Positions 1-64,000 of a DNA stretch of 64,000 bases are shown piece after piece (position 1 is the stretch's first letter; each line of letters opens with the position of its first letter). The DNA lies in NCBI RefSeq assembly GCF_003940805.1, contig NZ_CP034328.1, positions 3,224,001 to 3,288,000 of the forward strand. The letters run 5' to 3'. Below the pieces are notes generated by a model. It made no database searches and had not been told where the DNA came from. It worked only from the letters and a program-made list of their open reading frames with translations. The DNA comes from Tabrizicola piscis (GTDB taxonomy: Bacteria; Pseudomonadota; Alphaproteobacteria; Rhodobacterales; Rhodobacteraceae). Both the position numbers and the translations under genes were made by a program.

Positions 1-314
1 TTGTTGGTATAGCCCGCGCGCAGCATCTTCAGCTTGGCTGCCGAAAGCTCGTCCTTCTTCTGGGGCTCCAGAAAATGCGCGAAGCGTTCCAGCTTGTCGA
101 CCTTTTCGACCCGCCGCAGGGCGCGCTTCTTTTCGCCGTCGCCAAGGCCCGGCTGTGAGTCCTTGAGTTCGCGGAAGCGGTCACGCTGACGCTTCATCAC
201 CGTGGGCAGGGCGATGAGGATCAGCAGCAGCCCCAGAAACCCGACCGCCATCAGCGGGCCAAGCGGACCCAGGGTGTCGATCAGCATGGTGTTGACAGCA
301 GAAAACGGGTTCAT
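1..314 (-). CDS. tadC: Type II secretion F-family protein TadC (partial, 5' part only)
   Basis: The reading frame starts at the ATG at 314 and runs off the left edge, so only about the first 104 codons are present. The N-terminus has one hydrophobic segment (about residues 15-40, GPLMAVGFLGLLLILIALP) followed by a basic, charged stretch. That fits the N-terminus of TadC, the second inner-membrane platform protein of the Flp (tad) pilus machine. It lies 10 bp downstream of tadB in the same direction, the usual tadB-tadC order. The T2SSF domain itself lies outside the window, so the call leans on gene order. Confidence 0.8.
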   Translation of the reverse strand, partial: MNPFSAVNTMLIDTLGPLGPLMAVGFLGLLLILIALPTVMKRQRDRFRELKDSQPGLGDGEKKRALRRVEKVDKLERFAHFLEPQKKDELSAAKLKMLRAGYTN

Positions 315-324
315 GGTGTTCCCC

Positions 325-1293
325 CTAGACCTTGATGTTGGTCATCACCTTCATGAAGATGATGTTGATGAGCAGGAAAACACCGACGAAAAGCGCCGCC
401 GGAATGAAGGCAGACGTTTCGCGCACGCCGTCATAGTAGTCAGGCTTGATGACGATGATCATCAGCAGCGCGACGATCGGGAAGGCTGACAGGAACATGC
501 CGGACCATTTCGCTTCGGCCGTGATGGCGCGGACGCGGCGGAACAGCTTGAAGCGGGCGCGGATCACCTTGGACAGGCCGTCCAGAATCTCGGCCAGGTT
601 GCCGCCTGAGGTTTGCTGGATCGTCACGGCCACCGCGAGGAAGCGCAAATCCTGACTGTCCATCCGTTCCGCGAAGGCCTTGAGCGATTCAGTCACGTCG
701 CGGCCATAAGCGGCCTCATCCGCGATGACACCGAATTCCGAGCCGAGCGGATCGGGAATTTCCTTGGCCACGATGCCGATCGCAGCCGAGAACGGGTGAC
801 CGACGCGCAAGCTGCGGACCATCAGTTCGATGGAATCGGGCAGCTGTTCTTCCAGCAGCTCCATCCGCTTCTTGGCCTTCTTGTTGACCCAGAAATAGAC
901 CCCGCCGACGCCCATGACGATGCCAAGGATGACCCGCACCCCAACCGTGGCGCTGGTGAAGAGCGTCAGCATGAGGAAGGCCAGAACTGCCACCACGCCC
1001 ATCACTGCGATCAACTGTTGCGGCGAGAAGGCGATGTTCGCGCGCTGCGCCTTCTTGGCGAAGACCGAGTACAGCGGGATGTTCTTGGCGTTGAGGTGCT
1101 GGTTCATCTCCTTGCGGAGCTGCTCCAGAACCTGTTCGCGGTTGGCGTTTTTCTCAAGCAGGGTCAGCCGTCGGCTGAGCCGGTTGTTCAGGCTGATCGA
1201 TTTGCCGAAGACGGTCAGATAGATGCCTTCGACGATCACCACGACGGCGACGAAGATCAGGATATAGATCAGGGGTGCTGCGCTGATTTCCAT
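325..1293 (-). CDS. tadB: Flp pilus assembly protein TadB (type II secretion F family)
   Basis: This 322-residue protein has the layout of TadB, an inner-membrane platform protein of the tad pilus. An N-terminal membrane segment (about residues 7-27) is followed by a hydrophilic region, a central hydrophobic pair (about 98-138), the T2SSF domain (about 155-285, with the ELMVRSLRVGHPF stretch) and two C-terminal membrane segments ending near MKVMTNIKV. It lies 8 bp downstream of the CpaF ATPase that would power it and 10 bp upstream of tadC, so the three are almost certainly cotranscribed. Length and segment order are normal for the family. Confidence 0.93.
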   Translation of the reverse strand: MEISAAPLIYILIFVAVVVIVEGIYLTVFGKSISLNNRLSRRLTLLEKNANREQVLEQLRKEMNQHLNAKNIPLYSVFAKKAQRANIAFSPQQLIAVMGVVAVLAFLMLTLFTSATVGVRVILGIVMGVGGVYFWVNKKAKKRMELLEEQLPDSIELMVRSLRVGHPFSAAIGIVAKEIPDPLGSEFGVIADEAAYGRDVTESLKAFAERMDSQDLRFLAVAVTIQQTSGGNLAEILDGLSKVIRARFKLFRRVRAITAEAKWSGMFLSAFPIVALLMIIVIKPDYYDGVRETSAFIPAALFVGVFLLINIIFMKVMTNIKV

Positions 1294-1301
1294 GTCTATG
1301 C

Positions 1302-2732
1302 TCAGATAATCGGTTCGTAGATCGACGCGGGCAGGTCAAAGCCCCACTGGCGGAACCGGTCTGAATAGGAAGACCGGATGCCGGTCGCGTTGAACCGCCC
1401 GATGATACGGCCGTTGGGCTCGACCCCAAGGCGTTCAAAGCGGAAGACTTCCTGCATCGAGATGACCTCGCCTTCCATCCCGGTGATTTCAGTGATCGAG
1501 GTCATGCGGCGCGTCCCGTCCTGCAGACGGCTGGCCTGCACGATCAGGTTGACGGCCGAGGCGATCTGGGAACGCATGGCTTTCAAGGGCATCTCGATCC
1601 CGGCCATGGCGACCATGTTTTCGAGACGGCTGATCGCGTCGCGCGGGTTGTTGGCGTGGATCGTGGTCATGGATCCGTCGTGGCCGGTGTTCATCGCCTG
1701 CAGCATGTCGATGACTTCCTCACCCCGGGTTTCCCCCACGATGATGCGGTCAGGGCGCATACGAAGGGCGTTGCGCAAACAGTCGCGCTGGGTGACGGCG
1801 CCCTTGCCTTCGACGTTGGCGGGGCGGCTTTCCATCCGGCCGACGTGGATCTGTTGCAGCTGAAGTTCGGCGGTGTCTTCGATGGTCAGCACGCGTTCGT
1901 GGTTGTCGATGAAGGAAGACAGTGCGTTCAGCGTGGTCGTCTTACCCGAACCCGTACCGCCCGAGACGATGATGTTCAGCCGGCAGGACACGGCGGCCTG
2001 CAGGTAGGCGGCCATTTCATCGGTAAAGGCGCCAAAGCGGACAAGGTCATCAATCCGCAGTTTGTCCTTCTTGAACTTACGAATGGATACCAGCGACCCG
2101 TCCACCGCGATCGGCGGGATCATGCAGTTGAAACGGCTGCCGTCGGTCAGGCGCGCGTCGCAATAGGGGTTGGATTCGTCAACCCGGCGGCCCACAGCGG
2201 AGACGATCTTGTCGATGATCCGCAGCAGGTGGCGTTCGTCGCGGAAGGTGACGTCGCTGAGTTCCAGTTTGCCCGCACGTTCCACGAAGATGCGCCGGGG
2301 GCCGTTCACCAGAATATCGTTGATCGTTTCGTCTTTCAGAAGCGGTTCAAGCGGACCCAGGCCCATCACCTCGTCGTAAAGCTCTTGCGTCAGGGCAAGT
2401 CGGTCTTCCTTGTTCAGCGCGACGGACATTTCGTCCAGCGCTTCACCGGTGAGGTTCGCGATTTCCTGGCGCAGGTTCTGCTCGGTCGCCGATTCCAGCG
2501 CGGAAAGGTTGAGGTCTTCCAGAAGGCGCTTGTGAATTTCGACCTTAAGCTCGGTCAGGCGTTCCTTGCGTTTCTTGTCGCGGTCGGCTGCCAATGCCTC
2601 GGCTGCGGTCTTTTGCGAAACAGGTGCTGCGGCGCGGGCGCCGATGCCTTGCTTTTCGGCGACGGCAGTAGCGACAGGGGCCGGCGTGCCCGCGCGACCG
2701 GGCGGGTTGGTCTTGGAGAAGCGGCTAAACAC
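1302..2732 (-). CDS. cpaF: CpaF/TadA secretion ATPase of the Flp pilus
   Basis: This 476-residue hexameric traffic ATPase powers Flp pilin assembly from the cytoplasmic face. A variable, Ala/Pro-rich N-terminus (1-60) is followed by an N-terminal domain and the T2SSE ATPase core. Walker A is [12 protein letters not shown] at about residues 257-268. Downstream stretches [24 protein letters not shown] and [17 protein letters not shown] are the Walker B/Asp and His boxes of this family. It sits between cpaE (19 bp upstream) and tadB (8 bp downstream). Nothing appears degenerate. The family is clear; the name TadA is equally valid. Confidence 0.95.
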
Positions 2733-2750
2733 GGGTCAGTCCCCTTTTTG

Positions 2751-4016
2751 TCACGCCCTGCCGACTTCGGCAGATTTGTTAAGATCGTACAAAGACTTGG
2801 CAAGTTTCTGCAGTTCCTTGCGCAGCGGGTTTTTCGCTGCGTTTTCCGCAATCGGCAGGCCGTGGTCGTTTGACTGGGTCACCTGTTCGCCGCCGTCGGG
2901 CAACTGCACCTCGATGTCGATATCAAGGCTTTCGGCCATCCGCTTGACGCGGGCCTTGGCCGAGAGGTCGGTGAACTTGGGCGCGCGGTTCAAGACGTAG
3001 CGCACCTTGTCATGCGGCAGCGCTTCGGCCTTCAGGGCCCGGATGAAGCGAAGGATGTTCTGGGCGGACCTCAGGTCAAGCTCCAGCAGCGCAAAGTAGA
3101 CATGGGCGCGGTTGAGGACCGCTTCGGTCCAGCCGACCACGGTTGACGGCATGTCGACGATGACGAAATCAAAGTTGGCCTGCGCCATGTCCAGGATGCG
3201 GCCGATGTCGTCGGGCGTCATCATCTCAAGCGGCAGCATGTCGGTCGGCGCGGTCAGGACGTGCAGCTTTTCGTTGAAGGTCAGCATCGATTTGATCAGG
3301 CTGTCGGAATCGATGCTGCCGGTGTCGCTCAGCACCTCAAGCACGGCTTCCTTGCGCGGCAAGTCAAGGTAGGTGGCGATGGACCCGAACTGCAGGTCAA
3401 AATCGATGATGCAGACCCGGGTTCCGGTGCCTTCGGCTTCCGGCACAAGGCACAGTTCCCACGCCAGGTTGGCCGCAAAGGTCGACGCGCCAACGCCGCC
3501 AGCCATGCCATGCACGGGCAGGATCACACCGTTGCGGTCACCCTTAGGTTTGGTCAGGCCAGTGAAAGCGCCGGTTTCGGGGTCATAGCCTTCGGGCATG
3601 ACCATGCTGGGCTTGCGCAGGCGTTCGATCGCCTCGTGCAGGGCGCCCTCGGGCAGGGGATAGGGCACAAAGTCATCAGCGCCGAGTTTCAGCATCTGGT
3701 GCAGGACAGACGGGCTGACCTGATTGGCGATGAGCAGGACCTTGATCTTCTTGGCCTTGGCGGCCTTGATCACGTCGTTCATCTTCGACAATTCGCTTTC
3801 GTCCTCGCTGTCCACAGCGATGGCGACGAACTGCATTCCCGAGCTGTCGGGCTGTTTCAGGAAGACCAGCGCATCTTCGAAATTCAGGTCACCCCAGGCT
3901 TCGCCCAGTTCCTGTTCCATATCGTCGATGAGAAGATCGAAACGCTGGACATCCCGCGAAATCGTGCAGGCCAGGATCGGCGCGGGATCACTTTGTACCG
4001 TGGCTTTGCTCGTCAT
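2751..4016 (-). CDS. cpaE: CpaE/TadZ pilus localisation ATPase
   Basis: This 421-residue protein has an atypical receiver-like N-terminal domain (about 15-135) and a ParA/MinD-type ATPase domain (about 160-380). In this family it helps place the tad pilus machine at the cell pole. The Walker A region reads GMAGGVGASTF at about residues 170-180, the deviant form without the usual Lys before Ser/Thr that is typical of CpaE/TadZ. IIDFDLQFG and IVDMPSTV are the later nucleotide-binding strands. It opens the cpaE-cpaF-tadB-tadC run, and the terminator at 4210-4238 separates it from the upstream pilus genes, so it should have its own promoter in the 190 bp between. Confidence 0.93.
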   Translation of the reverse strand: MTSKATVQSDPAPILACTISRDVQRFDLLIDDMEQELGEAWGDLNFEDALVFLKQPDSSGMQFVAIAVDSEDESELSKMNDVIKAAKAKKIKVLLIANQVSPSVLHQMLKLGADDFVPYPLPEGALHEAIERLRKPSMVMPEGYDPETGAFTGLTKPKGDRNGVILPVHGMAGGVGASTFAANLAWELCLVPEAEGTGTRVCIIDFDLQFGSIATYLDLPRKEAVLEVLSDTGSIDSDSLIKSMLTFNEKLHVLTAPTDMLPLEMMTPDDIGRILDMAQANFDFVIVDMPSTVVGWTEAVLNRAHVYFALLELDLRSAQNILRFIRALKAEALPHDKVRYVLNRAPKFTDLSAKARVKRMAESLDIDIEVQLPDGGEQVTQSNDHGLPIAENAAKNPLRKELQKLAKSLYDLNKSAEVGRA

Positions 4017-4209
4017 CTCGCGTCACGTCCTTTCAGTTCTTGGGCCAAAGTCATGGACCACCCAACGATTGTGGCAAAGAAAATGCCGAAATCAACCGAC
4101 TCAGGATTATGGTCATGGACCGTAAGCCACCGACGCGACCTTGGTCAGGAATGGTGGCGAGATTTGGGCTAAAAATGCCTGATTCTAGGATTTCACCACG
4201 ATATGGAAA
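4017..4209. promoter_or_regulatory. Intergenic stretch expected to carry the cpaE promoter
   Basis: About 190 bp separate the cpaE start from the terminator that closes the upstream secretin/OmpA transcription unit. Transcription from cpaB-cpaC should stop at that terminator, so a minus-strand promoter for cpaE-cpaF-tadB-tadC is expected here. No convincing sigma-70 hexamer pair could be assigned by eye, so this entry rests on context only. Confidence 0.35.
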
Positions 4210-4238
4210 CGAAAAGGCCGGGCGAGGGCCCGGCCTTT
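4210..4238 (-). terminator. Rho-independent terminator after the ompA-like gene
   Basis: An 11-bp perfect stem (4213-4223 with 4228-4238, arm AAAGGCCGGGC, loop GAGG) is followed on the minus strand by TTTTCGTTT. It lies 22 bp beyond the stop codon of the OmpA-family gene. It would end the pilin-cpaB-cpaC-ompA unit before cpaE. Confidence 0.85.
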
Positions 4239-4260
4239 CCAAACTTTGTGTTTTGCGGGC

Positions 4261-4920
4261 TCAGCCGCCGCCAGCCACTTCGCTTGTCGTGCCGCCGCCT
4301 TCCGGATGCGGGCGGGTAGCGCTGTCCACATACTCGCGCCAGATGATAGCTGCATACTTGCCGTTCAACACCAGCGGGTGCGATTCGACGAAGCCAGAGA
4401 CCTCGGTCACCGTACGGCGGTTGCGAACCTCGGGCTGGCTGGTCTGCACGATGGGCCGTGTCTTGCCGTAGGACACCACTGCCTCAAGCCGCGATTTCGA
4501 CACGCCGAGCGAGGAGAGGTAGGCGACCGCAGCCTGCGCCCGGCGCAAGCCGAGACGCTGGTTGTAGCCGGCCGAACCGACGAGGTCGGTGTGGCCATAG
4601 ACACGGAACCGCACTTCCGGGAACTGGCGGATGAAGTCGGCCTGCCGCTTCAGAATGGTGCGGGCCTCGCTCGTCAGTTCGGAGCTGTTGAACTCGAAGT
4701 TGATGGTGTCTTCCACCTCGGCATTGAAACGTTCGGCCAAGGCGACCGTGTATTCGATCTGACCCGTCTGGATCAGAACGTTGTTCATCGTGGCATTGCC
4801 GAACTGGCCCTTGTCCACTTCGGAGCCAAGCTCCTTGTCCCACGTGGTTCCCGATGTTCCGCAGCCGGCCAAAGCGAGGAGGCTAGAGGCAGCGAACAGC
4901 TTGATAAGCGTTCCGGTCAT
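4261..4920 (-). CDS. OmpA-family lipoprotein of the tad locus
   Basis: This 219-residue protein starts with a lipoprotein signal (MTGTLIKLFAASSLLALAGC, lipobox LAGC, predicted lipidated Cys20). The C-terminal half is an OmpA/Pal peptidoglycan-binding domain: FEFNSSELTSEA, the diaminopimelate-binding stretch VYGHTDLVGS, and RRAQAAVAYLSSLGV. It is probably anchored in the outer membrane and bound to peptidoglycan, bracing the secretin CpaC encoded 4 bp upstream. OmpA-like genes (sometimes called cpaD-like) are common next to cpaC in alphaproteobacterial tad loci. It is the last gene before the terminator at 4210-4238. Confidence 0.88.
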   Translation of the reverse strand: MTGTLIKLFAASSLLALAGCGTSGTTWDKELGSEVDKGQFGNATMNNVLIQTGQIEYTVALAERFNAEVEDTINFEFNSSELTSEARTILKRQADFIRQFPEVRFRVYGHTDLVGSAGYNQRLGLRRAQAAVAYLSSLGVSKSRLEAVVSYGKTRPIVQTSQPEVRNRRTVTEVSGFVESHPLVLNGKYAAIIWREYVDSATRPHPEGGGTTSEVAGGG

Positions 4921-4924
4921 CGTC

Positions 4925-6283
4925 TTACTCCATCACATAGCCGTAGGAGGTGCTGAAATCCTGACGGGCCACTTCGCCCGCAGCACCACCCGGGTTCTTG
5001 GCGACAGTGCCGAACAGGAACAGGTCACGTTCCGTAGGGATGCGGACACGGTCAGTCGGCAGAGCCAGCGCCTCGCCCGAGACGGGCGTGACCAGATGCG
5101 GCGTGACGATGATCACCAGTTCCGACTGGTTGCGCTGATAGTCGGCGCTACGGAACAGTGCACCCAGGATCGGCACGTCGCCAAGCCACGGCACCTGCGT
5201 GTTCAGATCGCGGAAGTCATCCTGCAGCAGGCCGGCAATCGCAAAGCTTTGGCCATCACGCATCTCGACCGTGGTCGAGGTTTCGCGACGTTTGAAGCCG
5301 AGGATGTCGATGTCACCGTTGGTGAAGGTCAGTGTCGGGTCAACCGACGACACGGCTGCGTTCAGCGTCAGGTTGATGATGTCGCCATCAACGACCGTCG
5401 GGGTGAAGTTGAGTTCCACACCGAAGGGCTTGAATTCGACCGTGATGGTGTCGTTGGTCTGCGCCACGGGCAGCGGATATTCCCCGCCCGCCAGGAACCG
5501 CGCCTCTTGCCCGGAAAGGGCCGTCAGGTTCGGTTCAGCCAAGGTGCGCACCATGCCCTTGGTTTCAAGAGCTTCAAGCGCCACTTCGAAGGCGAAGTCG
5601 CCGACCCCGAAGTTCACGCCGATGCCGCCGAAGGCGCCTGCGACACCGCCGCCACCGCCCGCGGAGCCGCTACCATCGGTGCCGACGCCGCTTACCGAAA
5701 GTGACCCACCCAGGGCCTTGCCGACCGACCGCTGCATTTCGGCGAAGCGGACCTTCAGCATGACCTGCTGCGTACCGCCAACCACCATCAGGTTCGACAC
5801 CCGGTCTGGGGCGTAGCGGTTGGCCAGATCAAGTGCCCGGTCCAGCTTGGCCGTGGAGGATACCTGGCCTGAAAGGACGATCCCGTCATTGGCGGTGCGA
5901 ACTTCGATCTGTTCGCCCGGAAGGATCTGCTGAAGCCTTTCCTTGAACTCGGCAATGTCGGGCGTGACGTGCACGTCGACGTTGGAGATCAGTTGCCCCT
6001 CTGGCGACAATAGCGTGAGCGTCGTGCGCCCAGGTGCCTTGCCGAGGACGTAAATCGAGCGGTCCGACAGAGTTGAGATGTCAGCAATACCCGGGTTGGC
6101 AATCGACAGTTCCGCAAAGGGAACGTCGCTTTCAACCACAACGGCCCGATTCATCGGAACGTTCAGTGCGCCAGACGCCTGACCCTGCATGACGCGCAGG
6201 ACTTCGGCGGAGATTGGCGTCATGGCAGTGGATGCAAGACATGCACCCACGATACCCGCAACTAGGATTCGTTTCATGTTCAT
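4925..6283 (-). CDS. cpaC: CpaC/RcpA outer-membrane secretin of the Flp pilus
   Basis: This 452-residue secretin forms the outer-membrane channel for the Flp pilus. The start chosen is the ATG at 6283 (MNMKRILVAGIVGACLAS), which gives a clean signal peptide and a purine-rich AAAGGG upstream. The open frame extends to 6709 but that part overlaps cpaB and has no secreted-protein character. The N-terminal domain (about 35-110) is the pilus/secretin N-domain and about 115-180 is a BON-like domain. The secretin core (about 195-420) contains VRTLAEPNLTALSGQEARFLAGGEYP and the SELVIIVTPHLVTP end motif. It lies between cpaB and the OmpA-family gene. Confidence 0.93.
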   Translation of the reverse strand: MNMKRILVAGIVGACLASTAMTPISAEVLRVMQGQASGALNVPMNRAVVVESDVPFAELSIANPGIADISTLSDRSIYVLGKAPGRTTLTLLSPEGQLISNVDVHVTPDIAEFKERLQQILPGEQIEVRTANDGIVLSGQVSSTAKLDRALDLANRYAPDRVSNLMVVGGTQQVMLKVRFAEMQRSVGKALGGSLSVSGVGTDGSGSAGGGGGVAGAFGGIGVNFGVGDFAFEVALEALETKGMVRTLAEPNLTALSGQEARFLAGGEYPLPVAQTNDTITVEFKPFGVELNFTPTVVDGDIINLTLNAAVSSVDPTLTFTNGDIDILGFKRRETSTTVEMRDGQSFAIAGLLQDDFRDLNTQVPWLGDVPILGALFRSADYQRNQSELVIIVTPHLVTPVSGEALALPTDRVRIPTERDLFLFGTVAKNPGGAAGEVARQDFSTSYGYVME

Positions 6284-6491
6284 TGTGATCTGCCCTTTCG
6301 ACCACGCCTCGGTTGGGTCTTGGATGCCCTTATCGACGGCAGAATGCAGGACACACGCTTTATTTGCAAGAATCAATTGGTTGGAAGGTTTTGTTGATGT
6401 GGATAAACTGCAACAGATCGCAATGGGTTGGAAAATGAATGGGGCGCGACCCCATATCCTGTGGCCGCGCCCCCCCAATTTCGATCGCTGG

Positions 6492-7346
6492 TCAGTCCTT
6501 GCAGGGAATGACCGTTTCGACGATTTCACTACCTTTGCGTGCAGTGATCGTGCAAACCTTCTCGACCTCCGGGGCGGCCTCGACGACCGCTTCTTCGCGC
6601 ACGATGCCAAGCATGGTGTCGGTGTCGATCTCGATCCGTTCGGTGACGGTTTCCGTGCCGTCGCCGACCAGCGACATTGAAAGCTGCCCTGTTGCCTGGG
6701 CTTGTGCAAGGCGCGCCACCTGTTCCGGGGTCGCGGCCACTGTTACTGTTCTGGCATTAGTGCCGGTGGCCAGCTCGCCGCCGGAAAAGGTGTTGTCGAC
6801 CGCAATGATTTGCATCGAGCTTTCAATAAGCCGCGTCACGTTGCCGTTGACGCCACTGATGCCGCCCGTCCAGTAGATGTCGATGAAGCTGTCCGGCTGG
6901 ACAAAGCCCGCAACGCCCGAGGCGACGCCGACGCGGATCTGGAAGGCGCGCATCCCCGGCTGCAGTTTCGCGGTCAGGCCTGCAAGTTCACCAGGTGCAG
7001 TGACGCGGCTGGCCAGAACGGGTTCAAACGCCTCGGTCGCGCGCATCACATAGCGCGGTCCGGGGGCATTTTCCGGGAACAGCTCGGCCGGATCGCGGAA
7101 GATTGCTTCTGGCAGGGCCTGTTCCGGCCAGTAGATCAACTGGACATCTTCAGGCGTCAACGGATCGCCATAGGCCATCTGCCTGTTGAACACATAGACT
7201 TCGACCAGTTTGCCGGCCGCCGCGTTGAAATCGCGCTCGCGCTGCAAGAGCGCCTCGGTCTGCGCGATATAGCCCTGGATCATATAGACGGCAGCGCCCG
7301 CCAGGGCCATGCCGACGACCAGGACCAACCCGAATACTGCTCTCAT
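6492..7346 (-). CDS. cpaB: CpaB/RcpC Flp pilus assembly protein
   Basis: This 284-residue protein has an N-terminal membrane anchor (residues 1-24, MRAVFGLVLVVGMALAGAAVYM) and a SAF-type domain (about 45-120, VYVFNRQMAYGDPLTPEDVQLIYWP). The RcpC/CpaB domain follows (about 130-235, containing GVASGVAGFVQPDSFIDIYWTGG). It is a periplasmic part of the tad machine that probably aids secretin assembly. The gene stands between the second pilin gene and cpaC. A GC-rich hairpin at 7410-7443 lies between it and the pilin. Confidence 0.92.
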   Translation of the reverse strand: MRAVFGLVLVVGMALAGAAVYMIQGYIAQTEALLQRERDFNAAAGKLVEVYVFNRQMAYGDPLTPEDVQLIYWPEQALPEAIFRDPAELFPENAPGPRYVMRATEAFEPVLASRVTAPGELAGLTAKLQPGMRAFQIRVGVASGVAGFVQPDSFIDIYWTGGISGVNGNVTRLIESSMQIIAVDNTFSGGELATGTNARTVTVAATPEQVARLAQAQATGQLSMSLVGDGTETVTERIEIDTDTMLGIVREEAVVEAAPEVEKVCTITARKGSEIVETVIPCKD

Positions 7347-7409
7347 ACCGTTCCCCTAAGTTGCCTGTACGTCGCGACGCGACCTGTCAGCCTTCAAGTT
7401 AATGCGACA

Positions 7410-7443
7410 AGGGCGCCCCATCAAGCCAATGGCTGGGCGCCCT
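7410..7443 (-). terminator. GC-rich hairpin between pilin 2 and cpaB
   Basis: A 9-bp inverted repeat (AGGGCGCCC at 7410-7418 and GGGCGCCCT at 7435-7443) lies between the second pilin gene and cpaB. It has no clear T-tract on the minus strand, so it is more likely an attenuator or RNA-stabilising hairpin than a full terminator. It could keep pilin transcripts more abundant than cpaB transcripts. Confidence 0.45.
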
Positions 7444-7465
7444 GCGTGCCGATAGTGGTCAGGAC

Positions 7466-7648
7466 CTACTCCAGAAATTGGTGATACAGTCCGATCGTAT
7501 CACCGATATAAATGGCCATGTCGACAATGGCGCTCTGGATCGGGGGCATCACGAACACCGCGAACACCACGACGCCGGCCGTCAGGACGACCCAGTCGAC
7601 CGTCACGGCACCGTCTTCGTCACCGAGAAAGCTTTTCACGCCCTTCAT
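7466..7648 (-). CDS. Flp-type IVb pilin-like protein (pilin 2)
   Basis: This 60-residue protein has a short charged leader (MKGVKSFLGDEDG), a Gly, then AVTVDWVVLTAGVVVFAVFV, which looks like a prepilin-peptidase site followed by the hydrophobic assembly helix. The processed protein would be about 47 residues. The usual Glu5-Tyr6 pair of Flp pilins is Asp5-Trp6 here. The motif GAVTVDWVVLTA is shared exactly with the neighbouring pilin at 7847-8050. It is the second of two tandem pilin-like genes at the head of the tad locus and could be a major or minor pilin. Confidence 0.85.
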   Translation of the reverse strand: MKGVKSFLGDEDGAVTVDWVVLTAGVVVFAVFVMPPIQSAIVDMAIYIGDTIGLYHQFLE

Positions 7649-7794
7649 TCCGGCACCCCGTCCCTGGCTACAGGTTCTGCTGCATTCACCTGACCCTGCT
7701 GTCCGATTGCGGCGAAACTTTAACCAAGTTCAGACAATTGATAGCAGTTTCTTGCAAGTGTCCCGGTTGACCAAGCCGGTGTCCAAAAGAAATC

Positions 7795-7820
7795 GACCGC
7801 GCCTTTTCACAGGCGCGGTC
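7795..7820 (-). terminator. Terminator after the first Flp pilin gene
   Basis: The arms GACCGCGCC (7795-7803) and GGCGCGGTC (7812-7820) form a 9-bp perfect stem with an 8-nt loop. On the minus strand it is followed by CGATTTCTTTT. It lies 27 bp past the stop codon of the pilin at 7847-8050 and should make most pilin transcripts monocistronic. Confidence 0.8.
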
Positions 7821-7846
7821 GTAAAGACCAGAATGGTCAGTTCAAA

Positions 7847-8050
7847 TTATGGGGTGCCAGCGGTCTTCATTTTAGAACCGGCTTTGTTGATCTCGGTGCC
7901 GATGTCGTTTGCCAGCTGCGAAATGGCGGGCTGGATGAAGGTGAAGACCACCAGGCCCAGGCCAACGATAGCGGCGGTCAGAACCACCCAGTCAACGGTC
8001 ACAGCACCGGTTTCGTCATTCAGAAAAGCGGAAAACTTGGTCATGGTCAT
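7847..8050 (-). CDS. flp: Flp family type IVb pilin (pilin 1)
   Basis: This 67-residue prepilin has a leader MTMTKFSAFLNDETG, then AVTVDWVVLTAAIVGLGLVV as the mature N-terminal hydrophobic helix and a short polar tail ending in KAGSKMKTAGTP. The mature protein is about 52 residues, typical for Flp pilins. A strong ribosome-binding site (AAAGGAT) lies just upstream of the ATG. The gene is followed by its own terminator, as expected for a major pilin made in excess of the assembly machine. Position +5 is Asp rather than Glu. Confidence 0.9.
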   Translation of the reverse strand: MTMTKFSAFLNDETGAVTVDWVVLTAAIVGLGLVVFTFIQPAISQLANDIGTEINKAGSKMKTAGTP

Positions 8051-8388
8051 ATCCTTTGCTAAGGGGCTCTACAGTTTCGCAACCGCTCCGGCTTGGCCAT
8101 CTTGTTCGCCGCTTCCGTTCGGTATGAGCACATATAGACGGGTAATCGTGGCATCAGTTTGGACGGTACGGGCTAAATCGCATTCGCGTGACCGTATCCT
8201 TCGCGAAGGTGCTAGAGCACTGAAAACAAAGGAAAGAAATCTTAACCGTGATCTGATCTGGTGGCATCCGAGCGTGGTTTTTCGGTCAATTCTGGCGGAA
8301 ATGCCATGATTCCCCTGTGAAAAGGCTGGTCCGGAGGCACCGAAGCTGCGATTCTCTGGCAAAAGAACAAAAGAGCAGGCACCCGCAG
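8051..8388. other. Divergent intergenic region, pilin and transglycosylase
   Basis: This 338-bp stretch separates the minus-strand pilin from the plus-strand lytic transglycosylase and must hold promoters for both. An in-frame GTG at 8317 would lengthen the transglycosylase N-terminally but spoil its signal peptide. No clear operator, RNA gene or terminator was seen. Confidence 0.4.
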
Positions 8389-9255
8389 ATGCGGTCATAC
8401 CCCCGGTTTATCGCAGTGATTCTCTGCGTCATCGCGCCTTGCGGCGCGCTGGCCGAGGATTTCAGTTTCAAGCGCGTCAAGGTGGGCGAAGGTCTGCCCG
8501 GCAAGCGCATCACCGTTCAGATCGATCCCGAGGAACAGGCGCGCTTTCTGGCAGCGCTGCCCAAGGTTGACCCCCGTCCCGAACGCAGCGAAGAAACCAC
8601 AGTGGCCGACAAGCCAGATGCTGCGGGGGAGGGGCTGTCGCCGGGGCCCGCGCCGAGCTCCTCCTATGCATGGTTCTGGGATGAGGTGCCGCCCGGATTG
8701 TCCGACGCCTCGGGCCGGTTTGACACGGCGCTGGCCATGCTGTCGCGCGGCCCGGATGGCAGCACTGTCCGCGCCCCGCGGATGCAGCATTTGCAGGGTG
8801 TGGCCGAAACCTACGGAACCGAGATCCTGAAGGCCACCATCGGCACCGATGTGTCGCCCGCGCTGGTCCTTGCGGTGATCGGGGTTGAAAGCGCTGGTCA
8901 GTCGAATGCGGTAAGCCATGCCGGAGCGGTGGGGCTGATGCAGCTGATCCCCGCCACGGCGGAACGCTTCGGGGTGAGCGACTCCACCGATCCCGCGCAG
9001 AACATCAAGGGCGGCGTGGCCTATCTGGACTGGCTTCTGGAGGAGTTCGACAACGACCCGCTGATGGCGCTTGCCGCCTACAATGCCGGCGAGGGGGCCG
9101 TGCGCGCCAATCAGGGTGTGCCACCCTATGCGGAAACGCGCGACTATGTGCCCAAAGTGCTGGCAGCCTGGCAAGTTGCGCAGGGCTTGTGCCTGAGCCC
9201 GCCACAGCTTGTGACGGACCCTTGCGTGTTCAAGGTGATCGCGACGGGCGGGTAA
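8389..9255 (+). CDS. Secreted lytic transglycosylase (SLT family)
   Basis: This 288-residue periplasmic muramidase cleaves peptidoglycan glycan strands. The ATG at 8389 gives a clear signal peptide (MRSYPRFIAVILCVIAPCGALA) with a GAGCAGG ribosome-binding site. A longer form from the GTG at 8317 is possible but would bury the signal. The C-terminal third is a goose-lysozyme-like SLT domain: GVESAGQSNAVSHAGAVGL with the catalytic Glu in ESAG, then GLMQLIPATA and LAAYNAGEGAV. The N-terminal 130 residues are low-complexity. The gene is divergent from the tad pilins, so a role in opening the wall for the pilus is possible but unproven. Confidence 0.88.
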   Translation: MRSYPRFIAVILCVIAPCGALAEDFSFKRVKVGEGLPGKRITVQIDPEEQARFLAALPKVDPRPERSEETTVADKPDAAGEGLSPGPAPSSSYAWFWDEVPPGLSDASGRFDTALAMLSRGPDGSTVRAPRMQHLQGVAETYGTEILKATIGTDVSPALVLAVIGVESAGQSNAVSHAGAVGLMQLIPATAERFGVSDSTDPAQNIKGGVAYLDWLLEEFDNDPLMALAAYNAGEGAVRANQGVPPYAETRDYVPKVLAAWQVAQGLCLSPPQLVTDPCVFKVIATGG

Positions 9256-9270
9256 GCCCGGGCGTCCGGA

Positions 9271-9558
9271 TCAGACGAACACATCCGCCCATTCGGGATG
9301 CTTCTTGCGCGTCGCATTCACGAAGGGGCAGAGCGGCACGATCTTCACGCCTTCCGCCCGCGCATCTTCGACCAGCCGCATGAACAGGGCCAGACCGGCG
9401 CCCGTGCCACGAAAGGCATCGGGCACAGCGGTGTGGTCGGCGATGATCAGTGTCGGCGTGGTGATGGAATAGGTCAGTTCCGCCTCATCCGATCCCTGAC
9501 GGATGACGTAGCGGCCCTTGGTGGCGCCGTGTTCGCGGGTGATTGCGAAATCAGCCAA
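9271..9558 (-). CDS. Small GNAT-type N-acetyltransferase-like protein
   Basis: This 95-residue protein matches the short COG2388-type acetyltransferase fold. [28 protein letters not shown] is the acetyl-CoA pyrophosphate-binding loop (RGTGAG) and helix, and [18 protein letters not shown] is the characteristic C-terminal segment. The substrate is unknown. It overlaps the end of the CoA-transferase beta-subunit gene by 8 bp on the same strand, so translation is probably coupled, though no functional link is known. Confidence 0.8.
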
Positions 9559-10177
9559 CGATCGTCGCCTCGGTCGCGGCGCGTAGGTCTGCTTCTGACA
9601 CGCCCTCGGCCAGTTCCACGATCTTCAGGCCGCCGGGGACCACATCCAGCACACCAAGGTTGGTGATGATGCGGTTGACTACGGCCTTGCCGGTAAGGGG
9701 CAGGGTGCAGGCTTTCAACACTTTGGATTCGCCATGCTTTGAGGTGTGGTCCATCACCACCACGACCCGGCCGACACCAGCGACCAGATCCATCGCGCCG
9801 CCCATGCCCTTGACCAGTTTGCCGGGGATCATCCAGTTCGCAAGATCGCCTGCCTCCGAAACCTCCATCGCGCCAAGGATCGCCATGGCGATCTTGCCGC
9901 CACGGATCATCGCAAAGCTGGTGGCGCTGTCGAAATAGGCGGTCTGTGGCAGTTCGGTGATCGTCTGCTTGCCGGCATTGATCAGATCGGGGTCTTCCTC
10001 GCCTTCAAACGGGAAGGGGCCCATGCCCAGCATGCCGTTTTCGGATTGCAGCGTCACATGCACCCCTGCCGGGATATAGTTCGCCACCAGCGTCGGGATG
10101 CCGATGCCAAGGTTCACATAGGTGCCGTCCTGCAGTTCCTGCGCCGCGCGGGCGGCGATCTGGTTGCGGTCCCACAT
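9551..10177 (-). CDS. scoB: 3-oxoacid CoA-transferase subunit B
   Basis: This 208-residue beta subunit belongs to a class I CoA-transferase that moves CoA from succinyl-CoA to acetoacetate or a related acid. The catalytic Glu lies in [14 protein letters not shown] (residues about 43-56). The GGAMDLVAG and [13 protein letters not shown] stretches are typical of the SCOT beta subunit. Its ATG overlaps the stop codon of the alpha-subunit gene by one base, so the two are translationally coupled. In PHB-forming alphaproteobacteria this enzyme activates acetoacetate, but AtoA-like specificity cannot be excluded. Confidence 0.9.
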
Positions 10178-10881
10178 CAGACGGACTCCTTCTTGCGGAC
10201 GGTGCGCTGTTCGATGCGCTTTTCATGGGCGCCCTGCACAAGGCGGTGCACATAGATACCGGGCAGGTGGATCGTGTCGGGGTCAAGCGATCCCAGCGGC
10301 ACGATTTCCTCGACCTCGGCGACGCAGACCTTGCCGCAGGTGGCGGCGGGCACGTTGAAGTTGCGCGCGGTCTTGCGGAAGACAAGGTTGCCCGACGGAT
10401 CAGCCTTCCAGGCCTTGACGATGGCAAGATCGGCCACGATCCCGCGTTCCAGGATATAGGTCTGGCCGTCAAAATCGTGATGCTCTTTACCCTCGGCGAT
10501 CACGGTGCCGACGCCGGTCTTGGTGTAGAACCCCGGGATGCCTGCGCCGCCCGCCCGCATCCGTTCAGCCAGCGTGCCTTGGGGGTTGAACTCAAGCTCC
10601 AACTCGCCCGACAGGTACTGGCGCATAAATTCTGCGTTTTCGCCGACGTAGGACGAGATCATCTTCTTCACTTGCCGGGTTTCCAGCAGTTGGCCAAGGC
10701 CGAACCCATCCACGCCGGCATTGTTCGACGCCACGGTCAGCCCCTTCACGCCGTTGTCGCGGATCGCCGCAATCAGCAGCTCGGGGATGCCGCACAACCC
10801 AAAGCCCCCGGCTGCGATCAACATGCCGTCGTGCAATACCCCGTCAAGGGCTGCGGCGGCCGATGGATAGACCTTGTTCAT
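10177..10881 (-). CDS. scoA: 3-oxoacid CoA-transferase subunit A
   Basis: This 234-residue alpha subunit shows the CoA-binding stretch [16 protein letters not shown] (about residues 26-41), the [15 protein letters not shown] motif and [20 protein letters not shown]. The start is the ATG at 10881 ([16 protein letters not shown]), where homology to the family begins. The open frame runs 18 codons further upstream without resembling the family. It pairs with the beta subunit through a one-base overlap. The heteromer probably works in ketone-body or PHB-derived acetoacetate use. Confidence 0.9.
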
Positions 10882-10975
10882 CTGTTTCCCCCTTCGCCCG
10901 ACCCAGGCGCAAATCCTTGGGCGCCATATGGGCAACGCTGATTGGCGAAGTCAATTGCCGCGATGCAGCACAGCG

Positions 10976-11995
10976 TCAGACCAGCGGCAGGCGATTGAGG
11001 AAGGACGTGCCGTTGTGCTGGATGTAGTCGATCTGCACCTTCCGGTCGTCGTCGCCCTTCCAGAACTGGCCGTCCTGATACCACGTCAGTTGCAGGCCCA
11101 GATTTTCATCCGCCACCCGCAAGGCCGCGGCGCGCAGGGCGGGGGGGAAACGGCCGGGCCACTGGTCGCACAGCGCCACGAAGCGGGTCAGCGCCTCGGT
11201 CCGGCAGGCGATGGGGGTTGACTGACGGCGCCCGCGGTAGGCGTCCTGTTCGATGATCGCGCTGACCAGATCGGTCAGATAGCCGGTCAGCCGCGCTTCG
11301 CCGATCAGGCCGCGGGCGGCGGCTTCGCAGGCGGCATAGGCCATCCAGTGGCTTTGTTCGGGCACGCCATAGCGCCGGGCGACCAGCGCCTCGGCCGTGG
11401 CCAGAAGGTCCGGGTCGGTGCGGCCGGTGATGAACAGGCCGAACAGCACCTCACCGGTATAATAGTCGCTTCGGAACGGCAGGACGGTCCCATCCGCGAT
11501 CAGGCGCTTGTGCCGGAAGTCGAGCCCGTCGATCTGCGCCAGCGCATAGGTCTGCAGCCCGTCAACCGTCGCATCAAGGGAAAGGGTGCCTGTGTCCAGC
11601 CCACGCGGCAGGGCGCGGCGATACTCCTCCAGCATCAGAAGGGCCAGACCGATTCCGCCGGTCTTGACGGCACCGTTCGCAACCAACGCAAGGCTTGGCT
11701 GCGCAATCCAGGACGGGCGTTCCATCTTGCGGACCGCATAGCCCAAGGCCCGCGCCAGGGCCGAGCGTTGGTTGGGGGGCAGGTCCAGCCCAAGTTCATT
11801 GACGGCGCGCAGCATGAACCAAAGCGTTCCGCAATGGCGCAGCATGTTGTAGCCATCCATGACCACGTCGGGCTGGCCCGCAGGGTGGGCATAGACGAAG
11901 CGGCCGTTGCCGCCCACCAGCCGAAGCAGATGCGACAGGCTGTCCATCACGACATGGCGGCAATCATCAGGTGTCAAGGCAGGGGCTGGGGTCAT
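10976..11995 (-). CDS. Hypothetical protein, probable alpha/alpha-toroid fold
   Basis: This 339-residue protein starts at the ATG at 11995, which has a strong AGGAGAT site 8 nt upstream. The frame stays open to 12043 but without a better site. It is rich in helices and has repeated aromatic/Gly motifs such as [36 protein letters not shown] and [22 protein letters not shown]. That pattern recalls six-hairpin glycosidase-like toroids, as do the Trp/Tyr-rich ends ([32 protein letters not shown]). It has no signal peptide. The catalytic function is not recognised. It is alone between the CoA-transferase genes and tRNA-Leu. Confidence 0.75.
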
Positions 11996-12136
11996 GCGAG
12001 ATCTCCTGTCGCCACTTTGGTCAAGCCGGGGCCTGCTTGTCAAATCGCCCGCGATCCCATGGCTTTTGCCTTTTCGCGCCCGGCAAAGCCGCTATGCTGC
12101 GCAGCGACCGTCCGGGCGTTCGCCCGACCGTCACAG

Positions 12137-12222
12137 GCCCGCGTGGTGGAACGGTAGACACAGGGGACTTAAAATCCCTCGGCTGCAAGGCTATGCCGGT
12201 TCAAATCCGGCCGCGGGCACCA
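12137..12222 (+). tRNA. tRNA-Leu (anticodon TAA)
   Basis: This is an 86-nt type II tRNA including an encoded CCA. The acceptor arms GCCCGCG and CGCGGGC pair fully, the anticodon loop is CTTAAAA (TAA), the long variable arm fits Leu, and the T-arm is GGTTCAAATCC. It lies in the core region and shows no sign of use as an integration site here. Confidence 0.96.
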
Positions 12223-12425
12223 TTTCCCCTTTTGGAAACAAGCTGCTGTCTGAAACCTGAGGCGACAGAAGTGGCCCTGCTTCGTCGCCGTTGCTTTGCC
12301 CACTGTCCTGCGAACGCGGACATTCTTGTCTGAAATGCCGATCTGTGGCACCATCCTCATATATTGGTTTTAGAATCTCTTTGTCTTTGTGTGACCGACC
12401 GTCTCTTCAATCAAGGGGTCGCTTT

Positions 12426-12677
12426 ATGCTTGGAAATTTGTCTCGTCCTTTGTTTGTGATCGCCAGCCTGACTTTGATGGCGGCCTGTGTTGAACCCGCC
12501 CCGATGGCCGAAAAGAAACCTGCACCGAAAGCCGCGGTTGCGGCGCCGACGGTCAAGAAACCGGTGGCTGCCGCGACGGTGGTGAAAAAGCCGGCCCCAG
12601 TCATCGATTTTGATGATCGAGGCGAGGGTGGTGGAGGTGGCGGCAGTGGCGGCGGCGGCGGCGGCTGGACCGGTTAG
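12426..12677 (+). CDS. Small Gly-rich lipoprotein upstream of the caspase gene
   Basis: This 83-residue protein begins with a lipoprotein signal (MLGNLSRPLFVIASLTLMAAC, lipobox MAAC). An Ala/Lys/Pro-rich segment follows (KKPAPKAAVAAPTVKKP), then an acidic spot and a C-terminal poly-Gly tail (GGGGGGSGGGGGGWTG). It resembles no enzyme. Its TAG stop is followed directly by the ATG of the caspase-family gene, so the two are surely cotranscribed and probably coupled. It could be an envelope-anchored partner or substrate of that protease-like protein, which is inference. Confidence 0.78.
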   Translation: MLGNLSRPLFVIASLTLMAACVEPAPMAEKKPAPKAAVAAPTVKKPVAAATVVKKPAPVIDFDDRGEGGGGGGSGGGGGGWTG

Positions 12678-15134
12678 ATGGTCAGCCATCGAAAATGGGC
12701 ATGTGGCACACTGGCAATGCTGGTCATGGCCGCAATAGCCTTGCCAGCGGCATCGCAGGAAGATGGCTCCAGCCCAAGCCCATTTCCTGACGGCTATGTT
12801 TCGTCCAATGTGCGAAAACTGGAAGTGGACGCCAAAGGTCCGCGCCAGAAATATGCCATTGTGATCGGCAACCAAAGCTATGCCCACGCCCCAAAATTAC
12901 CGAATGCGTGGAACGATGCCGAGGATGTCGCCGATGCGCTGGCCGGGCAGGGTTATGACGTCACTCTGCTGAAAGACGCGTCGAAGCGGGATTTCGAAGG
13001 GCTGATGCAGCGCATCCTTTTCGATGTCGACCGCGAGACCGAGGTCTTGTTCTACTACGCGGGCCATGGCGTGCAGGTCGGGTCAGAGAACTACCTGATT
13101 CCGACCGACGCCCAGCTTGACCAGATCGACGATTTGCCGTTCGAGACCGTGTCTGTCGGCAGTTTGGTGTCGATCATCGGCGCGCGTGCGCGGCTGCAGA
13201 TCGTCATCCTTGACAGTTGCCGGAACAACCCTTTCGCCGGGCTGCAGGTGCAGAACTCCCTTGGCCCGGATGTGCGCGAAATTGAAACCGGCTTTGCGTC
13301 ACTGGCGGCACCGGTGAATTCCTACCTCGTCTTCTCAACCTCGCCCGGTGAAGTGGCGCTGGATGGCGCGGGCGAAAACAGCCCCTTCGCCACCGCCTTC
13401 CTGCAGGCTGCGGCCTTGGGGTCGGTGCCCGTGACCGACGTTTTCGAAGAAGTGCGGCGGAGCGTCTTTATCGAGACCGAGGGCGTTCAGGTGCCTTGGG
13501 ACAGCTCCACCATGGTGGAAGAGGCGACCATCGCCTCGGCCGGGGCCAGCTTGGCTGCGGCAGATGCCCCAGAGGGAGACGGTGCCTCAGTCGGGCGGGG
13601 CCTGACGCTTTTCGCCAGCTCCGCCGAGTTCCTGCCGATGGATGCAGAGCTTCCCACCCCGGATGTGCAGATCACGGCGCCGCTTGCCCCGGCTGTCCCC
13701 ATCGGCGCGACCCTGATGGCCGAGCTGAACCTTGCCCCCACCGACCGGATTGATCTGACCGAACCGCCCCGTGGCGGACGGCTTGTGCTGCTGGATGACC
13801 GGGGCGTTCAATCGGCCCCGCTGTTCCCCTTGTCCGCCCCGGATGCGGCGCGACTTGCCTTCGCCTATGTCAACGGTCCCGTGGGGCAGGCGGGCCAGGG
13901 CCCGGTGCTGAAGGCGCAGTTCAAAATCGACCTGAACGGCAGCCCGAAGATCATTCAGGTCGACCTGTCGCCCGACCCCTGCGATATGGCGGCAGCGGAT
14001 CATCTTGACCCCGAAGGCGCAGGCTTTGCCCGCTTCGCCAACGAGATCGAGCCAGAGGCAGCGCTTGAGGCCTGCAAGGCCGCCGTCGCGCGTGATCCGG
14101 CAAACGCCCGGTTCCAGTATCAGCTTGGTCGCGCCTACAATGCGCTGCGGCTTTACGACGAAGCCCGCGCTGCATGGGACAAGGCGCGCGAAATGGGCCA
14201 TTCCCGCGCGTCCTATGCCATTGGAAACGCCATCCTGAACGAGGCCCGCACGACCGGCGGCTCGGCCATCGAGGCAGCCCCGGAGGAAGCGCTGGCCTAT
14301 TACCGCGAGGGCGTGCAGCTGGGTGACCCCTACGCCTTCTACGCCCTTGGCCGGCAACTGGTGCGCTTTGGACAGACCGATCAGGACCGGCTTCGCGGCT
14401 ATGACCTTTTGATGCGCGCGCTTGAGGTTGGCCATACCTACGCGATGAACGAACTGGGGTATTTCTACCTTGATGACACAAGCGAATATTACGACCCCAC
14501 CCGTGGCCTGCGCTACCTGAACGAAAGTGCCGCGCGGGGCGATATCTACGGCTACAACAACCTTGGCCTTGTCTACATGAACGGGCTAGGCGGCCAGAAG
14601 GAAGACGCGGCCCTTGCGCTTGACTGGTTCACCAAGGCGGCGGACGGCGGTCATCCGAACGCGCCGGGCAATATCGGTCGGCTGATCGCAACTGGCGCGC
14701 TTGGCAAGAAGGCTGATCTTGGCGAAGCGGTTGACTGGTTCGACAAGGGCCTTGAACGGGGCGACGCGAATGCCGGGGCCTATGGTGCCTACCTGATCCT
14801 GTCTGAAAACGCAGGTGGTCTAAGCCTTGTCGATGCCGCCTATCGCGCTGGCCGCGCCGCCGCCTTGCGCGACAAGGTGTCAGTCGAGCGGGCCCGTCAG
14901 GTGCTTGATGCCATCCCGGCCGAGCAGATCGATGAGGCGGCACAACGGCTTTTGCAGGCGCTTGGTGCCGATATCACCCCGGATGGCGCGTTCGGAGCGG
15001 GCAGCGAAGCGGCCTACAAGGCCATTGCCGACCAGCAGGGCGACACCACGCTTGAAACCGACCCGGTGGAGCGCCTTGTCGACATCGCGCGGCTTCATTG
15101 GTCGACCACGCCGTTCCGCGTCGACCTTTACTGA
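12678..15134 (+). CDS. Secreted caspase-family (C14) protein with Sel1 repeats
   Basis: This 818-residue protein has a signal peptide (about 1-26, ending PAASQ). A caspase-like domain follows (about 57-260), with the catalytic His in FYYAGHG (His130) and the catalytic Cys in LDSCRNNPF (Cys181), both present. A linker (about 280-425) of beta-rich, Pro/Ala-rich sequence comes next. The C-terminal part (about 440-720) holds TPR/Sel1-type repeats (YQLGRAYNALRLYDEA, YNNLGLVYMNGLGGQKEDAALALDWF, PNAPGNIGRL). It is therefore an exported orthocaspase with a scaffold domain. It starts immediately after the lipoprotein stop codon. The substrate is unknown. Confidence 0.88.
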   Translation: MVSHRKWACGTLAMLVMAAIALPAASQEDGSSPSPFPDGYVSSNVRKLEVDAKGPRQKYAIVIGNQSYAHAPKLPNAWNDAEDVADALAGQGYDVTLLKDASKRDFEGLMQRILFDVDRETEVLFYYAGHGVQVGSENYLIPTDAQLDQIDDLPFETVSVGSLVSIIGARARLQIVILDSCRNNPFAGLQVQNSLGPDVREIETGFASLAAPVNSYLVFSTSPGEVALDGAGENSPFATAFLQAAALGSVPVTDVFEEVRRSVFIETEGVQVPWDSSTMVEEATIASAGASLAAADAPEGDGASVGRGLTLFASSAEFLPMDAELPTPDVQITAPLAPAVPIGATLMAELNLAPTDRIDLTEPPRGGRLVLLDDRGVQSAPLFPLSAPDAARLAFAYVNGPVGQAGQGPVLKAQFKIDLNGSPKIIQVDLSPDPCDMAAADHLDPEGAGFARFANEIEPEAALEACKAAVARDPANARFQYQLGRAYNALRLYDEARAAWDKAREMGHSRASYAIGNAILNEARTTGGSAIEAAPEEALAYYREGVQLGDPYAFYALGRQLVRFGQTDQDRLRGYDLLMRALEVGHTYAMNELGYFYLDDTSEYYDPTRGLRYLNESAARGDIYGYNNLGLVYMNGLGGQKEDAALALDWFTKAADGGHPNAPGNIGRLIATGALGKKADLGEAVDWFDKGLERGDANAGAYGAYLILSENAGGLSLVDAAYRAGRAAALRDKVSVERARQVLDAIPAEQIDEAAQRLLQALGADITPDGAFGAGSEAAYKAIADQQGDTTLETDPVERLVDIARLHWSTTPFRVDLY

Positions 15135-15157
15135 ATAACGCGCACTGTGTGGTCAGG

Positions 15158-18100
15158 CTATTCCGCCGGGTGTTGCCGGCCCGTCAGGCCGCGCAATTCC
15201 GACTCCAGCATTTCCGTCTCGGCCGCGCGGGACCGTGCAAGCCCGGCGAGCAGCAGGTAGGCAACCGGGGTGATGTAAAGCGTGGCAATCGTCGCCAGAC
15301 CCAGACCGCCGACGATGATCCAGCCAAGGACAGCGCGCGCCTCGGCTCCGGCGCCTTGTGCCAGAACCAGCGGCAGACCGCCCAGAACCGTCGCGACCAT
15401 GGTCATCATCACTGGCCGCAGGCGGACAATGGCAGATTCTTCAATGGCTTCCCGGACCGTCGCGCCACGCTCGCGCAGTTGGTCGGCAAATTCGACGATC
15501 AGGATACCGTTCTTGGCCATGATGCCCACCAGCAGCACCAAGCCGATCTGCGAATAGACGTTCAGGCTGCCACCTGTGAGGAGCAGCGCGAAGATCGCGC
15601 AGGCCAGACCCAGCGGCACTGTTGCCATCACGATGACGGCGGAGACAAAGCTTTCGAACTGTGCCGACAGCACCAGAAAGACGACCGCAAGCGCAATGCC
15701 GAAGGTGATGATCAAGCCCGACGAGGTTTCGCCAAGCGTTGCGGCTTCGGCCAGCGGGACCAGCTGCATATCCTCGCCCAGCAGGTCGTCTGCCATGGCC
15801 TGCAATTCGCCAAAGGCATCGCCCAAAGCCAGTTCTGGCGTCAGGCCCGCGGTGATCGGCACCGACCGGCGCTGCGATTCACGGCCAAGTTCCGGTGCCA
15901 CGGCGCGTTCGGTCAGGGTGGCGAAGGACGACACCGGCACCATCTGCCCATTGCTGGACGGCACAAAGATCCGCTCAAGATCGCCGGGATCGTTCACCGG
16001 GTCCGAGGTGGAGACAAGGCGGATGTCGAAACTGTCATCCTCAAGGAACAGGGTGCCCACAGTGCGGCCGTCAAGCACGGCCTGAAACGCCTCGCCTAGA
16101 CCGTCGATCGCGACGCCAAGGTCTTCGGCGCGGGTGCGGTCAATCTCCACGAACAGCTGGGGCTGGGTAGTGTCATAGCCCAGCCGCACCTGACCAAAGC
16201 GCGGGTCCTGTTCCATCTGCTCGACAAGGGTGCGGGCCACATCGGCCAGTCGGCCATAGTCATCGCCGACCAGCGCCACGGACAGGCCCTGTCCCGCCCC
16301 GCGAATACCAAGCGAGTTTGGCTGGATCGCAAAGGTTCGCACACCAATAACCCCGCGCAGGCCCGCGTTCAGTTCGGCGGCAATTTCTTGCTGGCTGCGC
16401 GTCCGGTCAGCCCAGTCGGCCAATGTCACGACGATGAAGCCGCGATTGTCCTGCCCGCCCGACCCGGCGATGGCAAAGACGCTTTTGACCTCGCCCGAGG
16501 CGCGCAGCGGTTCGACCAGCGCCTCGATCTCGCGCATCTTGCCGTCGGTATAGTCCAGCGACACGCCCTGCGGGGCCTGCACCGACAAAAGGACAACGGC
16601 GCGGTCTTCGGCCGGTGTCAGCTCTTGCCGCAGCGATGTGGCACTGGCCACCGCAAGGGCGGCAAACAGCACCGCGACGGCGACTGAAATCAGCGGCGCG
16701 CCCAGACACAGGCGCAGGGTCGCCCGATAGAAGCCGGCGAGGAGATCGCCGATCCGGGTCATGGCCCCACGGGTTTCATCCTTGGTATGGGGCCGCAGCA
16801 GGCGCGCGGCCAGCACCGGGCACAGCGTCAGCGCGGTGATCGACGACAGCAGCACGGCAATCGCCAGAGTGAAGCCGAATTCGCGGAACAGCCCCCCGGT
16901 CTGGCCGGGCAGGAACGACAGCGGGATGAACACGGCCGCCAGCGTCGAGGTGGTGGCCAGCACGGCGAAGAACACCTGCTCGGTCCCCAGAACGGCGGCG
17001 GCGCGGGCGCCCATCCCCTCGGACCGGCGGCGGACGATGTTTTCCAGCACGACGATGGCATCGTCGACCACAAGGCCCGTCGCCAGAACCAGTGCCAGCA
17101 AGGTCATGATGTTGATGGAAAACCCGACCAGCCAGATGGCCGCCAGCGTGCCGACCAGCGCCACCGGCATCGCAATGACCGGGATCAGCGTGGCACGGAC
17201 ATCGCGCAGGAAGATGTAGATCACCGCCGTCACGATCAGCACTGACAAGCCAAGCGCAATCTCGACTTCGTGGATGGCGCCTTCGATGAAATCGGCACTG
17301 TCCGAGGTGACGTACATGTCGACATCGTCCGGCAGCAGCGGTTGCAGGTCGTCCACCACCTGTCGGACGGCCTCGGATATGGCGAGGGTGTTGCCGTTGG
17401 CCTGGCGGATGATGCCCAGCCCGATGCCGGTCTGACCGTTCGCCCGCAGGATCGACGCGCCGGTTTCAGGCCCAAGGGTGACTTGCGCCACGTCGCCCAG
17501 CCGCACATCGCCGGCGACAGTCAGCGCTTCGATCTGTTCCGTCGTGCGGATTGCGGCGGTGGTGCGCACTTGCAGGCTTTGCCGGTCTGAACTCAGCGCG
17601 CCGGCGGGGCTGTCAAGGGCCGCATCGCCAAGGACGTTCCGCAGGTCGGCCAGGGTCAGGCCCCGTGCCGCCAATTGCATCAGGTCGACATCGACCCGGA
17701 AGGACAGTTCCCTGTCCCCAAAGATTTGCAGGTCAGCCACCCCGGGAGCCGACAGAAGCCGGCTTTCGGCAAGGTCGCGCACAAGGGTCGTCAGCTCGTC
17801 TGCCGTCCGCCGCGACGATGTGACAGCGATACGCAGGATCGCTTCGGAGTCGGCGTCGGACTTTACCACCCTTGGCGGGTCGACATCGTCAGGCAGGTTG
17901 TTGCTGACCCGCGCCACGGCATCGCGCAGGTCGGTTGCGGCAACGTCAAGATCGACGTCATCACGAAATTCTACCGTGACCCGGCTTGATCCGAACCGCG
18001 ATGTGGACGAGATCGACTTGACCCCGGCGATCCGACCCACGGCGCCTTCAATCACCGCTGTCACTTCACGGTCGATGGTTTCGGGTGCTGCCCCCGGATA

Positions 18101-18295
18101 ATCGGTGGATACCGACACCACAGGCCGGTCGACATCCGGCAGTTCCCGCACATCCGCGCCCAACAGCCCGGCGAGCCCAGCAATCACGATCAGGGCGTTC
18201 AGCACAAAGGCCAGAATGGGGCGGCGCACGAAGAGGGCTGTGCCGTGGCCTCCGCTTTTGGGTTCGGTCGGCGGCGTTTCGGGGGAGTGGTCCAT
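15158..18295 (-). CDS. RND efflux transporter permease (AcrB/MexB superfamily)
   Basis: This 1045-residue inner-membrane proton/drug antiporter of the HAE1 type has the usual two-fold layout. TM1 is at about 22-45, a large periplasmic loop follows, TM2-6 lie at about 345-480, a second periplasmic loop comes next, and the last TM cluster is at about 860-1020. VATGLVVDDAIVVLENIVRR (about 400-420) contains the paired Asp residues of the proton relay. LVGIMAKNGILIVEFADQLRERG marks the second half. The adaptor gene lies 3 bp upstream in the same operon. No outer-membrane channel gene is adjacent, so a TolC encoded elsewhere is presumably used. Confidence 0.94.
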   Translation of the reverse strand: MDHSPETPPTEPKSGGHGTALFVRRPILAFVLNALIVIAGLAGLLGADVRELPDVDRPVVSVSTDYPGAAPETIDREVTAVIEGAVGRIAGVKSISSTSRFGSSRVTVEFRDDVDLDVAATDLRDAVARVSNNLPDDVDPPRVVKSDADSEAILRIAVTSSRRTADELTTLVRDLAESRLLSAPGVADLQIFGDRELSFRVDVDLMQLAARGLTLADLRNVLGDAALDSPAGALSSDRQSLQVRTTAAIRTTEQIEALTVAGDVRLGDVAQVTLGPETGASILRANGQTGIGLGIIRQANGNTLAISEAVRQVVDDLQPLLPDDVDMYVTSDSADFIEGAIHEVEIALGLSVLIVTAVIYIFLRDVRATLIPVIAMPVALVGTLAAIWLVGFSINIMTLLALVLATGLVVDDAIVVLENIVRRRSEGMGARAAAVLGTEQVFFAVLATTSTLAAVFIPLSFLPGQTGGLFREFGFTLAIAVLLSSITALTLCPVLAARLLRPHTKDETRGAMTRIGDLLAGFYRATLRLCLGAPLISVAVAVLFAALAVASATSLRQELTPAEDRAVVLLSVQAPQGVSLDYTDGKMREIEALVEPLRASGEVKSVFAIAGSGGQDNRGFIVVTLADWADRTRSQQEIAAELNAGLRGVIGVRTFAIQPNSLGIRGAGQGLSVALVGDDYGRLADVARTLVEQMEQDPRFGQVRLGYDTTQPQLFVEIDRTRAEDLGVAIDGLGEAFQAVLDGRTVGTLFLEDDSFDIRLVSTSDPVNDPGDLERIFVPSSNGQMVPVSSFATLTERAVAPELGRESQRRSVPITAGLTPELALGDAFGELQAMADDLLGEDMQLVPLAEAATLGETSSGLIITFGIALAVVFLVLSAQFESFVSAVIVMATVPLGLACAIFALLLTGGSLNVYSQIGLVLLVGIMAKNGILIVEFADQLRERGATVREAIEESAIVRLRPVMMTMVATVLGGLPLVLAQGAGAEARAVLGWIIVGGLGLATIATLYITPVAYLLLAGLARSRAAETEMLESELRGLTGRQHPAE

Positions 18296-18298
18296 CCG

Positions 18299-19435
18299 TC
18301 AGCTCCTTGGTGCGGTGACGGACACCTCGGCGCCCGGGCGCAGGGCCTGAACCCCTTCGGTCACGACCATATCATCAGGTTCCAAGGTCGCTTCGATCAG
18401 CACAGCCTCGGCGCTGCGCTGCAGGATGCGGATCGGCAGGCGGGCGGCCTTGCCATCGCGCACCACCCAAACAAAGGCCCCGTCCGCGCCCCACTGGATC
18501 GCCAGCGGGTCAACGGCAGGGTATTCGGCCCCCGTGAAGACCAGATTGATCTGGAACGCCATCCCGGCGCGCAGCCGGTCGTCAGCATTGCCGACGGTGG
18601 CCTGAACCCGCAAGGTCCGGCTGGCCTCGTCCACCCGGTTGTCGATGGCCACGATCTGGCCTTCGATCACCTCACCGGGGGTCGAGATGGCGGTCGCCCG
18701 CACGGGATCGCCCACGGCAACCATGGCTGCCAGCCGTTCGGGCACGCGGAAGTCGACGATCAGGCTGGACCGGTCCTCGATCCGGGTGATCGCGGTTGTG
18801 GGGGACACCAGATCCCCGACCTGCGGTTCCACAAGGCCGACATAGCCCGCAATCGGCGCCAGCAGGCGGTGGTCGGCCAGATCGCGTTCCGCCGACTGCA
18901 GGCCCAGTTCGGCCGTGCGCAGCGCCAGTTCGGCATCCTGACGCTGCAGCGCCGTCGCAGTGCCGGACTGGGCAAGCTGTTCCAGCCGGTCGACGGTCTT
19001 TTGCGCGTCTTCCAGCACAAGGCGCGCCCGGTCCACCATAAGCTGCGCCGCTTCGGCATCCAGTGCGGCAATCACCTCGCCGACCGCCACGCGGTCACCG
19101 GGGGCCACCATGATGGACGCAAGCCGCCCCGTGACCTCGAACGATAGCTCGACTGCCTGCACCCCCCGCGCCGATCCGATGGCTGACACGATGTCGCGCA
19201 GCACTTCGGTCTGCACGTCGCTTGCCACCACCGTCACCCCGCCGCCCCGCTGGCTTCCCTGACCTTGGCCAGCTTCAGCCGCCGCTTCGGCCGGGATAAT
19301 CCCCGCTGCGGTGAGGGGCTGAAGCAGTCCGACATTGTCCAGCCATGGTCGTGTTCCCGGAACAAACCGGCCAGCCAAAGGAATGGCCGCCGCGCCGATC
19401 AACACGATTGCAATAAGCTGGGGAATAGCCTTCAT
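18299..19435 (-). CDS. RND efflux periplasmic adaptor (membrane fusion protein)
   Basis: This 378-residue HlyD/AcrA-type adaptor has an N-terminal membrane segment (about 5-22). The lipoyl half-motifs flank a coiled-coil hairpin: LASIMVAPGDRVAVGEVIAALDAEAAQL, then a helical pair rich in RLEQLAQSGTATALQRQDAELALRTAE, then LLAPIAGYVGLVEPQVGDLV. Beta-barrel and membrane-proximal domains complete it. It links the permease encoded 3 bp downstream to an outer-membrane channel. No regulator gene is adjacent, so control cannot be read from the sequence. Confidence 0.92.
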   Translation of the reverse strand: MKAIPQLIAIVLIGAAAIPLAGRFVPGTRPWLDNVGLLQPLTAAGIIPAEAAAEAGQGQGSQRGGGVTVVASDVQTEVLRDIVSAIGSARGVQAVELSFEVTGRLASIMVAPGDRVAVGEVIAALDAEAAQLMVDRARLVLEDAQKTVDRLEQLAQSGTATALQRQDAELALRTAELGLQSAERDLADHRLLAPIAGYVGLVEPQVGDLVSPTTAITRIEDRSSLIVDFRVPERLAAMVAVGDPVRATAISTPGEVIEGQIVAIDNRVDEASRTLRVQATVGNADDRLRAGMAFQINLVFTGAEYPAVDPLAIQWGADGAFVWVVRDGKAARLPIRILQRSAEAVLIEATLEPDDMVVTEGVQALRPGAEVSVTAPRS

Positions 19436-19622
19436 CCGGAGCGCCTGCTTTCTGGGTTGACGAAACCTAACTTCTGCATTGCATCGGGTGCCCTGCCAAC
19501 CGGCTTGTGCGGATTGGACGGCAAACCAACAACTTGTTGATCATGTTTGCCGGTTTCTGCACGCGATCTGCGCCGGTCCAGCGGTTTCGACCGTGGCGAA
19601 GGTATTGCGACCCGGGATGAAT

Positions 19623-20912
19623 TCAACCTGCCGGGTGGATCAAGCCTTCGGCGCACAGCCGCGCCATCAGGCCTTGCAGGTCCGATGCCAGCCGTTCTGG
19701 CGTCTCGTCAGGAAAGAGTTCGCCCAGGACTTCGACCAGCAAGGTCGCAGGGGCTGGCTCGTCCAGCATGGCCCAGATTGCCCGCGCCACCGGGTTGAGA
19801 TGCCACAGCATCACATCCCCGGGCCGCCAGATGAAGGCGGCGTCACCGACACGGCGGACGGCGGCATCGCTGGCGCGCACAAAGGGCATCGTCTGGTCGA
19901 TTTCTGCGGGAGTCTCCGGACTTTCGGGCGCTGTTGGTGCAAGGGGTGGGGATACGGGGCCAAAGTCCTGCCTGTCCTCACCCAATCGGCCAAAGTGCCG
20001 CAAGAGCAGCGTCGTTGCCTCTTCCAGATCAGAATAGACCAGCCGCAAACCGGTCAAGCGCTTGGCAAGGTCGTGGGCCGCGGCAAAGCTGGGCTCGGGT
20101 CCGGCGGGGCCTGCGATGCTGCGTTCCAGCAGGCGGCACAGGGTTTCATCTTCGGTCAGCCCATGCAGACGGGCCGGCCCCTCGTCGCGCCGGTCAAGCA
20201 GCAGAAAGACATGGGCGGGCACGGTCTTGCCATGCGACAGCAGGTTGGGCGTCGGCAGATAGCCGTAGCGGTCATCCGCTGGGCCCAGCCACCGCGTCAC
20301 ATGCTGGCGGAACGCGGGGGAGGCCCCTTCCGGCAGGGGCAGCCGAAGCCGGGGGGCAAGGCCAAGGGCCACGGCCCTGCCATCTGCCGCAATGGGCAGC
20401 ACGTCGTCGCACAGGATGTCGACCTCGGGAAAAGCGGAAAGGCGGGCGACCAGCGTGGATTTTCCCGCCCGGCGCGCACCGGCAAGGACCAGCGTCGTCC
20501 CGCAAATGGTGACCGCCCCGCAATGGAGGCCAAAGACATGGTCGCCCGGTGTCTCGCTGTAGGCCTGCGAAAGGTCCGCCAGCAAAGTGCAGATCGCCGT
20601 TGCCGCAGGCAGTTTGTCGAACGGGCGGTCCAGATACCGGGAATGGGTCCGGTAGATCCCGGGTCCTCGCGGTTCGATCACACACAGCGGGGCAAGCGCG
20701 GAAGGGTCGGGTGTGGCAAGGGTGGCGGGGTCCAGTGGCTGCAGGTCCGAAGGCCAGCCATGGATGCAGCTGGACAGGGCTTCGACCAGTTCAGGATCGT
20801 CCGGCAGGACGATGGTCCGGTCGATCCCCTTCAGCCGCAGGGTGCAAAGTCGCGGGACCGAGGGCGCGATCGCCTCGGTCCCGGGAACGGCATGATACGT
20901 ATGCCGGTTCAA
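19623..20912 (-). CDS. HPr-kinase-like ATPase fused to a PqqD domain
   Basis: This 429-residue fusion has an HprK-like kinase domain at about 80-260. The P-loop is GARRAGKST (about 145-153) and the following acidic pair lies in ILCDDVLPIA (Asp169-Asp170). The C-terminal 85 residues look like a PqqD-type RiPP-recognition domain: GDAAFIWRPGDVMLWHLNPVARAIWAML, then a helical end closing in CAEGLIHPAG. HprK/PqqD combinations occur in peptide- and polysaccharide-modifying clusters. The upstream gene, 2 bp away, encodes a Ser-rich Tat-exported peptide, so this enzyme may phosphorylate or bind that peptide. The true reaction is not known. Confidence 0.82.
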   Translation of the reverse strand: MNRHTYHAVPGTEAIAPSVPRLCTLRLKGIDRTIVLPDDPELVEALSSCIHGWPSDLQPLDPATLATPDPSALAPLCVIEPRGPGIYRTHSRYLDRPFDKLPAATAICTLLADLSQAYSETPGDHVFGLHCGAVTICGTTLVLAGARRAGKSTLVARLSAFPEVDILCDDVLPIAADGRAVALGLAPRLRLPLPEGASPAFRQHVTRWLGPADDRYGYLPTPNLLSHGKTVPAHVFLLLDRRDEGPARLHGLTEDETLCRLLERSIAGPAGPEPSFAAAHDLAKRLTGLRLVYSDLEEATTLLLRHFGRLGEDRQDFGPVSPPLAPTAPESPETPAEIDQTMPFVRASDAAVRRVGDAAFIWRPGDVMLWHLNPVARAIWAMLDEPAPATLLVEVLGELFPDETPERLASDLQGLMARLCAEGLIHPAG

Positions 20913-20914
20913 AG

Positions 20915-21247
20915 TCAGCCGCCCTTCAGCACGCCGCTGAGCCAGGTCGGCAGCTCGCCTTTGTTGGTCCCGCTGGTGTTGGTGGGACGCGAGTCATTCG
21001 ACGGGCTCGACGTTCCCGACGGGGCCGAAGTTCCCGACGGGGCCGAATTCCCGGAGTTCCCCGAACTTCCCGAGCTTCCGGAGCCCCCACCCGAACCGCC
21101 CGAACCACCAGAACCGCCGCTGCTGGCGTGGGCCGCGTTGAAGCCGACGAGGGCCGGGGCCATATAGGCCGCACCTGCGGTCAGTCCAACGCGCATCAGA
21201 AGATTGCGGCGGGTCAGCAGGGTTGGGCCTTTGCGATCATCCGTCAT
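20915..21247 (-). CDS. Ser/Gly-rich Tat-exported peptide, putative substrate of the HprK-PqqD protein
   Basis: This 110-residue protein starts at the ATG at 21247 with an AGGAGAA site upstream. Residues about 10-40 form a Tat signal (LTRRNLLMRVGLTAG, twin Arg, ending near FNAAHA). The mature part is about 70 residues: first (GGS)n-like, then Ser/Thr/Pro/Asn-rich repeats (SAPSGTSAPSGTSSPS), and a distinct C-terminus GELPTWLSGVLKGG with a Gly-Gly end. It contains no Cys. It is translated just ahead of the HprK-like/PqqD gene. No homologue is recognised. The low complexity makes the mature part hard to classify. Confidence 0.75.
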   Translation of the reverse strand: MTDDRKGPTLLTRRNLLMRVGLTAGAAYMAPALVGFNAAHASSGGSGGSGGSGGGSGSSGSSGNSGNSAPSGTSAPSGTSSPSNDSRPTNTSGTNKGELPTWLSGVLKGG

Positions 21248-21803
21248 GTCAAGTTCTCCTTTTCTGACCGGGCAGTGCGACCCGGCATGCAAGGAAGAAC
21301 GGGGGCGATGGAGAGTTATTCCCCCGGTTGCAGAAATTTCTTTGCCGCCGTGAAAAATCTTCCGTCCATCCTGCAATCGTTAGTCCGCTGGTGCCAAAAG
21401 TCCGTTGGTCAGTTTAAACCGCGCTGCGGTCTGCCCGTCGGATGTGGGCCCCAGCCGCGACAAGGCAAGCGGGATGGCGGCGTTGCTTGATGCAGATCAA
21501 TCAGCGGTAGCCAAACTTCGCTATTCTTCACCAGACCCCACCGCAAACCGCCCGTGCCGCACGGTCAGTATCAGACTGTCAAGGAAGCGGCGGACCGCAG
21601 TGGCCCGGGGGCGTCGTCGGCATCGGCCGCGCTTGCGTGGAGCGCATCGCAGAAGCAGGCGACCAGAAAGGACAGGCTCTGACAGCCTCGATTTCCACCA
21701 AGGGGCATAGGGCAGCGCCGTGGCCCCCCCTGCGCGCCCCCGCTGCTGATGTCGCGGCGGCAGGGGCGCGCATCCGACTGGCACGAGGGGAGGGCGCGAT
21801 GAC
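21248..21803. other. Long intergenic region with FNR box, upstream of the P-type ATPase
   Basis: This 556-bp stretch lies between the divergent Tat-peptide and P-type ATPase genes. It contains a perfect FNR/FnrL-type palindrome at 21487-21500. No protein-like frame on either strand could be supported. The 300 bp between the FNR box and the ATPase start could be a long leader or a decayed gene. Confidence 0.5.
21487..21500. promoter_or_regulatory. FNR/FnrL-type binding site
   Basis: The sequence TTGATGCAGATCAA matches the consensus TTGAT-N4-ATCAA exactly. It lies 304 bp upstream of the P-type ATPase start and 240 bp upstream of the divergent Tat-peptide gene. It suggests oxygen-dependent control of the ATPase-PHA synthase unit, or less likely of the divergent genes. 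Site position relative to a transcription start is unknown. Confidence 0.65.
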
Positions 21804-24407
21804 ATGATGCTGACAAACCCGCACGCACGATCCGCTGCCGACTGCCTTGCTGTCCTTGCGGCAACTCCCGAAGGCCTGACCGCGCCAGAAGCCGCTCAAC
21901 GGCGGGCCGAACATGGCCCGAACCGGCTGCCCGAGGCGCGGACGCGGGGGCCGGTGCTGCGGTTCCTGCGGCAGTTCAACAATGTGCTGATCTATGTCCT
22001 GCTTGGCGCAGCGGCGGTCACCGGGGCCTTGCAGCATTGGGTCGACACCGGGGTGATCCTTGCGGTCGTTCTGGCAAACGCGGTGATCGGCTTTCTGCAA
22101 GAGGGCAAGGCCGAGGCGGCGATGACGGCGATCCGGGGGATGCTGGCACCAAGGGCGGCCGTCTTGCGGGATCGGCGGCGGGTCAGTCTGGATGCGGCAG
22201 ATCTGGTGCCCGGCGATATCGTCTTGCTGGAGGCGGGCGACAAGGTTCCAGCCGACCTGAGGGTGCTGGAGGCGCGGGGACTGGCCGCACAGGAAGCGAT
22301 CCTGACCGGAGAGTCGGTGCCGGTCGGCAAAGGCACCGAGCCTGTCGCCGTCGATGCCGCCCTTGGCGACCGCCACGCGATGCTGTGGTCAGGCACGCTG
22401 GTGACCCAAGGCACCGCGCGGGGGCTGGTGGTGGCGACGGGCCCGGCAACCGAAATCGGGCGGATCGGCGGGCTTCTGGCGGCGGTGGAAGAACTGACGA
22501 CACCGCTTGTCGCGCAGATGGACCACTTCGCGCGCTGGCTCTCGTTCTTGATCCTGCTCGCGTCGGGGCTGTTGCTGGTCTACGGCTACTTTGTCGGCCA
22601 CCGGGACTTTTCTGAAGTGTTCATGGTCGTCGTTGGCGTGGCTGTCGCCGCGATCCCCGAAGGTTTGCCCGCCGTGATGACCATCACGCTGGCCATCGGC
22701 GTTCAGGCCATGGCGCGACGCCATGCCATCGTGCGCCGCCTGCCCGCGATCGAGGCGATCGGTTCGGTCTCGGTCATCTGTACCGACAAGACCGGCACCC
22801 TGACCCGAAACGAGATGGTGGCGACCGCCGCAGTGACGCCGGCAGGCAGCTTTGCGATCGGGGGGGAAGGCTATGCCCCGGAAGGCTCCATCACCCCGGC
22901 CGGCGATCTGGGGCGGTTGGCCTTGGCTGCGGCGCTTTGCAACGATGCCAGCCTGCACTGCAAGGATGGGATCTGGAGCGTCGAGGGCGACCCGATGGAG
23001 GGCGCGCTTCTGGCCTTTGCGGGCAAGGTCGCGGGCGACCACGGCGGGCGGCGGCTGGATGCGATCCCGTTCGACAGCCGCCACCGGTTCATGGCCGTCC
23101 TGACCGACGGCCCATCAGGCCGCCTGACCCATGTAAAGGGCGCACCCGAGCGCGTGTTGGGGATGTGCCGTGGCATTGATCTGCACGACTGGCACAACCG
23201 GGCCGATGCTCTTGCCCGGCGCGGGCTCAGGGTGCTGGCCCTGGCCGAAATGCCCCAGACGGCCAACCGGATCGACCCCGGGGCGCTGGAGGGGGGGCTG
23301 GCCTTCCTTGGCCTTGTCGGCCTGATTGATCCGCCGCGCCCCGAAGCGGTTGCTGCCGTCGCGGAATGTCGGGCGGCCGGAATCCGGGTGAAGATGATTA
23401 CGGGCGATCATGCCGGAACCGCCGCAGCCATCGCCGCGCAGATCGGGCTGGCCAACCCGCACCGCGTGCTGACGGGGGTTGACCTTGACACGCTGGACGA
23501 CGCGCAGCTGGCGCTTGAGGTGGCGGATGTCGACATTTTCGCCCGTACCAGCCCTGAACACAAACTGCGCCTTGTGACGGCATTGCAGGCGGGCGGCCTG
23601 TCTGTCGCCATGACCGGTGACGGGGTGAACGATGCCCCGGCGCTCAAGCGTGCGGATGCGGGGATTGCCATGGGTCTGAAGGGCTCCGAAGCCGCGAAGG
23701 AGGCTACCGATCTGGTCCTTGCCGACGACAATTTCGCCACCATCGCGGCAGCCGTCCGCGAAGGGCGCACGGTCTATGACAACCTGAGGAAGGTGATCAG
23801 CTGGACCCTGCCCACCAACGCGGGCGAGGCACTTGTGGTCGTGCTGGCGCTGCTGTTGGGTCTGTCGCTGCCGATGACGGCGGTCCAGATCCTGTGGATC
23901 AACCTGATTACCGAATTGACCTTGGGCCTTGCCCTTGCATTCGAGCCGACCGAGCCGGGCACCATGGACCGCCCACCGCGCCCGCGCAACGCGCCCATCC
24001 TGTCGGGCGGGCTGGTCTGGCATGTCGTGCTGGTCGCCGGGCTGTTTCTGGCCGCGATCTTCGGGGTCTTCAGCTATGCCATTGACAGGGGCTATCCGCT
24101 GGCGCTGGCGCAGACCATGGCGATGAACACCTTGGTGGTGCTGGAAATCTTCCATCTGTTCTTCATCCGCAACATCCACAGCACCTCGCTGACCTGGGCC
24201 GCCGCGCGGGGCACCCCGGTTGTGTGGGCCGTTGTCATCGTCATCACCGCCGCGCAGTTTGCGGTGACGTACCTGCCGCCATTGCAAGCAGTGCTGGGCA
24301 CCCGACCGGTTCCGATGCTGGATGGCTTCCTGATCGTAGGGGTCGGGGCCGCGTTCTTCGCGATCATCGAAATCGAGAAACAGATCAGACTTGGGTTCAA
24401 GGGATGA
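21804..24407 (+). CDS. P2-type cation-transporting ATPase (Ca2+/PacL-like)
   Basis: This 867-residue P-type ATPase has an N-terminal cation-ATPase domain, TM pairs near 60-100 and 245-300, and the actuator motif LTGES (about 167-171). PEGLPA in TM4 (285-290) is the signature of P2 (Ca2+ or Na+/K+-like) pumps. The phosphorylated Asp is in ICTDKTGTLT (Asp328), and the hinge motif is TGDGVNDAPALKRAD. Six C-terminal TM segments end near residue 860. It probably exports Ca2+ or Mn2+, but the ion is not proven. It is followed after about 86 bp by a PHA-synthase gene in the same direction and preceded by an FNR box. Confidence 0.92.
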   Translation: MMLTNPHARSAADCLAVLAATPEGLTAPEAAQRRAEHGPNRLPEARTRGPVLRFLRQFNNVLIYVLLGAAAVTGALQHWVDTGVILAVVLANAVIGFLQEGKAEAAMTAIRGMLAPRAAVLRDRRRVSLDAADLVPGDIVLLEAGDKVPADLRVLEARGLAAQEAILTGESVPVGKGTEPVAVDAALGDRHAMLWSGTLVTQGTARGLVVATGPATEIGRIGGLLAAVEELTTPLVAQMDHFARWLSFLILLASGLLLVYGYFVGHRDFSEVFMVVVGVAVAAIPEGLPAVMTITLAIGVQAMARRHAIVRRLPAIEAIGSVSVICTDKTGTLTRNEMVATAAVTPAGSFAIGGEGYAPEGSITPAGDLGRLALAAALCNDASLHCKDGIWSVEGDPMEGALLAFAGKVAGDHGGRRLDAIPFDSRHRFMAVLTDGPSGRLTHVKGAPERVLGMCRGIDLHDWHNRADALARRGLRVLALAEMPQTANRIDPGALEGGLAFLGLVGLIDPPRPEAVAAVAECRAAGIRVKMITGDHAGTAAAIAAQIGLANPHRVLTGVDLDTLDDAQLALEVADVDIFARTSPEHKLRLVTALQAGGLSVAMTGDGVNDAPALKRADAGIAMGLKGSEAAKEATDLVLADDNFATIAAAVREGRTVYDNLRKVISWTLPTNAGEALVVVLALLLGLSLPMTAVQILWINLITELTLGLALAFEPTEPGTMDRPPRPRNAPILSGGLVWHVVLVAGLFLAAIFGVFSYAIDRGYPLALAQTMAMNTLVVLEIFHLFFIRNIHSTSLTWAAARGTPVVWAVVIVITAAQFAVTYLPPLQAVLGTRPVPMLDGFLIVGVGAAFFAIIEIEKQIRLGFKG

Positions 24408-24493
24408 CCTGCCGCAAGGCCGCGATGCTCCGCCTGTTGTAAGATATGCAGAATGGATTGCGGCACCCCACGTCCAGAAGGATCAAGGCCAAG

Positions 24494-26290
24494 ATGAACC
24501 GCACGCGGAAAAAGCCTGAACTCCCCGCCGTCCCGCCGATGAACGCCGGGCTTGGGACAGCGGTCGATCCGCCGCATCCGCCAGAGCATCCGCATGGCAA
24601 CCTTGACCGCGCCGCAGGTGCGACCATGGCCCGGCTTGCGGGCGGTGTGTCCGCGCATGCCTTCCTTGAAGCCTGGAGCGATTGGGCCCAGCACCTGGCC
24701 CGCGCCCCAGGTCGGCAACTGGAACTGGCCGAGCATGCGCAGCGCAACATGCTGAAAGTGGCGGCACTGGCGGCCAACCCGGCAAACGCCCCGCCCTTTG
24801 CCCCAAAGCCCTACGACCACCGCTTCGATCACGCTGGCTGGCAGACCTGGCCGTTCCAGCTGTGGCAGCAGGGGTTCCTTGCCATGCAGGACTGGTGGGA
24901 CCAAGCCACCGAACCGATGCGCGGCCTGCGCCCCGAAGATGCTGAACGCACGCGCTTTCTGGCCCGCCAGACGCTTGATGTCCTGTCACCGTCCAACGCG
25001 CCGCTCATCAACCCCGAGATCATCACCGAAACGGTCAAGACCGGCGGCCGAAACCTGACAGAAGGTGCGGCGCATTTCGCGCATGACGCCATGCAGACCC
25101 TGACTGGTCAGCGCGACCCGGCCCCCGAAGGCTACCGGATCGGTGTGGATCTGGCCTGCACCCCCGGTCAGGTCGTCTATCGCAATGATTTGATGGAGCT
25201 GATCCAGTACACGCCTCAGACCCCGCAGGTGCATGCCCGCCCGATCCTGATCGTCCCGGCATGGATCATGAAATACTACATCCTTGATCTGTCGCCCGAA
25301 AACTCGATGGTGCGCTATCTGGTCGGGCAGGGCTTTACCGTTTTCATGATCTCATGGACCAACCCGACCGCCGCTCAGCGCGACTTGTCGCTGGAAGATT
25401 ACCGCAAGCGTGGCGTGATGGCGGCCTTGGATGCGGTGACCGCAATCGTGCCCGACACGCCGGTGCAGGCGGTCGGCTACTGCCTTGGCGGCACAATTCT
25501 GGCCATTGCGGCGGCAACGATGGCCCGGGATGGCGACACGCGCCTCGCCTCGGTCACGCTGATGGCGGCGCAGGTGGATTTCGCCGAAGCGGGTGAGCTG
25601 CTGCTGTTTCTGGATGAAAGTCAGGTCGCCTTTCTGGAAGACATGATGTGGGAGCAGGGCTATCTTGATCGCCCGCAAATGGCCCGTGCCTTTGCCGCGA
25701 TCCGTGCGGAAGACCTGATCTGGACCCGCGCGGTCCAGCGCTATTTCCTTGGGCGCGAGGATGTGCCCACCGATATCGGCGTCTGGCTGTCGGACACCAC
25801 ACGGATGCCGGCTTTGATGCATTCGCAATATCTGCGTGGGCTGTTTCTGGAAAACCGACTGACGGCCGGCCGCTTTGCCGTCGAGGGCCGGGTGATCGCG
25901 CTGAAGGACCTTTCGGTGCCCCTGTTCGTGATCGGGACGGAAACCGACCACATCGCGCCTTGGCGATCGGTCTACAAGACGCAGCTTTTCACCGACGGTG
26001 ACCTGACCTTTGTCCTGACCAAAGGCGGCCACAACAGCGGGATCTTAAGCGAGCCTGGCCACAAGGGGCGGCATTATCGGATGTCGCACCGACCGGCCCG
26101 GGCGCTGTATGTCGGCCCCGATGCCTGGCTGGCTGAGGCCAAGGCCAAGTCCGGGTCATGGTGGCCAGACTGGGCGGGCTGGCTGGCCGCGCAGGGTGGC
26201 GGTCTGATGGACGCCCCGTCCGTGGGCGCAGCCGACAAAGGGCTTGCCCCGATTTGCCCCGCCCCCGGCACCTATGTCCTGCAGCCCTAA
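24494..26290 (+). CDS. phaC: PHA synthase-like alpha/beta hydrolase (PhaC)
   Basis: This protein is 598 residues from the ATG at 24494, with an upstream ATG at 24446 possible. The N-terminal PhaC domain spans about 60-230. The alpha/beta-hydrolase core has the lipase-like box GYCLGG with the catalytic Cys at about residue 330, an Asp in VIGTETDHIAPW, and a His in KGGHNSGI. Class I synthases polymerise hydroxyacyl-CoA to polyhydroxyalkanoate granules. The GGHNSGI end matches the branch often found with a P2-type ATPase in low-oxygen gene groups. It follows that ATPase directly. A role beyond bulk PHB storage is possible. Confidence 0.88.
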   Translation: MNRTRKKPELPAVPPMNAGLGTAVDPPHPPEHPHGNLDRAAGATMARLAGGVSAHAFLEAWSDWAQHLARAPGRQLELAEHAQRNMLKVAALAANPANAPPFAPKPYDHRFDHAGWQTWPFQLWQQGFLAMQDWWDQATEPMRGLRPEDAERTRFLARQTLDVLSPSNAPLINPEIITETVKTGGRNLTEGAAHFAHDAMQTLTGQRDPAPEGYRIGVDLACTPGQVVYRNDLMELIQYTPQTPQVHARPILIVPAWIMKYYILDLSPENSMVRYLVGQGFTVFMISWTNPTAAQRDLSLEDYRKRGVMAALDAVTAIVPDTPVQAVGYCLGGTILAIAAATMARDGDTRLASVTLMAAQVDFAEAGELLLFLDESQVAFLEDMMWEQGYLDRPQMARAFAAIRAEDLIWTRAVQRYFLGREDVPTDIGVWLSDTTRMPALMHSQYLRGLFLENRLTAGRFAVEGRVIALKDLSVPLFVIGTETDHIAPWRSVYKTQLFTDGDLTFVLTKGGHNSGILSEPGHKGRHYRMSHRPARALYVGPDAWLAEAKAKSGSWWPDWAGWLAAQGGGLMDAPSVGAADKGLAPICPAPGTYVLQP

Positions 26291-26335
26291 GCCTGTCGCC
26301 TGCCTGTCGTAAGGGCAGCTGCCGACGGTTAGTCA

Positions 26336-26364
26336 TTGACTCCTGCGCCGCGCTTTCATCCAAT
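26336..26364 (+). promoter_or_regulatory. Possible promoter of the peptide ABC operon
   Basis: TTGACT (26336-26341) and TCCAAT (26359-26364) are 17 bp apart and lie about 60 bp upstream of the substrate-binding-protein start. The -35 box is good and the -10 box weak, so this is a modest candidate for the sigma-70 promoter of the long operon. Confidence 0.4.
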
Positions 26365-26421
26365 CGGGTCAGGAACTGGCAATTGTCGGCTCCTCAAAGA
26401 ACAATCACAGGGAGATGGACA

Positions 26422-28020
26422 ATGCATCTGAAGCATGGATTTGGCCGTGCGGCAGCACTCGCGGTTCTGATGGCCGGCACTGCACCCATGGCACTGATGG
26501 CCGAAACGCCCGCTGACACGCTGGTTCTGGCGGATGCGATCGACGACATCGTGTCGATCGACCCGCATGAGGCGTTCGAGTTTTCGGGCACCGACCTGAA
26601 CAACAACGTCTACGACACGCTGATCGAGCTTGATCCGACCAAGCCCGGTGAACTGGTTCCGGGCCTCGCGGAAAGCTGGGCCGTGGCCGAGGACGGCATG
26701 ACCTATACATTCAAGGTCAAGTCCGGCATCACCTTTTCCAGCGGCAACCCGATGACGGCGGAAGATGCTGCAGGCAGCCTGCGCCGGGTGGTGAAGCTGA
26801 ACAAGACGCCAGCCTTCATCCTGACCCAGTTCGGCCTGACCCCCGAAAACGTGGATGAGATGATCACCTTCGAGGGCGACACCGTCACCCTCAAGACCGA
26901 CAAGGCCTATGCGCCGTCCTTCGTGTTCAACTGCCTGACGGCCGGGGTGGCCAACATCGTTGACATGAAGACCGTCATGGCGAACGAGGTTGAGGGCGAC
27001 ATGGGCAATGCCTGGCTCAAGGCCAACAGTGCCGGGACCGGGGCCTATGTCCTGCGGTCGTTCAAGCCGAACGAAGGCTATGTGCTTGAAGCCCGCGCTG
27101 GGCATTGGCGCGGCGACGCGCCGATCAAGAACGTGTTCATGCAGCACGTCCCGGAAGGTGCCACCCAGCGCCTGCTGCTGGAAAAGGGCGACATCGACAT
27201 TGGCCGCGAGATGACGCCGACCGATATCGAAGGCGTGTCTGGCAACGCCGACATCAAAGTGCAGAACGATGTGGGCGGCCAGCTATACTATCTGGCGTTA
27301 AACCAGAAGAAGGCCGAACTCGCCAATCCCAAGGTTCAAGAGGCGATGCGCTGGGCCGTGGACTATACTGGCATGACCGACAGCATCCTGAAGGGACAGT
27401 GGGTCGTCCATCAGGCCTTCCTGCCAACTGGCTTTCTTGGCGCGCTGACCGAAACGCCTTACAGCCTTGATATCGAGAAGGCCAAAGCGCTTCTGGCGGA
27501 ATCCGGTGTCACCCTGCCGCTGGAGGTCAGCCTGACGGTTCGCAACAACCAGGAGCGGCTGGACATCGCCACCTCACTGCAGAATACCTTCGCGCAGGCC
27601 GGGATCAACCTGACCCTGGACGTCGGCGATGGCGCCCGGGTGCTGGAGAAGTATCGCGCCCGTCAGCATGACATTACCGTGCAGACCTGGGGCCCGGACT
27701 ATCCCGACCCGCACACCAACGCCTCGACCTTCGCGATGAACCCCGACAACTCGGACGAGGCGGGGAACACCGGCTACCTCGCCTGGCGCACGGCGTGGGA
27801 TCCGGGTGAGCTGCATGCGATGACCGAAGCGGCCGTGGTGGAAAAGGACACCGCCGCGCGCACGGCGATGTATGAGGACATCCAGCGCAAGCACCGCGAC
27901 GGATCGGCCTTCGTGATGATGTTCCAGCAGGCACGGCAGGATGCGATGCGTGCCAACGTGACAGGCTTCTATGCCGGTGGGGCGACCGACTCGGCGACCT
28001 ACTGGACCGTCACCAAGTAA
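26422..28020 (+). CDS. Peptide-type ABC transporter substrate-binding protein (family 5)
   Basis: This 532-residue periplasmic binding protein has a signal peptide (MHLKHGFGRAAALAVLMAG, cleavage near MALMA) and a good GGGAGAT ribosome-binding site. The SBP family 5 features are PGLAESWAVAEDGMTYTFKVKSGITFSSG (about 75-105), TGAYVLRSFKPNEGYVLEA and the C-terminal TWGPDYPDPHT. It captures oligopeptides, dipeptides or similar solutes for the permeases encoded directly downstream. A strong hairpin after its stop codon probably keeps its mRNA more abundant than that of the permeases. The ligand is not certain. Confidence 0.93.
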   Translation: MHLKHGFGRAAALAVLMAGTAPMALMAETPADTLVLADAIDDIVSIDPHEAFEFSGTDLNNNVYDTLIELDPTKPGELVPGLAESWAVAEDGMTYTFKVKSGITFSSGNPMTAEDAAGSLRRVVKLNKTPAFILTQFGLTPENVDEMITFEGDTVTLKTDKAYAPSFVFNCLTAGVANIVDMKTVMANEVEGDMGNAWLKANSAGTGAYVLRSFKPNEGYVLEARAGHWRGDAPIKNVFMQHVPEGATQRLLLEKGDIDIGREMTPTDIEGVSGNADIKVQNDVGGQLYYLALNQKKAELANPKVQEAMRWAVDYTGMTDSILKGQWVVHQAFLPTGFLGALTETPYSLDIEKAKALLAESGVTLPLEVSLTVRNNQERLDIATSLQNTFAQAGINLTLDVGDGARVLEKYRARQHDITVQTWGPDYPDPHTNASTFAMNPDNSDEAGNTGYLAWRTAWDPGELHAMTEAAVVEKDTAARTAMYEDIQRKHRDGSAFVMMFQQARQDAMRANVTGFYAGGATDSATYWTVTK

Positions 28021-28026
28021 TCGATC

Positions 28027-28054
28027 GGGCCGCCGCCCTGACTGGCGGCGGCCC
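28027..28054 (+). promoter_or_regulatory. Strong intercistronic hairpin after the binding-protein gene
   Basis: An 11-bp perfect GC-only stem (28027-28037, GGGCCGCCGCC, with 28044-28054) with a 6-nt loop begins 6 bp past the binding-protein stop codon. There is no T-tract, so it should act as a 3' stabiliser or partial attenuator. That is a usual way to make more binding protein than permease. Confidence 0.7.
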
Positions 28055-28063
28055 ATATGCCGC

Positions 28064-29128
28064 ATGACCGGAATTCCCGCATCGCCCCCTGCAAAGCGTT
28101 TTCCGTCCCTTCTGGGGCAGATCCTGTTTGGGATGGCCACCCTTGCAATCACCCTGCTTGGTCTTTTGCTGGTCACCTTCGTGATCGCGCGCATCGTGCC
28201 GACCGATCCGGTGCTGTCGATTGTCGGTGAACGCGCAACCCCGGCCCAGATCGCGGCCATCCGCGACAAGCTGGGGCTGGACCTGCCGATGTGGCAGCAG
28301 TTCTTCATCTATGTCCGCGATGCGGTGCAAGGCGACCTTGGCAATTCGATCCGCACAGGTCAAAGCGTCACCTCCGAAATCGCCCGCTACTTCCCCGCCA
28401 CGCTGGAGCTTGCGACGCTTGGCACGATCTTCGGCACCCTCGTAGGCGTACCCGCCGGGGTTCTGGCCGCCACCCGGCCCGGCAGCATCGCCGACCAGAT
28501 CGTGCGCGTCGTGGGGCTGATGGGCTACTCCATGCCAGTCTTCTGGCTTGGGCTGATCGGCCTTTTGGTGTTCTACGGCCAGCTGGACTGGGTCGCGGGG
28601 CCGGGGCGCCTCGACCCGACCTATGACATGATGATGGAATTTACCCTGACCTCCTACACCGGGATGATCCTGATCGACGCCGCCCTGAACGGGGCCTGGG
28701 ACGTGTTTGCCAATGCGGTCAGCCACATCATCCTGCCAGCCGGCCTTCTGGGCTATGTCTCGATGGCCTACATCAGCCGGATGACCCGCAGTTTCATGAT
28801 GAACGAACTGGGGCAGGAATACATCACCACGGCCCGCGTGAAGGGGATGCCGGAATGGCGGGTGATCTGGGTGCATGCGATGAAGAACGTGCTGGTGCCG
28901 CTGATCACCGTCATCGCGCTCAGCTACGCCTATCTCCTTGAAGGGTCCGTCCTGACCGAGACGATCTTTGCCTGGCCGGGGCTGGGCAGCTACATCACCG
29001 ACGCGCTTTTCGCCAATGACATGCCCGCCGTTCTTGGGGGGACCGTGGTCGTGGGCGTGGTCTTCGTCACCTTGAACATGGCGTCCGACATCCTCTACCG
29101 GCTGGTCGACCCAAGGGCGCGCGCATGA
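28064..29128 (+). CDS. Peptide ABC transporter permease (DppB-like)
   Basis: This 354-residue inner-membrane permease has six predicted TM segments, the first at about 20-42 (GMATLAITLLGLLLVTFVIARIVP). The binding-protein-dependent transport motif is in EYITTARVKGMPEWRVIWVHAMKN (EAA loop). It forms the heterodimeric channel with the next gene product. The start at 28064 was chosen because it places the first TM normally, although no good ribosome-binding site is visible. The stop overlaps the next start (ATGA). Confidence 0.92.
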   Translation: MTGIPASPPAKRFPSLLGQILFGMATLAITLLGLLLVTFVIARIVPTDPVLSIVGERATPAQIAAIRDKLGLDLPMWQQFFIYVRDAVQGDLGNSIRTGQSVTSEIARYFPATLELATLGTIFGTLVGVPAGVLAATRPGSIADQIVRVVGLMGYSMPVFWLGLIGLLVFYGQLDWVAGPGRLDPTYDMMMEFTLTSYTGMILIDAALNGAWDVFANAVSHIILPAGLLGYVSMAYISRMTRSFMMNELGQEYITTARVKGMPEWRVIWVHAMKNVLVPLITVIALSYAYLLEGSVLTETIFAWPGLGSYITDALFANDMPAVLGGTVVVGVVFVTLNMASDILYRLVDPRARA

Positions 29129-30030
29129 CCGCCTTGCGTGAATGGCTCAGCGACCCCAATCCCGCATCACGGCGGCAGGCGCGACTGGGGCAGCTGTGGC
29201 TGGCCTGGCAGCGCATCCGGCGCAACCGGCTGGCGATGGCGGGGCTGGTCATCGTTGCCGTGCTGCTGATCGTCGCCGCTCTCGCCCCGTGGATTGCCCC
29301 GCATGACCCGCTGACGCAGGACCTGTCGCGCCGCCTGTTGCCACCTGGAACCCCCGGCAACCTTCTGGGCACGGACGATTTCGGTCGCGATATCCTAAGC
29401 CGCATCATCTTCGGCGCGCGGATCACGCTTTACATCATCGCGCTGGTGGCTGTGACCGCCCCGGTTCTGGGCCTGCTGATCGGCACCATGGCTGGGTATT
29501 TTGGTGGCTGGATAGATGCCACCCTGATGCGCCTGACCGACATCTTCCTGGCCTTCCCCCGGCTGATCCTGGCTTTGGCGCTGGTGGCCGTGCTTGGCCC
29601 GGGGATCGAGAATGCCGTCCTTGCCATCGCCTTGACCGCATGGCCGCCCTATGCCCGTGTCGCGCGGGCTGAAACGCTGACTGTCCGGTCCTCGGACTAC
29701 ATCGCCGCGATCCGCCTGCAGGGGGCCAGCGCCCCGCGCATCATCGCGGGGCATGTGGTGCCGATGTGCCTCCCGTCGGTCGTCATCCGCGTTACGCTGG
29801 ACATGGCGGGGGTGATCCTGATTGCCGCGGGCCTTGGGTTCCTTGGCCTTGGTGTCCTGCCCCCCGCGCCGGAATGGGGGTTGATGATCAGCTCTGGCCG
29901 CAAGTTCCTGTTCGAACAGTGGTGGGTCGCAACCATGCCCGGGCTGGCAATCTTCATCGTCAGCCTTGGCTTCAACCTTCTGGGCGACGGCTTGCGCGAT
30001 GTCCTTGACCCGAGGAGCGCCAGCCGATGA
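29125..30030 (+). CDS. Peptide ABC transporter permease (DppC-like)
   Basis: This 301-residue permease has the OppC-type N-terminal segment (RIRRNRLAMAGLVIVAVLLIVAALAPW), the LLGTDDFGRDILSRIIFGAR motif and an EAA-like loop, YIAAIRLQGASAPRIIAGHV. It pairs with the DppB-like protein whose gene it overlaps by 4 bp (ATGA), and it overlaps the next ATPase gene in the same way. Length and motifs are standard for the family. Confidence 0.93.
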   Translation: MTALREWLSDPNPASRRQARLGQLWLAWQRIRRNRLAMAGLVIVAVLLIVAALAPWIAPHDPLTQDLSRRLLPPGTPGNLLGTDDFGRDILSRIIFGARITLYIIALVAVTAPVLGLLIGTMAGYFGGWIDATLMRLTDIFLAFPRLILALALVAVLGPGIENAVLAIALTAWPPYARVARAETLTVRSSDYIAAIRLQGASAPRIIAGHVVPMCLPSVVIRVTLDMAGVILIAAGLGFLGLGVLPPAPEWGLMISSGRKFLFEQWWVATMPGLAIFIVSLGFNLLGDGLRDVLDPRSASR

Positions 30031-30869
30031 GCCTTCTGGACGTCAGGAACCTCCGCGTGACCTTCGACACCGAAACCGGCCCGGTGCAGGCGGTGCGGGG
30101 CGTGTCGTTCTCGCTTGGCCATGAACGGCTGGGGATCGTGGGTGAATCCGGGTCTGGCAAGACGATGACCGGGCGCGCCGTCCTGCGCCTGATCCGCCCA
30201 CCCGGTCGGATCGAGGCCGAGGCGATGACCTTTGATGGGCAGGACATTCTTAACGCCTCGGAACGCGACATGCGGGCGTTGCGCGGCAAGCGGATCGGCA
30301 TGGTGATGCAGGATCCGAAGTATTCGTTGAACCCGGTGATGTCCGTGGGCCGCCAGCTGACCGAAGGGCTGCGCCTGCGCGACGGTCTGGGCCGCGCTGA
30401 TGCCACGGCCAAGGCGATTGCCGCGCTGGAAGCCGTGCAGATCCGCGACCCCGCCCGCGTCATGGACGCCTACCCGCACGAACTGTCCGGCGGGATGGGC
30501 CAGCGGGTGATGATCGCGATGATGCTGATCCCCGAACCCGACCTCCTGATTGCCGATGAACCCACCAGCGCCCTTGACGTGACCGTGCAGGCCGAGGTGC
30601 TGTCGATCCTTGACGCGCTGGTGCGCGACCGGGGCATGGGCCTGATCTTCATCAGCCACGATCTGCGGCTGGTGGCGCGGTTCTGTGACCGAGTGCTGGT
30701 GATGTACAAGGGCCTTGTGGTCGAAGAACTCGCCGCCTCAAACCTGCTTGCGGCCCAGCATCCCTATACCCGCGGCCTGCTGAATTGCCTGCCCCGGATT
30801 GGCGGCCAGCGTGGGCCGTTGCCGGGGTTGGACCGGACAGGCTCATGGGCTTCCGAGGGCGCAGAATGA
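30027..30869 (+). CDS. Peptide ABC transporter ATP-binding protein (DppD-like)
   Basis: This 280-residue ATPase has Walker A GESGSGKTMTG (about 38-48), signature LSGGMGQRV (about 153-161), Walker B LLIADEPTSALD and the H-loop ISHDL. The C-terminal oligopeptide domain is short (AQHPYTRGLLNCLPRIGGQRGPLPGL). It powers uptake with the second ATPase. After its stop, three tandem palindromes fill most of the 121-bp gap to the next gene, the only non-overlapping ATPase junction of this operon. Confidence 0.93.
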   Translation: MSLLDVRNLRVTFDTETGPVQAVRGVSFSLGHERLGIVGESGSGKTMTGRAVLRLIRPPGRIEAEAMTFDGQDILNASERDMRALRGKRIGMVMQDPKYSLNPVMSVGRQLTEGLRLRDGLGRADATAKAIAALEAVQIRDPARVMDAYPHELSGGMGQRVMIAMMLIPEPDLLIADEPTSALDVTVQAEVLSILDALVRDRGMGLIFISHDLRLVARFCDRVLVMYKGLVVEELAASNLLAAQHPYTRGLLNCLPRIGGQRGPLPGLDRTGSWASEGAE

Positions 30870-30897
30870 CCGCTCGCCACACCCTCGCCAGCGCATG

Positions 30898-30965
30898 CCG
30901 GAGTTTTCGAAAACTCCGGTCCGGACCCTTCAAAGGGTCCGCTGCGATGTCTTCGAAGACATCGC
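30898..30965. repeat. Three tandem palindromes between two ABC ATPase genes
   Basis: A perfect 22-bp palindrome at 30898-30919 (arm CCGGAGTTTTC) is followed by an interrupted one at 30922-30941 (9-bp arm CGGACCCTT, 2-nt centre). A perfect 22-bp palindrome at 30944-30965 (arm GCGATGTCTTC) comes last. Starts are 24 and 22 bp apart. The arms differ in sequence, and two share the central TTCGAA. They could fold as a three-hairpin RNA or be a small mobile repeat unit. Confidence 0.85.
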
Positions 30966-30990
30966 TGTCCCCATCGGCAAAGGGTGCCCC

Positions 30991-31767
30991 ATGGGCCTGA
31001 TCGAGGTTGAAAACCTGTCCGTCACCTTCCGCGCAAAGGGCCGCGATGTGCGCGCTGTGGAAGGCGTCAGCTTTTCGGTCGATGCGCGCGAAAGCTATGG
31101 ACTGGTCGGTGAAAGCGGGTCGGGCAAATCCACCATCCTGCGCGCGATCTGCGGCATGGCCCCGGTCACCGGCGGCACGATCCGCATCGGTGGGGATCTT
31201 TTGCCCACCCCGCGCGGCCGGGCGTTTTCAACGCAGGTGCAGATGGTGTTTCAAGACCCCTATGCCAGCCTGCACCCCCGCCACACCATCGACCGCACCC
31301 TGGCCGAACCCCTCACCATCCATGGCCTGCCGGACCGCGACACCCGCGTGGTCGAGGCGTTGACGGATGTCGGCCTGCCCCCCGCCTTCCGGTTTCGCTA
31401 CCCGCACCAGCTGTCCGGTGGCCAACGCCAGCGCGTGGCCATCGCGCGCGCCTTGATGCTGAAGCCCAAGATCCTGCTGCTGGATGAACCGACAAGCGCA
31501 CTTGACGCCTCGGTTCAGGCCGAAGTGCTGAACCTTCTCAACCGGCTGCGCGCTGAACAGGGGCTGACCTTCCTGATGGTGTCACATGATCTGGCGGTGA
31601 TCGACCACATGTGCGACCGCATCATGGTCCTGCAGAATGGCCGCACGGTGGAAGAGATCACCCGCGACGACCTTGCCAACGCCCGAATGACAACCGCCTA
31701 TGCCCGCAGCCTGTTCGACGCCAGCGCCGACCGGATGCTGGGCGCGACACCGGAGCCTTCCACATGA
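30991..31767 (+). CDS. Peptide ABC transporter ATP-binding protein (DppF-like)
   Basis: This 258-residue ATPase starts at the ATG at 30991 (MGLIEVENLSVTFRAKGRDV). The same frame is open upstream across the palindromes but with no ABC homology. Walker A is GESGSGKSTILRAI, the Q-loop region is VQMVFQDPYASLHP, the signature is LSGGQRQRV, and Walker B is LLLDEPTSALD. It lacks most of the long C-terminal oligopeptide domain. Its stop overlaps the dipeptidase start (ATGA), tying uptake to peptide cleavage. Confidence 0.93.
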   Translation: MGLIEVENLSVTFRAKGRDVRAVEGVSFSVDARESYGLVGESGSGKSTILRAICGMAPVTGGTIRIGGDLLPTPRGRAFSTQVQMVFQDPYASLHPRHTIDRTLAEPLTIHGLPDRDTRVVEALTDVGLPPAFRFRYPHQLSGGQRQRVAIARALMLKPKILLLDEPTSALDASVQAEVLNLLNRLRAEQGLTFLMVSHDLAVIDHMCDRIMVLQNGRTVEEITRDDLANARMTTAYARSLFDASADRMLGATPEPST

Positions 31768-32816
31768 TCCCTGTCTTCGACGGCCACAACGACATCCTCT
31801 TGCGCCTGCTGCTGGACCCCGCCCGGCGGCAGGAGATCTTCCTGACGGGTGAGGGCAAGGGTCACCTAGACCTGCCCCGGATGAAAGCCGCAGGCTTTGC
31901 CGGTGGGTTCTTTGCCATCTACCTGCCATCCCCCATCGCGCATGACGATCAGGACTATCAGACCCTGATGCAGAACCCGCCCTACGCGCTGCCGCTGCCC
32001 GACCTGATCCCCTTCGCCGCTGCGATCGAACCCGCCGTCCAGACGGCAGGCCATCTGTTGTGGATGGAGCGGGCCTCCGAAGGCGCCCTGAAGATCTGCC
32101 GCACGGCGGCGGACGTGCGGGGCTGCCTCGCCTCGGGGACCATCGCGGCCATCCTGCATATGGAGGGCGCCGAGGCGATTGATGACAGCCTTGATGCCCT
32201 GCACCTGTTCCACGCCATGGGCCTGCGGTCGCTTGGGCCGGTCTGGTCCCGGCCCACGATCTTCGGCCACGGCGTGCCCTTCGCCTTTCCGTCCAGCCCC
32301 GACACCGGGCCGGGTTTGACCGACGCGGGCAAGCGGCTGGTGGCCGAATGCAACCGGCTGCGGATCATGCTGGACCTCAGCCACATGAACGAGGCCGGGT
32401 TCAATGATGTGGCACGCCTGTCCGATGCCCCCTTGGTGGCCACCCATTCCAATGCCCATGCCATCTGCCCGTCGTCGCGCAACCTGACGGACCGGCAACT
32501 GGACATGATCCGCGACAGTGGTGGCATGGTGGGGCTGAACTTTTCCGTCTCGTTCCTGCGGCCCGATGGGCGGCAAATGGCGGATACAGGCTGGGACCCT
32601 ATCCTGCGCCAGATGGATTATCTGCTGGAAAAGCTGAGGGAAGATCACCTCGGCTTCGGCTCGGACTATGACGGCTGCACCACGCCGGACGTGATCGGCG
32701 ATGTGATGGGCCTGCCAAAGCTGGTGCAGGCGCTGTCCGACCATGGCTATGACCGCCCGCTGCTGGAACGGCTGGCCCATTCCAACTGGCTGGCCCTCCT
32801 GGACCGGACGCTTTAG
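31764..32816 (+). CDS. Membrane dipeptidase (peptidase family M19)
   Basis: This 350-residue zinc dipeptidase of the renal-dipeptidase family starts PVFDGHNDILLRLL, giving the first metal ligands (His-x-Asp). The family glutamate is in ILHMEGAEAI, and later metal histidines lie in LDLSHMNEAGF and ATHSNAHAICPSSRNLTD. GSDYDGCTTP closes the active site. It hydrolyses dipeptides, often with a D-residue or dehydro-residue. The 4-bp overlap with the ATPase gene suggests it acts on peptides brought in by this transporter. No signal peptide is present, so it is cytoplasmic. Confidence 0.92.
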   Translation: MIPVFDGHNDILLRLLLDPARRQEIFLTGEGKGHLDLPRMKAAGFAGGFFAIYLPSPIAHDDQDYQTLMQNPPYALPLPDLIPFAAAIEPAVQTAGHLLWMERASEGALKICRTAADVRGCLASGTIAAILHMEGAEAIDDSLDALHLFHAMGLRSLGPVWSRPTIFGHGVPFAFPSSPDTGPGLTDAGKRLVAECNRLRIMLDLSHMNEAGFNDVARLSDAPLVATHSNAHAICPSSRNLTDRQLDMIRDSGGMVGLNFSVSFLRPDGRQMADTGWDPILRQMDYLLEKLREDHLGFGSDYDGCTTPDVIGDVMGLPKLVQALSDHGYDRPLLERLAHSNWLALLDRTL

Positions 32817-32941
32817 CCCCGGATCGGGAACGCCGTCGCCTTTTGCCGATGCATCCGCGGGCAGTCTTCTGACACCCGGCCCTTGCAACCCTGCCGTCCT
32901 GCGTGTCTGCTTGCCCCGACACAGTTCAGGACACATCCCGG

Positions 32942-34135
32942 ATGACCTTCAGATACGCGCAGCGCATGGCCAGGGTCCAACCTTCGGCCATTCGTGAGTT
33001 GCTGGCCCTTGGGGCCGATCCGTCCATCATCTCCTTCGGCGGCGGCTATCCGGATGCGACGCTGTTCCCGGTGGACAAACTGGATGCCGTCTTTCACGAG
33101 GTGATCCGCGCCCCCGGCGGTGCCGCGCTGCAATACGCGCCTTCAAACGGTCTGCCGCGCCTGCGCGAACAGATCGCCAGCCTGATGCGCGCCGATGGCA
33201 CGGATTGCACCGCTGACGATGTCCTTGTTCTGCAAGGCTCACAGCAGGGGCTCGACTTCGCCGCGCGGATGCTGATCGACCCGGATGATGTGATCATCAC
33301 CGAAGACCCGACGTTTCTTGGCGCGCTGATCGCCTTTGATCCCAGCCAGCCCCGCTATGCCACCGTGCCGGTGGATGCCGATGGGATGCAGACCGACCAG
33401 CTTGAGGCGGTTCTGCGCGCCAATCCCCGGGCGCGGATGATCTACACGGTTCCGGATTTCCAGAACCCCACGGGTGTCACCCTGTCGCTGGAACGGCGCA
33501 AGGCGCTGATCGCGCTGGCCAATGCGCATGACGTGATCGTGCTGGAAGATACGCCCTATCGCCACATCAGGTTTACCGGGCAAAGCCTGCCCACGCTCAA
33601 ATCGCTCGATACAGAAGGGCGGGTCATCCACCTTGGCAGCTTTTCCAAAGTGCTGGTCCCTGCGCTGCGCATCGGCTGGGCCGTTGCGTCGCCGGACCTG
33701 CTGGAGCGGATGGGGCTCCTCAAGGTAGCGGCAGACACGCAGACCTCGACCTTGAACATGGCGGCGGCCAGCCTGTTTCTGGACCGCTACGATCTGGACG
33801 ACCATATCGCCACCCTGCGCAGCGCGTACCGGCACAAGAAGGAAACCATGCTGGACGCGATCCGGCAGCATTTCCCGCAAGACATCCATGTGACCGACCC
33901 GGAAGGTGGCCTTTTCACCTGGGCGACCTTCCCCGAAGGTTTTGACGCCACGACCTTCATGCGCGATGTCGCCCTGCCGCAGGCGCGGGTGGCCTATGTG
34001 CCGGGGGCGACATTCTTTCCCGTGACCCCGCGCCCCAACTACGCCCGCATCAACTTTTCCGCCCCGTCCGAAGCCAACATCCGTTCCGGGATTGCGGCTT
34101 TGGGCGAGGCGCTGAAATCGCATTTCCTGTCCTGA
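32942..34135 (+). CDS. PLP-dependent aminotransferase (class I/II, LysN/MocR-like core)
   Basis: This 397-residue fold-type I aminotransferase resembles 2-aminoadipate/aromatic aminotransferases. The GGGYPDATLFP stretch lies near the N-terminus and the cofactor Asn/Tyr in YTVPDFQNPTGVTLS. The PLP-binding Lys is in HLGSFSKVLVPALRIGWA and the carboxylate-binding Arg near NYARINFS. It has no MocR wHTH domain. The start used is the ATG at 32942, with another in-frame ATG at 32903. In this operon it would deaminate amino acids released by the dipeptidase. Confidence 0.9.
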   Translation: MTFRYAQRMARVQPSAIRELLALGADPSIISFGGGYPDATLFPVDKLDAVFHEVIRAPGGAALQYAPSNGLPRLREQIASLMRADGTDCTADDVLVLQGSQQGLDFAARMLIDPDDVIITEDPTFLGALIAFDPSQPRYATVPVDADGMQTDQLEAVLRANPRARMIYTVPDFQNPTGVTLSLERRKALIALANAHDVIVLEDTPYRHIRFTGQSLPTLKSLDTEGRVIHLGSFSKVLVPALRIGWAVASPDLLERMGLLKVAADTQTSTLNMAAASLFLDRYDLDDHIATLRSAYRHKKETMLDAIRQHFPQDIHVTDPEGGLFTWATFPEGFDATTFMRDVALPQARVAYVPGATFFPVTPRPNYARINFSAPSEANIRSGIAALGEALKSHFLS

Positions 34136-34149
34136 ACTCGAAGGCCCCC

Positions 34150-34821
34150 ATGCCCGTCACCATATACACCCCGCCCCCCGCAACCCTGACCCCGGACGAT
34201 CTTGCGCGCTGGGCTGCGGTGCCCGTTGCCGTTGCCGTCGATCTGGGCCGTGACGCGGGCCAGATCGACCCCGCGATCCGCCCGCTGCGCCCGGTCGGCG
34301 CGCAACCCCGCCTGTTCGGTCAGGCCGTCACTGTCCGCTGCGAGGCGCCGGACTTCGGCGCGGTCCTGCATGCGTTGGACGTGATCCAGCCCGGGCAGGT
34401 GCTGATGATCGACGCGGGCGGACACCGCGACACCGCCATGATCGGCGATATCCTTTCCGGCCACTTGCGGGGCAGGGGGATTGCGGGCCTTGTCTGCGAC
34501 GGGGCGGTGCGCGACACGGGTACGCTTGGCGGCTGGGATGATTTTCCGGTCTTTTCCCGCTGGATCACGCCGCGCGGTCCGACGGGGGCCGACCGGGGTG
34601 CTATCAACCTGCCAGTGGTGATCGGCGGCTGCCTCGTGTCGCCGGGTGATCTGGTGATCGGTGATGATGACGGCCTCGTCGCGTTGACGCCGCTGGTCGT
34701 CCGCACCCGCATTGCCGACGCCGAAGCCAAACTTGCGCGCGAGGCAGGCTGGATCAGCGCCCTCGCCTCGGGCAAGACGGCGGCCGAGGTTTTCGGCTTG
34801 TCGCCCGCCCTCCGGGCGTAG
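34150..34821 (+). CDS. RraA-like / HMG aldolase family protein
   Basis: This 223-residue protein has the RraA fold. MIDAGGHRDTAMIGDILS is the phosphate/metal-binding Gly-rich region. GIAGLVCDGAVRDTGTL carries the Arg-Asp pair used by 4-hydroxy-4-methyl-2-oxoglutarate/oxaloacetate aldolases and decarboxylases. DLVIGDDDGLVALT is the usual C-terminal motif. An enzymic role in keto-acid breakdown fits the aminotransferase upstream better than inhibition of RNase E, but is not proven. Confidence 0.85.
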   Translation: MPVTIYTPPPATLTPDDLARWAAVPVAVAVDLGRDAGQIDPAIRPLRPVGAQPRLFGQAVTVRCEAPDFGAVLHALDVIQPGQVLMIDAGGHRDTAMIGDILSGHLRGRGIAGLVCDGAVRDTGTLGGWDDFPVFSRWITPRGPTGADRGAINLPVVIGGCLVSPGDLVIGDDDGLVALTPLVVRTRIADAEAKLAREAGWISALASGKTAAEVFGLSPALRA

Positions 34822-34944
34822 CTGGATCGGTCGTTGGACGGCCAGCCCATCGGCAGGTCGCAAACACCCCCCAAGGCGGCCCCCGCTGGCTTGGAAAGCC
34901 CGTGCCGCCCCGCTAGTCTTTGCCCGAAATCGAAGGAGACACCC

Positions 34945-35355
34945 ATGCCGCGCGCCGAAACCCTTGCCCTTGTCCGCCGCTACTACGACGCCTTCAATGC
35001 GGGCGACGCGGCGGGGATGCTGGACTGCCTGACCGACGACATCGAACACCGGGTGAACGAAGGTGCCCACCGGATCGGCAAGGCCAAATTCGCCGAATTC
35101 TGCAGCCACATGGGTGTCAGCTACCGCGAGACCCTGAAGGACATGGTGATCTTCGCAACCGACGACGGTGCCCGCGCCGCGGCGGAGTTCGTGGTCCACG
35201 GGACCTATCTGCAAACCGACCCCGGCCTGCCCGAGGCCAAGGGCCAGACCTACATCCTGCCGGCTGGCGGCTTTTTCGACGTGAAGGATGGCAAGATTTC
35301 CCGCATCACCACCTTCTACAACCTCAACGACTGGATCGCCCAGGTCAGCGCATGA
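34945..35355 (+). CDS. SnoaL-like / NTF2-fold protein
   Basis: This 136-residue protein starts at the ATG at 34945 behind a strong AAGGAGA site. It has the ketosteroid-isomerase/NTF2 layout: a first helix RRYYDAFNAGDAAGMLDCLTDD, then curved beta-sheet strands (AAAEFVVHGTY, GGFFDVKDGKISRITTFYN). Such proteins may be isomerases, hydratases or small-ligand binders, and the substrate is unknown. It overlaps the next GNAT gene by 4 bp. Confidence 0.85.
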   Translation: MPRAETLALVRRYYDAFNAGDAAGMLDCLTDDIEHRVNEGAHRIGKAKFAEFCSHMGVSYRETLKDMVIFATDDGARAAAEFVVHGTYLQTDPGLPEAKGQTYILPAGGFFDVKDGKISRITTFYNLNDWIAQVSA

Positions 35356-35948
35356 TCCCGGCCGATATCGATCTTCGCCCCCTGCGCGGCCCCGAGCTTG
35401 AGGCGGCGCTCGACCAGGTGGCCCAGCTTCGGATCACGGTCTTCCGCGAGTGGCCCTATCTTTATGACGGCACGCTCGACTATGAACGCCGGTATCTGGA
35501 GACCTACCGCGACAATCCTGACGCCCTCCTGGTGGGGGCGTTCCATGATGGCAGGCTGGTCGGCGCGTCGACCTCGACCCCGATGGAGGACCACGCGCCG
35601 GAGTTTGCCGCCCCGTTTCAGACCCTCGGCATCCCGTTGGAGAAGATCCTGTACGGTGCCGAGTCCGTCCTCCTCCGCCCGTACCGGGGCATCGGGTTGG
35701 GCCACCGCTTCATCGACCTGCGGGAGGGTCATGCCCGCGCCCTTGGCCGCAGCCATGTTGCCTTCTGTTCGGTGATCCGGTCCGAGGACCACCCTGCAAG
35801 GCCCGCCTCCTATCGGGGCAACGATGCCTTCTGGACGGGTCGGGGGTATGCCCCCTTGCCGGGCGTGGAGGCGCGGTTCAGTTGGAAGGATCTGGGCGAG
35901 GCGGAGGAGACGGAGAAGGCCCTTCAGTTCTGGATGCGGGCGCTCTAG
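35352..35948 (+). CDS. GNAT family N-acetyltransferase
   Basis: This 198-residue protein has a GNAT core. The strand DALLVGAFHDGRLVGASTS is followed by the acetyl-CoA loop LLRPYRGIGLGHRFIDLREGHARALG (R-G-I-G-L-G). The C-terminal region, YRGNDAFWTGRGYAPLPG, is normal for the fold. The acceptor is unknown. It ends the long collinear operon that began with the ABC binding protein and may modify an amine derived from imported peptides. Confidence 0.85.
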   Translation: MIPADIDLRPLRGPELEAALDQVAQLRITVFREWPYLYDGTLDYERRYLETYRDNPDALLVGAFHDGRLVGASTSTPMEDHAPEFAAPFQTLGIPLEKILYGAESVLLRPYRGIGLGHRFIDLREGHARALGRSHVAFCSVIRSEDHPARPASYRGNDAFWTGRGYAPLPGVEARFSWKDLGEAEETEKALQFWMRAL

Positions 35949-36230
35949 CGGGCACGTCCCGGGCAGGGACAATCTTTCGGACAAGCGATTTCAAGGGGTT
36001 GAGAGTGCGCGTTAAGCGTTTGTTGAGGGTTTGGGTGCCGGGGTGCCCAAGGTCTCACCGCTTGTGCAACTGGGGTCTGCGGCAAGGCCCAACCGGCCCG
36101 CAGACTGCGGCAACGCAGGCAGCCTGTTGCATGTATTGCACGAATCCACTTGAAAACCCGCAGCTTCGCGGGCATACGCCCGGGCGGAAGCCTGCGGACC
36201 AGCCGCGGGCCCACCCGCAATGGAGAGACC
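35949..36230 (+). promoter_or_regulatory. infA upstream region with a candidate promoter
   Basis: This 282-bp stretch has no gene. TTGAAA (36150-36155) and CATACG (36173-36178) are 17 bp apart and about 55 bp upstream of the infA start, a plausible but weak sigma-70 promoter. No riboswitch-like conservation can be judged by eye. Confidence 0.35.
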
Positions 36231-36449
36231 ATGGCCAAGGAAGACATTCTCGAATTCCCCGGTGTCGTCAAGGAACTCTTGCCCAATGCGACATTCAGGG
36301 TCGAACTCGAGAACGGCCATGAACTGATCGCGGTGATGGCAGGCAAGATGCGCAAGAACCGCATCCGGGTTCTGGCTGGCGACAAGGTGCAGGTCGAAAT
36401 GACCCCCTACGATCTGTCGAAGGGCCGCATCAACTATCGCTTCAAGTGA
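36231..36449 (+). CDS. infA: Translation initiation factor IF-1
   Basis: This 72-residue OB-fold protein reads [20 protein letters not shown] through [18 protein letters not shown], the full-length IF-1 sequence with its S1-like fold. It binds the A site of the 30S subunit during initiation. The ATG at 36231 has GGAGAG upstream. It heads the conserved alphaproteobacterial infA-maf-RNase E/G-yacG group. Confidence 0.97.
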
Positions 36450-36455
36450 GCGTAT

Positions 36456-36482
36456 CCCGAAACGTGGGCACCGGTTTTCGGG
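36456..36482. repeat. Palindromic intergenic element between infA and maf
   Basis: The arms CCCGAAA (36456-36462) and TTTCGGG (36476-36482) flank CGTGGGCACCGGT. The form resembles short intergenic palindromes that are scattered through alphaproteobacterial genomes. There is no T-tract, so it is not a standard terminator; it may slow transcription between infA and maf. Confidence 0.5.
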
Positions 36483-36504
36483 CCAAGATGTGCGGCAGAC
36501 GCAT

Positions 36505-37080
36505 ATGAAACTGATCCTCGGATCGGCTTCCCCGCGCCGCAAGGAGTTGCTGGCGCAACTTGGGATCGTGCCAGATGCGATCCTGCCCCCCGACATTGAC
36601 GAAGACCCAAGGAAAGCCGAACTCCCCCGCCCCTACGCCGAACGTCTGGCGCGGGAGAAGGCCTTGGCCGTGGCAAGCGACCCGGACGATGTGGTCATCT
36701 GCGCCGATACGACCGTGGCGCTGGGCCGCCGCATCCTGGGCAAGCCTGCCAATGCGGGAGAGGCTGCGGCTTTCCTGACTGCCCTTGGCGGGCGGCGGCA
36801 TCAGGTGATAACCGCCGTGGCCGTGCGGCGGGGCGCGCAAGTGCTGACCCGGACAAGCGAAAGCGTGGTAAAGATGAAGCGGCTGTCAGACGCAGAGCTG
36901 AACGCCTATCTTGCCAGCGGTGAATGGCAGGGCAAGGCCGGCGGCTATGGCATTCAAGGGCTGGCGGGGGGCTTCATCCCGTGGATTTCCGGCAGTTTTA
37001 CCGGGATCATGGGGCTGCCTGTGGCCGAGACGGCGGCAATGCTGACTGCGGTGGGCTACCCCGTCTGGAGGCAGGCATGA
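36505..37080 (+). CDS. maf: Maf-family nucleotide pyrophosphatase
   Basis: This 191-residue protein shows the Maf signature [19 protein letters not shown] at the N-terminus, the metal-binding [10 protein letters not shown], and [16 protein letters not shown] near the C-terminus. It hydrolyses non-canonical or modified NTPs (house cleaning). The ATG at 36505 was chosen because it precedes the signature directly, although a GTG at 36490 is in frame. The stop overlaps the RNase E/G gene start (ATGA). Confidence 0.94.
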
Positions 37081-38126
37081 TCGGCCGGGTGCTGGTGCTG
37101 GACGAAATCGCGGGCCGTCAGGCGGCCGCCCTTCTGGTGGACGGGCGGCTGGAGGAGTTGGCGGTCGATCCGGTCGATGACACGCCGCTGCCGGGGGCGA
37201 TCTACCGGGCCGTGGCCGACCGGCCCGTCAAGGGGCAGGGCGGCATCTTCGTGAAGCTGCCGCAGGGATCGGGGTTCCTGCGCCAGATTTCGGGCGTGGC
37301 ACCCGGACAGCGGTTGCTGGTCCAGGTTTCCGGTCCGGCGGAACCCGGGAAAGCCTTGCCGGTCACGACCCGGCTGTTGTTCAAGTCGCGCTTTGCGATC
37401 ATCACGCCGGACGCGCCGGGGCTGAATATCAGCCGCCGGATCAAGGATGAGGATGTGCGCGCGGGGCTTGCGGCCTTGGCCGAAGCGGGGATGGCAGGGG
37501 CCAGCCCGGCGCTGGGGCTGATCCTGCGCTCCGGCTGCGCCGAGGCCGAAGATGACGCGATTGCCGAGGACATCGCCGCGATGCGTGGTTTGGCCGAGGC
37601 GGTGCTGGCCGATGTGACGGGCGGGCCGGAACTGCTGGTCGAAGGCGCTGGCGCGCATGAACTGGCGTTCCGCGACTGGCTGGACCCGGCGGTGGATGAG
37701 GCCGACACCGAGGAAGGCAGCTTTGACCGCCATGGCGTGGCCGAAGCGATCGAGGCGCTGCTGAGCCCCCGGATCGCGCTGGAGGCGGGCGGGCACATGA
37801 TGCTGGAACCCACCCGCGCGCTGGTGGCGGTGGATGTGAACACCGGCCCCGACACCTCGCCCGCTGCCAGCCTGAAGGCCAATATCGCCGCCGCCCGCGA
37901 CCTGCCGCGCCAGTTGCGGCTGCGGGGCCTTGGCGGTCAGGTGGTGGTGGACTTCGCGCCGATGCCGAAACGCGACCGCCATATCCTGGATCAGGTGATG
38001 AAGGCCGCCTTCAAGGCCGAGGGCGAGACCAACCTTGCTGGCTGGACGACGCTTGGCCTTTACGAGCTGACGCGCAAGCGCGACCGTCTGCCCTTGGCCG
38101 ACCTTCTGGCCGGAGCGCTGGAATGA
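37077..38126 (+). CDS. Ribonuclease E/G family protein
   Basis: This 349-residue protein is a short RNase E/G: an S1-like N-terminal part, then [21 protein letters not shown]. The RNase H-like/DNase I-like catalytic region follows, with [17 protein letters not shown] (metal-binding Asp) and [13 protein letters not shown] (second Asp region). It lacks the Zn-link and long C-terminal scaffold of RNase E, so it resembles RNase G. It is translationally coupled to maf (4-bp overlap) and to yacG (4-bp overlap). It probably processes rRNA or mRNA. Confidence 0.9.
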
Positions 38127-38308
38127 GCTGCCCGATCTGCGGCAAACCGGTGGACCCGGCCTACCGGCCGTTCTGCTCACGCCGCTGCGCCGATGTGGAT
38201 CTGGGCCGCTGGCTGACCGAAAGCTACCGCATCCCGGCCACGGAGGACGATGCCGAGGACAGCGCGGAAGAGGACGGCGAGGCCCCGCCCCGATCAGCAC
38301 CGCACTAG
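38123..38308 (+). CDS. yacG: DNA gyrase inhibitor YacG
   Basis: This 61-residue zinc protein has CPICGKPV and FCSRRCADVDLGRW, the four-Cys zinc site of YacG, followed by the usual LTESYRIP and an acidic tail. YacG binds GyrB and blocks DNA binding. Its ATG overlaps the RNase E/G stop codon. It is the last core gene before tRNA-Phe. Confidence 0.93.
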   Translation: MSCPICGKPVDPAYRPFCSRRCADVDLGRWLTESYRIPATEDDAEDSAEEDGEAPPRSAPH

Positions 38309-38366
38309 GGCGTTTTCCCTCTGGACAGCCCCGCAGCCCTTGGGTATCACGCGCCCACCAAAGCGT

Positions 38367-38442
38367 GCCCAGATAGCTCAGTTGGTAGAGCAGCGGATTG
38401 AAAATCCGCGTGTCGCTGGTTCGATTCCGGCTCTGGGCACCA
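38367..38442 (+). tRNA. tRNA-Phe (anticodon GAA), integration target
   Basis: This is a 76-nt tRNA with encoded CCA. The acceptor GCCCAGA pairs with TCTGGGC, the anticodon stem-loop contains TTGAAAA (GAA), and the T-arm is GGTTCGATTCC. Its 3' half from the anticodon loop onward is repeated at 54347 and 55578, so it is the attB/attL of integrative elements. Integration leaves the tRNA intact. Confidence 0.97.
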
Positions 38443-38447
38443 CTTAA
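38398..38447 (+). repeat. attL: tRNA-Phe 3' segment (50-bp core repeat)
   Basis: These 50 bp run from TTGAAAATCC in the anticodon loop through the CCA end to CACTTAA. The same 50 bp occur at 54347-54396 without a difference and at 55578-55627 with one T-to-C change. The integrase gene starts its 3' end 36 bp away, the usual layout for a tRNA-targeted tyrosine integrase. Confidence 0.92.
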
Positions 38448-38482
38448 ATCCCTGAAATCTCCAGGTTTTGTTTTCATTCCGA

Positions 38483-39586
38483 TTACCCTTTCGGTTCGGG
38501 TTTGACGCTTTTGGCGGAAGGTTTGACAATTCGCGCCCGCCGCGCGTTCTCGGTTTCGAGAGTCGCCATCGTCTCGCGGTTCTTCGCCGCAAGGTTGGCA
38601 GAGCGCGAATAGTGCCGCGCCATGGATAGGGTTTTCTGCCCCAGCAGGTCAGCAATGCGGCGTTCGTCGAGCCCCGCCTCGCGCAGCGTGGTCGCAACGG
38701 TGTGGCGCAGGCCTTTGAGTGTTAGGCCAGGCTGGATCAGTCCTTCGGCCTCCAACCCCGTCTTGAAGCGGTGCCAGACGGTGGAGAAGCCGTTGTAGGT
38801 CCATTGCTCGCCGCGTGAATTGGCCAGCAGGGCCGGTGCATCGTGCTGCGGGGCTTGCTTCAGGGCCGCGTGCAGCGTGGGGCCAATGGGAATCGCGACT
38901 TCAACCCCTGTCTTGCCCCGCACGCCCCAGATGGTTTCGCCATCGATCTGGTCGCGCCGCAGGTTCAGCGCGTCGGACGGATCAAGGCCAGTGTTCATCA
39001 GGACGGCCAGAACCACCCTTACATGCGGCGGCGCGTGTTCGAGGACGATGTCGCACTCCTCCCGCTCCCACGGGCGGTTGGCATAGGCGAGCTTGGCCGG
39101 GCGGGGCTTCGGGATCACGCCGGTGGCGAAGTTGGCCGAGATCAGCCCCTTTGGAATGGCAAAGCGGAAGACCTCGCTCAGGAAGGTCCGCAGCATGTTC
39201 GCACGCCGCCAGCCGATCTTTTGCGCGGCCTTGTCGTGGATACCCGCCACCAAGGGCGTGTCGATGGTGTGGATGGGCGTGTCGCGGATGGGTTCCAGGA
39301 AATCGGCGCACTGCCGGTAATCGCGCCGCGTAGCCGGTGCGAGGTTCTTGAAATGCTCGGTCTCGTAGTAAGATTGGATCAGTCCGCCCAGCGTGCCGAC
39401 CTTCGGCGCCTTGGCCTTGTTCGCCTCGGCGATAGCCGTAATCTTCTCGCATTCGGTGAAAAAGGCGGCCGATCCGAGCGGGGCTTTCACAAGGTCGATC
39501 TTCTGGCTGGTCTCGCGGTGGTAGCAGCGCATCCGACCGTGGCGATCCTTGAAGATCTTGAAGCCCTTGATGCGCACCGTCGTCAT
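38483..39586 (-). CDS. int: Tyrosine site-specific recombinase (integrase)
   Basis: This 367-residue integrase has an N-terminal arm-binding part (about 1-65), a SAM-like core-binding domain (about 70-165, GGLIQSYYETEHFKNLAPATRRDYRQ) and a catalytic domain. The box II region reads TLKGLRHTVATTLREAG, with Lys where His is usual in HxLR. The C-terminal box reads LGQKTLSMARHYSRSA with the nucleophilic Tyr. The box I region reads NTGLDPSDALNLRRDQ. Its 3' end lies 41 bp from tRNA-Phe, so this enzyme very likely inserts the element there. The C-terminal tail (VKPSAKSVKPEPKG) is encoded by DNA that doubles as arm-type repeats. Confidence 0.92.
   Translation of the reverse strand: MTTVRIKGFKIFKDRHGRMRCYHRETSQKIDLVKAPLGSAAFFTECEKITAIAEANKAKAPKVGTLGGLIQSYYETEHFKNLAPATRRDYRQCADFLEPIRDTPIHTIDTPLVAGIHDKAAQKIGWRRANMLRTFLSEVFRFAIPKGLISANFATGVIPKPRPAKLAYANRPWEREECDIVLEHAPPHVRVVLAVLMNTGLDPSDALNLRRDQIDGETIWGVRGKTGVEVAIPIGPTLHAALKQAPQHDAPALLANSRGEQWTYNGFSTVWHRFKTGLEAEGLIQPGLTLKGLRHTVATTLREAGLDERRIADLLGQKTLSMARHYSRSANLAAKNRETMATLETENARRARIVKPSAKSVKPEPKG
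38499..38528. repeat. Putative left arm-type integrase sites
   Basis: Two copies of GGTTTGAC lie at 38499-38506 and 38520-38527; the second continues as GGTTTGACAATTCGC. Matching copies occur near the right end at 54252 and 54293. They lie inside the 3' end of the integrase gene. A role as arm-binding sites is inferred from the position at both ends. Confidence 0.5.
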
Positions 39587-39822
39587 CAGAGGCGCGCCAG
39601 AATCGCGTCGTGCGTGGTGGCCTGCGTGCCGGTCTTCACATCGTCGATCCAGAGATCGAGGTCGCGCTTGTCCCAAAGCAGCACGCCCTGGCGCAGTTGG
39701 ATCGGCTGCACCGGGCAGGCGATCTTGAAATGCTTGACGGGCAGGCCCGCGTAGCTCGCCGCCTCCGTCTCCTTGAACATGCGCTTTTCGATCACGCTGA
39801 TGTTGAGGTTGGTCGTGGACAT
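39586..39822 (-). CDS. Small DNA-binding protein, excisionase-like
   Basis: This 78-residue protein starts at the ATG at 39822 with a GAGGCGAGG site. It contains MFKETEAASYAGLPVKHFKIACPVQP and VLLWDKRDLDLWIDD, the pattern of a MerR-like/excisionase winged helix (helix-turn-helix, then a wing and the DLDLWI segment). Its stop overlaps the integrase start by one base, so it is translationally coupled. It probably acts as the recombination directionality factor or as a regulator. Confidence 0.7.
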   Translation of the reverse strand: MSTTNLNISVIEKRMFKETEAASYAGLPVKHFKIACPVQPIQLRQGVLLWDKRDLDLWIDDVKTGTQATTHDAILARL

Positions 39823-39832
39823 GGGCCTCGCC

Positions 39833-40132
39833 TCATACTTTGCCGGTTTGCAGGTCTGCCTGCCTGACTGGATGACCGTCAGCATGGGCAGCAGACTGGT
39901 TGTCTGCATCGTTGCCTGTGTGCCCGGCTGCCCGTGTGGCAGTCTGCCGGAACCTCTCCCAGCCGCTCATGGTCAGAAGGCGGGTCTTCGAGGATATGGC
40001 CAGATATTCCAGCCGCCCTTCGTTCATCAGCGCACGAATTTGCGTGACACTGATGCCGACGGCCTGGCTGAGTTCTCTGGGCGAGAACAGCTTTTCCTGA
40101 GACAAAACCATCTCCTTTTCGTAAGGTGGCAC
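39833..40132 (-). CDS. Small helix-turn-helix protein of the integration module
   Basis: This 99-residue protein from a GTG at 40132 contains LFSPRELSQAVGISVTQIRALMNEGRLEYLAISSKTRLLTMSGWERF. That is a MerR/excisionase-type DNA-binding domain in the N-terminal half. The C-terminal half is polar and low-complexity. An internal ATG at 40111 has AAGGAG directly against it, too close to serve. It is first in the leftward operon leading to the integrase and divergent from the CI-like regulator gene. Confidence 0.65.
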   Translation of the reverse strand: MPPYEKEMVLSQEKLFSPRELSQAVGISVTQIRALMNEGRLEYLAISSKTRLLTMSGWERFRQTATRAAGHTGNDADNQSAAHADGHPVRQADLQTGKV

Positions 40133-40187
40133 GAATCTTCATGTGCCGTCCTAAGGGCGACACTTGAGAGCGATGAGAAGCAAATAA

Positions 40188-40220
40188 CGTTCAAATGTGC
40201 GTTTAGCATCCATTTGAACG
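40188..40220. promoter_or_regulatory. Palindromic operator between the integrase operon and regulator gene
   Basis: Perfect inverted repeats CGTTCAAATG (40188-40197) and CATTTGAACG (40211-40220) are separated by 13 bp. They lie in the 114-bp gap between the leftward integration operon and the rightward HTH regulator. This is a natural operator for that regulator, controlling both directions. Confidence 0.6.
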
Positions 40221-40246
40221 CAGCCGCAAGTGGTCTTGAACGAAAG

Positions 40247-40669
40247 ATGGCACAACGCCCCTACGACTATCTGACGGCGCTTGGGGCGCGGCTTGCGATC
40301 ACACGCAACGAACTCGGCATATCGCAGGCGAAGATGGCCGAATCCCTAGGGATGTCGCTGCGGGCCTATCAAAGCTACGAACTGGGCAAGCGCTCGATCC
40401 CCGTCGAGGCGCTGGTTGAGCTGCATCGGCAGTTCCAGGTCGACTTGTCGTGGGTGCTTCTGGGGATGGAGGCTGCCCGTCCGGGACATGATCTTGCTGC
40501 GCTTGAGCGGTTCGAGGTCGCCTTGGACAAGTTCCTGACCACATCCGACATTCGCCTTAAGAGCGAAAAGCGCGGGGCCATCGTGGCCCGCTGGTATCGG
40601 TCTGTCCTCGAAGGAAAACCGATCGACATGGACGACGTCCGTACCTGGATAGAATTACTCACGGAGTGA
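40247..40669 (+). CDS. HTH (XRE/CI-like) transcriptional regulator
   Basis: This 140-residue protein has a Cro/CI-type helix-turn-helix domain at about 8-70: RLAITRNELGISQAKMAESLGMSLRAYQSYELGKRSIPVEALVELHRQF. The C-terminal half is a helical region of unknown role, with no peptidase (LexA-like) motif. It is divergent from the integration genes and lies 26 bp from a perfect palindrome, so it probably represses excision and integration. Its stop overlaps the next gene (GTGA). Confidence 0.85.
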   Translation: MAQRPYDYLTALGARLAITRNELGISQAKMAESLGMSLRAYQSYELGKRSIPVEALVELHRQFQVDLSWVLLGMEAARPGHDLAALERFEVALDKFLTTSDIRLKSEKRGAIVARWYRSVLEGKPIDMDDVRTWIELLTE

Positions 40670-41103
40670 CACGAGTGCTGGAAGCCTCCCCGCGGTGGAA
40701 CCGCCAACGACTGGCGGTTCTGGAAGCCGTCGAATTTGACCTGAAGCGTATGTTTTCGGTTTTGTATCTTTCTTCAGTAGCTTGCGCTGCGGTCTACATG
40801 GGGGGCTGGCTTAGGTTTAATCTTCTGGACCTTCCAGTGGCCCCTCTGTCTTTTCATGCATCCCTCACCATTGGGCTGACCGCTCTTGCGGGCCTACTCT
40901 TCGCTCTGCTGCTACCAACGATTGTCGTCGCCGCTGGCATTGAACGCAGGTTGCAGCGCCGGATAGGTCGATTGGACCTGAAAGCTAGCGCGACCGGCAA
41001 GCATCGCTTGATAGCATTGCAAACATTGCCAAACTTGCGGGACGGCAAGGGAGAGACGCTAGGGAAGCAGCATGATCATCCGCATCCTAGATGCGGACCT
41101 TGA
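40666..41103 (+). CDS. Hypothetical two-TM membrane protein
   Basis: This 145-residue protein from a GTG start overlaps the regulator gene by 4 bp. It has two hydrophobic segments, about 30-55 (MFSVLYLSSVACAAVYMGGW) and about 65-92 (SLTIGLTALAGLLFALLLPTIVV), and a basic C-terminus. It resembles no family I recognise. The overlap with the regulator suggests they are expressed together. The last 30 residues overlap the next gene and may not be conserved. Confidence 0.55.
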   Translation: MTRVLEASPRWNRQRLAVLEAVEFDLKRMFSVLYLSSVACAAVYMGGWLRFNLLDLPVAPLSFHASLTIGLTALAGLLFALLLPTIVVAAGIERRLQRRIGRLDLKASATGKHRLIALQTLPNLRDGKGETLGKQHDHPHPRCGP

Positions 41104-41530
41104 GAGTCGCCTTCGAGTGAGGGAGAAGGCAAGCGGCCGAACGATAGGGATCGAGGCAGAAGAAATCCTCCGCAAAGCTCTCTCTGAACCAATCATCAGG
41201 GTCAACTCGCTTGACCTCGGTCAGTCAATCCACGCTCGGTTTGCAGCAAGTCGGGGGCTTCGATATGCAGCAGCCAAGATCTTCCGCGATGAGTCGTCCC
41301 ATGCTGTTCGCGTAGCCGAGGGGCGTACTTCCTATGCTATCCAACACATAGACCCGACGCGCCAAAGGCCCTCTCTCCCAGCCCTTCGCTCGTCCCAACC
41401 ACCTTCGCCCTACACCTCTCAACCGACAGAATTGGGGATCGTGGTGACGCCGGGCCATGTAGCCAGACAAAGAACCAGCAGACCATTATTCTGGAGGACG
41501 GCTTCGGGAGGAAAGCGGACGACCGTCTAA
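41072..41530 (+). pseudogene. FitA-like antitoxin remnant with aberrant C-terminus
   Basis: The first 65 residues match ribbon-helix-helix antitoxins of the FitA type: LDADLESRLRVREKASGRTIGIEAEEILRKALSEP, then LDLGQSIHARFAASRGL. After that the frame reads as non-protein-like sequence (Arg/Ser/Pro-rich) to residue 152. No PIN-domain (VapC/FitB) toxin follows; the next gene is on the other strand. The pair seems to have lost its toxin, and the antitoxin frame runs on into unrelated DNA. The N-terminal part could still be functional. Confidence 0.6.
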
Positions 41531-41550
41531 TTCGGTCGCACGAAATGCAG

Positions 41551-42030
41551 TCAAACTTTCATACTATCGTCGATTGCGCTGTTAATCTGACCGATCAGAC
41601 GAAATAACTGCGCACTAAGCGCCTCCAGGTCAACAGCGGCCGCAGGCAGGACCACTAGATACCCCTGCGCGGTTCGGGCAACCCATTTTCGTGCCATCAG
41701 ATCAAGGACCTTGCGGCGAACAGACTCGCGGGGGATACCAGTGAAAAGTGCAATTGACTCAATATTGATCGGTCGTGGCTCCAAAGCGGTCGCATTAGGA
41801 CTCAAAAGATCGTCGTAACTGTGCGGAGCAGGGTCACGAAGAGGAAAGCCTTTGTCCTGCAGCGACATCGCGCCAATCACGGCAAGTACAAGCATCTTGT
41901 CCATGTCTCCGTCGAAAGCTGACCGAGCGGCAATTAGGTACTGCGTCCAAGGATCGAGGATCTTTGGCCAGATCTCAACATAGCGCTCCCGCATGAGGGT
42001 GGATGCGTCTTTTGATCGGGTGACACCCAT
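41551..42030 (-). CDS. Winged-helix DNA-binding regulator
   Basis: This 159-residue protein has a wHTH region at about 90-130: PINIESIALFTGIPRESVRRKVLDLMARKWVARTAQGYLVVLP (recognition helix in ESVRRKVLDLM). The N-terminal half (MRERYVEIWPKILDPWTQYLIAARSAF) is helical and may bind a ligand or a partner. It is divergent from the porin-led cargo operon, with two 13-bp palindromes in the gap, so it is the likely regulator of that operon. Confidence 0.75.
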   Translation of the reverse strand: MGVTRSKDASTLMRERYVEIWPKILDPWTQYLIAARSAFDGDMDKMLVLAVIGAMSLQDKGFPLRDPAPHSYDDLLSPNATALEPRPINIESIALFTGIPRESVRRKVLDLMARKWVARTAQGYLVVLPAAAVDLEALSAQLFRLIGQINSAIDDSMKV

Positions 42031-42098
42031 GATCGCTCAGCTCCCAACTGCAGGCACAGTGTGCAGTGACTCTAGTATAGAAGCCATCAGATCTGAAA

Positions 42099-42139
42099 CC
42101 CAAAATAGGTGAAAGAATGGTTGCAACCCATTTTGGGTG
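42099..42139. promoter_or_regulatory. Paired 13-bp operators upstream of the cargo operon
   Basis: ACCCAAAATAGGT (42099-42111) and ACCCATTTTGGGT (42127-42139) are near-identical interrupted palindromes of the form ACCCA-N3-TGGGT, with centres 28 bp apart. They lie between the divergent wHTH regulator and the porin gene. Their spacing of just under three helical turns suits two dimers. Confidence 0.6.
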
Positions 42140-42233
42140 ATTCTGCCGATTCCCCGGGGCGATTATATGTGGAGAAGAGTCAGGATGGCACCATAACTGC
42201 GGATGCATGGCATTTGCAGTGTGGGGGAGTAGG

Positions 42234-44009
42234 ATGTCCGACAAAATCCGGCGCGGGGGTCGATGCGGCGGCCCACGCTCAGCCTTGTTCCTGGCACTTC
42301 TTACCTCAGGCCTTTGGAACGCCTCGGCGCCAGTTGGACTTGCACAGGTCGTCGCTGTCGAGGATTCCGCAAGCAGGGTCGAGGCTGTTGACGTCACGAT
42401 TGTGAACCCGAGTGCTGATACGGCTCTTAATGCCCGTATCATTGACCTCATCCGCCGGGAACTGCGGGCGTTTCCGGATGGCACCTTCTCTCGAGCGGCG
42501 GCTGAGCTCGCGTTGGCTCGGGTACGCCGGACCTCGCCTGTGACAGAGACAACGATCGACGTGACGCCGGGAGCAACCGGTGGCGTGATCGTCACAATAG
42601 GGGCAATACTTTCGGATGCGCGGGCCGCTGCTACCGAGCGCGGCTATATGCTGACCGGCGATCGCTCCGATCTGCCGGTACTGTATGACCGCAACGGAAC
42701 TTACATCGTCGGCAAGCTGGAGCTGCTGTCGATGGCGTACGCAAACAACAACGCGTGGTATGGCCGGCCAGACCTCTTCCTCAACGGCAATCCTTTGGTT
42801 TCAGGTGATCCTGCGGGTGCAGGTACTGACGCCTGGGTGGAAGGATTCATCCACGCCGGGATCTATGGCATCACGCCGCTGGGCGGGTCGGCGCAGCTTT
42901 ACGGCGGCCTGAGCGGCATCCTGAGCGGATCGACCGGCACTGAACTTTTCACGGATGCGACGCGGCTGCATTTCGGGATCGAGGACGCCTACATCGGAAT
43001 CGTGGGCGGCGACACCTCGGCCGAGGGGAACCGACTGGTCTGGAACCTGACAGCCGGGCGCAAGCGCTTTGCGATCGGCGAAGGCTTCCTGATCGCAAAC
43101 TCTGCCTCGAACGGGCAGGATCGTGCGGCGCTCCAGTCCAATCCCCGCTGGGCCGCCGACATGCTGGTTCTGGGGCAGGTTCGCTACAACGATACGTTAG
43201 TCGAGGCGTTCTATCTTGATCCGGATGAACTGCCCGTCGTGGACTCCCGGACCAAGATCGCCGGTCTGAACGCGGAAACACGGCTGGAAGGCGGCTGGCA
43301 GCTTGGTGCCACTTACCTCAGTGTGCTTGAAAGCGACTTCGGGTATTTTGCCACCACTCCGCCCGATCCGGCGACGGCGACCCTTGGTCGTGACGGGCTT
43401 GAGGTCTTCGACCTGCGGTTCCGCTGGCAGCCCGAGCAAAGCGGCCTGTTCGTGGTGGGCGAAGCCGCGTTGCAGCGCAACGACCGTTTCGACATGAAGG
43501 CTACGGGCATCATGGGAGAGGTCGGGTACAGCTTTGCGGACGCCAAGTGGCAACCGACCGTCAGCTATCGTCTCGCCCGGTTCTCTGGCGACGATCCTGC
43601 CACCGCCCGGTTCGAGCGGTGGGATCCGCTGCTGTCGGGCGGGAATGGTGAGCAATGGGTGCAGGGCATCAACCATTTCAAGGTGTTCCAGGACAGCAAC
43701 CTGATTGCTCACCGGCTTCAGTTCCGCCTGCGCCCCAGCCCCAAGATCGAGCTTGTGCCTCAGCTCTGGGTGTTCAAGGCGGACAGCACGACGAACCTCG
43801 GCGGCAATCCGGCCTTGTCCTTCCTCGGCGGGGCGGATCTGGCGACGGAAGTCAACCTGACGGCCAAGTGGTTCGTCTCAAAGAACACAATGTTGCAGGG
43901 ACATGTCGCGGCGACATTCCCGTCATCAGACCTGAACGCAGCATCGGGTGTGACCGGTGATATCGACCCGTGGGTCAGCGCGATGGTTTTCCTGCGCGTT
44001 GCCTTTTGA
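42234..44009 (+). CDS. Outer-membrane beta-barrel protein with an N-terminal POTRA-like part
   Basis: This 591-residue protein starts at the ATG at 42234 behind GGGGGAG. A signal segment (about 15-38, SALFLALLTSGLWNASAPVGLAQ) is followed by a small alpha/beta domain (about 50-120, VTIVNPSADTALNARIIDLIRRELRAFP) like a POTRA or ShlB-type plug. The rest has alternating aromatic strands typical of a porin and ends in VFLRVAF, the C-terminal Phe used by the BAM machinery. It resembles alginate-export or carbohydrate-type porins. It heads the cargo operon. The substrate is unknown. Confidence 0.75.
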   Translation: MSDKIRRGGRCGGPRSALFLALLTSGLWNASAPVGLAQVVAVEDSASRVEAVDVTIVNPSADTALNARIIDLIRRELRAFPDGTFSRAAAELALARVRRTSPVTETTIDVTPGATGGVIVTIGAILSDARAAATERGYMLTGDRSDLPVLYDRNGTYIVGKLELLSMAYANNNAWYGRPDLFLNGNPLVSGDPAGAGTDAWVEGFIHAGIYGITPLGGSAQLYGGLSGILSGSTGTELFTDATRLHFGIEDAYIGIVGGDTSAEGNRLVWNLTAGRKRFAIGEGFLIANSASNGQDRAALQSNPRWAADMLVLGQVRYNDTLVEAFYLDPDELPVVDSRTKIAGLNAETRLEGGWQLGATYLSVLESDFGYFATTPPDPATATLGRDGLEVFDLRFRWQPEQSGLFVVGEAALQRNDRFDMKATGIMGEVGYSFADAKWQPTVSYRLARFSGDDPATARFERWDPLLSGGNGEQWVQGINHFKVFQDSNLIAHRLQFRLRPSPKIELVPQLWVFKADSTTNLGGNPALSFLGGADLATEVNLTAKWFVSKNTMLQGHVAATFPSSDLNAASGVTGDIDPWVSAMVFLRVAF

Positions 44010-44037
44010 GCCGACTTCCAAAAATTAGGAGAATATC

Positions 44038-45054
44038 ATGGAAAGACGTGACGTACTTAAGGGAATGACCCTCGCGGCGGGCGCCGTCGTGGCAGCAAAG
44101 GAAGTTCTGACGCCAACACCGGCTGAGGCTCAGGTCTCGGGCGGAAGACCGGAAGGTAACGCTGCGCTCGGCATCACCCCGGTTGACGCCGACTACTTCA
44201 TTCCGGGCCGCTTTGCCGGCAAGACGTTCATCGTAACTGGATCGGCCCGGGGGATGGGTGCTGCCGCCGCGATCCGGCTGGCCCGTGAGGGGGCCAATGT
44301 CATCGGCGTGGACTGGATCAAGGACCTGGGCGAGGCAACCCACCAAGCGATCCTCGCGGCGGGCGGCAAGTCGGTCTTTGTCTATGGCGACGTCGCCGAA
44401 CCAGCCGTGGCGCAGGCCGCGGTGGATCGGGCGGTTTCGGCCTTCGGGGGGCTGGACGGGGCCATCAACAACGCCGGTGTGATGGACGGTGTCTTCTCGG
44501 GCGATGAGCCCGACTATGCCACGCAGAAGCCGCTGGTCTTTGCGCGGATTCACGAAGCGACCGACGAGTATTGGAACAACGTCTTCCGGACCAATGCGAC
44601 CGGTGTCTTCATGTGCATGCGCGCCCAGTTGCGCCAGATGGTCGCACAGGCCCGCGGCGGCGCGATCGTCAACGTCGGCTCGATCGCCGGGATGACCGGG
44701 CTTTCCGGAAACCCGGCCTATGTCGCATCAAAACATGCCGTGAGCGGCCTTACAAGGAACGCGGCAATCGACTATGCGCCCTATGGCATCCGGGTGAACT
44801 CGGTCAACATGGCGGCCACCGATACGCCGATGGTCGCACGTGCCGGGGTGCTGGTTGCAGCGTCCGCCGCAGATGCGATCGGCCCGACCATGGGGCGGAT
44901 CAAGATCGACAGCATTCTTGCCTATACAGACAAGACCCACCGTTCTGCCACCGTGGGCGAACAGGTGTCGATGATGCTGTTCCTGCTGTCGCCAGAGGCT
45001 TCGAACTTCACCGGCGGCATCTATGCGACCGATGGCGGCTGGACGGCCTACTGA
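44038..45054 (+). CDS. Tat-exported SDR family oxidoreductase
   Basis: This 338-residue short-chain dehydrogenase has a Tat-type signal at the N-terminus ([22 protein letters not shown]). The Rossmann motif is [14 protein letters not shown] follows, and the catalytic residues are Ser in NVGSIAG and Tyr/Lys in [11 protein letters not shown]. The C-terminus, [15 protein letters not shown], is standard. An exported NAD(P)-binding SDR is unusual because the cofactor must be carried in the folded enzyme through Tat. It lies 28 bp after the porin gene with AGGAG upstream. Confidence 0.85.
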
Positions 45055-45063
45055 CCTGAAAAG

Positions 45064-45091
45064 GGGGGCGCCGACAGAAACCGACGCCCCC
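45064..45091 (+). promoter_or_regulatory. Intercistronic hairpin after the SDR gene
   Basis: The arms GGGGGCG (45064-45070) and CGCCCCC (45085-45091) form a stem around CCGACAGAAACCGA, 10 bp past the SDR stop codon. No T-tract follows, so it is probably an attenuator or mRNA stabiliser within the cargo operon. Confidence 0.5.
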
Positions 45092-45127
45092 ACTTCGCCC
45101 TACAGACGGAGGCCTTAGGTAGAAACG

Positions 45128-45523
45128 ATGCAAACACGACGCAGTTTCCTCGGCTTTGGCTGCATGGCTCTCTTGGCCTCGCCTGCCTTGGCAAAAAGGG
45201 GAGACTGGGTGCTCCTTGGCATGCGCCGGATCAACCTCTTGAAGGAACGGGATCTGATTTATGTCGGGCTGAACGCGGGCCTTTTCACGGGACTCAAGTT
45301 GCAAGTCGCGGCAAGCGGCGTTTTCATGGAAAGCCTTTCGGTCCGCTTTGTGAATGACGACAAGGTGGATCTTCCAGTGCGCGACTTCATCAAGGCGGGC
45401 GGAGAGACCCGCGAGATCCTTTTGCCTGGTCTGGTCCGCGCTATTCGCGTGGTAGATATGAGGTATCGGAAGATACCGACGGGAGGAGTGGCAGAGGTGA
45501 GCGTTCTTGGGCGCCAAGCCTGA
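45128..45523 (+). CDS. Small secreted protein, DUF2541-like
   Basis: This 131-residue protein begins MQTRRSFLGFGCMALLASPALA, a signal that fits either Sec or Tat (RRSF). The mature part is all-beta: WVLLGMRRINLLKERDLIYVG, LKLQVAASGVFMESLSVRFVND, VDLPVRDFIKAGGETREILLPG. The pattern resembles DUF2541 (YaaI-type) periplasmic proteins, whose role is unknown; the match is only moderate. Its 3' end overlaps the start of the next gene by 17 bp. Confidence 0.65.
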   Translation: MQTRRSFLGFGCMALLASPALAKRGDWVLLGMRRINLLKERDLIYVGLNAGLFTGLKLQVAASGVFMESLSVRFVNDDKVDLPVRDFIKAGGETREILLPGLVRAIRVVDMRYRKIPTGGVAEVSVLGRQA

Positions 45524-47204
45524 CACTGGCGGGGCGACCCGTCCCTTCTTCGCCTGGATCTGGGCACGGGTTCGGACCCTATCAGGATTGGGTCTGGTCA
45601 TCGCTGCGCTCTTCATGGCGGCGGCGCTGACACCCAGCCTGATCCCCCGCAGCGCAGTCCTCCAGGGCGTTCTCTGCGGTCTCAGCCTGATCGCGGGCTA
45701 TGCGATTGGGGGCCTTGCAAGGCTTGTCTGGCAGGGGCTGGGGCTGCCGCAATTTTCTGACCGGGTAAAGCGCTTGCTGTTGCTGGGTTCGGGCCTGTTT
45801 GCGGCGGGGCTCGTTCTTGCCAGCTTGTGGCTATCGCTCGGTTGGCAGAATGACATCCGCCTGTCGATGGGCCTTGCCCCCGAACAGTCGGGGCGGCTGA
45901 TCCTTGTGCTGGCCATTGCCCTTGCCGTGGCTTCGGTCCTGTTGCTTCTGTCGCGGCTTTTCCTGAAAGTGGCGCGTCTGGTGGAAGGCCGCGCAAACCG
46001 GTTCCTGTCGCGGCGTCTCGCCTGGATGTTGGGCGTGGGAACCGCAGCCTTTTTGTTCTGGTCGATCGGCAACGGTATCCTAGTGTCGCGGGTTCTGGCA
46101 GTCATGGACAGCGCCTATGCCGCAATTGATGCCACGATTCAAACTGACATCGCCCCGCCAGCCGATCCCATCAAGACCGGCAGCGCCGCTTCGTTGGTCG
46201 ATTGGCAAGGGATCGGCCACGAGGGCCGGAACACCGTTGCGGCATGGCCGACGGCTGCCGATATCACGGCCCTTTCAGGCGCTGCGGCGCTGGAGCCGAT
46301 CCGGGTCTATGTCGGCCTGAATTCGGCTGCCGATGTCGAGGTGCGCGCCGAAATGGCGCTCGCCGAACTGCTGCGTGTGGGGGCGTTCGACCGCAGCCTT
46401 CTGGTTATTGCCACACCGACAGGCACCGGCTGGGTCGACCAGGCCGGAATGGCGCCGCTTGAGATTCTGCATGGCGGCGACGTCGCATCGGTTTCGGTCC
46501 AGTACTCCTACCTGCCCAGTTGGCTTTCCCTGCTTGTCGCGCCCGAATACGGCAGGAGTACCGCACGCGCTGTCTTCCGGAAGGTCTATGGCCATTGGGC
46601 CAGTCTTCCAGCTGATGAGCGCCCCCGACTGTTTCTGTTCGGGCTCAGCCTTGGCGCCCTGAACTCCAGCCTGTCGGCAGATCTTCTGGACGTCATCGAG
46701 GATCCCTTCGACGGCGCCTTGTGGGTGGGCCCGCCGTTCGCCAGCCAAGCATGGCGCGATGCGACCGCTGGCCGCGATCCTGTAAGCCCAGTGTGGCGGC
46801 CGGTGTTCCGGGACGGGCGCATCCTACGTTTTGCCAATCAGGGCACAGGCTTTTTGCAGCCCGACGAAGATCCCGAAGACTGGGGACGGCTTCGTATCGG
46901 CTATTTGCAGTATCCGGGGGACCCGATAACCTTTTTTGCTCCAGACAGCCTGCTGCACGAACCTGAATGGCTTAAAGAGCCGCGTGGGCCCAACCTGCCG
47001 CCGGGCCTGCGCTGGTATCCCATCGTGACCACACTTCAGGGCCTGCTGGACGTTGTTACTGCCACACAACCCCCTCCCGGACATGGCCACGTCTATGCCG
47101 CGTCAGACTACTTGAAAGCATGGACGGACCTGACCGCACCAGTGGGCTGGCAGGCCGACGGCATGGCCAGGATCGGCTACGCCCTCCGTGAGCGCGGGCT
47201 CTAA
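45507..47204 (+). CDS. Membrane alpha/beta hydrolase (Abhydrolase_9 type)
   Basis: This 565-residue protein has four to five N-terminal TM segments (about 28-190) followed by a soluble alpha/beta-hydrolase domain. The C-terminal domain has VYVGLNSAADVEVRAEMALAEL, TPTGTGWVDQAG, FLFGLSLGALNSS (nucleophile elbow G-L-S-L-G, Ser) and WVGPPFAS. These are the marks of the PF10081-type membrane hydrolases known from actinobacteria and alphaproteobacteria. The substrate is unknown, but a lipid or envelope ester is plausible from the anchor. It is cotranscribed with the DUF2541-like gene. Confidence 0.82.
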   Translation: MGAKPDTGGATRPFFAWIWARVRTLSGLGLVIAALFMAAALTPSLIPRSAVLQGVLCGLSLIAGYAIGGLARLVWQGLGLPQFSDRVKRLLLLGSGLFAAGLVLASLWLSLGWQNDIRLSMGLAPEQSGRLILVLAIALAVASVLLLLSRLFLKVARLVEGRANRFLSRRLAWMLGVGTAAFLFWSIGNGILVSRVLAVMDSAYAAIDATIQTDIAPPADPIKTGSAASLVDWQGIGHEGRNTVAAWPTAADITALSGAAALEPIRVYVGLNSAADVEVRAEMALAELLRVGAFDRSLLVIATPTGTGWVDQAGMAPLEILHGGDVASVSVQYSYLPSWLSLLVAPEYGRSTARAVFRKVYGHWASLPADERPRLFLFGLSLGALNSSLSADLLDVIEDPFDGALWVGPPFASQAWRDATAGRDPVSPVWRPVFRDGRILRFANQGTGFLQPDEDPEDWGRLRIGYLQYPGDPITFFAPDSLLHEPEWLKEPRGPNLPPGLRWYPIVTTLQGLLDVVTATQPPPGHGHVYAASDYLKAWTDLTAPVGWQADGMARIGYALRERGL

Positions 47205-47237
47205 GGGGCAGCAGAAACACATGAAGGAACCGATACA

Positions 47238-47753
47238 ATGACAAACCGCATCGTCCTGTTCGTCGCCGGCGCGATCTGTCTTCTGGGGGGGCTGATCGCA
47301 GTATTCAATCCGCTGGCGGCCAGTTTTACCGCGGAACAGATCGCAGGCTGGCTGTTCCTGTTCGCGGGCGTGGTCCAGGCCTTTGCCGCGTTTCGCGAGG
47401 GCTGGTCCCTCCGCGCGTTGCTGACCGGGCTTCTTGGAGCTTTCGGCATTCTGGTCGGCCTGTCGCTTGTGGCCCGGCCACTGGAAGGCATCATCGCGCT
47501 GACCTGGCTGGTCGCGATCTTCTTCTTGGTTTCTGGCGTGGTCAAAGTCTTGCTGTCATGGCCGCTGCGCAGCACACAGTTCTTCTGGCTCTTGCTTGGA
47601 TCCGGGGCCCTGTCAGCGATCCTTGGCGTCATGATCCTGGCGGGATTGCCTGCGTCGGCTGGGATCGTTCTGGGAACAATGCTTGCGATTGATCTGATCT
47701 CCAGCGGTGTCGCGCTGATTGCGCTTGGCATTGCAACGGGGCGCTCCACCTGA
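47238..47753 (+). CDS. HdeD-family (DUF308) membrane protein
   Basis: This 171-residue protein has six short TM segments in HdeD style: IVLFVAGAICLLGGLIAVFNP, IAGWLFLFAGVVQAFAAF, LRALLTGLLGAFGILVGLSLV, IIALTWLVAIFFLVSGVVKV and so on. HdeD proteins are linked to acid resistance in Escherichia coli, but their mechanism is unclear. It follows the hydrolase by 33 bp in the cargo operon. Confidence 0.88.
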   Translation: MTNRIVLFVAGAICLLGGLIAVFNPLAASFTAEQIAGWLFLFAGVVQAFAAFREGWSLRALLTGLLGAFGILVGLSLVARPLEGIIALTWLVAIFFLVSGVVKVLLSWPLRSTQFFWLLLGSGALSAILGVMILAGLPASAGIVLGTMLAIDLISSGVALIALGIATGRST

Positions 47754-47766
47754 GGTTCGCGTCGTG

Positions 47767-48096
47767 ATGGGGTTTGGCCGCAGCCTTTCGGGCGTGACTG
47801 TCGGTCTGGTTCGCGGTCTGCGCGAACCTGGAGTGCGGGCCCTGCTCGCATTGACACTTGCGCTGATCGGCTGCGCCACAATCGCCTATCGCCTCCTGGA
47901 AGGTTGGCGCTGGATTGATGCGCTCTACTTCTCGGTCGTGACCATCGCGACCGTCGGCTATGGCGACCTTGCGCCCAAGACCGACGGAGGAAAACTCTTC
48001 ACCGTGTTCTACATCATGGGTGGCATAGGACTTTTCGTATCCTTCGCCAGCGCGCTGTCCCGTCAGATCATCGAGAATGCAAGAAGAGAAAAGTGA
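47767..48096 (+). CDS. Two-TM potassium channel family protein
   Basis: This 109-residue protein has TM1 (about 23-42, VRALLALTLALIGCATIAY), a pore helix and selectivity filter in IDALYFSVVTIATVGYGDLAPKTDGGK (TVGYGD), and TM2 (about 78-98, LFTVFYIMGGIGLFVSFASAL). It has no RCK or other ligand domain, so it is a minimal KcsA-like pore. The ATG at 47767 is used; a GTG directly before it is also possible. It follows hdeD by 13 bp. Confidence 0.87.
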   Translation: MGFGRSLSGVTVGLVRGLREPGVRALLALTLALIGCATIAYRLLEGWRWIDALYFSVVTIATVGYGDLAPKTDGGKLFTVFYIMGGIGLFVSFASALSRQIIENARREK

Positions 48097-48274
48097 TTAG
48101 AACCGATGGCTCTGATGATTTGGTCCCTCACCGACAGAACATATGCGTCGCCTAGCAGCGCGTTCGCGGCCAGAATCAGTCTTGCGGCGGGCAGACCCAA
48201 GGGCAACGGGGCTGGCTCGGCAGAAAACCGTCCCCGGCATCATCATCTCCTCGGATCAAGTTCCGGAAATCGCC

Positions 48275-49933
48275 ATGGCTGACCAGAACACCTCTCTCGT
48301 GAACGACGTGAAAAGGCCGGGCGGAGTGGTTTTATCCGCGCCGTCACCGGCACATCAGCCTGGAGTCTTGACAGACATGGCAACAGCGCATGGCCTACCC
48401 GAACGTAACCCCTTCCTGTCGTCCGACATCTACGGTGTTACGCATGTCAACCCGGCACAGCAAAACAGCATTCCTTACAGAATCCCCCTCAGGGTCCGCA
48501 TTGTCGATCTGGGCGCGTTGAACCCAGTCTGGGGTGGGCCGGTCAACAACGCCACCTACTCCTCGGCTATGCCTGGATACTTCTGGTCGGTCGCAACGGA
48601 TCGTGTCGCGCTGATTGATGCCCGCGACGGTCGATGGGAGATGGTAGCGGACATCGACCTGCCGGGGGCAGCCCGACGGTCACAAGAGGCGCTTCGGCAG
48701 ATCGTGGACTTCGAGTATCGCGACATTGATTCTGCCGAAGCCCATCTGAAGACGATCCTTGGCAATGAGCCCGGGACTGTGCTGCCCGCAGGAGTCTATT
48801 CGCTGGTCAGCAACAAGGACCTTGTCTACTGCAATGCCGACACGACGGTTTCGGCCATCGGACTTGTGGACCGCGCTGATGTGTCCAGAGGGCTGGAAGT
48901 AAAGGCGCAATTCGATACGGCGACCATCATTCCGCCCTCCAGCGTCATGGGTGAGGAACCGCGTGTCGGATTGGTGGGCATGAACATGACCTATGACGGC
49001 CATGTCGTGGTCGGGGCGCTGAACGGTGTCTCCGTGATCGACGCTGCACTGACCAAAGGCCAGTTCGTCAGCTTCGGTGACGACAATCAGATGGCCACTA
49101 ACTCGCTGGCAGTCGATGCGGGTGGAGGCATCTATGTCGCAACTGGCTCGAAAACACCGCGGCGACCCGGCGTGATGCGAAAGCTAGTCTGGACTGGCGA
49201 GCGCTTGTCTGCCGATCCCGTCGATGGGGCTTGGACGGCAGAGTATGATGGTGGCGATTGGCCTCCTGCGATCAAAGCCGGGACCGGAACCGGATCGACG
49301 CCTACACTGATGGGTTTTGGCGAAGGTGAGGACAAGCTCGTCCTGATCACCGATGGATCGAACCGGATGAAACTTGTCGCGTTCTGGCGCGACGAGATCC
49401 CTACTGATGCACGGGCGGTCGAGGGCGCCCTGTCGCCTCGGATCGCCCATCAAATCCCAGTCCGCGCCGGAATTTCCGAGGAACGCCCATGGCTGCAGTC
49501 GGAGCAGACAATCATTGTCTTGGGCACAGGGGCCTTCGTGGTGAACAACCTGATCGAGGAAGGCCACCCCGACCGCATCATCGATGTCTTGACAGTTGGT
49601 CCGGTGCACGCGCCACCGCGAGGCGTCGAAAAGATCGTCTGGAACCAGACCGACAGGCGGTTCTATTCGGCCTGGGCGCGTGGCGACGTAGTTTCGGTCA
49701 GCATGGTGCCTTTGGCAAGCTCCGGAGCCGGAGCCGTCTTTGTGAACGGATACAGCCCCGAGGACGGATGGGAAGTCACCGGGTTGGACTGGGAAACCGG
49801 AAAGACAGTCGCGCGCACCATTTTTGGACAGGACAACAAGGGCAACGGCGCATATGCGATCCTTCAGTTCCTGGCAAACGGTGACATGCTCTTCAACTCC
49901 ATAGTCGGGCCATTCCGCATTCCGGCTGTTTAG
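48275..49933 (+). CDS. Hypothetical beta-propeller-like protein
   Basis: This protein is 552 residues from the ATG at 48275; the frame is open to 48143 but without protein-like sequence. It has no signal peptide. The body has repeated beta-blade motifs (GMNMTYDGHVVVGALNGVSVID, NSLAVDAGGGIYVATGSK, KLVLITDGSNRMKLVAFWRD, KIVWNQTDRRFYSAWARGDVVSVSMVPL) as in six- or seven-bladed propellers. No catalytic motif is recognised. It ends the cargo operon after the potassium channel gene, with a larger gap of 178 bp, so it may have its own promoter. Confidence 0.7.
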   Translation: MADQNTSLVNDVKRPGGVVLSAPSPAHQPGVLTDMATAHGLPERNPFLSSDIYGVTHVNPAQQNSIPYRIPLRVRIVDLGALNPVWGGPVNNATYSSAMPGYFWSVATDRVALIDARDGRWEMVADIDLPGAARRSQEALRQIVDFEYRDIDSAEAHLKTILGNEPGTVLPAGVYSLVSNKDLVYCNADTTVSAIGLVDRADVSRGLEVKAQFDTATIIPPSSVMGEEPRVGLVGMNMTYDGHVVVGALNGVSVIDAALTKGQFVSFGDDNQMATNSLAVDAGGGIYVATGSKTPRRPGVMRKLVWTGERLSADPVDGAWTAEYDGGDWPPAIKAGTGTGSTPTLMGFGEGEDKLVLITDGSNRMKLVAFWRDEIPTDARAVEGALSPRIAHQIPVRAGISEERPWLQSEQTIIVLGTGAFVVNNLIEEGHPDRIIDVLTVGPVHAPPRGVEKIVWNQTDRRFYSAWARGDVVSVSMVPLASSGAGAVFVNGYSPEDGWEVTGLDWETGKTVARTIFGQDNKGNGAYAILQFLANGDMLFNSIVGPFRIPAV

Positions 49934-49975
49934 GTTCCGGACACATGCACAGACCACGACCTGAATACGCGCGGC

Positions 49976-51175
49976 CTATCGGTCCGGGAAAAGTCCCGGC
50001 ATCCAGTCGCTTGCCAGCCTCGCCGGAAAGCTCAGCCGCAACGGCGCGCGTTGGGTGAATGACTTCAGCGCCCCCACCGCCAGCAGTTCCGCCGTGACCT
50101 TTCGCGCCTGGCGGTCGCTGACGGCGAGAAGGCCGGGCAGTGCCCCGCGTTCAACTTCGCCGGACATCAGCGCTTCGCGCATGACGATATCTGCGCCCTT
50201 AGTCAGCGTGCCCTTGGCCATCTCGGTTTTGCACCAAGTCATGATCCGCTCTCGCAGGCGTTGTGGTTGCATCAAGGTTTCCATGAAGCGGACTTGGTCG
50301 ATGCAGGCTTCAAGGAAGAAGCTTGCGAATTCGGCCAGGCGCTGTTCGGATAGGTTTCCTCGGCCATCAGCGCCGCCATGGCGGGGTTCGTCGGCGGCCA
50401 TAAGGCGCTGCTTGTATTCTGCATCCCGGCGGGCGAGGCCTCGCGCAGCGGACCAGAGGCCATCGGAGCCGACGGTGTCGCGCAGCATGGCATGGGCGAC
50501 CATTCGCGAGACGCGGCCGTTCAGGTCAACGAACGGGTGAACCCAGACAAGGCGATGATGGGCACAGGCGGTGGCGATGATCGCGCCGCTTCGGCCCTGA
50601 AGCCCGTACATCTTGCGCATGTGCGCCAGAAGGCGCGGCACAGCGCCAGGGCTGGGGGCGACGTGCTTGCCGACCTGGACAAAGTCCGTGCGAAATTCGC
50701 TGGGGACAATAGGAAGCTCTGTGCCGTCCGGCCTGTGCACGACGAGCAATTCCGGCGGCAGGTTCCGGCAGAAGCGACGGTGGATTTCGCGCAAGCTGTC
50801 CGGGGCAAGCGGGTGGTCGGTCAGGCCGCCCGTGTCGATCCAGCGCTGCACCTCGATGTGGGCAACGGCCTCGAGCTGCAGGTTCCGTTTCTCGGCGTCG
50901 GCGCTGAAATCCTTGTTCAGGGCGCGCTCGATGTCGATCGGGTGGGTGTTGTGACCCTCGATCAGGTTCGAGTAGTAGCAGTTCATCGATCTGACGAGAT
51001 CGGCCAGCGGCGCGCGGATGCCTTCGGGTAGAGACGACCGCAGCCCTGACGACTGGCTCGCCAGTTCAACGGCTAGGTCGTTCAGTGGCGCCCGATACTT
51101 TGACGCTTCTTCAGGGATCAGCGGTTCGACGATGGTTATCGCCTCGCCCTTGTCTGCTATGGTGTCGGTCGACAT
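49976..51175 (-). CDS. Fic family protein (class II, self-inhibited)
   Basis: This 399-residue Fic protein carries the active-site loop HPFVDLNGRVSR (about 213-224), the AMP-transferase signature. The N-terminal inhibitory helix has SNLIEG (about 69-74), the [S/T]xxxE[G/N] motif that blocks ATP binding in class II Fic proteins. The C-terminal 100 residues include a winged-helix region (ALPGLLAVSDRQARKVTAELLAVGALKSF) that may bind DNA or target proteins. It could be a regulator, a toxin or a defence protein. It is convergent with the cargo operon and upstream of the mob block on the same strand as mob. Confidence 0.9.
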   Translation of the reverse strand: MSTDTIADKGEAITIVEPLIPEEASKYRAPLNDLAVELASQSSGLRSSLPEGIRAPLADLVRSMNCYYSNLIEGHNTHPIDIERALNKDFSADAEKRNLQLEAVAHIEVQRWIDTGGLTDHPLAPDSLREIHRRFCRNLPPELLVVHRPDGTELPIVPSEFRTDFVQVGKHVAPSPGAVPRLLAHMRKMYGLQGRSGAIIATACAHHRLVWVHPFVDLNGRVSRMVAHAMLRDTVGSDGLWSAARGLARRDAEYKQRLMAADEPRHGGADGRGNLSEQRLAEFASFFLEACIDQVRFMETLMQPQRLRERIMTWCKTEMAKGTLTKGADIVMREALMSGEVERGALPGLLAVSDRQARKVTAELLAVGALKSFTQRAPLRLSFPARLASDWMPGLFPDR

Positions 51176-51207
51176 GGTGCCCCTTGATGCACTGCTTACT
51201 GGCCCTG

Positions 51208-51346
51208 TTCGAGTTCCGGTTCATGTTCCGGATTCGGCGAGGAGCTTAGCGCACTTAACATCAATAAAATAGAGAAAAAAGCTGCGGTCAGATCGCAGAG
51301 AAAGCCCGTTCTCTTCCGCTAAAAGTTCCGTTTCGAGTTCCGGTTC
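51208..51346. repeat. 15-bp direct repeat and related GTTCCGG boxes upstream of fic
   Basis: TTCGAGTTCCGGTTC occurs at 51208-51222 and 51332-51346, with shorter GTTCCGG/GTTCCGT boxes near 51224 and 51324. They lie in the 181-bp gap between fic and the relaxase gene end. They could be binding sites for the winged-helix part of the Fic protein or iteron-like repeats. Confidence 0.6.
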
Positions 51347-51356
51347 TGGGGTGGCC

Positions 51357-52907
51357 CTACAGTTCATGCCCCCAGTCCCGCCCCTTCAGCGCCGCCTCAG
51401 CCGTTCTTCGGCGGCCTTCGCTTGCTTCAAGCTCTCGCTCAGCTGCCTGTCGATCGCCCCTAAGTTCGCGGCTTCGCTCAGCAAGCCACGCAAGGCCGTC
51501 ATGGAGTCGATCTGCGACTGAATGAGCAGCGAGACGCAGTCGGCCAAGCCATCCATCCTCAGCCCCATCTGGTTGGTCGAGCGCGCTTCCAAGGCGCGCA
51601 AGGCCTGTGCTGAGGTTTCGGAGGCTGTCGCCAACCGTTCGACGTAGCCAAGCAATTCGCGCTCCAGCGCTGTCAGCGGCGTCTGCATTCATTTCTCCTT
51701 TATCTGAATGCACAACACCGATCTCTGATCGCTGATCGCGCATGTCTGAATACTCGCCCGTTCCGGGTCGGTCAGAAGGTAGATCACCCCGCCCTGGTCG
51801 ATCCGCTGCAGGCCAAGGCGCGTCAGTTCCGACTTCGACAGCATCGCGCTCCAGAACCAGCTCAGCACGAGCAGCGCCGTGATCCCGGCGGTCGCGGTCG
51901 CCAGCAGGATAACCGGCGCCAAGGTCAGCCAGCGCGTGATCCGGTGCTGGAAGCTCTGCATCGTGCCCGAGGTCGCGTGCAGAAACATGCGGGTATCGGC
52001 CTCGATTGTATCGTGCACGTGCGTCGCAATAGCCGTCAAATCGTTCCTGAAGCTCTGCAACTGGGATGCCATCAAGGCGGCGTTCTCTTGCCGCAGGGCT
52101 TCCAGATCCGCGTTCAGCCTCTCGCTGAGCCGCGGGGTCGGCTTTCCAGTCGTCATGGAAAATGTCTCCTTTCAGTCGCCAGCGTTCGCCCGTGTCGGGG
52201 TCCTTGACGGTGAGGTACTCCTTGCCCGCGCGCGGGACGGTGAAGCCGACTTCGGTCATCAGGGCGACCATGCTGGCGCGGTCAGTGATGGTGCCGACGG
52301 AAATTTCGTCGAGGATCCAGGATTGGACCTCATCGCGGGTCTTGGCGCGCTGCGGGGTCTCGAGCACAGGTTGAACCTCCTGCGCGCGGTGGGAGTCCAT
52401 CGGGTCGGCCCAGCCGTGGGCTTGGTTCATCAGGTCGCGAAAGGAATCGAAGGCTGTCTGATAGCCGGGTGGGGCGATGTTCAGGCTGCGGCCAGAGGAA
52501 AGGTCGAGGCGCGGGGTGCAGAAGTGCAGCTCGACGCGGCCTTCGTGGCTGTGACGGACCCAGAGGATGTCGAACTGCTCGGGGTCGAGGCCCGCGAAGG
52601 CGAGCTTTTCGAAGCCGTCCATGACCTCGGCCTGCTGCGTCTCGGTCGGGGCGTCGTCGGCGGCGAAGCTGATGACCCCGGCGCGGTAGGTCCAGGCATG
52701 GGGGCTGGCGTCGATCAGCGCCTCGGTCCGGTCGGGATTGCCGCGCAGGACCTCGGGGCGCGGGTTGCGGATCGTCTGCGTGGGTTGGCCAGCCGCATCG
52801 CGGATCAGGTCGCGGTTGGTATCGTAGGCCAGCACCTGATCGGCGATCAGGTAGCCAACGGGGCCGGACCCGCGCCCTTGGCCGTTGGGGAAGCACTTGA
52901 TCAGCAT
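51357..52907 (-). CDS. mobA: ColE1/MbeA-type mobilization relaxase MobA
   Basis: This 516-residue relaxase matches the MbeA type in length and motif order. GSGPVGYL carries Tyr19, the probable nicking residue, and IDASPHAWTYRAGVISFA follows. The metal/acid motif is LWVRHSHEGRVELHF (His119, Glu126, His128). ColE1-type enzymes have His-Glu-Asn at these spacings, so the third residue differs. The C-terminal half is polar and contains two complete genes, mobB and mobD, in another frame. It should nick oriT and pilot transfer using a helper conjugation system. It overlaps the mobC end by 7 bp. Confidence 0.88.
   Translation of the reverse strand: MLIKCFPNGQGRGSGPVGYLIADQVLAYDTNRDLIRDAAGQPTQTIRNPRPEVLRGNPDRTEALIDASPHAWTYRAGVISFAADDAPTETQQAEVMDGFEKLAFAGLDPEQFDILWVRHSHEGRVELHFCTPRLDLSSGRSLNIAPPGYQTAFDSFRDLMNQAHGWADPMDSHRAQEVQPVLETPQRAKTRDEVQSWILDEISVGTITDRASMVALMTEVGFTVPRAGKEYLTVKDPDTGERWRLKGDIFHDDWKADPAAQREAERGSGSPAARERRLDGIPVAELQERFDGYCDARARYNRGRYPHVSARDLGHDAELPAPDHALADLGAGYPAGDRDRRDHGAARAELVLERDAVEVGTDAPWPAADRPGRGDLPSDRPGTGEYSDMRDQRSEIGVVHSDKGEMNADAADSAGARIAWLRRTVGDSLRNLSTGLARLGSALDQPDGAEDGWLGRLRLAAHSVADRLHDGLAWLAERSRELRGDRQAAERELEASEGRRRTAEAALKGRDWGHEL
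51386..51688 (-). CDS. mobD: MobD/MbeD-like mobilization protein, nested in mobA
   Basis: This 100-residue protein begins TPLTALERELLGYVERLATASETSAQALRALEA, matching the short N-terminal helical motif of the MbeD/MobD family. The rest is helical. It lies entirely within the relaxase gene in a different frame, directly after the mobB stop codon, with AAGGAGAA upstream of its ATG. The same nested order is known from ColE1 plasmids. MbeD-type proteins affect entry exclusion or mobilisation. Confidence 0.75.
   Translation of the reverse strand: MQTPLTALERELLGYVERLATASETSAQALRALEARSTNQMGLRMDGLADCVSLLIQSQIDSMTALRGLLSEAANLGAIDRQLSESLKQAKAAEERLRRR
51689..52156 (-). CDS. mobB: MobB/MbeB-like mobilization protein, nested in mobA
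   Basis: This 155-residue protein has a helical N-terminus (RLNADLEALRQENAALMASQLQSFRNDLTAIATHV) and one TM segment (about 92-114, LAPVILLATATAGITALLVLSW). That is the layout of MbeB-type proteins, which help hold the relaxosome at the membrane. The gene lies wholly inside mobA in another frame. AGGAGACA lies just upstream of its ATG. Its stop is followed at once by the mobD start, giving mobA{mobB-mobD} as in ColE1. Confidence 0.75.
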   Translation of the reverse strand: MTTGKPTPRLSERLNADLEALRQENAALMASQLQSFRNDLTAIATHVHDTIEADTRMFLHATSGTMQSFQHRITRWLTLAPVILLATATAGITALLVLSWFWSAMLSKSELTRLGLQRIDQGGVIYLLTDPERASIQTCAISDQRSVLCIQIKEK

Positions 52908-53398
52908 TCGCGGCCCTGCGCGAGAAGCTGGGCAAGCTGGCGTTCAAAAGACAGAAGGTGGCGCGCGACCTCGACCGCGTCGATGGTGGGCGTGAGGCCC
53001 GCGGCATGGGCGCGGTTCAGCCAGCGGGCGATCTGGTTGAGGTTGCCGCCGATGCGCCCGACAGCCAGCACCAGGGCTGGATCGACGCGCGGGGCGGGTT
53101 TGCGGCGGCGAGAATCTGCGCGGCCAAGGGCCTCGCGCAGAAGGGTCGCGACCGGGACACCCGCCGCTTCGGCCTTTTTCCGAAGCTCGGCCTTCTCGGC
53201 TGCCGTACAGCGGAACACGAAAGTGTCCGTCAGCGCGGGCTTCTCGCGGGCAGCGCCCGCGCCGGTGGGGTTCGAAGGGGAGGCTTGCCACCCCTCGCAA
53301 GGCCCCGTGTCAGCAGCGCCAGCGTATGACACGGGTCGCCTTGCTCTCTGCTCATCCCGCATGACGCTGCTCCAACTTCCCGGCTTCCTTCCCGGCAA
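52901..53398 (-). CDS. mobC: Relaxosome accessory protein MobC
   Basis: This 165-residue protein has an RHH-like DNA-binding part (about 55-95, TFVFRCTAAEKAELRKKAEAAGVPVATLLREAL). The MobC signature follows: VLAVGRIGGNLNQIARWLNRAHAAG (about 112-136). MobC proteins bind oriT and help open DNA for the relaxase. The start is uncertain: an ATG at 53362 or the upstream frame from 53398, both overlapping the rep-like gene end. Its stop overlaps the relaxase start, so the two are coupled. Confidence 0.87.
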   Translation of the reverse strand: MPGRKPGSWSSVMRDEQRARRPVSYAGAADTGPCEGWQASPSNPTGAGAAREKPALTDTFVFRCTAAEKAELRKKAEAAGVPVATLLREALGRADSRRRKPAPRVDPALVLAVGRIGGNLNQIARWLNRAHAAGLTPTIDAVEVARHLLSFERQLAQLLAQGREC

Positions 53399-54122
53399 GA
53401 CAGCGCAGCTGTCGCACCTGCTCGCGCCATTCCGGGCTTCCCCTCGGCGCAGGACTTCGGGCCGGAACCCAGAACCCGCGATGAGGACCGTTCACCGCCA
53501 GGGGCAAGCTTCGGTCGAGTGTCGCCAGCCCCTCCTGCGCCAGCCTATCGTTCCAGTCGCGGGCAAAGCAGATGCCTTGCGGGACGAAGACCAGCGGCGA
53601 TGGCGGGGCACTTCTGGCCGGGGCTGTGCCGGATTGCCCCTTCCCGGGCAAATCCGGCGCGGCAGCGGTCGTTCTTGGTTTAAGTTCCTTTTCTCTGTTC
53701 GGGGGGCGTTCCTGTCCCCCTTTTCCGGACAGATGTGTCCCCTCGGGCGGACAGGATTGTCCCTCTTTCACCCGGGAAAGGGGGACGATCTTGTCCCCCT
53801 CCCGCCGCCGCTGCGTGGCGCGCCGCAGGGCATCTTCGGTGGGACGGTAGCGCGAGGCGTTGCCGCGATTGGTGCCGCGCACAACGGTCAGGTGGCGCGC
53901 CATCTCGGGTTTGTTCAGGGCGCGCTTCACCGATTTCGCATGCCGCCCGAGCGCCGTGCCGATCGTCTCGAAGGAAGGATGGCATTCGCCGGTGTCATGA
54001 TCGGCATGGGTCAGCGCCAGATAGGCGGCGACGCGGAAGGCGTTGTCATCCAGCGACTGGTCGAGGACGAGGTCGAGAAGATACTGCAGCTTGACCTGGC
54101 AGAAGGGCAGAATGTCAGACAT
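53352..54122 (-). CDS. HTH_36-type plasmid/element replication-like protein
   Basis: This 256-residue protein has an N-terminal winged helix (about 25-95): DNAFRVAAYLALTHADHDTGECHPSFETIGTALGRHAKSVKRALNKPEMARHL. That form is found in replication or regulatory proteins of mobile elements. The central linker (about 105-140) is repetitive (GDKIVPLSRVKEGQSCPPEGTHLSGKGGQERPP), because its DNA holds several GGACA-N4-TGTCC palindromes. The C-terminus has a WVPARSPAPRGSPEWREQVRQLRCL segment. It precedes mobC and overlaps it. Whether it starts replication of the excised form is not known. Confidence 0.7.
   Translation of the reverse strand: MSDILPFCQVKLQYLLDLVLDQSLDDNAFRVAAYLALTHADHDTGECHPSFETIGTALGRHAKSVKRALNKPEMARHLTVVRGTNRGNASRYRPTEDALRRATQRRREGDKIVPLSRVKEGQSCPPEGTHLSGKGGQERPPNREKELKPRTTAAAPDLPGKGQSGTAPARSAPPSPLVFVPQGICFARDWNDRLAQEGLATLDRSLPLAVNGPHRGFWVPARSPAPRGSPEWREQVRQLRCLAGKEAGKLEQRHAG
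53702..53798. repeat. Row of interrupted palindromes inside the rep-like gene
   Basis: Interrupted palindromes lie at 53727-53740 (GGACAGATGTGTCC), 53749-53762 (GGACAGGATTGTCC) and 53781-53798 (GGGGAC-N6-GTCCCC). A weaker one is at 53702-53720. The first centres are about 22 bp apart, two helical turns. They encode the low-complexity linker of the protein. They look like iteron or operator sites. Confidence 0.7.
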
Positions 54123-54190
54123 GCAGGCCCCCGGTGATTGCGCCGGAGTCCGCGCTTTGGTATCCTGTCAGCACAGTGACTTCGTATGCG

Positions 54191-54226
54191 CCGTCGAGGT
54201 GGGTGGCCGCCCCCTCGACGGTTTTT
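54191..54226 (+). terminator. Plus-strand terminator upstream of the rep-like gene
   Basis: The arms CCGTCGAGG (54191-54199) and CCTCGACGG (54213-54221) form a 9-bp stem, followed by TTTTTCTTT on the plus strand. It lies 70 bp upstream of the minus-strand rep-like gene and faces away from it. It would end a short plus-strand transcript antisense to the gene's leader, or stop read-through to the element end. Confidence 0.75.
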
Positions 54227-54251
54227 CTTTGGTCCGGGTCGCCCGAAAACC

Positions 54252-54301
54252 GGTTTGACAATCGCCCCTTAAGTGCTTGATTTCCCGTAGGGGGTTTGAC
54301 A
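54252..54301. repeat. Putative right arm-type integrase sites of element 1
   Basis: GGTTTGACA occurs at 54252-54260 (followed by ATCGC) and 54293-54301. The same motif is found twice near the left end (38499 and 38520). TTGATTTCCCG is also repeated at 54278 and 54322. Position just inside the 54347 att repeat supports a role as integrase arm sites. Confidence 0.5.
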
Positions 54302-54346
54302 GGAAAACGCCGCGCAACCGGTTGATTTCCCGCGCCAGTGGACGGC

Positions 54347-54396
54347 TTGAAAATCCGCGTGTCGCTGGTTCGATTCCGGCTCTGGGCACCACTTAA
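54347..54396 (+). repeat. Internal att site (50-bp copy of tRNA-Phe 3' end)
   Basis: This is identical over 50 bp to 38398-38447. It forms the right end of the integrase-bearing element (38448-54396) and the left end of the following 1.2-kb interval. It is not a tRNA gene, since the 5' half is absent. Confidence 0.93.
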
Positions 54397-54692
54397 GCCA
54401 ACAAAAACAGATACTTACGCGTAAAGCGGCACGCTGACTGGTAATCCGCTTGTCATCAGGCAGAAGCGTTGCACATCAACAGCTTAGTGTTTGATTCTGT
54501 TGAGACATCGGGTGCCACCGCGGGCGTCCAAAGAGACATGGGAGAGACACGGAGATGTCCCCGTCAGTCGCTCGACAGAACTGCCTCCCGTGGTATCCTG
54601 TAAATGTACCTCACGGTACTTACTAGCCTTGCGACCGAGACCCTGGCCACTCGCAAGGCGGCTAGGGTTTTGGTTTGCTAACAAATATAAAC
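54397..54692. other. AT-richer leader of the second interval with GAGACAT repeats
   Basis: No gene is supported in these 296 bp. Copies of GAGACAT/GAGACAC lie at 54502-54508, 54533-54539 and 54544-54550. A hairpin (GCCTTGCGA at 54626-54634 with TCGCAAGGC at 54651-54659) stands 34 bp before the YopX-family gene. The repeats recur near the right end of this interval. Confidence 0.5.
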
Positions 54693-55067
54693 ATGAGAGA
54701 AATTAAGTTTAGGGCATGGGGAAACGCTTACACCGAAGAAAATAAAATTGAAATGAGGTACTCTGACAAATATCCTGATTTGTCATGCTTTTGGAATTTG
54801 GCAGTGAATCATAGCTATGCCATTGATGTAATGCAATACACAGGTCTACATGATGCAAATGGAAAAGAAATATACGAGGGTGACTTAATCGAATGTCAAT
54901 ATTGCAAAAATGAACACGGGCAAGTAATTTGGAATAAAGAGATGCTTCGATTCCAACTTAGATGGCATGATACGTGTTGCGGCAATGCTCGTCTAACATC
55001 TATTGATAGCTGGTCCAAAATCAACGGCAACTTCTACGAAAATCCAAAACTTCTGGAGAAGTCATAG
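54693..55067 (+). CDS. YopX family protein
   Basis: This 124-residue protein has the full YopX pattern: MREIKFRAWGNAY, MQYTGLHDANGKEIYEGDLIEC, GQVIWN, and WSKINGNFYENPKLL. YopX proteins are common in phages and integrated elements and their function is unknown. The DNA is much richer in A+T than the neighbouring element, so it has a different origin. The ATG at 54693 is preferred to that at 54675 because the domain starts there. Confidence 0.85.
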   Translation: MREIKFRAWGNAYTEENKIEMRYSDKYPDLSCFWNLAVNHSYAIDVMQYTGLHDANGKEIYEGDLIECQYCKNEHGQVIWNKEMLRFQLRWHDTCCGNARLTSIDSWSKINGNFYENPKLLEKS

Positions 55068-55538
55068 TTGGAAGAAAAGAAGGCTACCGCCATCGGGCTA
55101 TTCAACTACGCCCACTCATATGCGCAGTCCGCAGTGACACTGCAAGACAACCAGACCGACGCGACCCACTGGAACGCGCCAATCCACTTCCTCTACTTCC
55201 ATGCCATTGAGCTGTACTTGAAGTCCTACCTGGTTGCTCACGGAGCTGACCTTGAGGTTCTCCGGAAGAAGTTCGGCCACAAGGTCTGTTGCTTGTCCAA
55301 CGAGGCTCAAGCGCTTGGTCTGGAGTTCGACGATCAAGCGCGTTCGGTGCTGAGATTGATGTTCGACACCGACAACGTGATCACTTCACGCTACCTCCGC
55401 ATCGGCATCCATACTCGCCTTCCGTTCACTGCGCATTTCGACACTTGCGACGGTCTACACGAGCAGATCATGCCAAAGGTCTACGAAGGGGTGCCAAGTG
55501 GACGCCGACCAATTCTAAGAGACACAAAAGAGACATAA
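55068..55538 (+). CDS. HEPN-like hypothetical protein
   Basis: This 156-residue protein from a TTG start directly follows the YopX stop codon. The segment HWNAPIHFLYFHAIELYLKSYLVAHGADLEVLRKKFGHKVCCL resembles the first two helices of HEPN domains, including an ELYLKSYL helix. A clear RxxxxH ribonuclease motif was not seen, so catalytic activity is doubtful. The last 20 residues (GVPSGRRPILRDTKET) are encoded by the repeat region at the element's end. It could be a toxin-like or defence protein. Confidence 0.6.
   Translation: MEEKKATAIGLFNYAHSYAQSAVTLQDNQTDATHWNAPIHFLYFHAIELYLKSYLVAHGADLEVLRKKFGHKVCCLSNEAQALGLEFDDQARSVLRLMFDTDNVITSRYLRIGIHTRLPFTAHFDTCDGLHEQIMPKVYEGVPSGRRPILRDTKET
55517..55536. 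repeat. Right-hand GAGACAC/GAGACAT repeats of the second interval
   Basis: AAGAGACAC (55517-55525) and AAGAGACAT (55528-55536) lie about 45 bp inside the right att repeat. They match three copies near the left end (54502-54550), as expected for arm-type sites of a separate integrase. Confidence 0.5.
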
Positions 55539-55577
55539 CCACCGCAACGTGTTGAAAGGGCACACAATCTCCTTTGA

Positions 55578-55627
55578 TTGAAAATCCGCGTGTCGCTGGT
55601 CCGATTCCGGCTCTGGGCACCACTTAA
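55578..55627 (+). repeat. Outer att site (50-bp copy of tRNA-Phe 3' end, one mismatch)
   Basis: This matches 38398-38447 over 50 bp except for C instead of T in the T-loop (GGTCCGATT). It marks the right end of the second interval. Beyond it no further copy was found in the window. Confidence 0.92.
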
Positions 55628-55808
55628 TCTCCCAAGTATTTGCTTTTGAATTCCTTTGTAGGGATTAGATTTTTTGGTCCACCCTTGCGCCCACCTCGGC
55701 ACATGCAGCACAAACCGCTTGGTTCAATAAAAAAATCCGCTACGCTATAGCCACCTGGGAAAGTCGCAACCTGGGCATCGCGATGCTCTTCACCATGGAG
55801 AGATCGTG

Positions 55809-55991
55809 ATGAGAATACTTTCAAAGCGCCAGCTCAAGAAGTTGGTCCTGTACTCGCCGCAACACGTCGCGAGGCTGGAGAAGGCCGGAGCATTCCCCAA
55901 GCGGGTCAACCTCGGGCCGAACCGGGTCGGATGGGTCGAAAGCGAAGTGCAGGACTGGCTCCAAGAGCGGATCACGCGCCGCGAGACCTGA
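55809..55991 (+). CDS. AlpA-type regulator / excisionase-like protein
   Basis: This 60-residue protein reads MRILSKRQLKKLVLYSPQHVARLEKAGAFPKRVNLGPNRVGWVESEVQDWLQERI, a clear AlpA/MerR-like winged helix. The SPQHVARLEKAG helix and the GWVESEVQDWL wing end are the family marks. Such proteins regulate or assist integrases of cryptic prophages and islands. GGAGAG precedes the ATG. No integrase lies beside it, so it may be left from a third element. Confidence 0.85.
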   Translation: MRILSKRQLKKLVLYSPQHVARLEKAGAFPKRVNLGPNRVGWVESEVQDWLQERITRRET

Positions 55992-56013
55992 CGACACTCC
56001 CCTTGTGGGAGCG

Positions 56014-56046
56014 CGGGTGGCCGGGTCTGCAGAATCCGGTCACCCG
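56014..56046 (+). terminator. Hairpin after the AlpA-type gene
   Basis: The arms CGGGTGGCCGG (56014-56024) and CCGGTCACCCG (56036-56046) pair with one G-T. The sequence TTCCCTT follows, so it is a weak terminator candidate between the AlpA-type gene and the convergent restriction gene. Confidence 0.45.
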
Positions 56047-56105
56047 TTCCCTTGGCCTCGCTGCACTCAATCCTCCGTAACGGTGTCCACGAAATTAGCT
56101 AGATT

Positions 56106-56840
56106 TCACAAGGATGATTGTGCCGCAATATGTCCCGCAAACTCAGTGACGAAGCGCTTGAGGTCAGTTAGCTCACTCAGGCACCGGAAATTTCCATCGG
56201 CCTCTGCATCCTTTGAGGACAGAAGAAACGCTGCACTTGAGTATAGGCGCTCCTGTACTAAGCGACGGCACAGCAAATCGTACCTCTGTGAGTAAGATGC
56301 ACCTTTGAATTCTGGAAAGACCGGAAAGTGTGGTTGTTGATCTCTGACCGATGAGCTCGATGCTGGGCAGTCTTCGACCAACATAACCAAGCCCAAAAAT
56401 GGCCTTGGTGCATCCTTGCCAAGCGCGCCCTCTCGATAGGCAGTCCATAGATCGTGTGCGGTCCCGATCGACTCCTCGGTGCGATTGTTGAAGTTGTTTC
56501 CGAAGGAGGGCCCTACTTGGGACTTAAACTCTAGAGCTGCAATAAGACGTCCCTCGTTGATAACCAACATATCCCAAAGCTTGGTAGGTCTAAAGAATCC
56601 CGGAAGCGTTAGTACGCTGCGTTGCACGCAGACTTGGGCGTTCGGCATTCCGTTGTTCCGGATCAGCGACTCCGCCAGTGCGAGAAAGCCGTCCATATTC
56701 TTTCCCGCTGTTACCGCCCCCCGTGCGCCGACATCAAGCTTTCCGCTTGCTTCTTGCTGTCGAATAGCGGCATTGCGGTTTCCCCAAAAGAGCTTAACGG
56801 CTTCGCGTGCTTGTACTTCATAATTTTCAAGGTTGAGCAT
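56106..56840 (-). CDS. PaeR7I/XhoI-type type II restriction endonuclease
   Basis: This 244-residue enzyme has a length typical of PaeR7I-like enzymes, which recognise CTCGAG. The PD-(D/E)XK core is visible: the Asp in [12 protein letters not shown] (Asp90) and E-x-K in [10 protein letters not shown] (Glu104, Lys106). [19 protein letters not shown] follows as in the family. It lies 4 bp downstream of the methyltransferase on the same strand, so methylation would start first. The specificity is inferred from the family; several CTCGAG sites occur in the window. Confidence 0.85.
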
Positions 56841-56844
56841 AATA

Positions 56845-58608
56845 TCAAATGAACTTTCTAAGTGTCGTTACTTCGTCTTTAGTTAGCTGGTAGATGCTAG
56901 AAACCGCGTCCAATGTACGACTGGATGATGTCGGCTTCTTTCCTTCATTTGTAAGTAACTGTTGCAAATCCATTGGGATATCGTGCCAAGCCGGAAGGCG
57001 TATTCTTCGAAGATTCTGCGCTTGGAAACGGAGATATCCTCCACGCATCTTGGTGGAGTACAGAGATACAAACATCTTGGCTATGCCGCATTGAAGTAAT
57101 GCTCTTAGCGCATGGAGGTCCCATGTTTCAGAGACGATGTAATACAAGTTGTGGTGCGGATAGTAGTGTCCGGCTTCGTGTACAAACTCGGCGGTCCCTC
57201 GGATGTCGGGAATCAAGAGTTTTTCGCGGACATATAGATCAGAATATATTCTATCGATAGTTCGATACCATGAATTTGGGTTTTTGGCTGCAACATGCCG
57301 TTTTCGAAGAGTCTCGGACCTTTCATACAAGTACTCTGCGAGCTTAGGAAAGTCAGATAGATTCACCAACTTTCCATCTTCACCGAACGGATTGACTACT
57401 CCGTATCCTCTCCAAGAGATCGATCCATTGAAAAGATCTTTCGTCATCACTAGTCGAAGTTTTCTCGATGGTTCTACATTTATTGCGTCATAGGCTCCAA
57501 TGAATGCTTGATCTGCGCCAGTTGCAACGCCTATGCCGATGCGGCAACCCGCAGCTTCTATTTGCGGGAAATTTGCTTCGATCCGGCGTACCACAGTGAG
57601 ATCGTGATCTGCACTAAGTAGCCATGGCTCGTTTGCTTTGTAGCCTTTCCTGGCGCCAGCACTAGGGGTGGCGGCGCTTATCCCGGTAAGTGTGAGGTCT
57701 GCACACAGCTTTGCAAGAGAAGTCTTATCTAAGTCAGGATTCGCGGCAACACGCGTGGCACCTGGTTTCCCGCGTCTAAGGACAGTGATCGCTGGATAAG
57801 CAGAAACCTCACTCAGAAAAGCGTTCGTATTGGTCATGTCGATATAAACATCTAATGAAAAGTTGTTGGCTACTTTTTCACGAAGTTTTTGACCATACTT
57901 GTTCTTCATCCATCGATCTGCGCAGATGAAGCCGCATTTTCCTTCTTTTTGTAGGAGATCGAGGGATCTCTCAATAAACGGGACATAGAGATCTGCACGA
58001 TCGTAGATCGTCGAATAGCGAGACCGATACTCAGCTATGAGCGAGTCGGGAATCTGATCTTGGCGAACATAGGGTGGATTGCCTACGATATGCGTGTAAT
58101 CATCCGCGAACTCCAGAAGGAGAAAGTCTCCCTGTCGAAGCCAACTACTTACAATGGTTGACGCATCTTGTGAGGAAATCCCTTCTCCTTGCAACACTGA
58201 GACGATTTCATCGCATGTTGAGGAATAGGCCGTCTTATATAGTTCGACTGCGGATATTGCTGGGGCAAGACGTTTGACAGTAAGTCCATCGGGTTCGAGT
58301 CTTGCAGAGGCAAGGAGTCTCCTTACAATTGGTCGGAGGAAGCCGCCGGCACCGAATGATGGCTCCAGAATGCGGTAGGTTAACAATGGGGCGTCCGCTG
58401 TGTAACCTACAAGATCAAGAATAAACTCCGCCACTTCGGGACGCGTATAGATTGCGCCAAGCTCCACTTCGTTGCCAAAATTTGCTAGTTTTTCGACTTC
58501 CACAGTTGCCGGTTTGCGCCGTCCGTTTGCGGGTGCTGCGTTGGTCGAGTAGGTCAACTGTTTGATCTCCTGCGAACAATGAGGGAACATACCCATAGTG
58601 TAGCACAC
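56845..58608 (-). CDS. PaeR7I-type N6-adenine DNA methyltransferase
   Basis: This 587-residue methyltransferase has SAM-binding motif I in [16 protein letters not shown] (about 79-94), preceded by [16 protein letters not shown]. Catalytic motif IV is [15 protein letters not shown] (NPPY, about 177-180). The rest forms the target-recognition region. It protects the host from the neighbouring endonuclease. The start may be one of the internal Met codons near residue 5-7. A control (C) protein gene was not found upstream. Confidence 0.88.
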
Positions 58609-58686
58609 TGGGAAGAGGTTTCTTGTGAGGCGCCTTTTTCCGATTTACGTGAAAAGGAGAAGCTAGTCGGAGCTTCCCCAGGTGGG

Positions 58687-59415
58687 TTACAGTATCTCAG
58701 CACACACACCATCGATGACATTGTGCAGAACTCTGGTTGTGGTCGGGTTCTCCGCCACCTTTCCCGCAAGCGTGAAGGTTGCAGCGTTGAAGAGCCGCCA
58801 TGGTGTCTTGTCGCCCCAGTCATGCGGCGGCTCTTCGTAGGTGGTCAATACATTTGCGATTCGGGTCAGATTGATCACTCCACGCCTGTACATTGCCATG
58901 ATGGCTTGATCCGCCAGATGATCTGGTAGCGGGCGGGCCTTGTACTGCTCGATTTTCTCGGTTTAACCTCGCCGTGCCAGATGCAGCGGTTCGATCACTT
59001 CGCTCACAAGGCCAGGAAGGTCTCGTTTGGCGTTGGCCGTATGCTTCAGCCGGATCACGTGGTCCGCGTGGAAAGCCAAGTTGTCATACACAAAGACGCG
59101 ACTGCCAATGGCGATGTCAATCGGAAACTGCTTCTTGTGACTGTTCCGGAGGCCTACCATGTCGGTATAGTCGGCGTAGGGCGACCTCAGAGACAGCACC
59201 CCGAAGTAGTTCATGCCATCCGGCGTGACGGCATGGTGCTCTTCGAGAAGTTCGTGACCAAAGAAGCCGAGGGCATTGCGGACCATATCTACCACCGAAT
59301 GATGGGGAAGCGGGACATGGCTTGCGGTCGGGTCGGGAGTTGGAAGGTTGCGGAGTTCATCAAAATCGATGGCTTCACCGCCCATGTGCAGCATCAGGGT
59401 CATGGGTATCTCCAT
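58687..59415 (-). pseudogene. DUF932 family gene broken by an in-frame stop
   Basis: The N-terminal 150 codons (MTLMLHMGGEAIDFDELRN, VGLRNSHKKQFPIDIAIGS, VFVYDNLAFHADHVIRLKHTANAKRDLPGLV) end at a TAA at 58963-58965. The same frame then continues with EKIEQYKARPLPDHLADQAIMAMYRRG and the DUF932 C-terminus (ALTNI-like INLTRIANVL, HDWGDKTPWRLFNAATF, VAENPTTTRVL). Both parts together give about 241 residues, the length of many alphaproteobacterial DUF932 proteins. So a single nonsense codon splits the gene. Two separate short proteins, or read-through, cannot be excluded. DUF932 proteins are plasmid- and phage-associated. Confidence 0.78.
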
Positions 59416-59639
59416 TGAGGTGGGGAAGGACGCATGCCGACTGATCAGGCTGCTTGCTGCAGCCCTAGAAGGAACGGTCCGAACACAGGATACCGCCGTG
59501 CTCTAGAAGGCCATAGACAGCGGAACTTCTACCTCGGCGAAGTTCCGCGTTCACCTAAGGGCAAAACAATTCGAACGAGCCGCCAGATGCGCGTTGCCAC
59601 GGCCCTGCGACGACTGCGCTGGCGCGCAATAGCAGTGGA
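59416..59639. other. Degenerate sequence between two pseudogenes
   Basis: This stretch of about 220 bp between the DUF932 pseudogene and the recombinase remnant holds no frame I can support. It probably includes the promoter of the DUF932 gene and worn parts of the recombinase 5' end. Confidence 0.35.
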
Positions 59640-60027
59640 TCGTGCGGGTCGAGGACCGCGACGACCATGGAGGACATAAGCACAACCTGCGTGATTGGTC
59701 GGTGATCACTGAACTGCCAGACGCCGGTGTCGACGTTCATATCGCCACCGAAAACCGCTGACGCTTTCGAGTGTAGCAGCCACACTGAGTAACCCATTCT
59801 ACACCAGCATCATCGAAATCAAACGTACGGGAAAGACCTGGCAGGGCGTCCATCCTCCGATCATCTCGATGCGGGTCTTCCAACAGGTGCAGGACCGAAA
59901 GGCCGGTCGCGTCGGGAAGAAGGTTACCGGCCACAACCATCTTTATCGTGGACTATTCCGTTGCGGCCACTGCGGTGGTGCAATGGTTCCCGAGCGGCAG
60001 AAGGGACATGTCTACTCCCACCCATTG
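59640..60027 (+). pseudogene. Serine recombinase remnant
   Basis: From 59752 the frame reads KPLTLSSVAATLSNPFYTSI, IIEIKRTGKTWQGVHPPIIS, FQQVQDRKAGRVG, then LYRGLFRCGHCGGAMVPERQKGHVY. That is the end of the recombinase domain and the start of the zinc-ribbon domain of large serine recombinases. Just upstream, in another frame, NLRDWSVITELPDAGVDVHIATEN looks like part of the N-terminal catalytic domain. The middle part is deleted and the C-terminus lost. It shows that another mobile element once entered this region. Confidence 0.7.
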
Positions 60028-60119
60028 AGTAGAAGCACTCTCCACCATCTCTGCGAGCGTTGTGTCGGGGATTCAGCTATACTAGATGTTGAGAATCCAC
60101 AAAGAAGACACCCCACATC

Positions 60120-63100
60120 ATGCCAACTAAGCATATTCCGATAGAAAGACGTTTCGCAAGGCCTTCGAAGGATGAGCTGGCAGACCCATACCTGCAGAAC
60201 GAGCTGAGCAGATACTTCCCGTCGCAGGCAACGGGCTGGAAGGAGCTTATTTCCAAGTCACGTGTTGTTGTACTTGGAGAGGGCAAGTGCGGAAAAACTT
60301 ATGAGTTCCAAGATCAGGTTGGCAGGCTGAAAGAGGAAGGGAAACAAGCCTTCTTTTTCAGACTTGAGCGTCTCGCGGACGCTGACCTGATGGACACCTT
60401 GGCTCCAGACGAAGAGCGGCAGCTTCAGCTTTGGCTAGACAGTTCAGATGAACAGCATGCTTGGTTCTTTCTCGATGCAGTTGACGAGTTGAAGTTACGC
60501 GATGGCAGCCTTCGAGTTGCGCTGAGAAAGATACAACGCGTCATTGGGAACAAGACTGATCGTGCTCATATTTTTGTCTCGTGTCGTCCAGCTGACTGGA
60601 ACAATCAAATCGATATGTCTGATATCTCAGAGATGTTCCCGTTTGAGCAAGATGCCAAGGTAACCAGAGCAGAAGAACCCGAAGACCTATTTGTCAGTGT
60701 ACTCAAGAAGGATGCGCCCGGCGATCAAAAGCAGGAGGTTAAGGAGGAAACAGTAAGTGATGGTCCAGAAGTATACGTTTTGCTGCCCTTAGCTGAGGAT
60801 GAGATTTCTGCTTTTGCGACCAAACTTGATCCATTGCGAGCATCGCAGTTCCTGGAAGAACTCGCCAAGAATGATGCTTGGGCACTCTTTCAGTCTCCAT
60901 CCGACATAATAGACGGAATGGCTCTGCTCGGCGAAGTCGGTCACCTTGGCTCGCTCGAAGAGCAAGTCGAAGCGGGCATTCGCATAAAGCTTAGCGAGAA
61001 CGGCGTACGTGCGCGACTTACAACCTTGTCTCTAGCGAAGGCTCGCGAAGGTGCCGAACGCCTGGCGCTAGCCCTTCTCATGACAAAACGCCGCTCATTG
61101 TTGGTAACGAAGAACACTGATGAAGGAAATTCCCTCTTTGTAGGAGACGTCTTGGCTGACTGGAGACCTAAGGAGTTTGCCGAATTGCTCAGCCGTGGGT
61201 TGTTCGACCCATCAGGTGTAAATGCCGTAAGGTTTCATCATCGGGCCACTCAAGAGTATCTCGCAGCTCGACGGATTGAGGGACTCCATAGTCGAGGCTT
61301 GCCTGTCCGCGAACTGTTGCAACTGTTGTTTGCTGATACTTGGGGCCACGGAGTAGTCATTCCCTCAATGGAACCCGTCGCTGCTTGGCTGTCACTGTGG
61401 AATCAGAGTGTCGCAACCGAGCTACGGAAGCGAAAGCCAGACGTTCTGTTTAGGCAGGGGATACCGGGGTCGATGCCCGTTTCACTCCGGTCGACGCTGC
61501 TGCAAGACTTTGTCATAGCATACAAGGACAGTGACTGGCGCGGTATCAGCATCGATGCCAATGACGTTAGACGGTTGGCCCATGGGGAACTTGCTTCCAC
61601 CGTTCGAGACCTCTGGGAGACAGCTTACAAGGGGCACGAAACTAGGGAGCTTCTCCTTGAGCTCATTCTCTACACCCCCTTAAATTCTTGCACTGATCTG
61701 GCCGCCCAAGCTGCAGTGGACGCAACAATAGCTGAGCACCATCGGGTATACGCGATACGAGCACTGTTGTCCGGTGGTGGACCCGAAGAGAAGCGGTTGG
61801 TATCTGAACTTCTTATATCAAAACAACTTTCGGCGAGAATCGTAAGCGCAGTTCTTGAGGAGGCATATCCTGATCCACTAACTCTGCCGGAAGTTGTGTC
61901 GATTGCCAAAGAGACAAGTCAAACGGTCAATTCTGTTCATGGCATAAACTACGCGCTGTACAATCTCGTTCAACACAGAAATCTCCAGACGCATGAAATC
62001 AGGGAGATCCGTGAAGCGCTGGTTGGCATACTTTGGGAGCATCGGACCGCAGAATCTAGAATCTATCAAGCCCACTCCAGGTACGATCATTTCGTTGATG
62101 CAATCTTCGCGGGGTGCTCTCGTGACACTAACCTTGAGGACTTGAATGCAGTTAAGACGTGGGCGCGGGATGTTGCAATTGCCTTTCATTTCGGTGAGAG
62201 GCATGGATCGATAATTGGGGAGAGAGACTGTAATAGCATTCGCGATCGGATATCCTCAGATCCGGATCTCCGTGAAGCTTATTACTGGGCGGTATTTGAT
62301 TTGGATCGCGAACTTAAAAATGGAGGAGGCGAGCTCGACCGATTCTTCTTATGGGATGAGGGGCGCGTTTTTGGAGGCGTCACCGCAAGTGATACCCAAT
62401 GGTTGCTCAGTTCTCTCGAAAACATAGAGATGGCCGAACGCCACAATGCGGCGTTCTATGCAATCATGGATTGGTGGCGCATCAGTAGAGATCCAGTCGT
62501 TTCTGCAAGAGTTCAGGATGCGGTGAAGGGTAGGATTGAGTTGTTGGCTGCCTTCAATGCGTATTTGAATCCGCCAGTCTCAGAAAAGCGGCAAAACTGG
62601 CAGATTAAGAATGAGAAGCGGGAGCGGAAGTACAAGCGAGGAGAAGAGAAGCGTATCGCCGAATGGATCGCGTGGCGAGATACCCTGAATGCTGACCCCG
62701 AAGCCGCTTTTGGCCCTGAAAAGGTGCAGAGTACCCTTTTCAATTTCTTTAACTGGCTCGACATGAGCGGGCAGTCTCAAAACACCTGGGGCGTGTGGAT
62801 CGAACACATAGTTCGCGAAGCGTTTTCACCTAGATTCGTATCCTTATTGAAACTTGAGCTAGCAAAGTTCTGGCGTCAAGCAACTCCTGCGATGTGGAGC
62901 GAGAAGTCACCGGAGGCGCGGAATCAGACATCGAGTCAAACGATACATGCTCTCTCAGCCATCAAGAGCGAAGCGAATGATCACCAATGGGCGCGCCACA
63001 TAGGCGCTGCCGAGGCCGCTCTTGCAGCAAGGCTGTCAACTGTGGAACTCAATGGGTTTGCGCCCTTCTACGCCTCGCTTGAGGCCGCATACCCCGTGGC

Positions 63101-64000
63101 AACTCAAGATGCCATACTGGCAGAATTGAACGCCCAGGTCCGACTACTTGGCCAGCACGACCAGTGTCCCATTATTCATGATATTTACTACCACGGAACT
63201 CTGTCCCTGAAGACGGCCGCATCTACAGGGCTCATACCTCTTCTCGAGACATGGCCGATAGACATGTCCGGCGAGGCACAGACTGCGCTTCGCTACGCAG
63301 TTGACATGATTTCACAGCACGTCCATGACGCCGATCGCAAGATTGTCGCTGATGTGGTGGCATCCCGCCTTACGGCGTCAGTACGGTTCACAAGTGATCA
63401 TGTTTCTTGGCTGCGCGCGCTGTTTATGTTGGACCCTTCGTCTGGGGCCGATCAATGGATCGCGACCACAAACGACTTGAGCTCGCCGGAAGCACGAGAC
63501 TTCGCAGTTACAACAATCGGCTCTCTCTTTGGAGACCGACATCATGGAGGTTCGAAGCCTGACCTCTCGGATTTGGCGATCCCAGAAAGGGCTCGACTGC
63601 TGGCTCGACTACTTCATCGAACTTACCAAGTGGCACACCCGTCAACTGACATCCCACACCACGGCGTTCACAGCCCCGGTGAGCGCGACCTGGCTGAAGA
63701 AGCACGGAGATTTCTGTTCGAAAGCTTGGTGAGCTTGGAGTCTCCCGAGGTGGACGAATGCCTTAGAAAGCTATCTGAGCTTGAAGCATTCTCGCACATG
63801 AAAGATCGGCTTCAACAGATACGCGTGGAGCAAGCGGCCAAATATTCAGAGCGCCCAGCTATGACTGTGAATCAGTTCACCCACTTCGATGCGCAGATCA
63901 ATCTTCTGCCAACCGATACCCGAACAATGCATCTAGCGATGATGAATCGACTCGAGGACTTTCGTCACCACATTCTCGAGAGTGAGTTCTCAAACAGAAG
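60120..64000 (+). CDS. Very large STAND/NACHT-like NTPase (partial, 3' end outside)
   Basis: The frame is open from the ATG at 60120 to the end of the window, at least 1293 codons without a stop. Near the N-terminus are a P-loop, VVVLGEGKCGKTYEF (Walker A at about 53-60), a Walker B of NACHT form, WFFLDAVDEL (about 115-124), and a sensor-like strand, HIFVSCRPADW. The remaining 1100 residues are helical, with repeat-like stretches, as in the sensor parts of STAND proteins. No effector domain precedes the P-loop, so it is missing or lies C-terminal beyond the window. Lying beside a restriction-modification pair, it is a likely antiphage protein. Confidence 0.8.
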   Translation, partial: MPTKHIPIERRFARPSKDELADPYLQNELSRYFPSQATGWKELISKSRVVVLGEGKCGKTYEFQDQVGRLKEEGKQAFFFRLERLADADLMDTLAPDEERQLQLWLDSSDEQHAWFFLDAVDELKLRDGSLRVALRKIQRVIGNKTDRAHIFVSCRPADWNNQIDMSDISEMFPFEQDAKVTRAEEPEDLFVSVLKKDAPGDQKQEVKEETVSDGPEVYVLLPLAEDEISAFATKLDPLRASQFLEELAKNDAWALFQSPSDIIDGMALLGEVGHLGSLEEQVEAGIRIKLSENGVRARLTTLSLAKAREGAERLALALLMTKRRSLLVTKNTDEGNSLFVGDVLADWRPKEFAELLSRGLFDPSGVNAVRFHHRATQEYLAARRIEGLHSRGLPVRELLQLLFADTWGHGVVIPSMEPVAAWLSLWNQSVATELRKRKPDVLFRQGIPGSMPVSLRSTLLQDFVIAYKDSDWRGISIDANDVRRLAHGELASTVRDLWETAYKGHETRELLLELILYTPLNSCTDLAAQAAVDATIAEHHRVYAIRALLSGGGPEEKRLVSELLISKQLSARIVSAVLEEAYPDPLTLPEVVSIAKETSQTVNSVHGINYALYNLVQHRNLQTHEIREIREALVGILWEHRTAESRIYQAHSRYDHFVDAIFAGCSRDTNLEDLNAVKTWARDVAIAFHFGERHGSIIGERDCNSIRDRISSDPDLREAYYWAVFDLDRELKNGGGELDRFFLWDEGRVFGGVTASDTQWLLSSLENIEMAERHNAAFYAIMDWWRISRDPVVSARVQDAVKGRIELLAAFNAYLNPPVSEKRQNWQIKNEKRERKYKRGEEKRIAEWIAWRDTLNADPEAAFGPEKVQSTLFNFFNWLDMSGQSQNTWGVWIEHIVREAFSPRFVSLLKLELAKFWRQATPAMWSEKSPEARNQTSSQTIHALSAIKSEANDHQWARHIGAAEAALAARLSTVELNGFAPFYASLEAAYPVATQDAILAELNAQVRLLGQHDQCPIIHDIYYHGTLSLKTAASTGLIPLLETWPIDMSGEAQTALRYAVDMISQHVHDADRKIVADVVASRLTASVRFTSDHVSWLRALFMLDPSSGADQWIATTNDLSSPEARDFAVTTIGSLFGDRHHGGSKPDLSDLAIPERARLLARLLHRTYQVAHPSTDIPHHGVHSPGERDLAEEARRFLFESLVSLESPEVDECLRKLSELEAFSHMKDRLQQIRVEQAAKYSERPAMTVNQFTHFDAQINLLPTDTRTMHLAMMNRLEDFRHHILESEFSNR

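Follow-up and report, generated by a model that had tools for sequence, protein, structure and literature searches.

A HyoA-like NACHT protein with a probable C-terminal nuclease in a tRNA-Phe island of Tabrizicola piscis

The gene and its island

The window, the whole stretch of 64,000 nucleotides analysed here, ends inside a long gene whose product is a bacterial relative of the NLR immune sensors of animals, probably with a DNA-cutting domain at its far end. From an ATG at 60120 the frame stays open on the forward strand for 1293 codons up to the window end, and its stop lies 445 bases further on, at genome position 3288445 (64445 in window numbering; L003:4446), which gives a full protein of 1441 residues, with codons 1-1293 in the window. 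The uninterrupted frame reported in the initial annotation is therefore real, as both the reading frame and the genome continuation testify, and the proposed extension of the sequence past 64000 located the C-terminus. The stop-to-stop frame measures 1450 aa, so the true start can lie at most nine codons upstream and no long N-terminal extension is hidden; with the P-loop at residue 53, there is, as had been supposed, no space for an N-terminal effector. The gene and the features around it are the following:

38367..38442 (+): tRNA-Phe gene at which the island is presumed to attach, its 3' part repeated downstream
49976-51175 (-): Fic/DOC protein, in the first island segment
51357-52907: MbeA-like relaxase (below its model's cut-off), in the first island segment, beside the Fic protein
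from 54347: repeat of the tRNA-Phe 3' part, 50 bases exact
54675-55067 (+): YopX-family protein (Pfam), between two tRNA repeats
from 55576: repeat of about the same stretch of the tRNA-Phe 3' part as at 54347, with one base different
56106..56840 (-): XhoI-like restriction endonuclease (Pfam XhoI, 5.3e-89; PADLOC REase_II)
56845..58608 (-): Type II adenine DNA methyltransferase of the Eco57I family (profile searches, including PADLOC)
60120..64000 (+), ending at 64445 in window numbering: HyoA-like NACHT-nuclease gene (frame, genome continuation, NCBIfam match)
from 67988 (window numbering, outside the window): repeat of the tRNA-Phe 3' part, 29 bases exact
L003:6671-7264 and 7271-7828 (-): tyrosine integrase with Arm-DNA-bind_3, split over two adjacent frames, at the right-hand repeat

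The tRNA-Phe gene and the three further copies of its 3' part delimit a stacked island of about 29.6 kb, and the locus is probably a mobile element made up of such stacked segments. The NACHT gene and the XhoI-like restriction system both lie in the segment bounded by the last two repeats; this system, an XhoI-like endonuclease with an Eco57I-type methylase 1.5 kb away from the NACHT gene, confirms the adjoining restriction system of the initial annotation. Just upstream of the NACHT gene, at about 59760-60050 (+), there is also a remnant that by eye resembles the zinc-ribbon end of a large serine recombinase.

Domains of the protein

The window part of the protein can be divided as follows:

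60255..61046 (+): NACHT nucleotide-binding domain together with the first helical domain, about residues 46-309 (borders estimated from the predicted model)
within 60255..61046 (+): Walker A (residues 53-60), Walker B (116-123) and R156 (conserved columns)
61047..61292 (+): winged-helix-like region, which contains the motif RFHHR..QEYLAA at residues 371-383 (borders estimated from the model)
61293..64000 (+): long arm towards the C-terminus, starting near residue 392; the modelled stretch, up to residue 640, is helical

Walker A (GEGKCGKT) begins at residue 53 and Walker B (FFLDAVDE) occupies residues 116-123, exactly where the initial annotation had put them. The residues K59, D119, D122, E123 and R156 are identical in 73 of 73 aligned rows, which excludes chance as the source of the Walker motifs, and the acidic pair of Walker B and the conserved arginine complete the motif set of a NACHT/STAND NTPase. 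Among the distant loci, three (L026, L031 and L033) lack Walker A by the pattern used. The model predicted for residues 1-640 (pLDDT 86) folds like the NACHT modules of NOD2, NLRP3, NLRC4 and the phage-sensing Avs4; NLR proteins head both structure-match lists, and Avs4 is among the 13 Foldseek matches at E<=0.001. The model has the NACHT-type order NBD-HD1-WHD-HD2, with sub-domain names that are inferred, and the motif at residues 371-383 is one that we take to be of the winged-helix-like type. Profile (NF058534) and predicted fold thus agree with the STAND/NACHT identity first proposed from the sequence.

More than 1100 helical residues had been expected after the NTPase motifs. Helices do occur within the modelled residues 1-640, but the same part holds the strands of the NTPase core, and the end of the protein, beyond the window, is alpha/beta as modelled for a relative, so that the tail is not all helical. 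Column conservation, computed in 40-residue blocks, is 0.56-0.70 over residues 41-160 and 241-520, falls to 0.37-0.42 at 561-840 and 0.33-0.39 at 1041-1160, and reaches 0.47-0.64 after 1160; it is also low at residues 1-40 (0.38) and 161-240 (0.35 and 0.42). Within the arm that follows the NACHT module, the most variable stretches precede the nuclease and do not lie inside it. These variable parts (about 561-840 and 1041-1160) are presumed to be the sensor of the trigger.

The last 140 or so residues (about 1300-1441), which lie outside the window, resemble a PD-(D/E)XK nuclease. All 26 rows of a first set (the query and 25 loci whose frames reach 1350 aa or more and that give a blastp match at 1e-30) retain seven motif residues, as do 72 of the 73 rows of a second, partly overlapping set, which shares at least one locus with the first (L008 and L097, whose contigs are equally long) and from which nine of 81 loci, with a best frame below 1300 aa, were dropped; the only row without them is L132, a viral contig. 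The D...ExK motif is present in the protein itself and in its relatives, and the mixed alpha/beta core was seen in L056, the one relative whose nuclease domain was modelled: its predicted fold matches restriction endonucleases, with Foldseek alone giving weak matches. The motif pattern also matches 30 of 2000 shuffled versions of the protein and is therefore weak by itself; what counts as evidence is the conserved columns. The same pattern scan found the motif in nine of 15 distant loci; of the six others (L027-L031 and L034), five have frames that reach the end of the fetched stretch, and that of L027 holds a stop.

Because the motif residues are conserved and the domain of the relative folds like restriction endonucleases, the effector is likely this C-terminal nuclease; of the three options initially left open, an effector that is C-terminal, separate or absent, the C-terminal one is favoured. 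The order effector-NTPase-sensor that is usual for such tripartite proteins was not found, with the P-loop at residue 53 and the nuclease-like domain at about 1300-1441, and the customary arrangement, with the killing domain in front, is here turned around.

Candidates for a separate nuclease gene were set aside. In L017 the match continues into a stretch that by eye resembles nicotinate phosphoribosyltransferase, and it was taken as a remnant; the second match of G462 lies near a contig end and L021 lies at a contig start. The fused frame of L017 (883-2253, -), a HyoA-like nuclease end joined to that phosphoribosyltransferase-like stretch (by eye), is probably a deletion scar. Apparent two-gene versions were likewise attributed to decay or to errors in the sequence: the frame changes at one place in L068 and at another in L122, L101 has both parts in one frame with a stop between them (inferred from coordinates), and L049 is annotated as two genes.

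Family, relatives and distribution

The protein aligns over residues 8-1440 with positions 1-1428 of the 1430 of NCBIfam NF058534, "NACHT domain-containing antiphage protein HyoA", which is a full-length profile match, and the same two domains and catalytic residues occur in relatives above and below the curated cut-off of the model. Its score is 1105.6 bits (931.3 for the window part alone), below that cut-off of 1200. In a tree of 52 rows, built by a quick method with support by SH-aLRT only, it pairs with L056 (support 97) within a clade of 14 rows, 12 of them below the cut-off and two above it (L057 with 1258.7 bits and L058 with 1249.7 bits). Other rows below the cut-off (L014, L015, L016 and L070) are elsewhere in the tree, L016 on a very long branch, and rows above it are spread over several clades, so the protein is nested among ones that pass. 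Since the cut-off does not track the tree, the protein is filed as HyoA-like and not as a certified member of the equivalog. When 40 records, chosen by hand from the collected loci, were searched with the HyoA model, 29 had a match above the cut-off and 11 had none above it. The tree rows come from several phyla, including Pseudomonadota, Nitrospinota, Verrucomicrobiota, Thermodesulfobacteriota, Rhodothermota and Binatota.

The family EruA (NF058535) is a distant sister. The window protein matches its model only partially (174.4 bits, best over residues 209-856, cut-off 1000), whereas L018 passes it (1145.8 bits). In common with the window protein, L018 has its P-loop near the frame start (position 63), and an E-D-ExK-Q-Y motif lies near its end (position 1259 of 1369).

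Other resources returned little. Pfam gave only sub-threshold matches for the 1293-aa piece and the full protein, and a single sub-threshold one for the C-terminal piece. PADLOC gave no match for the 1293-aa piece and no family at E<=1 for the full protein (PADLOC-DB 2.0.0, Avs included), and sequence searches against the PDB gave no meaningful match. A first scan of the collection with the single protein as query found no relative; with the alignment A1 as query, 134 loci were found and 80 kept. An antiphage use of the names HyoA and EruA was not found in the open literature, where EruA stands for an E. coli regulator and other things; subscription and preprint sources lay mostly outside this scope, and a paper naming the two families may be among them. 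The available text on DefensePredictor mentions validated systems with NACHT or PD-(D/E)XK domains, and "Hyo" and "Eru" are both absent from its main text in that available form (PMC13092281).

At E 0.001, the HyoA model matches 37 of 398 genomes of the phylum, seven of them above the cut-off, and near-full-length matches occur in 12 of the 398, the own genome included. Together with the fact that the NCBI family is already named, this leaves little of the initial description of the protein as uncommon: the kind of system is known, and the reversed layout is the interesting part. Among 61 genomes of relatives (31 of the 60 others belong to the same genus) the protein occurs only in the own genome. 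Matches were found in 66 of 72,556 plasmid records, 18 of them with at least 80% of the query covered at a single place, and in two of 50,697 phage records, both under one Acinetobacter phage name; in the one of these two that was examined, the neighbours look bacterial.

No partner gene recurs among 486 neighbours from 71 loci (up to four per side, frames of at least 90 aa): the widest family, which by eye resembles an ABC transporter ATPase, is found in four loci, so the protein probably acts alone, as a one-gene system. A PADLOC test for a defence island, weak as evidence, covered 120 of 201 neighbours; these 201, each 120 aa or longer, were left of 248 within 3 kb after filtering by length, and two long ones were skipped. 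The 120 matched 178 PADLOC families at 1e-10, with at most two members per family, a count of families and not of neighbours, made with no control.

Proposed activity and its meaning

Close counterparts among described systems are bNACHT25 and bNACHT32, antiphage proteins of clade 6 of the bacterial NACHT proteins, which have a PD-(D/E)XK DNase; in the parts of the source available, the nuclease is N-terminal and the sensor C-terminal (PMC12169576). The window protein shares the combination of PD-(D/E)XK and NACHT, a likeness drawn from their description, but has its nuclease at the far C-terminus. It also differs from Avs4 and other AVAST STAND proteins in having neither an N-terminal effector nor a PADLOC match. 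Two papers, in their available parts, give STAND or bacterial NACHT proteins a tripartite build in which the effector is N-terminal and the sensor C-terminal (PMC12931631; PMC12169576). A C-terminal effector as such has a precedent in STAND NTPases with C-terminal glycosyltransferase-4 domains, predicted to be effectors in the available part of PMC8195603.

We consider it probable that the protein is a phage sensor and executioner of the HyoA kind in a single chain, an NTP-gated DNase by which the infected cell is killed or arrested. A signal made or induced by the phage would bind to the arm that follows the NACHT module (about residues 560-1160), and binding would release the NACHT NTPase for nucleotide exchange and oligomerisation, as in NLRs and Avs proteins. 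Oligomerisation would gather or uncover the C-terminal nuclease domains, which would then cut DNA, so that the infection is stopped and the cell sacrificed. This reading is supported by the computed NACHT fold, the catalytic motifs of both domains, the nuclease fold of the relative, the lack of a recurrent partner, and the island with its restriction system. The antiphage role itself is presumed from the name of the family, which is where the activity of HyoA is stated. That the protein senses phage, oligomerises and destroys DNA is suggested by analogy with Avs proteins in general, and with bNACHT25 (PMC12169576) and STAND proteins (PMC12931631) as far as the available parts of these papers describe them; that DNA is the target and that the cell is arrested is presumed too.

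The leading structural matches of the nuclease are mostly restriction enzymes, and a restriction system lies close to the gene, which would suit a protein that confines its cutting to invading phage or plasmid DNA, once the phage is recognised, and lets the cell survive, a restriction-like sensor and not a suicide switch. This is unlikely, given that the gene has no recurrent neighbour that is a methylase or another self-marking partner, and that bNACHT25 and bNACHT32, once activated, degrade the host cell's plasmid DNA (PMC12169576, available part). Still less probable is that the nuclease targets RNA, or that the C-terminal fold is mainly a nucleic-acid binder and thus the sensor. One of the best fold matches of the domain is Can2, a nuclease reported to act on both DNA and RNA. 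The domain also occupies the place of the sensor in other STAND proteins, as these are described in the available texts (PMC12931631; PMC12169576). The ExK motif, kept in 72 of 73 rows, favours catalysis, however, and the arm varies most ahead of the nuclease. Many STAND proteins are transcription regulators, and metabolic or transport genes neighbour the gene at several loci; a regulator or housekeeping protein with no defence role is nevertheless very improbable in view of the sporadic distribution, the presence in plasmid records and in two phage-labelled ones, the location within a tRNA island, and the antiphage name of the NCBI family.

HyoA and EruA could, somewhat tentatively, be two branches of one class of bacterial NLR relatives in reverse order, with the NACHT module followed by a variable sensor arm and a terminal PD-(D/E)XK DNase. 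Such proteins would need an activation geometry other than that of the NLR and Avs assemblies with N-terminal effectors; their nucleases would either occupy the rim or fold back over the ring, with sensing relayed outward. Annotation based on the N-terminus only would label them as lacking an effector. The HyoA-like family appears to keep the effector type of bNACHT25 at the opposite end of the protein, and offers a simple test of whether the NACHT switch works whichever side carries the effector.
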